Positions 1 through 50,217 of a stretch of DNA of 50,217 nucleotides are shown piece after piece (positions within the stretch are counted from its first letter, which is position 1; every line of letters starts with the position of its first letter). The notes under the pieces are model-generated. The model was not told where the DNA came from. It worked only from the letters and a program-made list of their open reading frames with translations, and did no database searches. The DNA is from an uncultured Ectothiorhodospiraceae bacterium (GTDB lineage Bacteria > Pseudomonadota > Gammaproteobacteria > UBA6429 > Thiohalophilaceae). Where the stretch lies: assembly GCA_947260005.1 (NCBI GenBank), contig CAMYOL010000066.1:1-50217 (forward strand), given 5' to 3'. The translations under genes and the position numbers were made by a program.

Positions 1-1992
1 TTTTTCCCTGAACAAGCCGAACTATATAGAACAGATGATAAACAGGTGATGGTATCAGGGACTCCAAAAGTGAATTATGAAGAACCACAAGATACACCTG
101 ATGGCAATACTATATTGTTACAAACGACCAAGATTCCGCTGCGAAATTCAGAGAAGGAAGTTGTTGGTGTCCTTGGTACCTATGATGATATCACTGAAAG
201 AAAACGAGTTGAGAATATTATTTTAGCCCTGGCCAAACAAAGTGCCTCTCTCAGTAGTGATGATTTATTTTTTAAGGAATGTCTTCGCAACCTGGGCGAA
301 TTTTATAAAACAAAATACGTATTTATTGGCTTATTAGGTAAAGAAGATAAAAAACACGTTAAAAGCTATTTAGTGTGGAAGCAAGGTAAGTTTATCGACA
401 ATTTCGAATATGACTTAGAAGGCACCCCTTGTCAGGATGTAATAAATTTTAAAACTAATCTTGTTCCGCAAGGGGTATCGAAATTCTACCCACATGATCA
501 AATGCTAATCGATTTAAAAGTTGATAGCTATTTTGGTTCAGCGTTGGTATTACCCAATGGTGAATCATTTGGCCTTGTCGTCGTCAGTGACAATAAACCA
601 CTCAATCTTGAACCCTGGGCAAAACCCATATTGGAAATCTATGCGACCCGAATCGCCATCGAGATGGAACGAAAGCGAACGGAAGAAGAATTACATGGCA
701 TGGCTGACACAATGTCTTATCAGGCTACGCATGACCCGTTAACGGATCTGATTAACCGCCGTGAATTTGAACAAAGACTTCAAACCGCCTTAAAGGTTTC
801 TCAACTGGAAGGCCATCAGCACGCATTATGTTATCTGGATCTGGATCAATTTAAGGTCGTAAATGACACTTGTGGTCACATAGCCGGTGACGAGCTGTTA
901 AAACTACTAGCAGAACAATTACTCTCGGTCATACGAGAAAGCGATACTCTTGGTCGTTTGGGGGGTGACGAATTTGGGGTATTACTCCAGGACTGTCCGA
1001 TAGAACAAGCCATTAAGATCGCAGAAAGTATTCTTAACGTGGTTAAACAATTCCGTTTTGCCTGGGAAGATAAATTATTTGAGATTGGCGTCAGCATCGG
1101 CCTGGTACCGATCACCCGCGATACGGTTTCCATTAATCAGGCATTAAGCGCCGCTGACGCATCCTGTTATTTAGCTAAAGAGCATGGTCGAAACCGAATT
1201 CATATTTACCAGGAAGATGATACTGAACTGGCCAAACGTCATGGTGAAATGCAAGTGGTCACCGAAATTACTCAAGCGCTTGAAGATGATCGTTTTATAC
1301 TTTATTTCCAGTCTATTGTACCACTGGATGAACATCGCTCCAACGAACAACACTTTGAAGTACTTATCCGCATGTATGACCGTGAACATAATATTGTTCC
1401 ACCTGGGACATTCATCGGTGCCGCAGAAAGATACAACCTGATGCCCTCGATCGATAAATGGGTTATAAAAAAATCATTTATTTACTTAAGTAATAAAATT
1501 GTAGAGGAGCCGTCAGTTAATATCCTCTGCGCGATCAACTTATCGGGTACAACTTTAAGTGAAGATAAGTTTATTGATTACATGCATGACATGCTCGCAG
1601 AATACAAACTTCCTCCGGAAATAATCTGTTTCGAAATTACGGAAACAGCCGCCATCACTAATATAAGTAAAGCGATGCATTTTATTTCACAGTTTAAAGA
1701 AATTGGATTTAAGTTTGCACTCGATGATTTTGGTGCCGGTTTAAGTTCCTATTCTTACCTGAAAAATTTACCCATTGATTATATAAAGATCGACGGCAGC
1801 TTTGTTTCCGGCATATCTAACGATCCACTAAACCGTTCGATTGTTGAATCAATCAATCAGGTTGGGCATACCATGGGCATAGAAACTATTGCCGAATGGG
1901 TTGATTCAGAAGAGGTACGTAAGACGTTAACCGAAATTGGCGTTGACTATGCACAAGGTTTTTCAATCAACAAACCCAGACCACTTGAATAA
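1..1992 (+). CDS. PAS-GAF-GGDEF-EAL cyclic-di-GMP turnover protein (5' end cut by window)
   Basis: The frame is open to base 1, so the true start lies outside the window; the GTG at 46 is not a convincing start because the PAS C-terminal (PAC) segment already runs before it. Numbering from that GTG: the PAC end is at about 1-55 (ends in DITERKR), a GAF-like sensory domain is at about 65-210, the GGDEF domain carries an intact GGDEF motif at 306-310 with an RxxD inhibitory site (297-300) five residues upstream, and the EAL domain carries EVL (438-440), FEITET (529-534), DDFG (560-563) and KID (581-583). All key residues of both domains look present, so it may both make and degrade c-di-GMP (inference). 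Family knowledge: such proteins control motility and biofilm. The downstream czcA is convergent, so this gene is not part of that operon. Confidence 0.93.
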   Translation, partial: FFPEQAELYRTDDKQVMVSGTPKVNYEEPQDTPDGNTILLQTTKIPLRNSEKEVVGVLGTYDDITERKRVENIILALAKQSASLSSDDLFFKECLRNLGEFYKTKYVFIGLLGKEDKKHVKSYLVWKQGKFIDNFEYDLEGTPCQDVINFKTNLVPQGVSKFYPHDQMLIDLKVDSYFGSALVLPNGESFGLVVVSDNKPLNLEPWAKPILEIYATRIAIEMERKRTEEELHGMADTMSYQATHDPLTDLINRREFEQRLQTALKVSQLEGHQHALCYLDLDQFKVVNDTCGHIAGDELLKLLAEQLLSVIRESDTLGRLGGDEFGVLLQDCPIEQAIKIAESILNVVKQFRFAWEDKLFEIGVSIGLVPITRDTVSINQALSAADASCYLAKEHGRNRIHIYQEDDTELAKRHGEMQVVTEITQALEDDRFILYFQSIVPLDEHRSNEQHFEVLIRMYDREHNIVPPGTFIGAAERYNLMPSIDKWVIKKSFIYLSNKIVEEPSVNILCAINLSGTTLSEDKFIDYMHDMLAEYKLPPEIICFEITETAAITNISKAMHFISQFKEIGFKFALDDFGAGLSSYSYLKNLPIDYIKIDGSFVSGISNDPLNRSIVESINQVGHTMGIETIAEWVDSEEVRKTLTEIGVDYAQGFSINKPRPLE

Positions 1993-2087
1993 CTGCAATA
2001 TTTAACACTCATATGCTCGTCAATTTTTACCTGATTAATTTTTAAAAAGTTATCTGCTTTTAAATATTATCCTATATATAGTAATTT

Positions 2088-5252
<3,165 letters not shown>

Positions 5253-6521
5253 TTAGTGGTCATGACTGGCACCGGATTTTTCGATATCGGCTTTAACCAG
5301 GTAACTGTTCTGCGTAACATAATTTGTCCCAGGCTCGATACCACTCAACACCTCTACCCAGTCCTGATTACGTCTACCCAGTTCGAGCATGCGCACCTCA
5401 TAGGTATCCCCGAATTTTGCATAAACAACCTGAAAGTCTCGAAAACTCTGTACCGCAGACTGACGAACGGCTAGATCAACTTCATGTTCGGCCACCGCGA
5501 CGTGCCCCCGCATGAACTGCCCGGGGCGAAAAACTCGATCGCTATTATCAATCTGAACACGGGCACGAACACTCTGACTGGCATGAGCAGTGAGTGGAGA
5601 CATCCAGTCTATGGTTCCGGTTCGCTGATGTTTTTTATCAAGTGTTTCGACCATGACCGACTGGCCGGTTTTAACGTTATCCAGGTCACGACTGAAGATA
5701 TCCAGTTCCACCCAGACATTAGAAAGATCGGCAATCACGAACAGCGGTTCATCGCTGGTCGATTCACCTACCTGGATATCACGCCGTACAATTAACCCAC
5801 CAATCGGTGCTTTAACTGAATAGGTTTGCAAACTTTCATTACTTTGCACGGTTGCCAACACCTCGCCTGCTTTCACCACTTCACCCAGTTCTCGGCGAAC
5901 AGATTTCACCATACCGGCAAAACGAGGGCGCACACGCGACAACAAATTAGGATTAGTATGAACTTGTCCCGAGAAGGTACGCGTTTCGATTAAACTCTTA
6001 GGACCAACCACTTCCGTATCTATTGACATTGCCTTCGCAATTGGCTCAGGGATTTCAGTACGGCCTTCAAAATTATCGTAACGCCATTTTGAGCTATTAC
6101 CGGCATAGCGGGCCTCCACTTCCACCTCAAACGAATGAGGCTCGTAAATAACCATGTCACCTTTTAGATAATCCTGTTGCGGATTAAACTTAATGTCATC
6201 AACCTGATCACCGGTGCGATGAAGCTTTATGTTTAGCATGACCTGTTTAGGATCAACGGGTTTATTATCATGGTAAACATAGATATGAAATTCTGGTGGC
6301 ACACCCGATTCGAAGATGGTCATCTCTAACATGAAGCCATCCTTTTCAAGCATGCGTCCACCATGCGGGCCACGAGACATTTCTTCTTCATGGTCATCCT
6401 GACCGCCGTGCCCATGATCATTTCCCTCATGATCATGGGCATCCTGGGTCGAAATAATCCATACGCTCAAAATTATGGTTACGACGATAACAGTCAAAAT
6501 ACTTAATAAATTACGGTTCAT
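5253..6521 (-). CDS. czcB: Periplasmic adaptor of metal efflux system, CzcB-like, His-rich
   Basis: This is the membrane-fusion (adaptor) protein bridging the RND pump and the outer-membrane channel. There is an N-terminal membrane anchor (about 6-25), then a His/Asp/Glu-rich stretch (about 27-58, several HD/HG/HE pairs) probably binding metal in the periplasm, a beta-rich extra N-terminal domain, then barrel-sandwich/lipoyl-like halves (about 185-265) and the beta-barrel region. The C-terminus ends ASHDH, another possible metal-binding tail. Its ATG overlaps the czcC stop by four bases, suggesting translational coupling. The His-rich segment supports metal instead of drug export. The substrate is inferred from the partner CzcA. 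Confidence 0.93.
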   Translation of the reverse strand: MNRNLLSILTVIVVTIILSVWIISTQDAHDHEGNDHGHGGQDDHEEEMSRGPHGGRMLEKDGFMLEMTIFESGVPPEFHIYVYHDNKPVDPKQVMLNIKLHRTGDQVDDIKFNPQQDYLKGDMVIYEPHSFEVEVEARYAGNSSKWRYDNFEGRTEIPEPIAKAMSIDTEVVGPKSLIETRTFSGQVHTNPNLLSRVRPRFAGMVKSVRRELGEVVKAGEVLATVQSNESLQTYSVKAPIGGLIVRRDIQVGESTSDEPLFVIADLSNVWVELDIFSRDLDNVKTGQSVMVETLDKKHQRTGTIDWMSPLTAHASQSVRARVQIDNSDRVFRPGQFMRGHVAVAEHEVDLAVRQSAVQSFRDFQVVYAKFGDTYEVRMLELGRRNQDWVEVLSGIEPGTNYVTQNSYLVKADIEKSGASHDH

Positions 6522-7774
6522 TGTTTTGCTCCTGACTGCAGACGCGCGCCTGTCAGTCGATCTATTTCTATTCGATAACGATGATAATTCGCCGCGGTGG
6601 TTACGAACTCTAGTCGGGCATCAAGCAAGGTTTGTTGCGCATCAATGAGCTCAAGAAAAGAATAACGTCCCGCCGCATAACCTTTCTCATATTCCTTTAG
6701 GGCCTTCCTGGCTTCGGGCAAGATGCGCGATTGCAACATGTTAACCGCATAATAGCTGTGCGATAGTTCCTGGTAGATCTCAAACAAACTGGAGTATAAA
6801 TCCAGCCTTTGTTTCTCAAAGCGATAGCCCACTTCTTGTGAGTGGTATTGTTGTTCTTCAATAACAGGGGCGGAGCGTGAATTTAAGCCGAAGGGAATAC
6901 GTGCTGACATGACCAGGGCACTATCATCGGTTCGATTAAAATGACGAACACCCGCAGTAAATTCAATATTGGTACTGGCTTTCGTTTGTGCTAGTTGGAT
7001 ACGTGCATCGGCGAGACGTTGTTCCGTTGCGAATTGAACCAAATCGGGATTTCGATCGAGCCATTTTTCAAACTGAGTAAAAGGCTCGATCGTTTGTAAA
7101 AGATATAAATCACCTTTTACTGCTGAAAAGTCTACTGTAGTACTACCCCACATCGTCGCCAATTTCAGTTGTGACGTTTTTAACTCATGTTCGGCATGTT
7201 CCAATTCGATCTCAGCTCGAGTGACGGCAATCGCAACACGACGTCGCTCGGCAACCGGACTTCGTCCCGCCTTCACCCGTTTTTCGACGACCTTATAACT
7301 ACGTTGCAGTAATTTAAGTTTGTCACGAGAAAGTTCAAGCGTGGCCTGATCTGATGCAACATGAATAAATTGCCTTGCCGCAGTAGCGAGGATATCCAGA
7401 CGCCTTGCGTCCTGATGAGTATCGAGTAAAAATGATTCCTGATTCGCGACTTCTCCACGCAACTCACTTTTATTTCCTAACTCAAAAATTTTCGACAGAC
7501 TTAAGGTCGACTCTAATGATTGACTGCCATTCAAGTCGCCACTGCCGGCAAAGTTTTCCAAATCAATATTGACCAACATTGCCGGGCTTTGTTGGGCAGC
7601 TCGAATTCGTGCCGCCGCAGCCTGGGCTTTATAACCCGCACCTTTTAATTCGGGGTTATTTTCCAATACCCTTACCATCACCTGATCCAGGGTAATCACC
7701 GAATCAGTTTGCATTGACTCTGCCTGTACGGGGCAGCCCAACACAAACAGGCCTAACCACATCAAACGACGCAT
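6518..7774 (-). CDS. czcC: Outer-membrane channel of metal efflux system, CzcC-like
   Basis: This is a TolC-fold outer-membrane factor (418 aa) and first gene of the czcCBA operon. A signal peptide with likely cleavage after residue 18 (PVQA/E) is followed by two long helical OEP repeats, about 25-210 and 220-410, rich in Ala, Gln, Arg and Glu, typical of the alpha-barrel. It is clearly distinct from the general TolC-like protein encoded at 9.5 kb. The coupling to czcB and czcA fixes its role as exit duct for the metal pump. A perfect 15-base inverted repeat lies upstream, at a position suitable for an operator. Confidence 0.92.
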   Translation of the reverse strand: MRRLMWLGLFVLGCPVQAESMQTDSVITLDQVMVRVLENNPELKGAGYKAQAAAARIRAAQQSPAMLVNIDLENFAGSGDLNGSQSLESTLSLSKIFELGNKSELRGEVANQESFLLDTHQDARRLDILATAARQFIHVASDQATLELSRDKLKLLQRSYKVVEKRVKAGRSPVAERRRVAIAVTRAEIELEHAEHELKTSQLKLATMWGSTTVDFSAVKGDLYLLQTIEPFTQFEKWLDRNPDLVQFATEQRLADARIQLAQTKASTNIEFTAGVRHFNRTDDSALVMSARIPFGLNSRSAPVIEEQQYHSQEVGYRFEKQRLDLYSSLFEIYQELSHSYYAVNMLQSRILPEARKALKEYEKGYAAGRYSFLELIDAQQTLLDARLEFVTTAANYHRYRIEIDRLTGARLQSGAKQ

Positions 7775-7811
7775 TAGTTCTTCTCCAGAATAAATTCAAC
7801 ATTAAACAGCG

Positions 7812-7826
7812 CGTAATTAAATTACG
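7812..7826. promoter_or_regulatory. 15-bp perfect inverted repeat upstream of czcC, candidate operator
   Basis: The sequence reads CGTAATT-A-AATTACG, a perfect 7-1-7 palindrome, 38 bases upstream of the czcC start and in the only gap of the metal operon. A metal-responsive repressor or activator site is an inference; no regulator gene (MerR, ArsR, CzcRS) lies in the window. Confidence 0.35.
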
Positions 7827-7881
7827 TCACTATTCTGAAAGGTCAAAAAACCGTTCTTTTTAACTTACCAACGAATTGAAT

Positions 7882-8283
7882 TTAACAGGGAGGCCCACGC
7901 AGTGGCGGACTAAAATAGGAGGTTTGTTCAATGGGTAAAAAGAAGTCTGACTTTGATCGAGGAGAAAATCGAGCCAGCGCGAACGATACAACGGCGAGCA
8001 GCATCGCCAGGATTAGAATCGGGCTGATTTTAAAATCCAAAAGCTTAATAATGCCATCGGGCGTTGCCATCAACACCTGCGCATCATCATGATGCGATGA
8101 ACTCAAATCAGAGCTGTAGATATGCATATCCATTAAGTGCTCGTGAACATGCTCTGAGCCGGTATGGGTTTCAACATGATGGAAGTGGACATGGGCAGGT
8201 AATACGGTTAAAAACGCCAGAGCAGCAATTAACGTCCAACTGATTACTAGACGCTTTCGGGTGATTTTCCGCCAAATTTCCAT
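7882..8283 (-). CDS. Small His-rich membrane protein next to czc operon
   Basis: This is 133 aa from the ATG at 8283; the frame stays open to an ATG at 8334 (150 aa). The shorter start is preferred because MEIWRKITRKRL then leads straight into a helix (about 14-32) with a positive-inside flank. A periplasmic segment is rich in His (AHVHFHHVETH, EHVHEHLMDMH, SSHHDD), followed by a second helix (about 88-106) and a tail ending SPPLRGPPC. Short proteins with this plan and an xPPxRGPP ending are often found with heavy-metal export operons; I do not know a proven function. The histidines suggest periplasmic metal binding. It lies upstream of czcC on the same strand, 107 bases away, so it may be cotranscribed or have its own promoter. 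Confidence 0.7.
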   Translation of the reverse strand: MEIWRKITRKRLVISWTLIAALAFLTVLPAHVHFHHVETHTGSEHVHEHLMDMHIYSSDLSSSHHDDAQVLMATPDGIIKLLDFKISPILILAMLLAVVSFALARFSPRSKSDFFLPIEQTSYFSPPLRGPPC

Positions 8284-8356
8284 ACAGACAGTGTAGCAAC
8301 TTAAAGAGAATTCGCAAAATCGAAATAAATCCATTTAATGGGGGCGTTCAAAGATT

Positions 8357-8378
8357 CAGCCGAGATCCAGCCGAGATC
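8357..8378. repeat. Two perfect tandem copies of an 11-mer
   Basis: CAGCCGAGATC is repeated twice head to tail in the divergent gap between the His-rich membrane protein and the Pcm-like gene. It may be a duplicated regulator site or simple slippage; there is nothing further to decide. Confidence 0.6.
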
Positions 8379-8392
8379 CAACGGTATCGACC

Positions 8393-8421
8393 TTGCCTGA
8401 CCTGCTTAAACTGCTTACTCT
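8393..8421 (+). promoter_or_regulatory. Possible sigma70 promoter for the Pcm-like gene
   Basis: TTGCCT, 17 bases, TACTCT, ending 40 bases before the start codon. Both hexamers are imperfect, so this is only a candidate. Confidence 0.3.
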
Positions 8422-8461
8422 AGTCATTCCTGACAATACCAATAATGATAAGGAACCCGCT

Positions 8462-9124
8462 ATGAGTAACTCCAGCATAGAAACCGCCCGACATAATATG
8501 GTCGAACAACAAATACGGCCCTGGGATGTGCTTGATGATAATGTGCTCAATTTACTCGCGGATGTGCCTCGTGAAGAATATGTCCCTGCCGGTTACCAAA
8601 ACATTGCCTTTGGCGACCTGAGCATTCCATTGGATTTTGACGAAGTTATGATGTCGCCCAAGCTGGAGGCCCGAATGCTACAGGCCTTAGCCATTCAGCC
8701 CAACGAAACGGTGCTGGAAATCGGTACCGGCAGTGGCTTTGTCACCACTCTGCTGGCTAAATCAGCTCGCCATGTTTACAGCGTAGATTTACACGACGAA
8801 TTCATCGCCCGCGTGCGCTCGAAGCTTGAAGAAGAAGGCATCATTAACGTCACCCTGGAAACGGGCGATGCCGCACAAGGCTGGCCAAAATATGGACCCT
8901 ATGACGTCATAGCAGTCACCGGATCCTTTCCGGTCCTACCGGATGCCTTGCTACAATCCCTCACCGTGGGTGGGCGCATGTTTGTCATTGTTGGTGATAG
9001 CCCGGTTATGGAAGCCGAGCTCATTACCCGGCTGAATGAATCCGAATTCCGCACTGTAAAGCTGTTTGAAACCGACTTACAACCCTTACGCAATTGCCTA
9101 CAACCTGACCGTTTCGTGCTTTAA
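8462..9124 (+). CDS. Protein-L-isoaspartate O-methyltransferase family protein
   Basis: This is 220 aa from the ATG at 8462, chosen because AAGGA sits 7 bases upstream; an upstream in-frame TTG (8393) would add a non-conserved 23-residue tail. The SAM-binding motif I is VLEIGTGSG (84-92), followed by an acidic motif (VYSVDLHDEF). The N-terminal ARHNMVEQQIRPWDVLD is typical of the Pcm-like branch found next to rhodanese and tolC in many gammaproteobacteria; family members methylate isoaspartyl residues for repair, but this branch often differs from true Pcm near the active site, so the substrate is uncertain. The same-strand rhodanese follows after 83 bases. Confidence 0.88.
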   Translation: MSNSSIETARHNMVEQQIRPWDVLDDNVLNLLADVPREEYVPAGYQNIAFGDLSIPLDFDEVMMSPKLEARMLQALAIQPNETVLEIGTGSGFVTTLLAKSARHVYSVDLHDEFIARVRSKLEEEGIINVTLETGDAAQGWPKYGPYDVIAVTGSFPVLPDALLQSLTVGGRMFVIVGDSPVMEAELITRLNESEFRTVKLFETDLQPLRNCLQPDRFVL

Positions 9125-9149
9125 TTCCCAACTTTTTGTCCTAATAGCC

Positions 9150-9178
9150 TCAATTGTTATTACAAAGGGGCGTATAAT
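9150..9178 (+). promoter_or_regulatory. Possible promoter upstream of rhodanese-tolC
   Basis: A perfect -10 TATAAT (9173-9178) lies 29 bases upstream of the rhodanese start, in an AT-rich gap. The 17-base-spaced -35 (TCAATT) is poor. Confidence 0.35.
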
Positions 9179-9207
9179 CAATTGTTTATATAGCTTCAGT
9201 AAACGGA

Positions 9208-9528
9208 ATGCGACGATTCTCAGCCAAAGATTTATCAGAACATCTACGTAGTTGTGATTCGCCGCCATTATTGTTGGATGTGCGTGAACCCTGGGAATAT
9301 GAGAAATGTCGTCTTGAGGGATCCGAACTGATACCGATGCGCCAAATCCCGATGGCGGTTGAGAAACTGGACCCGGAAAAAGAAACGGTGGTGATCTGCC
9401 ACCACGGTATTCGCAGTCGACAAGTCGGCTTTTATCTCGAACAACAAGGGTTCAAGGATGTAATCAATTTAGAAGGTGGTGTCGAGGCTTGGGCTCAGGA
9501 CGTCGACCCAGGCATGAATCAATATTAA
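9208..9528 (+). CDS. Single-domain rhodanese (sulfurtransferase)
   Basis: This is 106 aa, the size of GlpE-like single-domain rhodaneses. The active-site loop is C64-HHGIRS, matching the CxxGxR persulfide-carrying cysteine loop, with the upstream LLLDVREPWE strand and the C-terminal GGVEAWAQDVDP typical of the fold. It would move sulfane sulfur from thiosulfate or another donor to a thiol acceptor in the cytoplasm; the natural acceptor is not evident. It lies between the Pcm-like gene and tolC, 27 bases before the latter, an order seen widely in gammaproteobacteria, so cotranscription with tolC is likely. Confidence 0.93.
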   Translation: MRRFSAKDLSEHLRSCDSPPLLLDVREPWEYEKCRLEGSELIPMRQIPMAVEKLDPEKETVVICHHGIRSRQVGFYLEQQGFKDVINLEGGVEAWAQDVDPGMNQY

Positions 9529-9555
9529 ATTAGCGTAAGCAACAGGATGTTTTTT

Positions 9556-10857
9556 ATGAATAACAAAATTTTTCTTGGTTTAACTTTATTTTTTACCAGT
9601 TACAGCATACAAGCGGATGATCTTTTGCAGATCTTCGATTTATCCTTAAAAAATGACCCCACTTACGGTGCAGCAGCCGCTCAGTATCAAGCGGCTATTG
9701 AAGCTTCTCCCAAGGCCTGGGCAGGGGTTAAACCGCAGATAAACCTGTCAGGTGGACGTACCGAAGTGATCAACCCTACTCTTTTTGGAGCAGACCGACC
9801 AGATTACAAAGTCGATACTTATTCCTTAACACTAACACAAACAATTTTTAACAAAGCCCAATTTGATTCTATCGCTCAAGCCGGTGCACTGGTCGCTCAG
9901 GCTGAAGCCGTTTTTGAGAACGCACGGGATGATTTAACCTTACGTGTTTCACAGAGTTACTTTAATGTGTTGTCAGAATCGGCCAATCTTGTTTTTGCGA
10001 AGGCTGAAAAGAAAGCCATTGGCCAACAACTGGATCAGGCCAAGCAACGCTTTAAAGTGGGCTTAACTGCTATTACCGATGTCCTTGAAGCACAAGCTCG
10101 ATATGACCAGGCGGTTTCCTCTGAAATCGAAGCACAACGTTTGCTGGATCTCAGTATTGAAAGTTTACGTGAGATAATCGGCCAGGTGCCGGGTGAATTA
10201 AACAAGGTCAGGGCTGATCAAATATTAGTTTCACCTGACCCTGAAAACATCGACGAATGGGTCAAGACCGCACTCGATCGGAATCTTTTATTGCTTAGTG
10301 CCGAACAGGCGGTAAATGCTGCACGTGAAGGTAAAGATGTGGCTTATGCAGGACACTACCCAACTTTAGATTTACAAGCTGAGTATTCTGATCTTAATCG
10401 AGATGGGGGCGGATTTCCTATTGAAAGTTCGGACACTTCTGCATCGATTGTTCTAAACATCCCAATTTATTCCGGTGGTGGTACCAATGCTGCTGGTCGT
10501 GAAGCAGCCGGCTTTTATCAAGAAAGTAAGCAGCTCTACGAACAACAACGTCGTGCCACTGAACGACTCACCCGTAACAGTTACCTCACCGTACTATCGG
10601 CGATCAGCCAGGTAAAGGCATTAAAACAGGCTTTAAAATCGACCCAAACCGCATTGGAAGCCACTCAGGCTGGTTTTGAAGTCGGTACGCGTACCGCCGT
10701 TGATGTGCTGGATTCACAACGAGATATGTACCGTGCTCGTCGTGATTATGTCCGTGCCCGTCATGCTTACATCATTAATACATTACAACTTAAACAAGCC
10801 GCCGGAACCTTAACTGACGACGATATACGTTTAATCAACGCCTGGCTAGAACCATAA
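9556..10857 (+). CDS. tolC: TolC-type outer-membrane efflux channel
   Basis: This is 433 aa from the ATG at 9556, preferred over the ATG at 9547 because AGGA is then correctly placed about 8 bases upstream. A signal peptide (MNNKIFLGLTLFF...) has probable cleavage after QA at residue 19. Two OEP repeats (about 20-215 and 225-425) contain the repeated NPTYGAAAAQ-type opening and the RFKVGLTAITDVLEAQARYDQA and FEVGTRTAVDVLDSQRDMYRAR hallmarks of TolC. It forms the outer-membrane/periplasmic duct for several export systems. It lies downstream of rhodanese, and the next gene starts two bases after the tolC stop, so they form one operon. Confidence 0.93.
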   Translation: MNNKIFLGLTLFFTSYSIQADDLLQIFDLSLKNDPTYGAAAAQYQAAIEASPKAWAGVKPQINLSGGRTEVINPTLFGADRPDYKVDTYSLTLTQTIFNKAQFDSIAQAGALVAQAEAVFENARDDLTLRVSQSYFNVLSESANLVFAKAEKKAIGQQLDQAKQRFKVGLTAITDVLEAQARYDQAVSSEIEAQRLLDLSIESLREIIGQVPGELNKVRADQILVSPDPENIDEWVKTALDRNLLLLSAEQAVNAAREGKDVAYAGHYPTLDLQAEYSDLNRDGGGFPIESSDTSASIVLNIPIYSGGGTNAAGREAAGFYQESKQLYEQQRRATERLTRNSYLTVLSAISQVKALKQALKSTQTALEATQAGFEVGTRTAVDVLDSQRDMYRARRDYVRARHAYIINTLQLKQAAGTLTDDDIRLINAWLEP

Positions 10858-10859
10858 CT

Positions 10860-11417
10860 ATGAGAGCGAGTTCGCTTTGTCATGCAGATCGCAGCCAGTT
10901 ATTAATTGTCGATATTCAGGACAAGCTTGCCAATGTGATGCCAGAAAAAATTCTCGCGCAATTACTGGCTAATACAAATATTCTTTTACAGGCCGCCTCT
11001 GAGTTAACCATTCCGATTATTCATACCGAACAATACCCCCAGGGTTTAGGGATCACTCATGCAGCAATACAGGCAAACATTCCTGGTAAAGCCATTGAGA
11101 AAACCTGCTTTTCCAGTTGTGGTGCCGACGGGATGGGCGATCATATTGCTGATGAAACTCGTGACCAATGGATTATTTTGGGTATGGAAGCGCATATTTG
11201 TGTAACACAGACTTGTATGGACTTACTATCAAAAAACAAAACCGTTATTATTGTCGCTGACGGAGTATGTTCACGCACTAAAGCGAATTATAATAATGCT
11301 ATTGCGCGCATGCGTCAGGCTGGTGCCATAGTAGCCAATACTGAATCAGTTTTGTTTGAGTGGCTCGGTGATGCGACTCATAGCCAGTTTAAAACCTTAT
11401 CGAAATTAATTCGTTAA
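10860..11417 (+). CDS. Isochorismatase-family cysteine hydrolase
   Basis: This is 185 aa. The catalytic triad of the family is visible: D18 in LLIVDIQDKL, K81 in IEKTCFS, and C114 in GMEAHICVTQT (a non-proline cis-peptide loop precedes the cysteine). The closest character is the YcaC-like group of hydrolases of unknown substrate. It starts two bases after the tolC stop and so is probably translated with it. No link to siderophore biosynthesis is visible in the neighbourhood, so a true isochorismatase role is unlikely. Confidence 0.88.
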   Translation: MRASSLCHADRSQLLIVDIQDKLANVMPEKILAQLLANTNILLQAASELTIPIIHTEQYPQGLGITHAAIQANIPGKAIEKTCFSSCGADGMGDHIADETRDQWIILGMEAHICVTQTCMDLLSKNKTVIIVADGVCSRTKANYNNAIARMRQAGAIVANTESVLFEWLGDATHSQFKTLSKLIR

Positions 11418-11455
11418 ACTATAAATTACCATAACCGAATAGATTAAAGTTAAGC

Positions 11456-11461
11456 TATAAT
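11456..11461 (+). promoter_or_regulatory. -10 element just before lpxL-waaA fusion, possible leaderless start
   Basis: A perfect TATAAT ends only 9 bases before the ATG of the fusion gene and no Shine-Dalgarno sequence is present, so transcription would begin within a few bases of the start codon. There is no good -35. Confidence 0.35.
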
Positions 11462-11470
11462 TCTTTAGTC

Positions 11471-13645
11471 ATGGCGAATGCAGATAACCCATACACCGTA
11501 CGCTATATTTTAAATCCGATTTATTGGCCGATGTGGCTCGGGTTTGGTGTCGGTCGACTCTGCACATTTTTACCTTTACCGGCCATTTCTCTACTCGCAA
11601 AAATATTTAGCACAGTGGGTTTGCTCTTCATGCCAGAACGTAGGCGCATCACCCGAACCAATATACGTCTTTGTTTTCCCCATTATTCTAAAAAAGAAGT
11701 CCGTCATTTAATGCGGTTAAATTTTTATAACAGTACGATGGCCGTACTGGAAACAGCATTAAGTTGGTGGGGCTCAGATGATTTTTTTAAACAGTATTCA
11801 CATATTGAAGGCATGGAGCACATTGAAGCCGCCTTGAAAAATGGTAATGGAGCTTTAATGTTAGGCGCACATTATACCACGCTTGAGATCGGTGGCCGGA
11901 TAACCATGCAGTTTTTAAAACAGGCAACTCCAACGTATAAACCGGCCCGTAACAAACTATTTAATGCCATGATGGTAAGCTCACGTTCTCGATATCAAGG
12001 AGAACAGTTAAAAAGCAGCAATTTGCGTGAACTGCTTAAAAGATTAAAGAACAATAATGTAATATGGTATGCGCCGGATCAGGATTTTGGTCTCCATGGA
12101 ACTGTATTTGCACCGTTTATGGGGGTGCAAACAACGACTTTAACCACGACAGCACGTATTGCCAAATCATCTGGCACCACGATATTACCCTGGTATTGTG
12201 AACGATTAGCCAATAATAAAGGCTATAAGGTGATCATCGGTCCAGCATTCGAAAACTTTCCATCTGGTAATGACATTGACGATGCCACGACTATCAATAA
12301 ATCGATTGAAAAACAGGTAAAGCGCCTGCCAGAACAATATTTATGGGGACATCGTCGCTTTAAAACCCGCCCCAAAGGTATGCCGCAAGTATACCGCCTC
12401 AGACGAGATAAATTTGTTACCGCCTATACCTTTGCACATATTCTTCTTGTCTTTCCTGTTTTGGCCTACACTATATGGACTGCCCTAAAGCACAGACAAT
12501 TAGCTTATCTTAATCAACGAATTGGATTAGGTGACTATAAAAAATCTGATCTGATTATTCATGCCGCCTCAATTGGCGAAGTTAATGCAGTTAGTAACCT
12601 AATAAATTTAATTCTTGATAAAAACCCAAACATAAATATCCTGTTAAGCGTCAATACCCCTAGCGGAATGAACATTGCAAAATCCAGATTTTCTAATAAG
12701 GTCGATTACTGTTATATGCCTATCGATTGGAAATGGGCATCAAACAGATATCTGGATATGGTAAACCCCGGGTGTGTTTTAATCACTGAAACTGAAATAT
12801 GGTTAAATTTCTATGAACACTGTTATTACAAAGGGATTAAAAATATAATTATCAATGCTCGACTTTCTAAACGCAGTCTTAATACACCCTACATAGTTCG
12901 TCGCTGGCTTAGCCAGGCGCTGCAATACACCCACGCAATCCTTGCCAGGTCAGAAGAAGATGAAAATAATTATCTAAAACTTAATACTAATAAAGAAATA
13001 ATATCGACTGTGGGTAATATAAAATATGCTCTCTCACCCAAAACAAGTAGTCTACCGATAGAACTGGGATATCCTTATATACTTTTAGCTTCGACTCGAG
13101 ATGGCGAAGAGAAATTACTTTGCCAAAAATTACTTAGCTATAAGGGTCTTCCATTACTTGTGATAGTGCCAAGGCATATTACTCGGCTCCCATCAATATT
13201 GAACGACTTAACATCACTGACAAAGGATATTTCTGTCAGAAGTAGAAAAGAAGCCGTGACCAATAAAACCCAAATTTATATCGCTGATACATTTGGAGAA
13301 CTCGATCAATTTATCTCTGGCTCTAACTTTGTCATCATGGGTGGATCTTTCGAACCATTCGGTGGTCAAAATATAATTGAGGTCGCCAGTGCAGGGAAAA
13401 TGGTTATGTTTGGTCCACATATGGAGAACTTTGCCACCGAAGCAAAGCAATTTATTGAAAACAATGCGGGGATACAAGTCAATTCTTTAGAAGAACTACT
13501 GTCAGAGACAATTAATTTAATTAGCAATCCTGAAATTACCAATAGAATAGGCAAGAATGGACTTTTATTTGTTGAACAATATTCTGATATTGTTGAGAAA
13601 TACTATAATGAAATTTCTCTTTTATGTCACGAATTAAAGAACTAA
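11471..13645 (+). CDS. Fusion: LpxL-type lipid A acyltransferase + WaaA Kdo transferase
   Basis: A single 724-aa frame joins two enzymes. Residues 1-about 305 are a late lipid A acyltransferase (LpxL/HtrB type): an N-terminal hydrophobic helix, the HX4E catalytic motif H134-YTTL-E139, YAPDQDFG (200-207), and the C-terminal LWGHRRFKTRPKG (291-303). Residues about 313-724 are WaaA/KdtA (GT30): a membrane anchor (318-337), the catalytic glutamate in HAASIGE (364-370), ETEIW (440-444), INARLSKRS (461-469), VPRH (566-569) and GGSFEPFGGQN (624-634). WaaA adds Kdo from CMP-Kdo to lipid IVA; LpxL then acylates Kdo-lipid IVA. The fusion therefore links consecutive steps at the inner membrane. The linker is only about 10 residues and no frameshift is needed. 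It is convergent with the FkbM gene 16 bases on. Confidence 0.93.
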   Translation: MANADNPYTVRYILNPIYWPMWLGFGVGRLCTFLPLPAISLLAKIFSTVGLLFMPERRRITRTNIRLCFPHYSKKEVRHLMRLNFYNSTMAVLETALSWWGSDDFFKQYSHIEGMEHIEAALKNGNGALMLGAHYTTLEIGGRITMQFLKQATPTYKPARNKLFNAMMVSSRSRYQGEQLKSSNLRELLKRLKNNNVIWYAPDQDFGLHGTVFAPFMGVQTTTLTTTARIAKSSGTTILPWYCERLANNKGYKVIIGPAFENFPSGNDIDDATTINKSIEKQVKRLPEQYLWGHRRFKTRPKGMPQVYRLRRDKFVTAYTFAHILLVFPVLAYTIWTALKHRQLAYLNQRIGLGDYKKSDLIIHAASIGEVNAVSNLINLILDKNPNINILLSVNTPSGMNIAKSRFSNKVDYCYMPIDWKWASNRYLDMVNPGCVLITETEIWLNFYEHCYYKGIKNIIINARLSKRSLNTPYIVRRWLSQALQYTHAILARSEEDENNYLKLNTNKEIISTVGNIKYALSPKTSSLPIELGYPYILLASTRDGEEKLLCQKLLSYKGLPLLVIVPRHITRLPSILNDLTSLTKDISVRSRKEAVTNKTQIYIADTFGELDQFISGSNFVIMGGSFEPFGGQNIIEVASAGKMVMFGPHMENFATEAKQFIENNAGIQVNSLEELLSETINLISNPEITNRIGKNGLLFVEQYSDIVEKYYNEISLLCHELKN

Positions 13646-13661
13646 ACCTAATTCGAGTCTA

Positions 13662-14519
13662 CTACTTCACCCCACCCACTAGCTCAATATTTTTTATGAA
13701 ATCCTCTAATAAATGATTCGGGATAAACATATAATTAGGGTCATATTGTTTAAAGAAGTCATCAGGCATTCTAATAACTTTTAACTCTTGTTCACTGGTT
13801 ATAGAAAGGATCGAATAGTCGAGTTCAGTCATTAATTTATAAATTTGGGTAACTCTATCAACTTCTTGAGGATTTTTTTGACTGGCCCAGACCTCCGCGT
13901 AAAGAAAAGGTCTAAATGTTTCAATTGTATTAATCAAACCATTCAAAACAAATAACTCCGCGCCTTCAACATCTATTTTTATGACCGCTATTTCATTAAC
14001 ATCCAACATTTCTATAAAGGTATCACCTTTAACAGTCACTATATCAGACGAATGTCCAAAAGCAGCAGAATCAGTCCCTTCATTAACCAGCAGAGATGCG
14101 GTTTTATCCCCTATTTTATTAGCATAAAGTGTTCTTACGCATAATTCATTTGAAAGCGCTACCGGTAACACTCTGGCTTTTTTAAAATTATTAATACGAA
14201 TAAGCTCATTAGTATAATAATTACATACCGCATTTGGCTCAAAACCAATATATTCGATGTCATCACGAAGAACTTTAAGCTTTACGAGGTAAACTCCTAC
14301 ATTAACACCTACATCAATCACACAACCTTGCTTGGTTCTTAAGAAAGCATCAAGACACTGCCCCATCCAGAGCTCGGCCGGGATAACGTATCCACGCCCC
14401 ATGCCATATATAATTGGATAATGAAGATCTAAACCTAAATAGTCATTGCGTGCGGATTTCACGCATGTTTTAGAAAAGAACACGATTAATTCGCGTTTTA
14501 ATTTACCCAAAAAATTCAT
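13662..14519 (-). CDS. FkbM-family SAM methyltransferase
   Basis: This is 285 aa from the ATG at 14519 (GGA about 8 bases upstream); an upstream in-frame TTG is unlikely. The SAM-binding glycine loop is CVIDVGVNVG (66-75) and the FkbM hallmark IKIDVEGAE (180-188) follows; the acidic E-P of GFEPNA (92-97) would hold the ribose. FkbM proteins O-methylate sugars or polyketides. As the last gene of the kdkA-GT9-methyltransferase operon, it probably methylates a core or O-antigen sugar; this is inference from context. Confidence 0.9.
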   Translation of the reverse strand: MNFLGKLKRELIVFFSKTCVKSARNDYLGLDLHYPIIYGMGRGYVIPAELWMGQCLDAFLRTKQGCVIDVGVNVGVYLVKLKVLRDDIEYIGFEPNAVCNYYTNELIRINNFKKARVLPVALSNELCVRTLYANKIGDKTASLLVNEGTDSAAFGHSSDIVTVKGDTFIEMLDVNEIAVIKIDVEGAELFVLNGLINTIETFRPFLYAEVWASQKNPQEVDRVTQIYKLMTELDYSILSITSEQELKVIRMPDDFFKQYDPNYMFIPNHLLEDFIKNIELVGGVK

Positions 14520-14576
14520 ATTGTTTTCCAATAAATTTAGATAGTAATTGTGAGTTAAAATTTATTAGTAAATTAA

Positions 14577-15266
14577 TTATAATTTTTTAGCTACAATTTC
14601 AATTGAATACTCGCCTTCACTTGGTGTTTCATCATTTACAGAAGAATAGCCTGCATCACAGGTTTTAAAATATTCAATTCTCACGTCCGGTAACAATCTT
14701 TCTAATAATGGAACCAGTCCAATCGTATCAGGCGGATCATCTCTATCCGGGAGAAAAAAATGCTCATGATCGTGGTTGAATCGAGATGGTAGTGTTTTCT
14801 TTTTTTCATACAAATCTCTATGTGGTAAATATAAAATAAAATATCCACCCTTTTTTAATACCCGCCACCAGTTTTTAATCGACGTTTCAGTATCCGGTAA
14901 ATGCTCTAACAAATGACTTGAATAAACAAAATCAAACCGTCCATCTTCAAGCCCTCTTAATAGTTGCGCATCTCCATGCTCAAAATCCCAACCCACAACA
15001 TTGGGTGCGACAGGATCACCGCCATAGCCGATATCCAGGCCTTTACCGTTACAATATTTTTTGAAAAAATCTTCACCCACACGTCTATCATGAGCTTTAT
15101 GTGTTTCACCATAAGATGGCTTCCGACCTAAAAATGGTAGTCGACCAAACAAATTATATCGAACCTTTCTAATCCGATCTTTTATTGAATGATCGGTTTG
15201 CCGTGTAGAAGGCATTGGAGAAAACAGATTGTATTTAATCTTAGAATATACGTCTTTTAATCTCAT
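14577..15266 (-). CDS. Class I SAM-dependent methyltransferase with duplicated N-terminal motif
   Basis: This is 229 aa. It begins with GGAGAAATC before ATG and overlaps the preceding GT9 stop by four bases (ATGA). The SAM loop is GLDIGYGG (76-83), followed by FDFVYSSHLLEHLPD and WWRVLKKGGYFILYLPH, the usual post-motifs of the Methyltransf_11 group. The region between motif I and the acidic motif is short (VVGWDFEHGD). Before the catalytic domain, residues 3-19 and 28-44 are two copies of a 17-residue motif (L/I)KDxxxK(I/V)(K/R)YNLFxx(M/L)P, basic and amphipathic, perhaps a membrane or partner anchor. The likely acceptor is a surface sugar, by context. Confidence 0.85.
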   Translation of the reverse strand: MRLKDVYSKIKYNLFSPMPSTRQTDHSIKDRIRKVRYNLFGRLPFLGRKPSYGETHKAHDRRVGEDFFKKYCNGKGLDIGYGGDPVAPNVVGWDFEHGDAQLLRGLEDGRFDFVYSSHLLEHLPDTETSIKNWWRVLKKGGYFILYLPHRDLYEKKKTLPSRFNHDHEHFFLPDRDDPPDTIGLVPLLERLLPDVRIEYFKTCDAGYSSVNDETPSEGEYSIEIVAKKL

Positions 15267-16345
15267 GATTTCTCCAATACAGTAATAAGCTTTTCAAATT
15301 GAGAAAAACAATAATCAGCTGATAATTCCTGAGTACCCATCTTCTGTCCACATGAATCAAGTTCTCTTCCCTCCTTGAAACAGGCGATATGAATAGAATC
15401 TTCAGGATCAACAATTTCAGGTCGGGTTTGCGTAAATATACCTAATGTAGGACATTTTAGCCCAAATGCCATATGCATTATAGAGGTATCACCGGTAATA
15501 ATAAAATCGGATTTTTTAATTATAGCGGCAACATTACCGAAGCTAGTAATTGGTAATACAGAATACATTGTCTCATCAGCCGCTATTGATCTGAACTGTT
15601 CAACCAAATGCGTCTGTCCAGGGTTAGATAAAATAATCGGATAATAATTGTATTTTTGTTGGATCATTTCGGCGAGTGATACAAATTTATGTGTCGCCCA
15701 TATTTTACTCTCAACTCCCGCGGCTAGATTTATTACATAGTGTTTTTTAGGTATCTCAGATAACCAGTTATCCGCAAACGATAATTCTTGCTCATTGCAA
15801 TAAAAACTAGTCCCCCTTCTTACCGTGTGAATCCCTAATGGGAGTAAAACCGTTCCAATCTCTATAGTCCAATTTGTACACAAATCAGGATGATCAACCT
15901 GCCAATTATTTGACTTTCTTAATGCCTTAGTGTGATTGAATCCCAGCCTGTTTTTAGCATTTATAAGACGGATAATCCTTGGGCTAGCACCACCAGAGTA
16001 TAAATTTATACTAAGATCAAATTTCTTCCGCCGTAAATATCTAATTTTGCTAATTACAGTATAAATATACTTAAGAAATGGGCGTTTTTTTCTACTAAAT
16101 AAAACAAGCTCATCCACATCCGGGTGATTTTTTAGTGCGACCACTCCAGGAGGATCAACCACTACCGTCAGTTTTGATTCAGGAAATCGTTCTTTTAATG
16201 CCTCGAGTAATGACACCCGAATTAAGACATCTCCGATCAAGCCCCAACACAACACACATATTGTTTTTATCTGTGCTAATTCACCATTGGTTATTTTATT
16301 TGTATAACGTGCTTCTTTCTGTCTATTATTCTTGTTGAGAATCAT
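15263..16345 (-). CDS. Family 9 glycosyltransferase (heptosyltransferase-like)
   Basis: This is 360 aa with SD GGAAGG. It is a GT-B fold enzyme of the ADP-heptose:LPS heptosyltransferase family: the N-terminal IKTICVLCWGLIGDVLIRVS contains the conserved GD loop, and the C-terminal half contains INLAAGVESKIW and the sugar-nucleotide site ITGDTSIMHMAFGLKCPTLGIF. It overlaps kdkA upstream by 20 bases and the methyltransferase downstream by 4, so the three are coupled. It transfers heptose or a related sugar onto the LPS core on the cytoplasmic face; which residue cannot be told from sequence. Confidence 0.9.
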   Translation of the reverse strand: MILNKNNRQKEARYTNKITNGELAQIKTICVLCWGLIGDVLIRVSLLEALKERFPESKLTVVVDPPGVVALKNHPDVDELVLFSRKKRPFLKYIYTVISKIRYLRRKKFDLSINLYSGGASPRIIRLINAKNRLGFNHTKALRKSNNWQVDHPDLCTNWTIEIGTVLLPLGIHTVRRGTSFYCNEQELSFADNWLSEIPKKHYVINLAAGVESKIWATHKFVSLAEMIQQKYNYYPIILSNPGQTHLVEQFRSIAADETMYSVLPITSFGNVAAIIKKSDFIITGDTSIMHMAFGLKCPTLGIFTQTRPEIVDPEDSIHIACFKEGRELDSCGQKMGTQELSADYCFSQFEKLITVLEKS

Positions 16346-17042
16346 TATAACCTTCCAATAATTGTTCCCAATTATTTTCAGAAAAATTATACCCTGGAGT
16401 GTCCTTCTTAAACTTATAAAATGATCGTTTTAGACGAGCAAGCATTTTATCCATCCATGATTTCTGTTTCATTCGGAAGTAACTTTTATCAAAATCAATC
16501 AAATACAATTCCTGATGATCCGTTACCAGTATATTATTGGCGTTTAAATCCGCATGATAAACTCCATGCCGGTGAAATATTTTAATTAGTTGGCCAAGCG
16601 CGCTCCAAACTGAACTGTCGATTTTTTCTGCTTTTAACAACTCTCCCAATGCCGTGGTATTATCAATTCGTCGAGTTATTAGATCTGCATTATAATATAT
16701 AGTGTGTCGCATTATTCTCGCTGCAACTGGAGTCGGCACAGGTAGATTTAAAACATTCATCGCTTCTAGAAGTTTCCATTCTCTGAATACTCGCGTTTTA
16801 GATAAACCTATCCATAGATATTTATCTCGGCTAAGCTTTTCCATCATACCACCACGAAAATAATGTTTTAACACTAATGGTATGCCCGAATATTCGAAAT
16901 AGGTTGCCCTGCCTCGTTGAAGGTTTGTATCAGGTCTGCCAAGCAAATCCATTAATGAGAGACTAAATGCTTCAGGATTTAAAATAATTATTTTATTATA
17001 TAAAATATATTCATCTTTTGAAGGCTTATATATCGAGGTCAT
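16326..17042 (-). CDS. kdkA: 3-deoxy-D-manno-octulosonic acid (Kdo) kinase
   Basis: This is 238 aa, the usual KdkA length. The eukaryotic-like kinase core is visible: GRATYFEY near the N-lobe, a catalytic loop YHADLNANNILV (162-173; H163, D165, N170), and the metal-binding LIDFDKS (181-187). It phosphorylates Kdo of Kdo-lipid IVA at the 4-OH, as in Haemophilus and Vibrio that have a single Kdo. Its presence suggests the WaaA fusion may add only one Kdo (inference). It is first in a four-gene minus-strand operon with no strong SD. Confidence 0.9.
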   Translation of the reverse strand: MTSIYKPSKDEYILYNKIIILNPEAFSLSLMDLLGRPDTNLQRGRATYFEYSGIPLVLKHYFRGGMMEKLSRDKYLWIGLSKTRVFREWKLLEAMNVLNLPVPTPVAARIMRHTIYYNADLITRRIDNTTALGELLKAEKIDSSVWSALGQLIKIFHRHGVYHADLNANNILVTDHQELYLIDFDKSYFRMKQKSWMDKMLARLKRSFYKFKKDTPGYNFSENNWEQLLEGYNDSQQE

Positions 17043-17540
17043 GCGCTTAACAGCTCTTTATTGTGTACTGAACAAAAATTAATATTGGCATACTCAAATA
17101 GATATATTTGTACATAAGTCATCAGCGAACATAAAGTGTAGCCTATTTCAGGGAGCTGTCGGCTAAGGTAAACTAACAGGATGGAACTGTCCAGAGCTCC
17201 TCCATGCGATATACCCAGATTTTTATATTTTACGAAATAATGCCATTTTTACCGTAAGTATTCCCCACAAGATAACTTCCCAGAATTAGAATTTTTTAAT
17301 AAAGTATATACCATGGAAAACCTACATTGAATAATCAGATACCGAGATAACCAAATATTGGTTTCCCTTGAAAATACCGAAATTGGTATGCCCGCAAAGG
17401 AACTATATCCAAGCAAGCCTTAAACACGTTACATTTGACTATATTATGTAGATCACTATCGTTACAGATATCATAGTTCTATCGACTATATGTCCACAAT
17501 GATGTTTGAAGGGAATATGCTATTGGTGCTTAACTCTCTA
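17043..17540. other. 498-base non-coding gap with paired inverted repeats
   Basis: There is no credible gene. Around 17350-17362 (ACCAA-ATA-TTGGT) and 17376-17387 (ACCGAAATTGGT) are two similar imperfect palindromes starting 26 bases apart. The gap separates the end of the GT-C/radical SAM operon from kdkA and should contain the kdkA promoter. The stretch near 17150-17220 resembles none of the neighbouring genes and could be mobile-element debris, but I cannot assign it. Confidence 0.5.
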
Positions 17541-19160
17541 TCAAAAGTTACTGGGAAGATCATTATTCGCTTTTGCTTGCCATAAGATGAAATGTCTATA
17601 CTCAATTACTGGTGAGTAGTTTTGATTGAATAGTTTCGGTAAATCTTTACCAAATGTCATTTGTTGAATATTATGCCAATTAGACATCGAAAAGGGTTTA
17701 CCCGGTTTCGGGATGATAACCACATCATAATACTTCTCTGTAATTCTTTTTACACTCCTCTCAGGTATCGCAATACCAAGCGCACGCCTCCCCATTAGTG
17801 CAATGGGGTCTAGACTATTGTCTTCGATGGCTGTCCATAACAGTGGCCGATAATAAGTATTTTGATAGCCTTCATTATCAGAATACCCCATCAGTGCACG
17901 CCACTTATTATCCTCAATTTCCTTTTTAATCAAGAGGACCTCCGTTTCTATCTCACTCGATGAATTGTCCTGTATGAACCAGATATATTTTTTTTGTACG
18001 CTAATGGTAAATACAAATATGGCCAGTATCCAGGCGACGATCCCGGATAAAAAAAATGTTTTATACGTAGTGCTTCTGACACTAAAGGCAAGTTGAAAAT
18101 CATCCCGACAACGAGAATAGTAAATCGTATAGAGCACGGCAGCGACAGGTGCAAAATGGGCTATATGATAACTGCCCGCGCCATCAATTCCTGCGGTCAG
18201 GCACACCATGATCAGCATCGCGTTTGTAAATAGAAAAGTCCAAAATGTTTCATTCGATAAAATAGGTTTAATGGCCCCTCTCTTAAAATCAAAATACATA
18301 AGCAATAGTAATGGTAGGAAAATCACATAAGCCATGCTTAGATTATGCATAAATAGCCAATAATGAAGTTCAAGTTTCGAATAAGCCTTCATAATAACAA
18401 TAAAGTTTGTCAGACTATATGCTTCAAGTAAGAATGGGCTGAAAGCTAAAGCGATACTCACAATGCCAGTATATAAAAGTTTTTGTACCCCATGTTGTCG
18501 ATAAAATAGAAATAGTAGCGGCAAAACATAACCAATCGCATGAAACTTGGCACTGACTGACAAGGCAACTCCAAGAGCCAGCAACAGCCGGCTCGTCCAC
18601 TTTGACGGCAACAACACTGATGCGACCGCTAGTGAATTACCTAGAAAAATAATGCTGTCGGACTGATTCCTGAAGGCTATCTGGGCAAATAGGAGCACAA
18701 TAACAGAATAGTAAAAAGTACCTTGAAGTGCATTACTAAAGCCATATTTTCTGATTAGAAAAAAGGACAGTACAACAAAACCAGCGGAGAAACATAAGGC
18801 TCCATATAATTTTGAACCCAATATAGGATTTGAAAACAACTTCAGGAACTCTGTTTGAAACAGGTATGTTGAAGGGCCATACAATATACTATATACATTA
18901 GGATCGTCGAACGTTGTATAGGCCGGATACCCCTCTGCAATCATTAATGAAATTGTTGTTATCGACGGTTCGATATGCTCACGATAAGTGGGTACCCATA
19001 TGTATAATGCTACTGCGCTAAACATATACCCAAGAGATACAAATGAAATCAAGCGTGGGGCAGTAAAGAGATCCGTAAACCTCCCATTTTTTTTGATATA
19101 CCAATATACAAAAGGTAGGGAAAAAATAAAAAAAAGAAGGTATGAATGGAATAATCGCAT
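17541..19160 (-). CDS. Polytopic GT-C-like membrane glycosyltransferase
   Basis: This is 539 aa with about ten or more hydrophobic helices. The first periplasmic loop carries acidic residues in YREHIEPSI (59-67) and then GYPAYTTFDDPNVYSILYGP (77-96), a layout of lipid-linked-sugar glycosyltransferases of the GT-C fold (GT39/GT87-like). It would move a sugar from polyprenyl phosphate to an acceptor in the periplasm. It is the last gene of the operon that begins with a polyprenyl-phosphate glycosyltransferase and a flippase, which supports this role. Exact family and sugar are unknown. There is a soluble C-terminal region from about 400. Confidence 0.7.
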   Translation of the reverse strand: MRLFHSYLLFFIFSLPFVYWYIKKNGRFTDLFTAPRLISFVSLGYMFSAVALYIWVPTYREHIEPSITTISLMIAEGYPAYTTFDDPNVYSILYGPSTYLFQTEFLKLFSNPILGSKLYGALCFSAGFVVLSFFLIRKYGFSNALQGTFYYSVIVLLFAQIAFRNQSDSIIFLGNSLAVASVLLPSKWTSRLLLALGVALSVSAKFHAIGYVLPLLFLFYRQHGVQKLLYTGIVSIALAFSPFLLEAYSLTNFIVIMKAYSKLELHYWLFMHNLSMAYVIFLPLLLLMYFDFKRGAIKPILSNETFWTFLFTNAMLIMVCLTAGIDGAGSYHIAHFAPVAAVLYTIYYSRCRDDFQLAFSVRSTTYKTFFLSGIVAWILAIFVFTISVQKKYIWFIQDNSSSEIETEVLLIKKEIEDNKWRALMGYSDNEGYQNTYYRPLLWTAIEDNSLDPIALMGRRALGIAIPERSVKRITEKYYDVVIIPKPGKPFSMSNWHNIQQMTFGKDLPKLFNQNYSPVIEYRHFILWQAKANNDLPSNF

Positions 19161-19184
19161 CAGATCACTGATTAGCCGATTTGA

Positions 19185-20375
19185 CTACTGTCTAACAATT
19201 CTTTTATTTCTAAAAAATAAGCCGCCAAATACTCTGTATGCCAGAAAACTTATAAAGCCAGTAAATACACCTAGCATGAACAACTCATAGTCATCACCTG
19301 TGTATAACGTATATGCTGTTGCAAGTGACAAAGACAATAGGGATAACCATGGAAGTAAATAATACTGTACTCCTGTTATCCACCACAACGAAAAGCAGGC
19401 TGCCAATACGAATAAGAATATACTACTAATCATAAATATGCTATTGGAGCCATACTCAACAATATTTGCAGAATATTCCGGAAAATAACCATAACTGATT
19501 ACTAGATTTTGAAGCGATATAGATACAACGGCACATATAATAAACAACAGTGCTTCAGACTTTTTAACCCTCATGCAATCTACCAAACTAACGGTTATTA
19601 ACAATATCGACAATGCAATCACAATAGCCATAGTAAACACAGTTGCTATATATGCAGCAACGCCAAAACACATTCCAGAAAGGGCATACAATAACAATTT
19701 GATTGTTGCATTTTTTTCGGCCTTGGTCAGTAAATATAAAGCAGCCAAACTAAACAACATCCCAGTCGGATCTACACCAAAATACAAAGGAAGCAAACTT
19801 CCCGATGCAACAAGTATTTTTTCAAAAATACGCATTGGTTTGCGTAAATGGACAGATGAAAAACTGTCCGCATACAGAAGTAAAACGACTACAACAAAAA
19901 ATACTTGAAGAGAATTAATTAATGGATACTTAATGAGGCTGATTAGAAAAAATATAAGTGCAATGATAATATTATCAACGCTATAATTCCTATCATCTTT
20001 TTTTAGGAAATTACCGAAGGCCAGCTTGCCGTCATCACAAATTAACTCTGAATCAAGGTTGCTGGTCTTAAAAATATCTTTCCATAGTTCTAACGAAGCA
20101 TTCCAATTAAGAGTGCGGTAATTTAAATTCTCACCACGTTTTGCATTATGCCTGGCATTATCCCCCTTTTCATAAAACTTGAAAGGATCCGAAACCATGG
20201 TGAAACTATAATCTGTTTGGTTAATCCTCCAGTCTAGCTTATACGTTCCTGTCTCCCTTTTAATCTTAATTGAGGATTGAATTTCTTTTAATTTTGTTAT
20301 CGAATCTTCAGGCAAATGCTCGCTCAGTTTTCGCGCACGTAATTGCATAAGGTGGTATAGGGTGTTTGCCTTCAT
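19185..20375 (-). CDS. Unknown membrane protein with N-terminal soluble domain
   Basis: This is 396 aa and I do not recognise the family. Residues 1-about 130 are hydrophilic and start with a basic helical stretch (MKANTLYHLMQLRARKLSE); from about 133 on there are roughly eight or nine hydrophobic helices and a basic end (FFRNKRIVRQ). The soluble part has aromatic-rich YKLDWRINQTDYSFTM and LNYRTLNWNASLELWKDIF. It starts six bases after the radical SAM stop and precedes the GT-C gene by 24 bases, so it belongs to the same operon. A role with the GT-C protein, as partner or a second divergent GT-C, is speculation. Confidence 0.75.
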   Translation of the reverse strand: MKANTLYHLMQLRARKLSEHLPEDSITKLKEIQSSIKIKRETGTYKLDWRINQTDYSFTMVSDPFKFYEKGDNARHNAKRGENLNYRTLNWNASLELWKDIFKTSNLDSELICDDGKLAFGNFLKKDDRNYSVDNIIIALIFFLISLIKYPLINSLQVFFVVVVLLLYADSFSSVHLRKPMRIFEKILVASGSLLPLYFGVDPTGMLFSLAALYLLTKAEKNATIKLLLYALSGMCFGVAAYIATVFTMAIVIALSILLITVSLVDCMRVKKSEALLFIICAVVSISLQNLVISYGYFPEYSANIVEYGSNSIFMISSIFLFVLAACFSLWWITGVQYYLLPWLSLLSLSLATAYTLYTGDDYELFMLGVFTGFISFLAYRVFGGLFFRNKRIVRQ

Positions 20376-20381
20376 GGAGAA

Positions 20382-21539
20382 CTACTTAAGTCCTGCTTCA
20401 ATCGCAATATTGTCAGCAATTTTAATAATTTCCTGTTTTGACAATCGCTTTAATTGTCGATCTACACCATCAAATAGAAATAACTTTGCTCTCCTCAGCA
20501 TCGGAATAAAAAACCGGGTAGAGATCGATATTTCAGGGAAACTTCCATACATACAACCGGTACACTCACTGGTTACGGCCGTGACTTCATTCCGGACTAT
20601 CTCCGTTCGGTATTTTTCCGGAAAGTTATCGTCAAATACAGGGTAGGATTCTGGCAGGCGATAATCACAACATACTGACATATCACCATTGGGTTGTATC
20701 GCAAAATACAAGTTTGGACTATCACATAAACCACCATTTCTTCGGCGCCATTGTATCGGTTGCTTCGTTAAAAATCGGTAGATATCGTCCAGATATTCAT
20801 CTGAATCATAAAGATTATAACCCTCGTCTCTGAGTACTTTTACTCCTTCCAGGACTTGATGAATTTCATCATATTGATCCGGGCTAAAACACAAGTTTCT
20901 ATCAAATGTACTAAAACTACGCGGTTCACTTGTATCCGTCTGGTGTGCGGGCACTAATGAAACCCACCAGCCAATAGCGGTAGCAAATTTTATAACACTG
21001 GTTATATGCTTAATATTACTCGGTGCAAGTACACAACCAAACACACAAAAGGAATTGATGGGAAAAATCTCATTAACCATGCTAATCGTATTGATTGCAC
21101 GCTCCCATGACTTGTTAAATCCACCATTAATCTTATCCTGAACATCGGGCAGGACGCTGTCCAGCGAGATAGAAATATCATGCGCCCCGATGGAGACCAT
21201 TTCTTCCAGTTGTTTTCTTGAAGCCAGACCATTGGTTTGCAAACGAGGATGAATACCGTGATCCATCATCGCCTTTGCAATCTTTACGATATCTTTTCTA
21301 ACGAAAGGCTCGCCCCCTGTTAAAAGAACAACAGAAGTCCCTATTTTCGCAAGGTTCTCAGCAATTTTGAATGCCTGTTCTGTCGTACATTCTTCCTGAT
21401 CGGCATTCGCATAAATAATGTTACACTGCTCGCAGGTAAGATTACATCTGGCCGTGACATAAAATTGAACATAGGCAGGATAGTCTTTTGTCAGGGTAGA
21501 CAAAGCTAATTTACTAACGCCACCTTCAAAAAAACCCAT
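20382..21539 (-). CDS. Radical SAM protein with SPASM-like C-terminal cysteines
   Basis: This is 385 aa with SD AGGA. The radical SAM cluster motif is C32-NLT-C36-EQ-C39, followed by the GGEP SAM-binding motif (75-78). The C-terminal third has C272, C290, C291, C326 and C329, fitting an auxiliary iron-sulfur site of the SPASM/twitch type. Such enzymes modify peptides, sugars or cofactors by radical chemistry; no peptide precursor is visible nearby, so a sugar or lipid-linked sugar substrate is the better guess. It sits between a SAM methyltransferase (9 bases upstream) and an unknown membrane protein. Confidence 0.88.
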   Translation of the reverse strand: MGFFEGGVSKLALSTLTKDYPAYVQFYVTARCNLTCEQCNIIYANADQEECTTEQAFKIAENLAKIGTSVVLLTGGEPFVRKDIVKIAKAMMDHGIHPRLQTNGLASRKQLEEMVSIGAHDISISLDSVLPDVQDKINGGFNKSWERAINTISMVNEIFPINSFCVFGCVLAPSNIKHITSVIKFATAIGWWVSLVPAHQTDTSEPRSFSTFDRNLCFSPDQYDEIHQVLEGVKVLRDEGYNLYDSDEYLDDIYRFLTKQPIQWRRRNGGLCDSPNLYFAIQPNGDMSVCCDYRLPESYPVFDDNFPEKYRTEIVRNEVTAVTSECTGCMYGSFPEISISTRFFIPMLRRAKLFLFDGVDRQLKRLSKQEIIKIADNIAIEAGLK

Positions 21540-21548
21540 ATTAGATTC

Positions 21549-22358
21549 CTATTTTCGTACTACTATTGCAATATTCCAACACCACCAACCCAGGATGGGG
21601 AGAGCTTTTATAATAAATTTGTCAACCGCCATGAATTTCGAAACCATTGGCCGCAGTTCTTTTTCTTGCGTTATAATCAGTTTCCAATATCGTTCAGATG
21701 ATGGATGGATTCGATCTATTAACCAGAACTTAATAAATACCAACATAGAAGTAAACCAGAAAAAATTATGTTGTGTTTCGGTAAACCGCTCCCGGAATAA
21801 TTCCATGTCACGACGGCGGATTGGATGTTCATCCGGAGTCCTAACATCTTCAGCCATTTTACGATAAACGTTAATAACTGGATTATGGGCTACGGGATCC
21901 CAAAAAGCACCACGGCCACCTGGCGTTAAAACCCGTTTTACTTCATCAAGACATTTGGCAATATCAACATGGTGTAATAAATTAGCAGCGTAGATAATAT
22001 CAAAAGAGTTATCTTCAAATACTGATAGGTCCTCCGCCGAGCATACCTTTGTATCAACAGAGACATCGTGTAATGCGGCAACTTTTTTAACAACTTCAAG
22101 CATGCCTGATGACAGATCGGTTGCCATTACATTTGCGCCCTGCTTGGCCATGAAAACGGCACCTTCCCCAGCACCACTACCTAGTTCAAGTATACGTTTT
22201 CCTTTTAGATCACCTAATGTCTTAATGATCCAGACTCCCTCAGGTGAAGTCGAACCCATGAAGGACTCACCAACCAGAACGTCTGCAGGATTGATAGATT
22301 CCGCCCATTCATCATGAAAGGCTTCTTCATTTTTAATAATATCTTCCTTATTCTTCAT
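21549..22358 (-). CDS. Class I SAM-dependent methyltransferase
   Basis: This is 269 aa. The SAM loop is ILELGSGAGEG (56-66), the ribose-binding acid is VMATDLSSGM, and IIYAANLLHHV and VKRVLTPGGRGAFWDP complete the Methyltransf_11 pattern. After about 190 there is a hydrophobic, aromatic-rich C-terminal tail (TQHNFFWFTSMLVFIKFW and ILGWWCWNIAIVVRK) that may sit on the membrane, fitting a lipid-linked sugar as substrate. Third gene in the operon from the GT2 gene; 32 bases from the flippase. Confidence 0.87.
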   Translation of the reverse strand: MKNKEDIIKNEEAFHDEWAESINPADVLVGESFMGSTSPEGVWIIKTLGDLKGKRILELGSGAGEGAVFMAKQGANVMATDLSSGMLEVVKKVAALHDVSVDTKVCSAEDLSVFEDNSFDIIYAANLLHHVDIAKCLDEVKRVLTPGGRGAFWDPVAHNPVINVYRKMAEDVRTPDEHPIRRRDMELFRERFTETQHNFFWFTSMLVFIKFWLIDRIHPSSERYWKLIITQEKELRPMVSKFMAVDKFIIKALPILGWWCWNIAIVVRK

Positions 22359-22390
22359 TCTCTTTGCCTTCGCTGTCTAATCAGCCCTGT

Positions 22391-23335
22391 TCAAGCTCTA
22401 GAATAATCTGGATCAGTTTTCCGAAAAACCCAGAAAAGATTCCCGGGAATACTTGTAATTAGCATGCCAAAACCAAATAAAACTGAAACCGTCACCGCAA
22501 TTTCTTCTGACAAACCCATCAATGAAAAGATATACAATGCTGCCAGCTCGCGTGCTCCCCAACCCCCTATAGTAATAGGGAACTGCATAGCAATAAACAT
22601 CAGGGGTACCAGCGCAGTATACTCCAATATGTCCATAGTTAAGCCAAAGGATTCGCCCAATATAGCAATATAAATAACATAAGGGAAAAATGATAAAATA
22701 AGATACGCTAGTAATTTATAGGCCGATGCGGGCTCGACAATTCTTCTTAATGCATATCCCAACATGGCAAAAAAACGACAGGCTTTGTATATATATTTAT
22801 TACCAAATTTTGTGCATAACCTACGCCTTATATATATTGGCAAAAAACCAGCAACCAATCCAGCGGCGGCTAATATAGATATAAAAACAATTGCTTCTGT
22901 GCTTACTTTCCCTGTCAAAGCTATTGGCATAAAGCACAACATCATCAATATCATCATCATCAAACCTAATATGCGGTCTTGAAATGCAGCCAAAATTATG
23001 CGCGCACGGCCACATGATTTTGCCAACATTATAGCCCTCACGACGTCACCACCCATCCCGGTCGGTAGAATCTGATTAAACCATAACGCCACAAACCCAG
23101 CCTTCAGGGACTCCTTTCTCGTAATCTTTTTTCCTAATTTGTTTAAAATAAAATGAAACCGCAAACCACTTCCAACGTGACCGACTAGCATCACTAACAA
23201 AACCTGTATGATAACCTCAGGATTAATTTCACCGACAAGTTTGATTACGTCATTGTAATCGACCACTGAGAATACAACGGCAAAACAAACCAGACTAATA
23301 AATATCCTTACTGCAAGCTTGATTCTTTCATTCAT
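22391..23335 (-). CDS. Flippase-like membrane protein, YbhN/UPF0104 (LPG synthase TM) family
   Basis: This is 314 aa and about eight helices. The family pattern is visible in ALWFNQILPTGMGGDVVRAIML (about 88-109) and near the end IGGWGARELAALY (about 262-274). Members without the LPG-synthase catalytic domain are thought to move lipid-linked sugars across the membrane. Here it follows a polyprenyl-phosphate glycosyltransferase by 15 bases, so it probably flips that product to the periplasm for use by a GT-C enzyme. This replaces the GtrA role, yet a separate gtrA lies in the divergent operon. Confidence 0.87.
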   Translation of the reverse strand: MNERIKLAVRIFISLVCFAVVFSVVDYNDVIKLVGEINPEVIIQVLLVMLVGHVGSGLRFHFILNKLGKKITRKESLKAGFVALWFNQILPTGMGGDVVRAIMLAKSCGRARIILAAFQDRILGLMMMILMMLCFMPIALTGKVSTEAIVFISILAAAGLVAGFLPIYIRRRLCTKFGNKYIYKACRFFAMLGYALRRIVEPASAYKLLAYLILSFFPYVIYIAILGESFGLTMDILEYTALVPLMFIAMQFPITIGGWGARELAALYIFSLMGLSEEIAVTVSVLFGFGMLITSIPGNLFWVFRKTDPDYSRA

Positions 23336-23350
23336 TACGTAAAGCCCTAG

Positions 23351-24307
23351 TTATGAAAGATCAATGTCTTCACCACCATATATTTCATTAATAACATACA
23401 AGGGCCGATGCTTGGATTGTTCAAAAATACGTCCAAGATACTCACCAATGATGCCCAGTATCAATAATTGAACACCACCAAGAATTGCAATACTGGTCAA
23501 TACAACCGTTATCCCTTCGACCGCCGTATTCGTAAATAACTTAAGATAGATCATATAAGTCATACCGAGAAAACCCAGCAATGCCACGATAATTCCAAGA
23601 TAACTAGCGAGTCTTAGTGGTTTACGTGAAAAAGAAAATATGCCATCCAACGCAAACCGTATCATCTTGGGCAGCGTATATTTCGTTTCACCAGCATGGC
23701 GTGAATCTCTTTCGTAGTAGAACGCTTCACTCTTAAAACCAACCCACGGCACCATGCCACGTATGAACCGATGAGATTCCTTCATACTCTTTAGTGCATT
23801 GAGTACCTTATTATCGATTAATCTGAAGTCCCCGGTATCTCTGGGTATCTCAATTTTGCACATAACATTGATAAGTTTATAGAAAAACGAGGCGGACACT
23901 TTTTTAAACATACTTTCGCCAGCACGAGCGCTTCGCTGGCCGTATACAACATTAATCGAACTCTGCTTAGCCCTGTTATAGAGGTCTTTAATTAACTCAG
24001 GCGGATCCTGCAGATCACCATCAATAATGCAGACATAATCAGCCTCACAATAATCAAACCCCGCCGTTAGAGCAAATTGGTGTCCAAAATTTCTACTTAA
24101 ATCAATAACTCGGACATAGTCATATTTTTGAGTATACCCAATCAACTTTTCCAGGCTGTTGTCGCTAGAACCGTCATTCACAAACAGGACGCTCAGGTCC
24201 ACATCTGTAAAGTCTCGCCTTACCCGATCCAACCGCTCCATTAAATGGTCAAGGCAAGTATCCTCATTGTATACAGGAATAAGAAATTCCAGTTTATCCA
24301 TAGTCAT
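23351..24307 (-). CDS. Polyprenyl-phosphate glycosyltransferase, GT2 (DPM1/GtrB/ArnC type)
   Basis: This is 318 aa. The GT-A nucleotide-sugar site is FVNDGSSDNS (about 43-52) and the metal-binding DGDLQDPPELI (about 95-105); two helices near the C-terminus (about 232-255 and 263-288) anchor it, as in GtrB. It makes undecaprenyl-phosphate-linked glucose, mannose or a related sugar on the cytoplasmic face. It is first gene of the six-gene minus-strand operon, with a -10 element close upstream. It probably serves both this operon's GT-C protein and the divergent gtrA/GT-C pair. Confidence 0.92.
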   Translation of the reverse strand: MTMDKLEFLIPVYNEDTCLDHLMERLDRVRRDFTDVDLSVLFVNDGSSDNSLEKLIGYTQKYDYVRVIDLSRNFGHQFALTAGFDYCEADYVCIIDGDLQDPPELIKDLYNRAKQSSINVVYGQRSARAGESMFKKVSASFFYKLINVMCKIEIPRDTGDFRLIDNKVLNALKSMKESHRFIRGMVPWVGFKSEAFYYERDSRHAGETKYTLPKMIRFALDGIFSFSRKPLRLASYLGIIVALLGFLGMTYMIYLKLFTNTAVEGITVVLTSIAILGGVQLLILGIIGEYLGRIFEQSKHRPLYVINEIYGGEDIDLS

Positions 24308-24325
24308 TCATTCCAGAACCTTGAT

Positions 24326-24331
24326 ATTATA
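24326..24331 (-). promoter_or_regulatory. -10 element for the GT2-flippase operon
   Basis: TATAAT on the minus strand, 18 bases upstream of the start codon, with a weak TTGTAA 15 bases further upstream. The short leader fits SD GGAATGA directly before the ATG. Confidence 0.35.
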
Positions 24332-24559
24332 GCTGTTTCAGAGAGATTACAAAATCGATTGTGATTTTACTAGTCAATATAACAACACACAGTTTTGCAA
24401 ACTAGCCTAGCTTGTATACCACTATAATAATTTTAAATAAAAAGATTATAAACCCGCCTTTTTGTGAAAACCAGTTACTATACCCTTATTGACGGGAATT
24501 ATTCACAATCAAGCTCTACCATAGCTGCTAGCCACGCAGAGTGCTCAAGTTTGCTTGGC

Positions 24560-25085
24560 CACAGTATCGTAATCAATCGAGGATTTATCTCCCGCCATAT
24601 AGAACACCACTCTTTCATTTTGCAGGAACGGTCGCTCTTGCCAATAGTAGCCAATTATTTACTTAATATGTCATGCTTCACAAGTATAAAAGATTCATAA
24701 CCCGTTTTCGGGATCGATTCCGTTTAATAATCGCTCTATAGATGCGTCATACCCCGAGGGGAGACTATGCGCTCCAAGCCGTTAGCTCAACGATTCATAC
24801 TTTGCTGGATCATATATGTTATATATACAGTCAGCTGGCGTAATGGCAGCCTTGATCGGAATGGAACATTATATTCCGAGGTTCCCGCACATGTTTTGCC
24901 AACTTGTAAAGTATGTTTAGGCAATTTAACGCTACTAAGACCACGGGCTTTTATCTCTATTTCTTTTTCACTCACGTCAACCGACGTCCGAAAATCTAAT
25001 GATCGCGTCATTGCCAACACGTTACCTTGGCGAACAATCGCAAGCACATGATATCAGTCAACCTGTTTCTTGCGCTCGGACAGAC
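24560..25085 (-). pseudogene. IS3-family orfB (DDE transposase), broken
   Basis: The N-terminal piece LAIVRQGNVLAMTRSLDFR is followed by loss of much of the core. Then FHSDQGCHYAS (part of the DDE catalytic domain, with the second Asp) and a stop, MIQQSMNR (compare IRQSMSRRG), IPKTGYESFILVKHDILS, and IGYYWQERPFLQNE (compare GYYSxxRPHQxN) come in order in different frames. The transposase cannot be functional. Confidence 0.8.
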
Positions 25086-25109
25086 TGAACACCCGGGCAC
25101 ATTCGCTAA

Positions 25110-25389
25110 AAATCATCCGCTAATGCGAGCTTTTCAATCTCGGTATGCCGATATTTTAGCCAAGCCTCATTTGTTCGCTTGCTTTCCTTGCTTCTGCCAA
25201 ACAAGGAATCCGCTTGTTCCAACAGTTGCTTCATCCAGCCAGTAATCTAGATCTGATATAATTTAAATTGCTCCACCAACGGCTTATCATCTTTTTTCTC
25301 ACTGCCAACGCCCCTTCCGCCTTGAGGCGTGGCAAATGATTGCGCCTTTTTTCGTCTGATTGTCTACTCACGACGTGCTGGAATACCAT
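25110..25389 (-). pseudogene. IS3-family orfA (helix-turn-helix protein), broken
   Basis: A start ATG at 25389 with GGAG before it leads into RRNHLPRLKAEGALA, then a shift of frame to DDKPLVEQFKLYQI, a stop, and ITGWMKQLLEQADSLFG followed by KRTNEAWLKYRHTEIEKLAL. These pieces line up with the IS3 orfA pattern (RRNHxPxFKAKVAL, LxEQFxLxPNQI, WKKQLLExAxxLFG, and the leucine-zipper IGQL part). At least one frameshift and one stop break it. Confidence 0.8.
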
Positions 25390-25691
25390 AGGAGCTCCTC
25401 TTAAGCGACCATGTCATATTCGGCGGGGCCACTTCTTATTATCGGCTTCTAAAATATGGAGTATACGGTTGTATCATTGGATTCTTGTGTTGAATAGATT
25501 TATGATTGAATATCAAAAGTGGTTCCCAAATGTCTTCTAGTCGTGAACAGCCGGGCAGTTATAGAATCGCAATTAGTCCTAAAGTTCTTCATTGTGAAAT
25601 ACTTTATTTTTAAGAGATAAGAATAATTCCATACATCAAGTTACTACAGCAATTTATTCTGTTTGCCAGCTTAGGTGCCTTTGGGACTGCT

Positions 25692-26045
25692 GTGCAGTAC
25701 ATTACCCTGATTATCCTCGTTGAGTGGTTAAATGCAAACCCAGTAATCTCTTCCGCAATCGGTTTTATACTGGGTGCAATTGTAAATTACCTCCTTAGCT
25801 ATATTATCGTATTTAAAAGTAACAAAAGGCATTCCGAGACTTTTATAAAATTTATGACAGTAGCATCAGTAGGCCTTTTTCTAAATACAACCATTATGCA
25901 TATAGGAACGGATATACTAAAGTGGCACTATATAATATGTCAGATTTCAGCAACCGGTACGGTTGTCTTTTGGAATTTTTCTATCAATAAAATTTGGACA
26001 TTTTCACATCGAGAAAATAAGAAGAATGGCCAACATAAACTATAA
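25692..26045 (+). CDS. gtrA: GtrA-family membrane protein, start unresolved
   Basis: Four helices of the GtrA fold: FASLGAFGTAVQYITLIILVEWL, SAIGFILGAIVNYLLSYIIVF, FMTVASVGLFLNTTIMHIG and a last one ending VVFWNFSINKIWTF, the family's close. GtrA helps move polyprenyl-phosphate sugars for O-antigen or teichoic glycosylation. The first standard start in frame is the GTG at 25692, which falls inside helix 1; homology clearly continues upstream to about 25650 and the frame is open back to 25614. A purine-rich AAGAG (25612-25616) precedes ATA 25623 and ATT 25626, so a non-standard start or a lost ATG is likely. The next gene overlaps by 20 bases. Confidence 0.85.
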   Translation: MQYITLIILVEWLNANPVISSAIGFILGAIVNYLLSYIIVFKSNKRHSETFIKFMTVASVGLFLNTTIMHIGTDILKWHYIICQISATGTVVFWNFSINKIWTFSHRENKKNGQHKL

Positions 26046-27636
26046 AAAATACTTGAATAACTATATAACTAATCTTGCCACCACTAGCACGATTGATCAT
26101 AAATTTTCCCTGTTTATTATTTTAGGCTTAGGTTTATTCCTACGACTTTATTCATTATATGTAGGTGAAGCATTCCATGTCTTTTCAATCAATGATGATA
26201 TCGTTGTACTTAATTCAGTACTCGCATTATCTAGTCTGGAAGGATCCAGTTGGTATTTAGGGCCTTCATTATTCTCAGGTGGAAATGCTGCCGGTCCACT
26301 GTGGACATTGTTTATATTAATAATCTACAAATTAGGATTTAGTAGTATTACCGGCGCATTATTTATCATGGCACTCTTAAGCATGATGTCAATTTATTTA
26401 TTATACCGCATTGCATTACTTTTTTTTCCACCACAATATGCTCTGTTTACAGCTTTACTTTTCTCCACCGCACCATGGGCCGTATATTATTCTGTTGGAT
26501 TTTATTGTCCCATGCCGACTATTTTTCTAGGTGAGCTGTTATTTCTGGCTTTGTGGAAAACTCTTACAGTCCCCAATTCAAAATCAATTATATTCGTCTG
26601 CTTATTATCTGCGATGCTGCCACAGTTTCATATGATCACTATATTTTTCTTCCCTGCTATTTTGTTACTTTTATGGATGTCTGATGCAAGATTAAGTTCA
26701 CGATTTTTAATTAGTGGTGCGATAATCGGTTTTCTCTTCTACCTCCCCTATTTAATTGGCGACAGTTTAAATGGCTGGGAAAATACTAAAATAATTCTTT
26801 CAGGTGCTGAAAAACCATTTACTTATTCAACATTCAAAGTACTAACCGCTCCGGTAACAGTACTCTCGAATGCACCAACTGACTGGATAGGACGTGAAGC
26901 CGACGGATTCGCTGGATACAAAAATTTCGGAAACCAGTATTTCTATCATTACTCGGTTCTATTAGGAATTAATTTAATAAATCTACTCATCCTATTCTTT
27001 CTGTTTTTCAGGTTCATAGGAATAAGCGGTTTATATATTTGGACACACAAAACCAAACCTAAGGCTCTAATTAATAATAATATAAAGCTAACATTTTTAG
27101 CTTTACTCATTATTTTACCACTTATTTTGTTTGTAATTACCGGGAAAAACTATTCAACCCGTTACACCCTTATCATGTTGTCACTTCTCTTTGTCATGCA
27201 AGTATTTGTTATACTCAATTTTAAAAGCAGTAAATTAATAAAAGGAATGACGATATACTTTTTAGTTACTATTCTATTTAGTATCTATATCCTGATTTCG
27301 CACTATAATTATAAAAGCATCCTAATTAATACATCAGAAACGTTTTTACCCAGTTTTTCTAAACTTGAAAATATTAAAAGTGCTATTTACAGCAAGATTC
27401 CAAAAGATACCCATGTCAAAATCATTCTTTCAGAAACAATAAATAATATGCCGGAATCTAAGAGAAAATTATACTCTGCTTTAAATGAATTTATGGCACT
27501 TGACCTTAGAGAATACGCTGGCTCCTCTTCCACTACACAGGAAGTCTTTGTAGTTACTGGTAACGAATCCTATAATAATATTAAATACCCAGATATCTTA
27601 TATTCTTCACCCAGTATAATAGTTCTTAAAAAATAA
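26026..27636 (+). CDS. GT-C (GT39-like) membrane glycosyltransferase
   Basis: This is 536 aa from the ATG at 26026; the frame reaches 25963 but that start would lie deeper within gtrA. There are about eleven hydrophobic helices. The first periplasmic loop has paired aspartates, FSINDDIVVLN (53-63), in the position of the GT-C catalytic acid of PMT-like enzymes. The C-terminal 120 residues look soluble. Overlap with gtrA suggests translational coupling and a shared job: GtrA delivers polyprenyl-phosphate sugar and this enzyme transfers it to LPS or another periplasmic acceptor. Donor and acceptor are unknown. Confidence 0.8.
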   Translation: MANINYKKYLNNYITNLATTSTIDHKFSLFIILGLGLFLRLYSLYVGEAFHVFSINDDIVVLNSVLALSSLEGSSWYLGPSLFSGGNAAGPLWTLFILIIYKLGFSSITGALFIMALLSMMSIYLLYRIALLFFPPQYALFTALLFSTAPWAVYYSVGFYCPMPTIFLGELLFLALWKTLTVPNSKSIIFVCLLSAMLPQFHMITIFFFPAILLLLWMSDARLSSRFLISGAIIGFLFYLPYLIGDSLNGWENTKIILSGAEKPFTYSTFKVLTAPVTVLSNAPTDWIGREADGFAGYKNFGNQYFYHYSVLLGINLINLLILFFLFFRFIGISGLYIWTHKTKPKALINNNIKLTFLALLIILPLILFVITGKNYSTRYTLIMLSLLFVMQVFVILNFKSSKLIKGMTIYFLVTILFSIYILISHYNYKSILINTSETFLPSFSKLENIKSAIYSKIPKDTHVKIILSETINNMPESKRKLYSALNEFMALDLREYAGSSSTTQEVFVVTGNESYNNIKYPDILYSSPSIIVLKK

Positions 27637-27750
27637 CGTACTAATCTGATCGTTACACAATTTAATTTGTAATAATAACCTATATGTCAGCTTTCAGAGA
27701 ATTCTAATATCAAATATTGGATTTTAATCACCATATTTAAACATTAAACA

Positions 27751-27780
27751 TTGACTCATGCTGGCAATTAAAAATAATAT
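27751..27780 (+). promoter_or_regulatory. Probable sigma70 promoter for the GT9 gene at 27.8 kb
   Basis: TTGACT, 18 bases, TAATAT, placed 29 bases before the ATG. Confidence 0.5.
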
Positions 27781-27808
27781 CATACCTATCCAAAAATAAG
27801 ACAATATT

Positions 27809-28849
27809 ATGCCAATAGTATTTGAACAACCACCAAAATCAATTTGTATTGATATTAGCCATACCCTACCAGCAATCCGAACCATTCAACATAAATGGCC
27901 TAAAGTTGAACTCACCTGGGTAATTGGGAAAAATGAATATCCTCTGGTCGCTGATATAGAAGATATTAATTTTATAGTCTTTGATAAAACTAAAATAATC
28001 AGCTCCTATTTAAAAGTTAAACAACAGTTGTCAGGTAAATCTTTTGACCTCCTGCTACATATGCAAATGTCATTACGCGCGAGTATGTTGAGCCTGCTCA
28101 TAAAAGCTAAATATAAATTAGGTTTTGATCGTCAACGCGCCAAAGATCTACAATGGATTTTTGCTAATGAAAAAATCACCTATAAACCCCACCAACATGT
28201 AGTCGATAGTTTTTTTGGTTTTACTGAAGCCATTGGTATATATGAACAAGTTTTAGAATGGAACATTCCTATTCCGAGCGAAGCTGTGATCAGTGCAAAA
28301 AAAATGCTACCCGAGGGTAAACCGATATTAGTTATCAGTCCTTGTTCTAGCATGGCTTACCGTAATTGGCTTATCGAACGATATGCAGCGGTAGCTACAT
28401 ATGCTATTGAAAAATATAATATGAATGTTGTTATTACGGGTGGTCCATCTGCTGTTGAAAAATATTATGCTAGTGAAATTTGTTCAATATGCAAGCACTC
28501 TATTACTAACATAGTCGGTAAAACAAACCTAAAACAACTATTAGCCATTCTTAAAAATTCAAAAGTTGTTATATCTCCTGACGCAGGACCGGCTCATTTA
28601 GCGACTGCAGTCAATACTCCGGTGATTGGTCTTTATGCCACAACCAACCCTGACCGAGCCCGCGCTTATCTAAGCAAGGAGTATGTCGTTAATAAATATC
28701 CCGATGCTATACAGGATAAATTTGGAGTCACTGTAGATGCAGTCGCCTGGGGAACACGCGTTCGAGATGAAGGTACAATGGCGCGTATTACTACTGAGGA
28801 AGTAAAAACTATGCTAGATAAATTACTATTAAACCAACAAAGCTCATAA
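27809..28849 (+). CDS. Family 9 glycosyltransferase, heptosyltransferase I-like, N-terminal loop shortened
   Basis: This is 346 aa. Strong C-terminal GT9 signature ISPDAGPAHLATAVNTPVIG and a mid ISPCSSMAYRNWLIERYA place it with WaaC-type heptosyltransferases found outside enterics. Oddly, the N-terminus reads KSICI-DISHTLPAIRTIQ where relatives have KSICI-xRLSAIG-DxSHTLP: about seven residues of the first loop are absent in frame, although the conserved Asp remains. That loop lies at the active site, so the enzyme may be inactive, altered, or misassembled. It is preceded by its own promoter and followed by an FkbM-like gene. Confidence 0.87.
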   Translation: MPIVFEQPPKSICIDISHTLPAIRTIQHKWPKVELTWVIGKNEYPLVADIEDINFIVFDKTKIISSYLKVKQQLSGKSFDLLLHMQMSLRASMLSLLIKAKYKLGFDRQRAKDLQWIFANEKITYKPHQHVVDSFFGFTEAIGIYEQVLEWNIPIPSEAVISAKKMLPEGKPILVISPCSSMAYRNWLIERYAAVATYAIEKYNMNVVITGGPSAVEKYYASEICSICKHSITNIVGKTNLKQLLAILKNSKVVISPDAGPAHLATAVNTPVIGLYATTNPDRARAYLSKEYVVNKYPDAIQDKFGVTVDAVAWGTRVRDEGTMARITTEEVKTMLDKLLLNQQSS

Positions 28850-28900
28850 CAAATTATTATATATGGTATATAATATTCTAATTCCAAATTGGAAAGACAA

Positions 28901-29947
28901 ATGCGCTTAAATAGATTATCGAAATTATTTAATTTAAAACGGCTTGTCCGCTTGCAAAATGATTTTTCTACGCCCTTTAAAGCGCTAATCGCTTCCTCTG
29001 GAGTTATTTCAAAAAAAATTGAACTTCTGATTCGTGATAACACAAAAATGTCTGTTGACAGAAGTGACCTTCCTGTTTGGTCTGAATATTTTTCAGAAAA
29101 AAACTGTAAGGTAAAAATAGAAAATGGATTATTTCGAATCATACCTCTAGATAAAAATTACCCAGAATACTTTATTAAGGGATGCTCGGGTGCCATGACC
29201 TATCATCCAGAACGCTGGGCCCAGGATAATACCCCTCCTTTAGTCAGAGAACTTCAAAAAGCCGAGTGGGGACGTTTCTCTCAACATGGTGAAGACGGAG
29301 TTGTCGAATATTTACTCGACAAAGTAGGTATTAATCATAAATTCATTGTTGAGTTCGGTGCTCATGACGGTCTTAACATGAGTAATAGCCGGTATCTAAT
29401 CGTAGAAAAAGGCTGGCAAGCCTTTTTAATAGAAGCAGACCCAACCTTTTACCGACAACTTAATGAATTATACAAAAATGATAATAATGTTATTTTACGA
29501 AACTGCTTTGTAACTAAAGATAATATTAACCAATTATTCAGAGATGCTGGCACTCCTCAAGATTTTGATGTTTTGTCAATTGATGTGGATGGGCCTGATT
29601 ACTATCTGTGGGAAGCATTAACTGAATTTACTCCCAAGATAGTAATCGTTGAATACAATTCATCAAAATCACCAACCGATGATTATGTAGTAGCAGAAGA
29701 TAAAATATTCGAGCTGGGTGCAACTAAAGACGAGGGTGCTAGCTTATTAGCTTTTTATAATCTGGGGAAAAAGAAAGGTTATCAAGCAGTGTATACTGAA
29801 TTATACGGCTCAAACCTGTTTTTTGTTCATGACAGTGTTATTGATAATTTCAATATCGAGGGAATAAATCCAACAACCTTATATCAACCGCCGCAGTTTG
29901 GAGAACTTTCTGGAACCGCTGCTCCATCTGGCCGTGGATACAAGTAA
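28901..29947 (+). CDS. FkbM-like SAM methyltransferase
   Basis: This is 348 aa from the ATG at 28901, chosen because GGA lies about 8 bases upstream; an upstream in-frame TTG (28889) is less likely. The SAM-binding region is FIVEFGAHDG (148-157), with IEAD (177-180) as the ribose-binding acid, and VLSIDVDGPDYYLWEAL in place of the FkbM IDVEG motif. The N-terminal 120 residues are an extra domain. Probably modifies a surface sugar. The C-terminus is low-complexity (PPQFGELSGTAAPSGRGYK). It is convergent with the methyltransferase that follows. Confidence 0.8.
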   Translation: MRLNRLSKLFNLKRLVRLQNDFSTPFKALIASSGVISKKIELLIRDNTKMSVDRSDLPVWSEYFSEKNCKVKIENGLFRIIPLDKNYPEYFIKGCSGAMTYHPERWAQDNTPPLVRELQKAEWGRFSQHGEDGVVEYLLDKVGINHKFIVEFGAHDGLNMSNSRYLIVEKGWQAFLIEADPTFYRQLNELYKNDNNVILRNCFVTKDNINQLFRDAGTPQDFDVLSIDVDGPDYYLWEALTEFTPKIVIVEYNSSKSPTDDYVVAEDKIFELGATKDEGASLLAFYNLGKKKGYQAVYTELYGSNLFFVHDSVIDNFNIEGINPTTLYQPPQFGELSGTAAPSGRGYK

Positions 29948-30054
29948 ATTCCTTTCAGTTTTAAATATAAAAATACATTTAATACGCGAAAATGATTGAC
30001 CCTAAAGTTATAGCAACTTACCCAGCGTCTGCTCAGGCTACATCGAAGTTATTG

Positions 30055-30867
30055 CTAGCTTTCAAATTCTTTTAAATATTCTAGCGTCTCTTTCCAGTCT
30101 GATTTCTTGCGCAGAACCCAAAAAATATCTCTACACATTAAAGTTTTAGGCGACAGGTTTAGTTTAAACTGCTCAATATAGATATCCCGTTTCTTTTTAT
30201 TCCAGTTTTTTCGCTGCTTTCGATATGAATCCATGAAAGCAAAGCAATTCGCTAAAATCATAAATGGATATAGAAGTATAAACCAGGTAACCGAACTGTT
30301 ACTGATTTGCGTTGGAATGCGTTTACTAATTTCAAACCCGGCCATAATAGCTAGAGAACGGAGATGATTGACCGAGAGTAAGAACATATGTCCAAAATAG
30401 AGACGATCAAGTTTCGACTCCAGAAACCAGACACTGTCTACTTCTGATGGTGGCATCCGCTTCCAGTAATCACTTTCAAGTAACATCATTGACACTCTTG
30501 AACGTAAATGAGATAAGCTCGGCGTGGTAATTAGTAACATACCACCCTTTTTCAGTTTTCGGTTCAGTTCTTTTAATAATCCAAACTGATTATGAATATG
30601 CTCGATCCCTTCCTGGCACAAAATAATATCAACACTGTTATCTTCCAGGGGCAATTTATCATTCATATCCGCGTAAATCTTTTCTACCCCCTCAGCTTCG
30701 ATTTTCTCCGGATATAAATCCATGGCCAGCACCCTGGCTCCTCGTTTGACAAACTCCTCACTAATATGACCTGTACCAGCGGGAATATCGACGACTAGCT
30801 TTCCATCAAGAGGACCTAACGTCTCGATAAACTGAATGGTGCGCTGATAGATCCTACCTTTATACAT
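30055..30867 (-). CDS. Class I SAM-dependent methyltransferase
   Basis: This is 270 aa. SAM loop VVDIPAGTGHIS (25-36), VLAMDLYPEKIE, then IILCQEGIEHIHN and LNRKLKKGGMLLITTP, all typical of the Methyltransf_11/23 groups; the second half (about 190-250) has hydrophobic SVTWFILLYPFMILANCFAF and a strongly basic tail. It lies between the plus-strand GT9/FkbM pair and another methyltransferase on its own strand 145 bases upstream, in a glycan cluster; the acceptor is unknown. Confidence 0.85.
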   Translation of the reverse strand: MYKGRIYQRTIQFIETLGPLDGKLVVDIPAGTGHISEEFVKRGARVLAMDLYPEKIEAEGVEKIYADMNDKLPLEDNSVDIILCQEGIEHIHNQFGLLKELNRKLKKGGMLLITTPSLSHLRSRVSMMLLESDYWKRMPPSEVDSVWFLESKLDRLYFGHMFLLSVNHLRSLAIMAGFEISKRIPTQISNSSVTWFILLYPFMILANCFAFMDSYRKQRKNWNKKKRDIYIEQFKLNLSPKTLMCRDIFWVLRKKSDWKETLEYLKEFES

Positions 30868-31012
30868 AATTATCTCATCAATTAAATCAAGAACTGAAGT
30901 ACATCTAGCTTTTTGGCTTACTTAAAATATATTACCAACTACTCAATAAAAACTAGCAAATAATTCTGTTTCTATAGTCTGGCGAAATCATAAATCGGTT
31001 TATAATATTTAT

Positions 31013-31801
31013 CTATTTCCTTAGTACGGTAACAAAATTTCCGTCCGCCTTTTCAAATTCTCGAAAAACTTCATAACTACTAAAACCAACACGCCGAACT
31101 ATTTTTTCAAACCCACCCTTCGTAAACAGGTGCAAATGCTCTAATGGTTTCAATGCTCCCCATTCACATTTCCGATCATGGGCTTGTTGACAATCCGCAT
31201 CTGGTATCTGGAAGACGACTACGCCATCCGGCTTCAGCACTGAATGTATTCCAGCAAGATCTTCAACAACTGCTTCAAAATGTTCGACAACATCAATGCC
31301 GGTAATCACATCAAACATTTCATCGTGTAAATATTTTTTCCTGGTATCTTCAAAACGCTCAGAAAAAACCTGAGTTCGATACTGCGGAAACGTATTTAAA
31401 AATGGCGCCATCAGTTCTGGGACTAACTCAACGCCATATGGGTTCCAGCAACGTTCATATGCAGCGCCTAACAAAAATCCTCGATTACAGCCGATATCCA
31501 TATATTCTATGTCAACGGCCGATGTCGTCATTTGTTTGGCGGTAAAGTCAATGATCCGGCGTGCCCGCATCATACCAGAAGTAAAATTACGATATTGGTG
31601 AAATTTACGTATCGGGGCAAATAATTTACGCCGATATGATTTTATAAGATCTCCGCTGTAAGCCTTATAGAGCTTCTTGGTATCAAGGAGTTGATCAACA
31701 TAAATAAGGCCACATTGATCACAGCGAACATAATCTTGCTGATCCATGTGACAATATTGTTTGGTATGTTCCGCAGTCTGACAAACAATACAATCGCGCA
31801 T
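31013..31801 (-). CDS. Zinc-ribbon-containing class I methyltransferase
   Basis: This is 262 aa with SD AAGGA. N-terminal C4-xx-C7 and C27-xx-C30 form a small zinc ribbon in front of a Methyltransf_23-type core: EYMDIGCNRGFLLG (SAM loop, about 96-110), FDVITGIDVVEHF and GVVVFQIPD. This architecture matches sugar C-methyltransferases of nucleotide-sugar pathways as well as uncharacterised proteins in LPS clusters, so C- or O-methylation of a sugar is a reasonable inference. Confidence 0.83.
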   Translation of the reverse strand: MRDCIVCQTAEHTKQYCHMDQQDYVRCDQCGLIYVDQLLDTKKLYKAYSGDLIKSYRRKLFAPIRKFHQYRNFTSGMMRARRIIDFTAKQMTTSAVDIEYMDIGCNRGFLLGAAYERCWNPYGVELVPELMAPFLNTFPQYRTQVFSERFEDTRKKYLHDEMFDVITGIDVVEHFEAVVEDLAGIHSVLKPDGVVVFQIPDADCQQAHDRKCEWGALKPLEHLHLFTKGGFEKIVRRVGFSSYEVFREFEKADGNFVTVLRK

Positions 31802-32188
31802 AGTTTTCCTTTATCTTAATAGCAGCCCAAATTAGTATTTTCTCTATTTCTAATAGAGTATAAATATAGCGTATTTCTGATAATCGGTATTATTAGATTC
31901 AGATTTTTGATGATCTATCTTAAAACCGTTGAGCATAATAACGAAAGTTATACCTGCTGCCAAGTAGAACACTTTTAATCCCCACCTATGACATAAATAC
32001 TTTATATAAATAGTGCCTGTATTATCCCACGAATTACTCAACATCTGATTTCACACCTATTTTCACCCATTAGAAAACAATCAAATATGAAAATTGAAAA
32101 GGATTTAACTATAGAATTCTTTTTCTTAAGGAAAAGCACGTGTATAGTTCAATACAGTAAGTTGTCTAATTATGAAATTCACAAGCAA
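31802..32188. other. AT-rich divergent gap, no credible gene
   Basis: Lies between the zinc-ribbon methyltransferase and the plus-strand GT9. Only a 64-codon AT-rich frame with one hydrophobic stretch and no good ribosome site is present. Promoters for both flanking genes are expected here but no clear -35/-10 pair stands out. Confidence 0.45.
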
Positions 32189-33238
32189 ATGCTAGCAAAG
32201 CCTGACAAAATTTTGATAATTCGTAATGACAAAATCGGTGACTTTTGCCTGTCTTTGCCGACATTTGCCTTTCTGAAACAATGCCTACCTAAAACAGAAT
32301 TACATGCGTTGGTGCCTGAATATACCCGCCCAATTGCTGAGGCCTGCCCTTATATCGACAATATCATTATCGATCCAGGAAAACAGGCCGATAAGACAAA
32401 ATTTACCGCTTTACAGGCTACGATCCGTGCCCAAAAATTTCCTATCTCTTTAACTCTTTACTCAACGACTCGAATAGGTTTGCTACTTTTTGGCTTGCGA
32501 ATCCCTAATCGATTTGCTCCGGCAACCAAGTTAGCCCAATTCTTTCATAATCACCGCATTACTCAACGACGTTCCCGATCCCTGAAACCTGAATATGAAT
32601 ATAATCTCGACCTGTCTCAAGCATTATTAAAGAAAATACAATCTGACTGTGAGTTCTCGCCTACTTCGCCCTATTTGAATATTGAGCCTTCCGAGATTAA
32701 ACAATTAAGAAACGCGTTTACAAAGGAGCATCAGATTGATAGAAGTTATTTAATCTTCATTCACCCAGGATCAGGTGGCTCAGCCAACAACTTAACCACC
32801 GAACAATATGCTTCACTGGCTATGTTTCTCGCAAAAAATTCTAGTTATTTTATTATATTCAGTGCAGGCCCTGGTGAGATTGATATAGCCAAACAGTGCT
32901 CTGCCGTACTCAATGATGCCGGATTTCACGATTCACATTGTATCTATGAATCAACCGAAGGGCTCACCCAATTTGTAAAACATATCGCATTTGCCGATCT
33001 ATTTATTAGCGGCTCAACCGGCCCCCTGCATATAGCCGGAGCCTTGAACCGTCCCACTGCAGGCTTTTATCCGAATCGACAATCTGCTACCTCGTTACGT
33101 TGGCAAACATTGAGCAGTGACGATCGCCGTCTGGCATTTTCTCCGAAAATCGGGACAAATCAAGATGATATGTCGCAACTTGATGTGCAACAAGCTGCGC
33201 TCAATATACAAATGATGTTGCAAAGGCTTTATGACTAA
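32189..33238 (+). CDS. Family 9 glycosyltransferase
   Basis: This is 349 aa from the ATG at 32189, from which the fold starts correctly (KPDKILIIRNDKIGDFCLSLP, with the GD loop); the frame is open to an ATG at 32087 but the extra 34 residues are unlike the family. C-terminal site: FISGSTGPLHIAGALNRPTAGFY, preceded by IFIHPGSGGS. A heptosyltransferase-family enzyme probably acting on LPS core or O-chain. It is convergent with the GT2 gene: the two stop codons share bases in the four-base string CTAA. Confidence 0.9.
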   Translation: MLAKPDKILIIRNDKIGDFCLSLPTFAFLKQCLPKTELHALVPEYTRPIAEACPYIDNIIIDPGKQADKTKFTALQATIRAQKFPISLTLYSTTRIGLLLFGLRIPNRFAPATKLAQFFHNHRITQRRSRSLKPEYEYNLDLSQALLKKIQSDCEFSPTSPYLNIEPSEIKQLRNAFTKEHQIDRSYLIFIHPGSGGSANNLTTEQYASLAMFLAKNSSYFIIFSAGPGEIDIAKQCSAVLNDAGFHDSHCIYESTEGLTQFVKHIAFADLFISGSTGPLHIAGALNRPTAGFYPNRQSATSLRWQTLSSDDRRLAFSPKIGTNQDDMSQLDVQQAALNIQMMLQRLYD

Positions 33239-34005
33239 TTATCAGGTTTAATCGTCTTCGTTAAAATCCATAGATTGGCATACTTGGCAAACGTTGAGTG
33301 CGCTGAAAGTAATGCTAACAAGAAACCCTGACGTCCATCCAAAAAACCAACATGGATGAAATACATTTTAATAAAGCAACCGATGCCATGTAATATACCT
33401 GTCATCAAATTGGTTGTTTTACCACGCTCTGCACGCTGCTCGGCCCAGGCCTTTGCATAACCTGCAGACTTAACCAGATAATGCTCTAAATCACGGTATG
33501 TATAATGTAGTAAATCACCCGATATACGTTGCTCTGACAATTCGGACCCAAAACGTAATTTTTCATGAACTCGATCATCACCATAGCCAGCTTTCACACG
33601 AGGATAAAGTCTTGTGACATAATCCGGATACCAACCTGAATAACGAATAAAATCACCAAAACACCATGACAATCGTGGAATAGCATATACCTTTGTTTGA
33701 TCATTGCCGGAAACAACTTGTTGAATGCTAGATTGAAGTTGATCAGTCATCAGCTCATCGGCATCGATCATAAAAATCCAGTCGGCTGTTGCCTTCTCTT
33801 GTGCCCGCTGACGTTGAATACCAAATCCCTGCCAATCGAAATCCTGATACACTTTAGGAGTATATTTTTTAGCAATTTCAACTGTATTGTCTGTACTACC
33901 GGCATCGAAGACTATTAACTCATCAGCCCAACTTAGCTTTTCCAGGCATCTCGCTAAACCGTATGCTTCATTTTTTACAATTAATACAATCGCTAAACTA
34001 GCCAT
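33235..34005 (-). CDS. WaaE/LgtF-like GT2 glycosyltransferase
   Basis: This is 256 aa. The start LAIVLIVKNEAYGLARCLEKLSWADELIVFDAGSTDNT and the DxD MIDADELM (about 97-104) are characteristic of the WaaE/LgtF/KdtX family that adds the first glucose to heptose I of the core. A C-terminal hydrophobic segment (KMYFIHVGFLDGRQGFLLALLSA) is also typical. Its ATG overlaps the end of waaL by eight bases, indicating coupling in the hldE-to-waaE operon. Probable function: beta-1,4-glucosylation of heptose. Confidence 0.87.
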   Translation of the reverse strand: MASLAIVLIVKNEAYGLARCLEKLSWADELIVFDAGSTDNTVEIAKKYTPKVYQDFDWQGFGIQRQRAQEKATADWIFMIDADELMTDQLQSSIQQVVSGNDQTKVYAIPRLSWCFGDFIRYSGWYPDYVTRLYPRVKAGYGDDRVHEKLRFGSELSEQRISGDLLHYTYRDLEHYLVKSAGYAKAWAEQRAERGKTTNLMTGILHGIGCFIKMYFIHVGFLDGRQGFLLALLSAHSTFAKYANLWILTKTIKPDN

Positions 34006-35278
34006 GGCTAGGTTTCTCTTTCAGAATTGAACGTAAATGTGATGAATAAAATACGGCCATCCCCAATAATAGGATCGATACATAGTTATTTTTCACAATC
34101 ACTGAATGGTCAGTTAATGAAAATGAGGTAATAAGCACAATATGTATCAGACCAATCACAGCAGATGATTTGTAAGTTTTATAATCGCGAATATAAACAT
34201 ATGCAGGGTAATACAACAACAGTAAAAATAGAATATACCCAATAGTACCTTTCGAGTTTAGTGCCTCTAAAAACGCGTTATGTGGATTTTCATGAAGACC
34301 AACTTCAGGATTGATGAGCTTTAGTTCTATATAGTTTAGAGCATGCGTTCGATAATTTTCAGGTCCAACGCCAAAGATAATATTTTCCTTAAACATCATT
34401 ACTGATGCTCGCCACATTTCCAATCGGATACCAACTGAAGGATCAGAACCAAGATCTTTAACAGTGTCTTCAGATTTATAATAACTAACTATACCTGAAT
34501 AAGCTCTATCTACCCTGTTATGTACATTACTGATATTATTATATAATAACACCGTTACAATAGTGATACCTATTAACCCCACAATGATCCATCGGGGACG
34601 GAAGAATAAAAAAACGCTGAATAAAGATGTTAGTAAAAAGCCGACATAACCTCCTCTTGAACTAGACATTCCAGCAGCAATCAGAGCACACACGATAGAA
34701 ACAATAATTATTATATAAATAGTTGGGGTTAATGTTCGCCAATTTAACCAGGCATAATAAAAACTCCAAAATGCGACAACAACAGAAAGTGGCCCGATTA
34801 TATTTTTACTATATACCCCATTTGCGTGACCTAATTTTAGCACAGAGACATCGTAAATAGCCTGACCCAGTAGAAAAAAACCTCCGACTATCGCTCCGCG
34901 CAGAAGCCATTTCGTACAATCGTTATAGCGTCTGACTAATAAATAAATTGGAATAACGGCAAGAAAGCGCAATTCGGTACCCATAGCCCGCGTTTGCGGG
35001 TATTCCCACCCGTTAACCAAAGCGGAAAGAACAAAACTGGCAAAAAAGGCGGCACAAACCCACAGGAAAAATTTTTCTTCCCGCATTAAAGGTTCGCTTG
35101 TTCTTCGTAGAGTGAATAAACCGATCAGCATTAACAAGATAAAAATATTACTTATCCAGTGACGAACACTCATACCCGCTATTGGAAATAAAAATAATAG
35201 TAGATAAACAAATCGTTCCAGCCTATCAGAATAGGCAAGAAAAGGTCGGTATGTATTATTAGCAATTTGTTCTAACAT
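33998..35278 (-). CDS. waaL: O-antigen ligase family protein
   Basis: This is 426 aa from the ATG at 35278, which overlaps the waaF stop by seven bases (ATGTTAG); the frame also opens at 35320, inside waaF. About twelve helices; the large periplasmic loop carries VGPENYRTHAL and HENPHNAFLEALNSKGTIG, the Wzy_C/WaaL motif with the catalytic histidine. It joins undecaprenyl-linked O-chain to lipid A-core at the periplasmic face. Wzy polymerases share this fold, so ligase is favoured by context with waaF and a core GT2 and not by sequence alone. Confidence 0.85.
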   Translation of the reverse strand: MLEQIANNTYRPFLAYSDRLERFVYLLLFLFPIAGMSVRHWISNIFILLMLIGLFTLRRTSEPLMREEKFFLWVCAAFFASFVLSALVNGWEYPQTRAMGTELRFLAVIPIYLLVRRYNDCTKWLLRGAIVGGFFLLGQAIYDVSVLKLGHANGVYSKNIIGPLSVVVAFWSFYYAWLNWRTLTPTIYIIIIVSIVCALIAAGMSSSRGGYVGFLLTSLFSVFLFFRPRWIIVGLIGITIVTVLLYNNISNVHNRVDRAYSGIVSYYKSEDTVKDLGSDPSVGIRLEMWRASVMMFKENIIFGVGPENYRTHALNYIELKLINPEVGLHENPHNAFLEALNSKGTIGYILFLLLLYYPAYVYIRDYKTYKSSAVIGLIHIVLITSFSLTDHSVIVKNNYVSILLLGMAVFYSSHLRSILKEKPSHG

Positions 35279-36252
35279 ATTTGTCCCATGACATCTTGAA
35301 CCGATATCTTTTTTAAACAATCGGTATGCCGGTATTTACAGGTCCGTTCAAAACATGGACTGCATTCCAAATTTTTATATAAAATTTTTGCCGACTCCGA
35401 TAACGGAGGAGTGTATTTAGGATCAGATGAACCATAAATGGCGATGACCTTTCGTCCTGTTGCACAAGCCACGTGCATTAATCCAGAGTCATTCGTCACA
35501 ACATGGCTGGTTAAAGCGATTAGGTCGATCACATCCACCAGTTCTGTTTTACCACATAAATTAATAATATTTTCATTTGAACCAGCGATTTCCTCCCCAA
35601 GTGAATTTTCTTTAGCTGAGCCAAACACCCAAATCTGTTTACCATTAGTAACTAATTCAGTAGCCAGCTTTTGATAGTAATCTATCGGCCATTGTTTAGC
35701 AGGTCCATATTCAGCCCCAGGCATTAAACCGATCACGGGTCGATTAGTATCCAAAGCAAGATTGCTTAATAATCGTTGTTGATTGTGAGTATCAATCGTC
35801 AGCCTCGGGAACGGGATCTTAATTTTCGCCGACGATGACTTTTCTAAGCCGAGAGCAACATAACGTTGTACCGTTTGGGTCAACAAAGATTTATCTAAAT
35901 AACGAATATCGTTAAGCACGCCATAACGCATCTCACCCCGATAACCCCGCCGAGTTTTTACTCCAGCAAAAAAAGGGACCAATGCCGATTTAAAAGACCG
36001 AGGCGTGACGATTGCTAATGAATAATGTCGATTTCGAAGTGACTTGCCAAGTTGATATCGACTAATTAACTTTAATTGTTTATGTCCGATGGGTAACTCG
36101 ATTGCCTGGTTTACCTCGGGCATACGCGAGATCAATGGCACCGACCAACTGGGCGCTAACACGTCAATTTCCGAGTTGGGATAGTGCAATTTAAGGGTTA
36201 TAAACAAAGCCTGGGCCATAACCATATCACCTACCCAGGCCGGGCCTGCCAC
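35272..36252 (-). CDS. waaF: ADP-heptose:LPS heptosyltransferase II
   Basis: This is 326 aa from the GTG at 36252. Family signs: AGPAWVGDMVMAQALF at the N-terminus, GLMPGAEYGPAKQWP, VTNDSGLMHVACATG, and the WaaF-typical CSPCFERTCKYRHTDCLKKI end. It adds heptose II to heptose I. The start is odd: from the GTG the first beta strand (YRILV) is cut. In the same frame, ATT at 36276 lies seven bases after a perfect AAGGAG (36284-36289) and gives the expected SEPYRILVAGPAWVGD; an out-of-frame ATG at 36281 is only two bases from that SD. So the true start may be non-standard or one base is wrong. Confidence 0.92.
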   Translation of the reverse strand: MAGPAWVGDMVMAQALFITLKLHYPNSEIDVLAPSWSVPLISRMPEVNQAIELPIGHKQLKLISRYQLGKSLRNRHYSLAIVTPRSFKSALVPFFAGVKTRRGYRGEMRYGVLNDIRYLDKSLLTQTVQRYVALGLEKSSSAKIKIPFPRLTIDTHNQQRLLSNLALDTNRPVIGLMPGAEYGPAKQWPIDYYQKLATELVTNGKQIWVFGSAKENSLGEEIAGSNENIINLCGKTELVDVIDLIALTSHVVTNDSGLMHVACATGRKVIAIYGSSDPKYTPPLSESAKILYKNLECSPCFERTCKYRHTDCLKKISVQDVMGQIC

Positions 36253-36283
36253 TAATATTCGGTAGGGTTCAGAAATATCATGA

Positions 36284-36289
36284 CTCCTT
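36284..36289 (-). promoter_or_regulatory. Strong Shine-Dalgarno (AAGGAG) deciding the waaF start
   Basis: Correct spacing to the in-frame ATT at 36276 and too near to the out-of-frame ATG at 36281, which would give a nine-codon frame ending in TAG over the GTG at 36252. Confidence 0.5.
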
Positions 36290-36345
36290 CACATCATTTA
36301 ATGCCAATTATTCACGATGAAAACAGATAGATAAAACAATTTAAT

Positions 36346-37353
36346 CTACTTACTCAAGTTATCTAAAATCTTTACAGAGGCATCTAATACCTGCTTAACT
36401 GCCGGTTGACCGCCTTCAAGTTTATAAACAATCTCATGTTGACCAAAGTGTGGGGCATAGGTAAATGGACAAGTCCCCATAAAAATACAGACGGTCGGTC
36501 TTTGATACGCAATGGCTAGATTTCTTATACCCGTGTCATTTGAGATGAGTAACGACGCACCTCCAATAACGCTGAAGGTATCCTCACCTCCATCGATAGT
36601 TTGAAAATTACTCTTATCCTTTATTAAGGCCTCAATCTTTTTGCAAATCTTCTTTTCCCAATCCGCTATCCCCACCAACATAACATGCTTATAATCAGGG
36701 TAGCGGTTTTTTAATTCTATAATCAATTCTGCAAAACGTTGGAACTCCCACATCTTGTAATCAACTGATGCGGTTGGGAAATAAACGATATAATCACCCT
36801 CAATCGATGACTTAGAAGGCGTGAGTGAAAAGTCTAGCGGCCATTTGTACTGTAAGCCCAGCACCAATAACTGATCCATAAAGACTTCCGCTTCGAATTT
36901 ATATCCGGTTCGGTCAACTGCAATATCATAGATAAATCGATGCACCAACTTATGTTTGAAACCAATTTTTACGCTTGCTTTACTGAACAAAGAAAGCCAA
37001 AAAGTACGGGACACAGCCGAGATATCAAACAAAAGATCCTGTTCACCAAGTGAAAATTGTTCTTTCAAACGAGCTACAAAGCCCTTGCCGCTTTCTTTGC
37101 TATGTACCACATGAACATGATCCACCAGATCATCAGGAAGCCCATTCATATAATGTTTGGCAACACTTAAGGTAATTCTTGCATTAGGAAAGTACTGGCG
37201 GAGGGTAACCAGGAATGCTCGGGTAAGTATCAAGTCTCCCAGTGCTGCATGCTTTAATACAGCAATACGTTTTACAGACTCGAAAGTCAATTTACTGACT
37301 TTCGCTTCCGCATGTCGAGCTGTCCAGTTACGCTTCCAAGACCAGATTTTCAT
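36346..37353 (-). CDS. Family 9 glycosyltransferase
   Basis: This is 335 aa. The GT9 opening VKRIAVLKHAALGDLILTRAFLV is preceded by a basic 28-residue tail (MKIWSWKRNWTARHAEAK). The sugar-nucleotide region reads LISNDTGIRNLAIAYQRPTVCIF; the more usual (S/T)GxxHLA histidine is Asn here (RNLA), so donor or activity may differ from WaaC/WaaF. In the hldE-hldD operon between hldD (127 bases upstream) and waaF (93 bases downstream). Likely a core glycosyltransferase, perhaps heptosyltransferase I in function; uncertain. Confidence 0.85.
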   Translation of the reverse strand: MKIWSWKRNWTARHAEAKVSKLTFESVKRIAVLKHAALGDLILTRAFLVTLRQYFPNARITLSVAKHYMNGLPDDLVDHVHVVHSKESGKGFVARLKEQFSLGEQDLLFDISAVSRTFWLSLFSKASVKIGFKHKLVHRFIYDIAVDRTGYKFEAEVFMDQLLVLGLQYKWPLDFSLTPSKSSIEGDYIVYFPTASVDYKMWEFQRFAELIIELKNRYPDYKHVMLVGIADWEKKICKKIEALIKDKSNFQTIDGGEDTFSVIGGASLLISNDTGIRNLAIAYQRPTVCIFMGTCPFTYAPHFGQHEIVYKLEGGQPAVKQVLDASVKILDNLSK

Positions 37354-37480
37354 TGCGGCAAGCTTCTCCAGCTAACTAATATATTATTATTTTAATCGAG
37401 TACTAATTCTATTAAAGCGAAGATGGAATTCACGAAGTCATCACGATAAATTTGGGAGATATATACTAATCCCTAAAAAT

Positions 37481-38437
37481 TTAAATACCACTATGTTCCT
37501 TCAACCATTGCATGTATAAAGTTACACCTTCTTCAACCGTCTTAAAGGGTGCATCATAACCTGCTGCTCTTAATGCAGAGATATCTGCTTCAGTAAAACT
37601 CTGGTAACGCCCAACTAAATGTTCAGGGAATGGGGTATATTCTATTTCACCTTTGCCATGATATTTTATCACCGCGTTTGCGATGTCATTGAAAGGCTGG
37701 CTTCGACCTGTACCTAAATTAAAAATACCGGATTTATCAGGATTGCGCATAAACCATAGATTTACCGCTACCGCATCACCCACATATATAAAATCTCGAC
37801 TCTGGCCACCGTTTTCATAACCATCGCAACCTTCAAATAATTTTACAACGCCTGTCTCTTGTATTTGATTATTATGGTGAAAGGCTACACTCGACATTGT
37901 GCCTTTATGCGATTCACGCGGACCGTAAACATTAAAATAGCGAAAACCGACGACCTGACTCTTTGCATCTTTTGCATAACGACGAACATATTGATCAAAC
38001 AAAAACTTTGAATAACCATAAACGTTTAGCGGTTCCTCATATTCTCGCGTCTCTTTAAACACCGAACCGGATCCATACACCGAGGCCGATGAGGCATATA
38101 GATAAGAGATCTTATTATTCAGGCAATAGTGTAAGAGTGATTTTGAGTATTCATAATTATTATTCATCATGAAATTACCATCCCACTCAGTAGTGGAAGA
38201 ACAGGCACCCTCATGGAAGATCGCATCAACTTTATTTGCAAAGCTATCACCGCGATTGATTCGTTCGATAAAATCATCTTTATCCAGATAATCGGCTATC
38301 TCACAATCAGCGATATTTTTAAACTTGACGCCGTTCTTAAGATTATCAACCACTATGATATCGGTCTCACCCTGTTCATTTAAGGTTTTAACGATATTAC
38401 TGCCAATAAATCCAGCTCCACCGGTTACTATGATCAT
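37481..38437 (-). CDS. hldD: ADP-L-glycero-D-manno-heptose 6-epimerase
   Basis: This is 318 aa, near the 310 of the E. coli enzyme. Rossmann GGAGFIGSN (6-14), active-site YGYSK (catalytic Tyr/Lys of the SDR family), and HldD-specific [11 protein letters not shown] and [10 protein letters not shown]. It converts ADP-D-glycero-D-manno-heptose to the L-form used by core heptosyltransferases; NADP-bound, cytoplasmic. Starts four bases after hldE, AGGTGG as ribosome site. The adjacency to hldE is expected for one pathway. Confidence 0.96.
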
Positions 38438-38441
38438 TTAA

Positions 38442-39869
38442 TTATTTTCCACCTAAAATATTTTTAATGATGTCAGTCGTAGAATGACCTTCAATAAATT
38501 CAATAATATTGACTTCGCCACCCTGCTTAATGACACACTCGCCACCCGCAATCTGCTCAGGTTTATAATCACCACCCTTCACAAGCGCATCCGGTAACAT
38601 TTTACAGATTATCCGTTCGGGCGTGTCTTCACTAAAGGGTACTACCCAATCAACACATTCCAGAGCGGACAATAACGCCATACGTCGATCTAAAGTATTA
38701 ATGGGACGTTCCGAACCCTTAAGTCGTTTAACCGATTCATCATCATTGACGGCAATGATCAAACGATCACCCATTGCACGGGCTTTCTGTAAATAAGATA
38801 CATGCCCGGGGTGTAAAATATCAAAACAGCCATTGGTCATAACAATACGTTCGCCATGTTGTTTGGCCTGATTAACAACATCAAGCAAAGCATCTTCGTC
38901 ATAGACACCACGCGTTAATGACGCTTCACCGCGCATGGCTTGTTGTAATTCTGCTGGTGATACCGTCGCTGTACCGAGTTTTCCAACAACCACGCCTGCC
39001 GCTAAATTTGCCAGGGCCATCGCATTATTCAAACCTTCACCCGCGGCAATCGCCGTTGCTAACATCGCAATCACCGTGTCACCGGCACCCGTTACATCAA
39101 ACACTTCCTGAGCCTTGGTGGGTAAATGAATGGGGGCATGAGATTTTTGTAACAGGGTCATACCACGCTCGCTACGCGTGACCAGCAGAGCATCCAGTTC
39201 AATATCTTTAATCAGTTGCATGCCGCGATTTTCGATTTCGCTATCGGAGATACAAGTACCCACGACGGCTTCAAATTCAGATAAATTCGGTGTGATGAGT
39301 GTCGCACCTTTATAACGACTAAAGTCTGTTCCCTTCGGATCAATCAATACCGGCGTATTCGCATCACGTGCGGCACGAATTAATGATGGAAAATCCCGTA
39401 AAGTACCTTTGCCATAATCAGACAACACCACGGCACCGGCATTCGCCATCAACTTATTGGCACGTGCAACCAAGACGTCGGTACGCTGTTCGTTGAAACC
39501 ATCTTCAAAATCCAGGCGTATAAGTTGTTGGTGACGGCTAATAACCCGCAGTTTCGTGACCGTACGACTACCTGGAATTCGTTCGAAGGCACAAGTGACA
39601 CCCGATGTGCTCAATATGTCCTGAAGTGCATCGGCTGCCTCATCGTCACCGGTGTAACCAATAACATCAATGTTTGCCCCTAGTGCAGAGATATTAAGCG
39701 CGACATTACCAGACCCACCGGCACGTTCTTCAGCATCCCCCACCAACACCACCGGTACCGGTGCTTCTGGAGAAATGCGAGAGGTATCACCATGCCAGTA
39801 ACGATCCAGCATTAAGTCACCAATCACTAGTACCTGGGCATTTTCGAAATTAGGTAGATTCAGTTGCAT
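38442..39869 (-). CDS. hldE: Bifunctional heptose-7-phosphate kinase / heptose-1-phosphate adenylyltransferase
   Basis: This is 475 aa, the normal length of the fused enzyme. The N-terminal PfkB kinase domain (about 1-315) has [20 protein letters not shown] and the anion-hole motif VTGAGDTV (about 260-267). The C-terminal nucleotidyltransferase (about 340-475) has [16 protein letters not shown] with the HxGH motif. It makes D-glycero-beta-D-manno-heptose 1,7-bisphosphate and, after GmhB, ADP-heptose. It heads the hldE-hldD-GT9-waaF-waaL-waaE operon. Confidence 0.97.
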
Positions 39870-39915
39870 AGACGTTCCACGTCATTTTATTTTAATAAAT
39901 TATAGCGAATGATGG

Positions 39916-40116
39916 CTAAGCTTTTTTTAATTCATAAATGGCACCGCAGTAGGGACACTTTGCTTCACCACCTTGTTCTTCAATCGGTAAATAGACCTTT
40001 GGGTGTGAATTCCAAAGTGCCATGCCATCCATTGGGCAATGGGCTGGCAAATCAGCTTGGCTCACTTGATAACGTTGCGCCGCATTCGCCTGTTTTTCGT
40101 TTGATGATTCATTCAT
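39916..40116 (-). CDS. Small zf-CHCC zinc-finger protein
   Basis: This is 66 aa. Cys27, His38, Cys54 and Cys57 form the CHCC zinc site (CPMDG..., NSHPKVYL, CPYCGAIYEL), as in the NDUFS6-like zf-CHCC family. Function unknown in bacteria; it is found next to ilvE and LPS-core genes in many gammaproteobacteria, as here, 69 bases after ilvE. Confidence 0.9.
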   Translation of the reverse strand: MNESSNEKQANAAQRYQVSQADLPAHCPMDGMALWNSHPKVYLPIEEQGGEAKCPYCGAIYELKKA

Positions 40117-40185
40117 GACTCTACCCTTTAAATTTTAAAATCTAGCTTATTTTTAAACTGCTTCAATTTTCAGATAACTTAAACG

Positions 40186-41106
40186 CTAAACAAAAGTTAA
40201 CCAATGATTATATTTTTCGATTCGACCATGTACGACATCAAAGTACAGACTTTGTAATTTTTCAGTCACAGGCCCTCGCGTACCCGATCCAATTGCCCGT
40301 CCATCTAACTCACGTATTGGGGTCACCTCAGCAGCCGATCCCGTAAAAAAGGCCTCATCGGCAATATAAACTTCATCACGGGTAATGCGTTTTTCACGCA
40401 CCTCAAAACCCTCATCCGTCGCTATTTGCATTAAGGTCTTGCGGGTTATTCCATCTAATGCAGACGTCAACTCAGGTGTGTAGATAACATTATCTTTCAC
40501 CAAAAAAATGTTTTCGCCACTGCCTTCGGCCACAAAACCGTCTACATCCAGTAATAAGGCCTCATCATACCCATCGCGCATCGCCTCTTGCAGGGCCATC
40601 ATTGAATTCATGTAATTGCCATTTGCTTTAGCCCTACACATGGTAATGTTGACATGATGGCGAGTAATTGAAGATGTCTTGATGCGCAAACCATTTTTCA
40701 TATTGTCTTCACCCAGATAGGCACCCCATTCCCAGGCCGCAACAATCGTATGGACTTTTAAGTTGTCCGCTCGCAAACCCATGCCTTCCGAGCCATAAAA
40801 ACACATTGGACGCAGATAAGCGCTATCCAGGTTATTCTCTTTCACCGCCGCTTTTTGTGCTTCGTTGATAGTCGCTTTATCAAACAACAACGGCATGGCT
40901 AATATATGTGCGGATTCAAACAAGCGATTGGTGTGATCATCAAGTCTAAATATAGCGGTCCCTTGTTCGGCTTTATAGGCGCGTACGCCTTCAAACACCC
41001 CCATGCCATAATGCAGGGTATGGGTCAAAACATGCACCTGAGCCTCGCGCCAGGGCACCATCTTGCCATCAAACCAAATAACACCATCTCTGTCAGACAT
41101 CGACAT
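40186..41106 (-). CDS. ilvE: Branched-chain-amino-acid aminotransferase
   Basis: This is 306 aa with SD GAGGAAG. A fold-type IV PLP enzyme: the Schiff-base lysine is K160 in CRAKANGNYMNS, with FEGVRAY near residue 38-44, and GSGENIFLVKD and FFTGSAAEVTPIRELDGR near the cofactor phosphate. It transfers the amino group of glutamate to the keto acids of Leu, Ile and Val. It is downstream of glnE by 24 bases, as in Pseudomonas. Confidence 0.96.
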   Translation of the reverse strand: MSMSDRDGVIWFDGKMVPWREAQVHVLTHTLHYGMGVFEGVRAYKAEQGTAIFRLDDHTNRLFESAHILAMPLLFDKATINEAQKAAVKENNLDSAYLRPMCFYGSEGMGLRADNLKVHTIVAAWEWGAYLGEDNMKNGLRIKTSSITRHHVNITMCRAKANGNYMNSMMALQEAMRDGYDEALLLDVDGFVAEGSGENIFLVKDNVIYTPELTSALDGITRKTLMQIATDEGFEVREKRITRDEVYIADEAFFTGSAAEVTPIRELDGRAIGSGTRGPVTEKLQSLYFDVVHGRIEKYNHWLTFV

Positions 41107-41130
41107 CTACATCTTCCTCATACTATATAA

Positions 41131-44007
41131 TTAAACTTCCAACCAACTGGACCAAATTCGCTGCACACCTTGCTGTTGCGGCTCGAAATGATTGGCCGCA
41201 ACGATGGCCGATGATTCCTGCAACTTAAGGCGATGTAATCGATTTCGATACAGTTGATACGTCTCGCTCAAAAAAGCAGCATCGGCCTCGCTCATCACAC
41301 CCGTCTGAGCCATGGCCTCCAACAGGCGAATATTATCAGTCCATTCCAATAATTCGTCGTACTGATGACTAAACGCCAGAACGCCATATTGCACCATAAA
41401 TTCAATATCGACGATACCTCCTTGGCTATGTTTCAGATCAAACTCGCCGGCCTTGGCCTTATTTTGAGCCTGGGACATTTTCCGGCGCATTTCGATCACA
41501 GATTGACGCAATTCATCGATATCACGCTTCTGGCTGAGGATCTCTGACCGAATACGTTCAAATTCAGTGGCGATCGCAGGATCACCGGCAACCACTCTCG
41601 CTCTTACCAGTGCCTGATGCTCCCAGGTCCAGGCCTTATTTTTCTGATAACCGGCAAATGACTTCAAACTGCTGACTAACATCCCAGCGGCACCATCGGG
41701 ACGTAGACGCATGTCCACTTCAAATAAGACACCGGCCGGCGTCATCGCCCCTAAAATATGCATCATACGCTGACCCAGGCGGGCAAAAAACACCCCCAAT
41801 GCCACGGGTTTTTCTGTCGATTTCTCTCCGGTTGTTTCCAGGCTCTCAGATTCACCACTATGCAAAAACACCATATCCAAATCAGAGCTATATCCCAATT
41901 CATAGCCGCCCAATTTGCCATAGGCAATTACCGCAAAACCGCTATCACAGACAGCACCTTCATGGGTGCAAATCGGACGACCATGTTTTGCCACCAGGTG
42001 ATGCCAGGCCAGGTTCAGCGTATGTTCTAACACCACTTCGGCTATCCAGCTTAAATGGTTACTCACCTCTGGCAATGGTAAGGCGCCAAAGATATCTGCA
42101 GCTGCCACCTTTAAAAAATGCGATTGTTTAAAATGGCGTAACACATCTAATGAGCGTTCTTCATCACCCAATACATCCGCCATCCGTGTCGTTAATTCCT
42201 GATTCAATCTGTCACGCTTAGGTGGGTCGAATAATTGACCGACATCTAATAAATCATCCAGTAACAGCGGATGAAGACTCAAGTAGCGTGTAATCCATGG
42301 GCTCGAGGCACATAAGCGAATAAACTGAGATAACGCCAACGGATTTTCAATCAATAAAACTAAATAGACTGAACGTTGCATCACCGCTTCGATAACCGTT
42401 AATGCTCGTAGAAATGACAAATCGGGCTGTTCAGTTGCCTGACAGGCACTTAAAAATAACGGCATCAATCGATTCATACGCTCATGGCCACGTGCTGATA
42501 GATTTCGATAGGCCCGGCTTTCGCGTACGGTTTTAATATGCCGCCAGACATCGTTTGCTTCATTAAACCCACTGCTTGTTAATAACTCGAGGGCCTCCTC
42601 ATCCTCGATCTCACCAAGCCATAATGGGGTAAGTTCAACCGTTTCTTGACTGGGTGTATCCGCTTGAGGCGCAACAAAGACCTGTTCGAAGTGTTCATGC
42701 ACGTGGGTACGGTGATGTTGTAATTGTTCGTTAAAGGCATTCCAGCCATCAAACCCCATACTAAACGCTAAACGTTTTTGAGCGATCTCATCCGTCGGCA
42801 AACTATGGGTTTGTTCATCTCGCCAGGCCTGTAAACGATGTTCGGTACGGCGCAAAAAATCATAGGCGTCATTTAGTTGTTCGACAACATAATCGGGCAG
42901 GATAGCAAGTTCCTGCAACGCCGCTAATGTTTTTAAGATGGAACGCGATTGCAGTTTAACCTCACGACCACCCCGAATAAGTTGAAACACCTGGCCAATG
43001 AATTCAATTTCACGTATTCCACCGGCACCGACCTTAATATTCAATTCCTTGTTCTTACGTTTGACCTCTTTCTGAATCATCGCCTTCATTTCGCGTATTG
43101 ATTCAAATGCGCTGTAATCGACGTAACGCCGATAAACAAACGGTTTTAAACGTGCTAACAGTTTTTCTCCCTGGACATGATCGCCAGCAATCACACGCGC
43201 CTTAATCATGGCGTAACGTTCCCATTCTCGCCCGTGCATCTGATAGTAATCTTCCATGGCATCAAAACTCACAGCCAATGGTCCGCTCCCAAATGGACGA
43301 AGGCGCATATCGACCCGAAATACAAAACCATCCGCTGTTAATTTGGATAAAACATTAATCAAGCTTTGGCCAAGCTTTTGGAAAAACTCGTGATTGGTAA
43401 TGGTCTTGTTACCACGCGTTTCCCCCTCTTCCGGATAAGCAAAGATCAAATCGATATCGGATGACAGATTTAGTTCATGACCACCGAGCTTGCCCATACC
43501 AAGCACAATTAATTGTTGTTGATTGCCCTCACTATCAAAAGGTGTCCCTAGGCTCTGGCAATTCCATTTGTATAAAAGATTCAATGCACCATCGACACAG
43601 GCATCGGCCAGCCAGGATAATTCACGCATGGTTTCAGCCAACTCAGCCCAACCTGCCAGGTCACGCCAGATAATCCTGACCAATTCGCGCTGACGCATCT
43701 CACGTAGCCTGCGCATTAAGTCGTTTTCATTCAGACAATCTTCGAGTCGTGTATTAACCAGTCTAACGATATACTCGAAGTCATAGTCCCGAAATAGGTC
43801 AGCGGTTTTGAGCAGACCGATTAAATGATCCCGATTAACGGTGCAACGCTGTTCAACATACAGGCTATTAGACCAAACGAACGACAAAGACTTTTTCAAT
43901 AGTTCGGTTTGGTCCGCAGGAAGAGATGAATTTTCTGCGTCGATAAAGAACTTTTCAGCTTCGCTTGATTGCTGTTCAGTTAAGATATTCTGTAAGTATC
44001 CTGACAT
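41131..44007 (-). CDS. glnE: Bifunctional glutamine synthetase adenylyltransferase/deadenylase
   Basis: This is 958 aa, close to the E. coli 946. Both nucleotidyltransferase domains are present: the N-terminal adenylyl-removing site ELNLSSDIDLIFAYPE (about 178-193) and the C-terminal adenylylating site GYELGYSSDLDMVFLH (about 718-733), each with DxD. GlnE adds or removes AMP on glutamine synthetase according to PII state. It leads the glnE-ilvE-zf-CHCC group. Confidence 0.97.
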   Translation of the reverse strand: MSGYLQNILTEQQSSEAEKFFIDAENSSLPADQTELLKKSLSFVWSNSLYVEQRCTVNRDHLIGLLKTADLFRDYDFEYIVRLVNTRLEDCLNENDLMRRLREMRQRELVRIIWRDLAGWAELAETMRELSWLADACVDGALNLLYKWNCQSLGTPFDSEGNQQQLIVLGMGKLGGHELNLSSDIDLIFAYPEEGETRGNKTITNHEFFQKLGQSLINVLSKLTADGFVFRVDMRLRPFGSGPLAVSFDAMEDYYQMHGREWERYAMIKARVIAGDHVQGEKLLARLKPFVYRRYVDYSAFESIREMKAMIQKEVKRKNKELNIKVGAGGIREIEFIGQVFQLIRGGREVKLQSRSILKTLAALQELAILPDYVVEQLNDAYDFLRRTEHRLQAWRDEQTHSLPTDEIAQKRLAFSMGFDGWNAFNEQLQHHRTHVHEHFEQVFVAPQADTPSQETVELTPLWLGEIEDEEALELLTSSGFNEANDVWRHIKTVRESRAYRNLSARGHERMNRLMPLFLSACQATEQPDLSFLRALTVIEAVMQRSVYLVLLIENPLALSQFIRLCASSPWITRYLSLHPLLLDDLLDVGQLFDPPKRDRLNQELTTRMADVLGDEERSLDVLRHFKQSHFLKVAAADIFGALPLPEVSNHLSWIAEVVLEHTLNLAWHHLVAKHGRPICTHEGAVCDSGFAVIAYGKLGGYELGYSSDLDMVFLHSGESESLETTGEKSTEKPVALGVFFARLGQRMMHILGAMTPAGVLFEVDMRLRPDGAAGMLVSSLKSFAGYQKNKAWTWEHQALVRARVVAGDPAIATEFERIRSEILSQKRDIDELRQSVIEMRRKMSQAQNKAKAGEFDLKHSQGGIVDIEFMVQYGVLAFSHQYDELLEWTDNIRLLEAMAQTGVMSEADAAFLSETYQLYRNRLHRLKLQESSAIVAANHFEPQQQGVQRIWSSWLEV

Positions 44008-44113
44008 ACATTCACTTTAGGGAAGAGTCACTACTTTGCCAAGTCTACCAGACTCTTTCCTAAGTCAGGTATAGCTCAAGAAATTAAATATTGTTACTTA
44101 CTTGAAACTAAAC

Positions 44114-44139
44114 AGCCCCATGCATTAACGCATGAGGCT
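44114..44139 (-). terminator. Hairpin between the secreted protein gene and glnE
   Basis: The minus strand has a 10-bp stem, AGCCTCATGC / GCATGGGGCT, with one G-T pair and a six-base loop, then GTTTAGTTT. It lies 14 bases after the stop of the secreted-protein gene, so it probably ends that operon before glnE. Confidence 0.6.
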
Positions 44140-44152
44140 ATTTCATTATCGA

Positions 44153-44827
44153 TTAATATAAGTTAGGTACAAAAAGTGCGTGAAGATTTCCCCACCCCAT
44201 CTCGCCAGCTTCACCAGTCCTTGGTAAAACAGCAACCGCGTTTAGATAGTATGTCGTTGCTCCGGATATTGGGAAAACGGCTTGTGTAGAACAAGCTGTT
44301 GCGTGGACACCGCTAGCTGAACCAGCCGGTAAAATAAACCACTTTCTATTACTGGTAATAACATCTGCAGGGCTGGTTGAAATTGCAAAACTTAATGACT
44401 GAACAAGAGAATCACTTCCAGTTACATGGATTAGCCGGCAATGCCCTGTATATGTAACGATTGCATAACCTGATCCTGGTGGGGTTAACACAACACTTTG
44501 CTTTGTAACCGGTGTTGTTGGAATATCGGTGCAACAGGTATTATCTTCTGAGCTTGCAACACCGGGTAATGCATTCATATTATCTTGTATATCAGCTTCA
44601 TTAGCTGCAATTCCATTTTGATTGTCCAGTGAACGACTGTTATTGTCATTTACGTCTGTTTTAATTTCATTGAACTTGTCATTCAAATCACTTGCAGTAA
44701 GTGTATCTCCACTGGAGTATGAGTTATCCGGATAAGTAATTTCGCCGGCAGACACCGTTGTAATTACCGCTGCACAAAATAACATCACAGCCGTTCTTTT
44801 AAAATAAATGTTTAATAGCGTTTTCAT
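44153..44827 (-). CDS. Secreted protein of unknown function
   Basis: This is 224 aa with very strong SD (GGAGGTG). A signal peptide is followed by probable cleavage after VSA (residue 27). The mature N-terminus contains DTLTASDLNDKFNEIKTDVNDNN, a segment seen in various gammaproteobacterial envelope proteins, leading to a short helical/coiled region (about 50-85) and then a Ser/Thr/Gly-rich beta-type domain (about 105-224) with paired Cys (CC at 97-98, C129, C179). I do not know the function. It follows a 48-aa lipoprotein gene by 58 bases and an FNR-type site. Confidence 0.75.
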   Translation of the reverse strand: MKTLLNIYFKRTAVMLFCAAVITTVSAGEITYPDNSYSSGDTLTASDLNDKFNEIKTDVNDNNSRSLDNQNGIAANEADIQDNMNALPGVASSEDNTCCTDIPTTPVTKQSVVLTPPGSGYAIVTYTGHCRLIHVTGSDSLVQSLSFAISTSPADVITSNRKWFILPAGSASGVHATACSTQAVFPISGATTYYLNAVAVLPRTGEAGEMGWGNLHALFVPNLY

Positions 44828-44885
44828 AGTACACCTCCAAATATTGAATTAACTTGCTAATAACTCAAATTATTTACTCCCTGTT

Positions 44886-45032
44886 TTAACCTAGAGTGCA
44901 ATCATCTAGTGTACTGGTTCCGAGCACACAGTTATTGCTTGCAGCAGGGCTTGGCGTATCACTTCCTCCACCACATGCAGAAAGGTTTATGAGAGTCGTA
45001 AGCAGAAACACTACGAGTATTTGTTTAGCCAT
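44886..45032 (-). CDS. Tiny lipoprotein (48 aa)
   Basis: ATG at 45032 after a near-perfect ribosome site (GAAGGAGGT). The protein has a hydrophobic signal (ILVVFLLTTLINLSAC) with lipobox LSAC, Cys20 being the lipidated residue, then GGGSDTPSP and a mature tail with Cys35 and Cys45 that could form a disulfide; it ends DDCTLG. Small size keeps it out of ordinary gene lists. It is the first gene of a two-gene unit with the secreted protein; function unknown. Confidence 0.75.
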   Translation of the reverse strand: MAKQILVVFLLTTLINLSACGGGSDTPSPAASNNCVLGTSTLDDCTLG

Positions 45033-45212
45033 AACGTACCTCCTTCGTCAACATTTCATTGATGTAGTCAGCGTAAGTTGCAGTAATTTACAGCTTACGA
45101 ATCGTTAACCCATATTTACTATGTTTTAACTTTTTTACGTTAATAGCTTACTGAATAAGATCTTATAATTCGCAAATAAGATTACAACTAAACAATTCTT
45201 ATTGACAGATTG

Positions 45213-45226
45213 TTGATCTATATCAA
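45213..45226 (-). promoter_or_regulatory. Perfect FNR/ANR-type palindrome
   Basis: TTGAT-N4-ATCAA, a full match to the consensus of FNR/ANR regulators, 181 bases upstream of the lipoprotein ATG. A TGTAAT at 45181-45186 could be a -10, but the spacing is not ideal. It lies beyond the groEL terminator, so it should act on the lipoprotein operon. Confidence 0.55.
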
Positions 45227-45270
45227 CTGCAGTTAACGAACAAAGGAAGTAACCGAGCTAAAAAACTCTC

Positions 45271-45301
45271 ATAAAAAAAAAAGCCCCGCACTGCGGGGCT
45301 T
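45271..45301 (-). terminator. Intrinsic terminator of groESL
   Basis: On the minus strand: a 9-bp stem AAGCCCCGC / GCGGGGCTT with a three-base loop followed directly by a run of ten T. It lies 28 bases after the groEL stop. Confidence 0.92.
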
Positions 45302-45329
45302 TCTATTTACACAGATGATGAAAGGGCAA

Positions 45330-46997
<1,668 letters not shown>

Positions 46998-47040
46998 CTA
47001 TATAATATTTTTTTAAAAGGGTGAGAAGTGGGATTAAGGC

Positions 47041-47269
47041 TTAGCCTTCTAATACACCCATAATGTCTTCTTCACGCAGGACCAATAGTTCTTCACCATC
47101 GATCTTCATGCTCACCATTGTCTAAAATCTTACCGTTACCCACGGCAACAATTTCACCTTCAGCAGGCTTTTCGGTTGCTGAATCAGGGATTACGATGCC
47201 ACCAGCAGTGGTACGTTCTTCTTCCGTGCGGCGCACGATTACACGGTCGTGTAGGGGACGAATCTTCAT
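47041..47269 (-). pseudogene. groES: groES with internal out-of-frame deletion
   Basis: The ATG at 47269 gives 53 residues of normal GroES ([14 protein letters not shown]... to KILDNGE), then the frame is wrong and stops at 47093. From base 47109 the second part [21 protein letters not shown] is in another frame and ends at the true stop 47041. About 21-22 residues (the usual VxxLDVKVGDxVLFGKYxGTEV part) are gone, close to 65 bases, at about 47110/47111. GroES is essential, so either this is an assembly fault, or another copy exists. The flanking sequence, operator and groEL spacing are normal. Confidence 0.85.
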
Positions 47270-47340
47270 TCGTGATTTCTCCTTAAAATGTTGAAATTCA
47301 ACAGGTTATATAAATTCTGAGTCGCTAAACGGGAGAGTTG

Positions 47341-47367
47341 TTAGCACTCCCCTCTAATGAGTGCTAA
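47341..47367. promoter_or_regulatory. CIRCE operator (HrcA site)
   Basis: TTAGCACTC-N9-GAGTGCTAA, a full match to the consensus. It lies 71 bases before the groES start and just downstream of the -10 element, so HrcA binding would block transcription; heat releases it. hrcA itself is not in the window. Confidence 0.97.
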
Positions 47368-47394
47368 TTTTAGCCGTGATCGCCCTCAAGTCAA
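47367..47394 (-). promoter_or_regulatory. sigma70-type promoter of groESL
   Basis: Minus strand: TTGACT (47389-47394), 16 bases, TAAAAT (47367-47372). The last base of the -10 touches CIRCE, the classical repressor arrangement. No sigma32 pattern is evident. Confidence 0.75.
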
Positions 47395-47659
47395 GGAAAC
47401 TAATAGGGAAATCGGCAAAGGAACCCAATTGTTGCCCGGGTTCTAATACAACAACATACTCGCCGGATTCAGACTCGTTAAATTACTGAGTGGGTTATGT
47501 GTACAGACTGTGATGAAATCAAGGGGTCATCTGAAAATCCTCAGTAAATTCGTAATATAAGCCGAGAAATCAGGTTTATTATCGAACTTGTTGTTTTAAT
47601 TATTAAAAATCCACTTATTTTAACCGTGAGTTAATCGATATTCATTAACACAATATTTA
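47395..47659. other. Intergenic, nothing recognised
   Basis: The 265 bases between the groESL promoter and the pagL-like gene hold no credible ORF and no clear terminator for pagL. Confidence 0.4.
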
Positions 47660-48307
47660 TTAAAAGAATCCAACAAATCGAAGTATGAAACCTTTGGCCT
47701 CGTACGATGGATTTTTGGCGCTTTCCCCCTGGCCATTGGATATATGAGCCCAATGGTAACCAATATCGACTGCTTTCGAACTGTCTATCTTATATTTAAA
47801 CGATGGCCCGCCACGCCACATAAAATTATAGTAATCCCCGCCTGCCGGAAACCGCTTGTTATATACAATAAAATTGCCAAGCCCCTGAAGATGAAATGAC
47901 CATTTATCGGTACCCCCGAGTCGGAAATCCAGCAATATCCCCGGACCAATTCCAAATGCGGAATTTTCATGCTGCACCTCTGTCAGGTTACCTTCGGCCA
48001 GGCTGCCTTCTAGCTGTGTTATGTTGCCAGTCGCGTAAGTAGCAATGAATCCCCAATTTATTAACAAATTCAGTTGCTCGACATCAGCAAGATAAAAGTG
48101 GAGATCAATATTTGTCGTTCGAATATCTCGATCTTCTTCAGTTGGCGTCATATATTGGAGACTGATCGTTATATTATTATCATCAGATGAATTTGCAGTG
48201 ACTGATGATACATAAGCAAACGAAAAGAAAGTTAATAACAGAAGAATCACTATACCCGGATTTATTCGTGTGTATCCAATTCCGTTTTCTTTATGTAAAG
48301 ATTTCAT
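47660..48307 (-). CDS. pagL: Lipid A 3-O-deacylase-like outer-membrane protein
   Basis: This is 215 aa, with an N-terminal signal (helix about 17-37, cleavage near TANS). The PagL active-site triad is visible: H188-I-S190-N and E203 (YHWAHISNG, then NPSYEA), with spacing very close to PagL of Pseudomonas. Alternating beta strands (NITISLQYMT, NIDLHFYL, WSFHLQGLGNFI) and an ending aromatic FVGFF suit an eight-strand barrel. It would remove the 3-O-linked acyl chain from lipid A at the outer membrane. It does not belong to the chaperonin operon. Confidence 0.85.
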   Translation of the reverse strand: MKSLHKENGIGYTRINPGIVILLLLTFFSFAYVSSVTANSSDDNNITISLQYMTPTEEDRDIRTTNIDLHFYLADVEQLNLLINWGFIATYATGNITQLEGSLAEGNLTEVQHENSAFGIGPGILLDFRLGGTDKWSFHLQGLGNFIVYNKRFPAGGDYYNFMWRGGPSFKYKIDSSKAVDIGYHWAHISNGQGESAKNPSYEAKGFILRFVGFF

Positions 48308-48365
48308 TTAGATCGCCCTTAAATCACAACTAACGATGTTTAAGTGCGACGAGATCGAAAATGGA

Positions 48366-49955
48366 TTACTTCTTCGCGCCATCATGTTTTGCCGCTGCTA
48401 ATTCTGGATAGTCTTTTATAAATTTTAACCATGCGGTATCAACAGCGTTTACAGGTTCAGATCTGCCGCGTACAACAGCCAGAAAAGGTTCATTTAACGG
48501 TATCGGTTCAAGCTTTCCGTTCGCCAGGGCCCTCAGATAGATACCCATGCGTTGAATCACCGCCTTTTCCATTTCACTATAGGAGCTGTCTAGTTCAACA
48601 TCGAATCCTCCCTTGGAAAAATAATACAGATGTTTGTCTGGGAAAGGGTTTTTAACCTGGCTTAGTAAATTAAACATGGTATCAATGGCAGTTGGATCCC
48701 GCAGGAGTTCAGCATGTCCCGACTTAAACCCGTACTGCCCTGACAACCTGTCCGATGTGGTCACAGCTAACTGACTATGAACGGGTACAACGCCATCACT
48801 ATCTTGTGAATCACCGGCGTTGCTATAAGCATAAAAAAGATGATGTTCAACGGAATCGGGTAACCGGTTGCGGAATAAATGCTTGATAAAAGATTCCTTT
48901 GGCGACAAGTCACGCCAAGCGGGTAACACCAGCGGTGCATTTTCAACACCGGCCTGCGCTGACGAAAGACCACCAAAGGGGCTGGCCATGGAAATAAACA
49001 GCTTAACTTTAATTTCCTGATCATTTCCCTGATAAAAATTGAATGCCTCACGTACTACCAGTCCGCCCATACTATGGGCCACAATAATCATTTCTGACGG
49101 CCCTTTCTCTACCACCTTGCCGGAGAGATAGATATTGTAAAATAATTTTGCAAGCTGATTTAGATCCATACCGGATGGATAGTAAAAAAACCATGGCTTG
49201 TATAGCTTTCTATCCAGCCTGTCTATGATGGTGCGGAATTCTTTTGCTGTCCCGCCAATGCCGTGTACGAAAACCACCGGGATTTTATAACCTGCGTCTT
49301 CCTCCAGGGCATAAAACATGAATGGTACATTTTCCATAAATGCGGCTGGATCATACATCCCCAACGTAGCCATACGTTCTGAGAAAATCGGATCGTCAAG
49401 TGAGCGTATGGAACCCTTCGGAAAGAATAATGATTGCTGACGTTTTTTTTCAGTCTGCGCCGGGATATTAATTGGAAACGTTAGTTGAGGTATCGGGTTA
49501 TGCAATTGGATATCGAGATTACCGACCACCTTGTCAGGATAAGTTTGTTTATCCAGGGCAAGGCTATGCTGCGCAATAATTTCCGTCTGTCTATAGATTT
49601 TGTCCTGATTCTTGTCTTCAAGCACCAGCAGCTGATACTCACCTTCAGGCAAATTTAATGCGTAATATGAATTCACCTTACCGCGATAGTTAACATCAAC
49701 AATCTCATTCTCCTGATATTTATCCGATAGCGCCACAACAGCCAATGAATAGTGATTGCTGTCTGATATGTCACTCGTTAACCGACCATATACAAAATAA
49801 GTATATCGTTCGATAATATGTTTAGCATTATACTGTCGAGGATTGATTTGCTGGTTCTGTAATAATTCCTCCTGATCAGAAACGCTTTGTAGATATGCAC
49901 ATGAAGACAGTAACCAGCCAGCAATCAAAAAGAATATAGTCCGAGTTGTATTCAT
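48366..49955 (-). CDS. Lipoprotein alpha/beta-hydrolase
   Basis: This is 529 aa from the ATG at 49955 (GGGA upstream); a longer start at 49985 would hide the signal. The lipobox region is AGWLLSSC, with Cys19 lipidated. The N-terminal 170 residues are a separate beta-rich domain; then a lipase/esterase domain with VVFVHGIGG (oxyanion), AHSMGG (nucleophile Ser285), DGVVPVHSQ (probable Asp) and SGHAELLRD (probable His). It probably acts as a periplasmic or outer-membrane lipase-like enzyme on lipids or polyesters. The upstream neighbour on the same strand is only partly seen. Confidence 0.87.
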   Translation of the reverse strand: MNTTRTIFFLIAGWLLSSCAYLQSVSDQEELLQNQQINPRQYNAKHIIERYTYFVYGRLTSDISDSNHYSLAVVALSDKYQENEIVDVNYRGKVNSYYALNLPEGEYQLLVLEDKNQDKIYRQTEIIAQHSLALDKQTYPDKVVGNLDIQLHNPIPQLTFPINIPAQTEKKRQQSLFFPKGSIRSLDDPIFSERMATLGMYDPAAFMENVPFMFYALEEDAGYKIPVVFVHGIGGTAKEFRTIIDRLDRKLYKPWFFYYPSGMDLNQLAKLFYNIYLSGKVVEKGPSEMIIVAHSMGGLVVREAFNFYQGNDQEIKVKLFISMASPFGGLSSAQAGVENAPLVLPAWRDLSPKESFIKHLFRNRLPDSVEHHLFYAYSNAGDSQDSDGVVPVHSQLAVTTSDRLSGQYGFKSGHAELLRDPTAIDTMFNLLSQVKNPFPDKHLYYFSKGGFDVELDSSYSEMEKAVIQRMGIYLRALANGKLEPIPLNEPFLAVVRGRSEPVNAVDTAWLKFIKDYPELAAAKHDGAKK

Positions 49956-50040
49956 AAGATTATCCCTGCTCCATCCACAGTACACGCGAGTAATGGGTTC
50001 TACATGTTTTCATTACACTACTGGTAAATTATTTATCTCA

Positions 50041-50217
50041 CTAATGTTGGTGCATCCCCGGTGGTTCCTTGTGCCACGTATTACCTTTAAGACCCATCTT
50101 ATAGCCGACGTTGAACAATCTGTTCATCTCGGAGGTGTTAAAGGGTTCCGTTTGTAGTGGTTCGTATTCTTTTGGCAGGGAGACCCAGTTGAAACCAAAA
50201 CCCTGTTCATGAGCAAA
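50041..50217 (-). CDS. C-terminal end of a protein (cut by window), possibly patatin-like
   Basis: 58 residues up to the TAG at 50041: FAHEQGFGFNWVSLPKEYEP, EMNRLFNVGYKMGLKG and a tail HKEPPGMHQH. The LFxxGYxxGxxG...KxPPG pattern recalls the end of patatin-like phospholipases, but too little is present to be certain. It is 85 bases upstream of the hydrolase start, so cotranscription is likely. Confidence 0.5.
   Translation of the reverse strand, partial: FAHEQGFGFNWVSLPKEYEPLQTEPFNTSEMNRLFNVGYKMGLKGNTWHKEPPGMHQH

Follow-up and report, generated by a model that had tools for sequence, protein, structure and literature searches.

Why does a single bacterial gene encode two enzymes of endotoxin synthesis? 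WaaA and LpxL, which complete the lipid anchor of the outer membrane and are usually encoded by two adjacent genes, carry out late steps of that pathway, and the reviews available to us in part treat them as separate enzymes. In the window (the whole analysed stretch of DNA, 50,217 nucleotides) both are encoded in one reading frame, which raises the questions of whether the fusion is real, how it arose and what joining the two halves would achieve. A preliminary description of this DNA interpreted the fusion as a means of passing the product from one domain to the other. The PMC articles cited below were available in part, and our statements about them refer to those parts.

The fused gene and its domains

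Profile matches and structure alignments agree with the preliminary description that one 724-residue frame holds a complete late acyltransferase and a complete Kdo transferase (Table 1). PF03279 (Lip_A_acyltrans) matches residues 14-299 (E 4.1e-64; 217.1 bits against a gathering score of 22.3), and profile positions 9-295 of 295 are covered, so that the full domain is present. Aligned to LpxM (5kn7), H134 and E139 fall on its H...E and form the HX4(D/E) catalytic dyad of the late acyltransferases (PMC3087551). PF04413 (Glycos_transf_N) matches residues 347-520 (E 6.9e-46; 156.5 bits against a gathering score of 23.9), and the WaaA half beyond this match aligns with the solved WaaA structures 2xci and 4bfc. 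In the alignment E370 is the Glu of HTASIGE in 2xci and R568 the Arg of VPRH. Together with N634 and E637 they supply the catalytic Glu and the CMP-binding Arg, Asn and Glu whose roles are described for the A. aeolicus enzyme (PMC6286764); judging from the chain offset, E370 and R568 would be E31 and R212 in A. aeolicus numbering. The protein falls short of the curated NCBIfam cut-offs for TIGR02207 (LpxL/LpxP; 287.4 against 297.8 bits) and for the WaaA equivalog (best model NF004388; 256.9 against 438 bits). Given the strong Pfam matches and the missed NCBIfam cut-offs, the two domains read as clear but divergent members of their families. Structure prediction from three input sequences gave a mean pLDDT of 46.9 and a pTM of 0.32, too poor for domain placement.

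Table 1. Features of the fused gene and its surroundings (positions in the window).
Feature	Position	Strand	Basis and remarks
Conserved upstream genes: protein isoaspartate methyltransferase-like, rhodanese-like, TolC-family, cysteine hydrolase-like (weak)	8393..11417	+	
Fused lpxL-waaA gene	11471..13645	+	724 aa, ATG to TAA, no internal stops
LpxL-type late acyltransferase half, residues 1-309	11471..12397	+	PF03279; 5kn7 alignment; dyad H134/E139
Basic linker joining the halves, residues 310-318	12398..12424	+	Joint alignment, breakpoint analysis
Retained WaaA N-terminal hydrophobic segment, residues 319-341, with P329; predicted re-entrant	12425..12493	+	Hydropathy, charge
WaaA (GT30-type) Kdo transferase half	12425..13642	+	PF04413; 2xci and 4bfc alignment; E370, R568, GGQNIIE 631-637
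FkbM-family methyltransferase, weakly matched methyltransferase-like and GT9 heptosyltransferase-like genes	13662..16345	-	Profile matches
kdkA (Kdo kinase gene), convergent with the fused gene across three others	16326..17042	-	PRK01723, PF06293

The source genome (G000; 99.47% complete, 81 contigs) has its only full-length LpxL and its only WaaA in the fused gene. A profile search of the contigs found PF04413 in the fused gene alone, and the second match to PF03279 is partial and weak (profile positions 100-291 of 295; 30.7 bits). This partial match lies outside the window in a 566-aa ORF (G000:C29:161576-163276; L003 1444-3144, minus strand), which we take to have a glycosyltransferase-like N-terminus and an LpxL-like C-terminal part, possibly of the aryl-polyene type. 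It is possibly another acyltransferase fusion in this genome.

Spread of the fusion among relatives

The joint was read from the DNA in 40 genomes of the window's order, which comprise one family: 24 are fused, 11 have separate genes and five are undecided (G002, G023, G032, G033 and G036, because of contig ends or because a near relative was not found). The fused genomes span 16 of the 18 genera of the order; those with separate genes belong to genus g13 (G015, G034, G058, G059, G060, G026 and G030) and genus g14 (G027, G016, G035 and G031). Outside the order, the fusion was identified in three of six genomes of family f36 and in one of three of family f155 (G398). The preliminary description had allowed for a frameshift or stop at the joint, or for an assembly join, and the open frame in 24 of the 40 genomes of the order removes that concern. 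Nothing beyond the window itself would favor an assembly or sequencing error that joined two genes; relatives refute it, as 28 genomes have a frame that is open across the joint, among them G021 (contig of 0.52 Mb), G019 (1.21 Mb) and, from another order, G322 (2.55 Mb), and we give such an artefact practically no credence.

In a survey of 369 genomes of the class, with matches listed down to about 222 bits and at most three candidates scored per genome, the listed matches include six genomes with the two domains in a single open frame, four of them from the window's family. A survey of 398 genomes of the phylum at an E value threshold of 1e-60 recovered both domains in one frame for the window's own gene only. 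More distant fusions may have escaped both surveys. Full-length matches in G015, G110, G420, G125 and G287 were considered as additional fusions and rejected, as the DNA has a stop at each joint. We found no description of an LpxL-WaaA fusion in the open-licence PMC literature, as far as its text was available; subscription papers and protein-architecture databases lie outside this scope. The available text of a paper on the evolution of the pathway (PMC3087551) contains the word "fusion" 0 times and "fused" once.

The residues expected to be catalytic are conserved. H364, S367, E370, R568 and N634 of the WaaA half are kept in all 28 fused sequences, the LpxL His in the 26 of 26 that cover the column, and its acidic partner in 26 of 27 (24 E, 2 D). 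The fused protein of G006 (L027, G006:C63:7418-9559) has L at the acidic position of HX4(D/E) and intact WaaA residues, and may be inactive in its acyltransferase half.

The fused gene would be expected to yield one product. Sixteen of the 28 fused sequences have no in-frame ATG, GTG or TTG between 20 codons ahead of the joint and 2 codons past it; in the remaining 12, a 4-base Shine-Dalgarno core precedes one start only (G028). With single copies of both halves in the genome and internal starts scarce near the joint, the fixed 1:1 ratio proposed in the preliminary description holds. The scarcity of starts also counts against a fusion that is cleaved after translation, or re-initiated internally, to give two ordinary enzymes. 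The short basic linker could be a protease site, and E. coli WaaA is a substrate of FtsH (PMC6286764, PMC12444477), but we consider such processing very unlikely. A promoter-terminator scan of positions 10700-14200 returned 17 promoter-like sites, compared with 12.3 (sd 3.3) in shuffles.

Probable origin from adjacent genes

The separate but adjacent lpxL/htrB and waaA/kdtA genes of many Gammaproteobacteria have the same two domains, order and strand as the fusion, which differs in being one chain with a joint of ~10 residues, including extra basic residues, in place of the stop and start. In 30 of 41 separate-gene genomes (44 loci read), which were chosen by similarity and hence are not a random sample, waaA immediately follows lpxL in the same orientation. 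Four of them (G015, G110, G420 and G125) have lpxL, a stop, one codon and the waaA ATG, all in frame, and in G287 waaA is in frame with lpxL across an 18-base gap. Thus, since the alternative in relatives is a pair of adjacent genes, the fusion amounts to the loss of a stop codon. At loci L026, L037, L038 and L054, where a stop, a single codon and an ATG stand in frame, readthrough of the stop would yield some fused protein.

Such a fusion probably arose at least twice. In family f155, G398 is fused via a different, longer linker, and its sisters G193 and G303 have separate genes that overlap at ATGA in a different frame. Trees were built for each half (66 LpxL and 67 WaaA sequences; G407 was left out of the LpxL tree as too short), and the G398 WaaA half groups with its two f155 sisters with support of 100/100. 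One origin for all 28 fusions was considered and rejected, as a single clade is rejected on WaaA (p 0.0003), although it is not rejected on LpxL (27 rows, p 0.25), where the G398 branch is long. One origin of the fusions other than G398 is not rejected on either half (WaaA, 27 rows, p 0.43; LpxL, 26 rows, p 0.47). Against such a shared origin, in the best trees the G006 LpxL half falls with separate genes (support 87/90), and fused WaaA halves interleave with separate ones, with five label changes on mostly weak branches. The placement of G398, the rejected WaaA clade and the interleaving thus point to probably two or more fusions, of which that in G398 is probably independent.

Apparent exchange of halves near the joint

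Comparison of the window with G003, of the same genus, reveals a sharp change within the fused gene. The LpxL halves are 73% identical and the WaaA halves 39-40%; identity is 75-82% in the four genes just before the fused gene and 42% in kdkA. The best two-rate breakpoint falls at residue 309 (299-315 within 2 lnL). With column conservation counted, the shift between the two genomes is placed at residue 280. In the LpxL tree the source genome pairs with G003 (support 100/100), and in the WaaA tree it pairs with G001 (100/97) and G003 with G322 (100/92). In AU tests of pairs picked after the trees were seen, the pairing with G003 was rejected on WaaA (p 0.00018) and that with G001 on LpxL (p 0.0006). 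G001, also of the same genus, is 64-75% identical to the window in the upstream genes, 49% in the LpxL half, 55% in the WaaA half and, on the far side of the LPS island, 85-87% in hldE and hldD; thus, LpxL is not in every comparison the more stable half. The first 285 LpxL residues of G002 are 77-79% identical to those of the source genome and G003, and its WaaA fragment shares 50% with the window and 46-50% with the eight fused relatives that score best against it. This mosaic signal is only suggestive, the WaaA fragment being on a different contig from the LpxL fragment.

The pattern extends beyond these genomes. When WaaA identity was regressed on LpxL identity over 351 pairs, the source genome and G003 fell 3.3 sd low and G029 and G013 5.7 sd high. 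Among 325 pairs (not independent of one another, and leaving out the partial sequences G005 and G407), with column conservation counted, 14 exceed a mean shift of 4.5, the largest value in 60 shuffles being 4.0, and eight of these 14 break within residues 280-319. Uneven rates between the halves could mimic part of this signal. The gene itself drops from 42.5% G+C in the LpxL half to 35.8% in the WaaA half, and window G+C is 0.44-0.48 at 2-12 kb, 0.32-0.41 over the LPS island (12001-38000) and 0.42-0.47 beyond 38 kb. The most direct reading of these patterns is that halves have been exchanged at the conserved LpxL end or close to it, presumably by homologous recombination, with the gene lying at the edge of a variable LPS island.

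The fusion may also be neutral, a stop lost between co-translated genes whose product worked and stayed, so that fusing brought no gain. The four genomes noted above stand one in-frame stop away from fusion, fusion probably arose twice, and exchange of halves is tolerated; these points speak for it. Two findings weigh against it: the fusion occurs, with 41-54% identity to the window protein, in 24 of the 35 genomes of the order whose state could be decided, and the frame has been kept across apparent exchanges that could easily break it. We regard neutrality as unlikely.

The Kdo kinase and the surrounding locus

The genome encodes a Kdo kinase, as KdkA scores 241.5 bits against PRK01723 (cut-off 142). 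The kinase gene lies convergently downstream in all 26 testable fused loci (25 within the fetched flank, plus the window); G022 and G012 were left out of this count because their contigs end 1-2 bases past waaA. Among the 41 separate-gene genomes, 20 likewise carry the kinase gene close to waaA, and several end too early to tell. Thus, kdkA is a feature of this type of locus and gives no explanation for the fusion.

In V. cholerae, KdkA acts after a mono-functional WaaA, and the single Kdo is phosphorylated before LpxL acts (PMC3178793, PMC10743493), a modification that is essential for LpxL (PMC3178793). LpxL function also requires phosphorylated Kdo in H. influenzae and B. pertussis (PMC3178793), and kdtA and kdkA of the latter appeared essential (PMC10743493). 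The fused loci resemble this mono-Kdo pathway in having kdkA near waaA; KdtA and LpxL of V. cholerae are, however, described as separate enzymes, and transfer of one Kdo by the fusion is putative. By analogy, KdkA probably acts between the two fused reactions, a reading that carries the need of LpxL for phosphorylated Kdo over from the three other bacteria.

These results bear on the channelling proposed in the preliminary description, in which Kdo-lipid IVA would pass from the WaaA site to the LpxL site in consecutive steps. The preliminary description is upheld on the fusion, the completeness of the halves and their ratio, and not on channelling. Two enzymes of the same short pathway do share a chain in 16 of the 18 genera, and the activity of E. 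coli LpxL on lipid IVA is about 6000-fold lower when Kdo is missing (PMC6286764), as channelling would lead one to expect. But the locus encodes a kinase whose product LpxL requires in three kinase-bearing bacteria, both enzymes are in any case associated with the membrane and have a membrane lipid as substrate (PMC6286764), and LpxL halves that are 73% identical are joined to WaaA halves that are 40% identical, which speaks against a matched tunnel between the domains. We consider channelling improbable, and the KdkA step together with the apparent exchange of WaaA halves argues for tethering instead.

The window also encodes HldE (38442-39869), a kinase/adenylyltransferase of LPS heptose synthesis that likewise combines two pathway activities in one chain, although its reactions and domains differ from those of the LpxL-WaaA fusion. 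Two ORFs of the LPS island, of 539 and 396 aa (17541-20375, minus strand), have no Pfam matches at E 1e-3. Neither tRNAs nor Rfam families at the gathering score were identified in the window.

Membrane topology

Both halves contain a hydrophobic segment near the N-terminus. The hydropathy profile places that of LpxL at about residues 21-56, where P35 and P37 interrupt it. The WaaA segment occurs in each of the 28 fused sequences, with a mean best 19-residue hydropathy of 1.58, compared with 1.44 in 39 separate WaaA proteins, in four of which the extracted sequence began past the segment. All 28 fused sequences have a proline within the best 19-residue window and net positive charge on both sides.

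Cysteine labelling placed both the N-terminus and the globular domain of LpxM in the cytoplasm, and the same was proposed for LpxL (PMC6133551). Re-entrant helices of this family were recognized by basic residues before the segment, a helix breaker inside it and covariance of the segment with the globular domain (PMC6133551). The LpxL half is a member of this family, and its segment is re-entrant by analogy. The WaaA segment has the corresponding sequence traits, with basic residues before it, a helix breaker inside and a role that fits a one-sided topology; the main text of PMC6133551, as available, does not mention WaaA, KdtA or Kdo transferase.

The order of the chain adds a constraint. With the LpxL globular domain in the cytoplasm, the WaaA segment of the fusion starts from the cytoplasm, and since CMP-Kdo is cytoplasmic, the WaaA catalytic half must end there as well. 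Thus, we predict that the WaaA anchor, residues 319-341, is re-entrant and one-sided, not membrane-spanning.

A model for the fused enzyme

Taken as a whole, the evidence is probably best explained by a membrane-tethered pair of active sites with KdkA acting in between, re-entrant anchors and exchange at the linker. Neighbouring lpxL and waaA genes would have fused by loss of the lpxL stop codon, giving a single inner-membrane enzyme with a putative LpxL site in the N-terminal half and a putative WaaA site in the C-terminal half. Most likely, the WaaA half would add one Kdo to lipid IVA, a separate KdkA would then phosphorylate that Kdo, and the LpxL half would next add the secondary acyl chain. 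The fusion would hold two members of a three-enzyme station on the cytoplasmic face of the membrane, without a product tunnel. As both catalytic halves need cytoplasmic donors, both segments (LpxL about 21-56 and WaaA 319-341) would be re-entrant, with both ends of each on the cytoplasmic side. The fused gene would mark the border of the variable LPS island, and the linker region would be a preferred exchange point at which the frame stays open.

We advance more tentatively a reading centered on the linker itself, which may serve as a recombination joint that plugs different Kdo transferases, and the LPS island with them, onto the acyltransferase while one chain is kept, chain order then making the WaaA segment re-entrant.

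For annotation, the fusion is a warning that a genome in which separate lpxL and waaA genes are not identified may still have both steps. It offers a simple test of the topology of WaaA and, as a natural fusion across many genera, a ready construct for studying how enzymes are organized at the membrane surface. It suggests that LpxL and WaaA can be yoked together without a matched interface.
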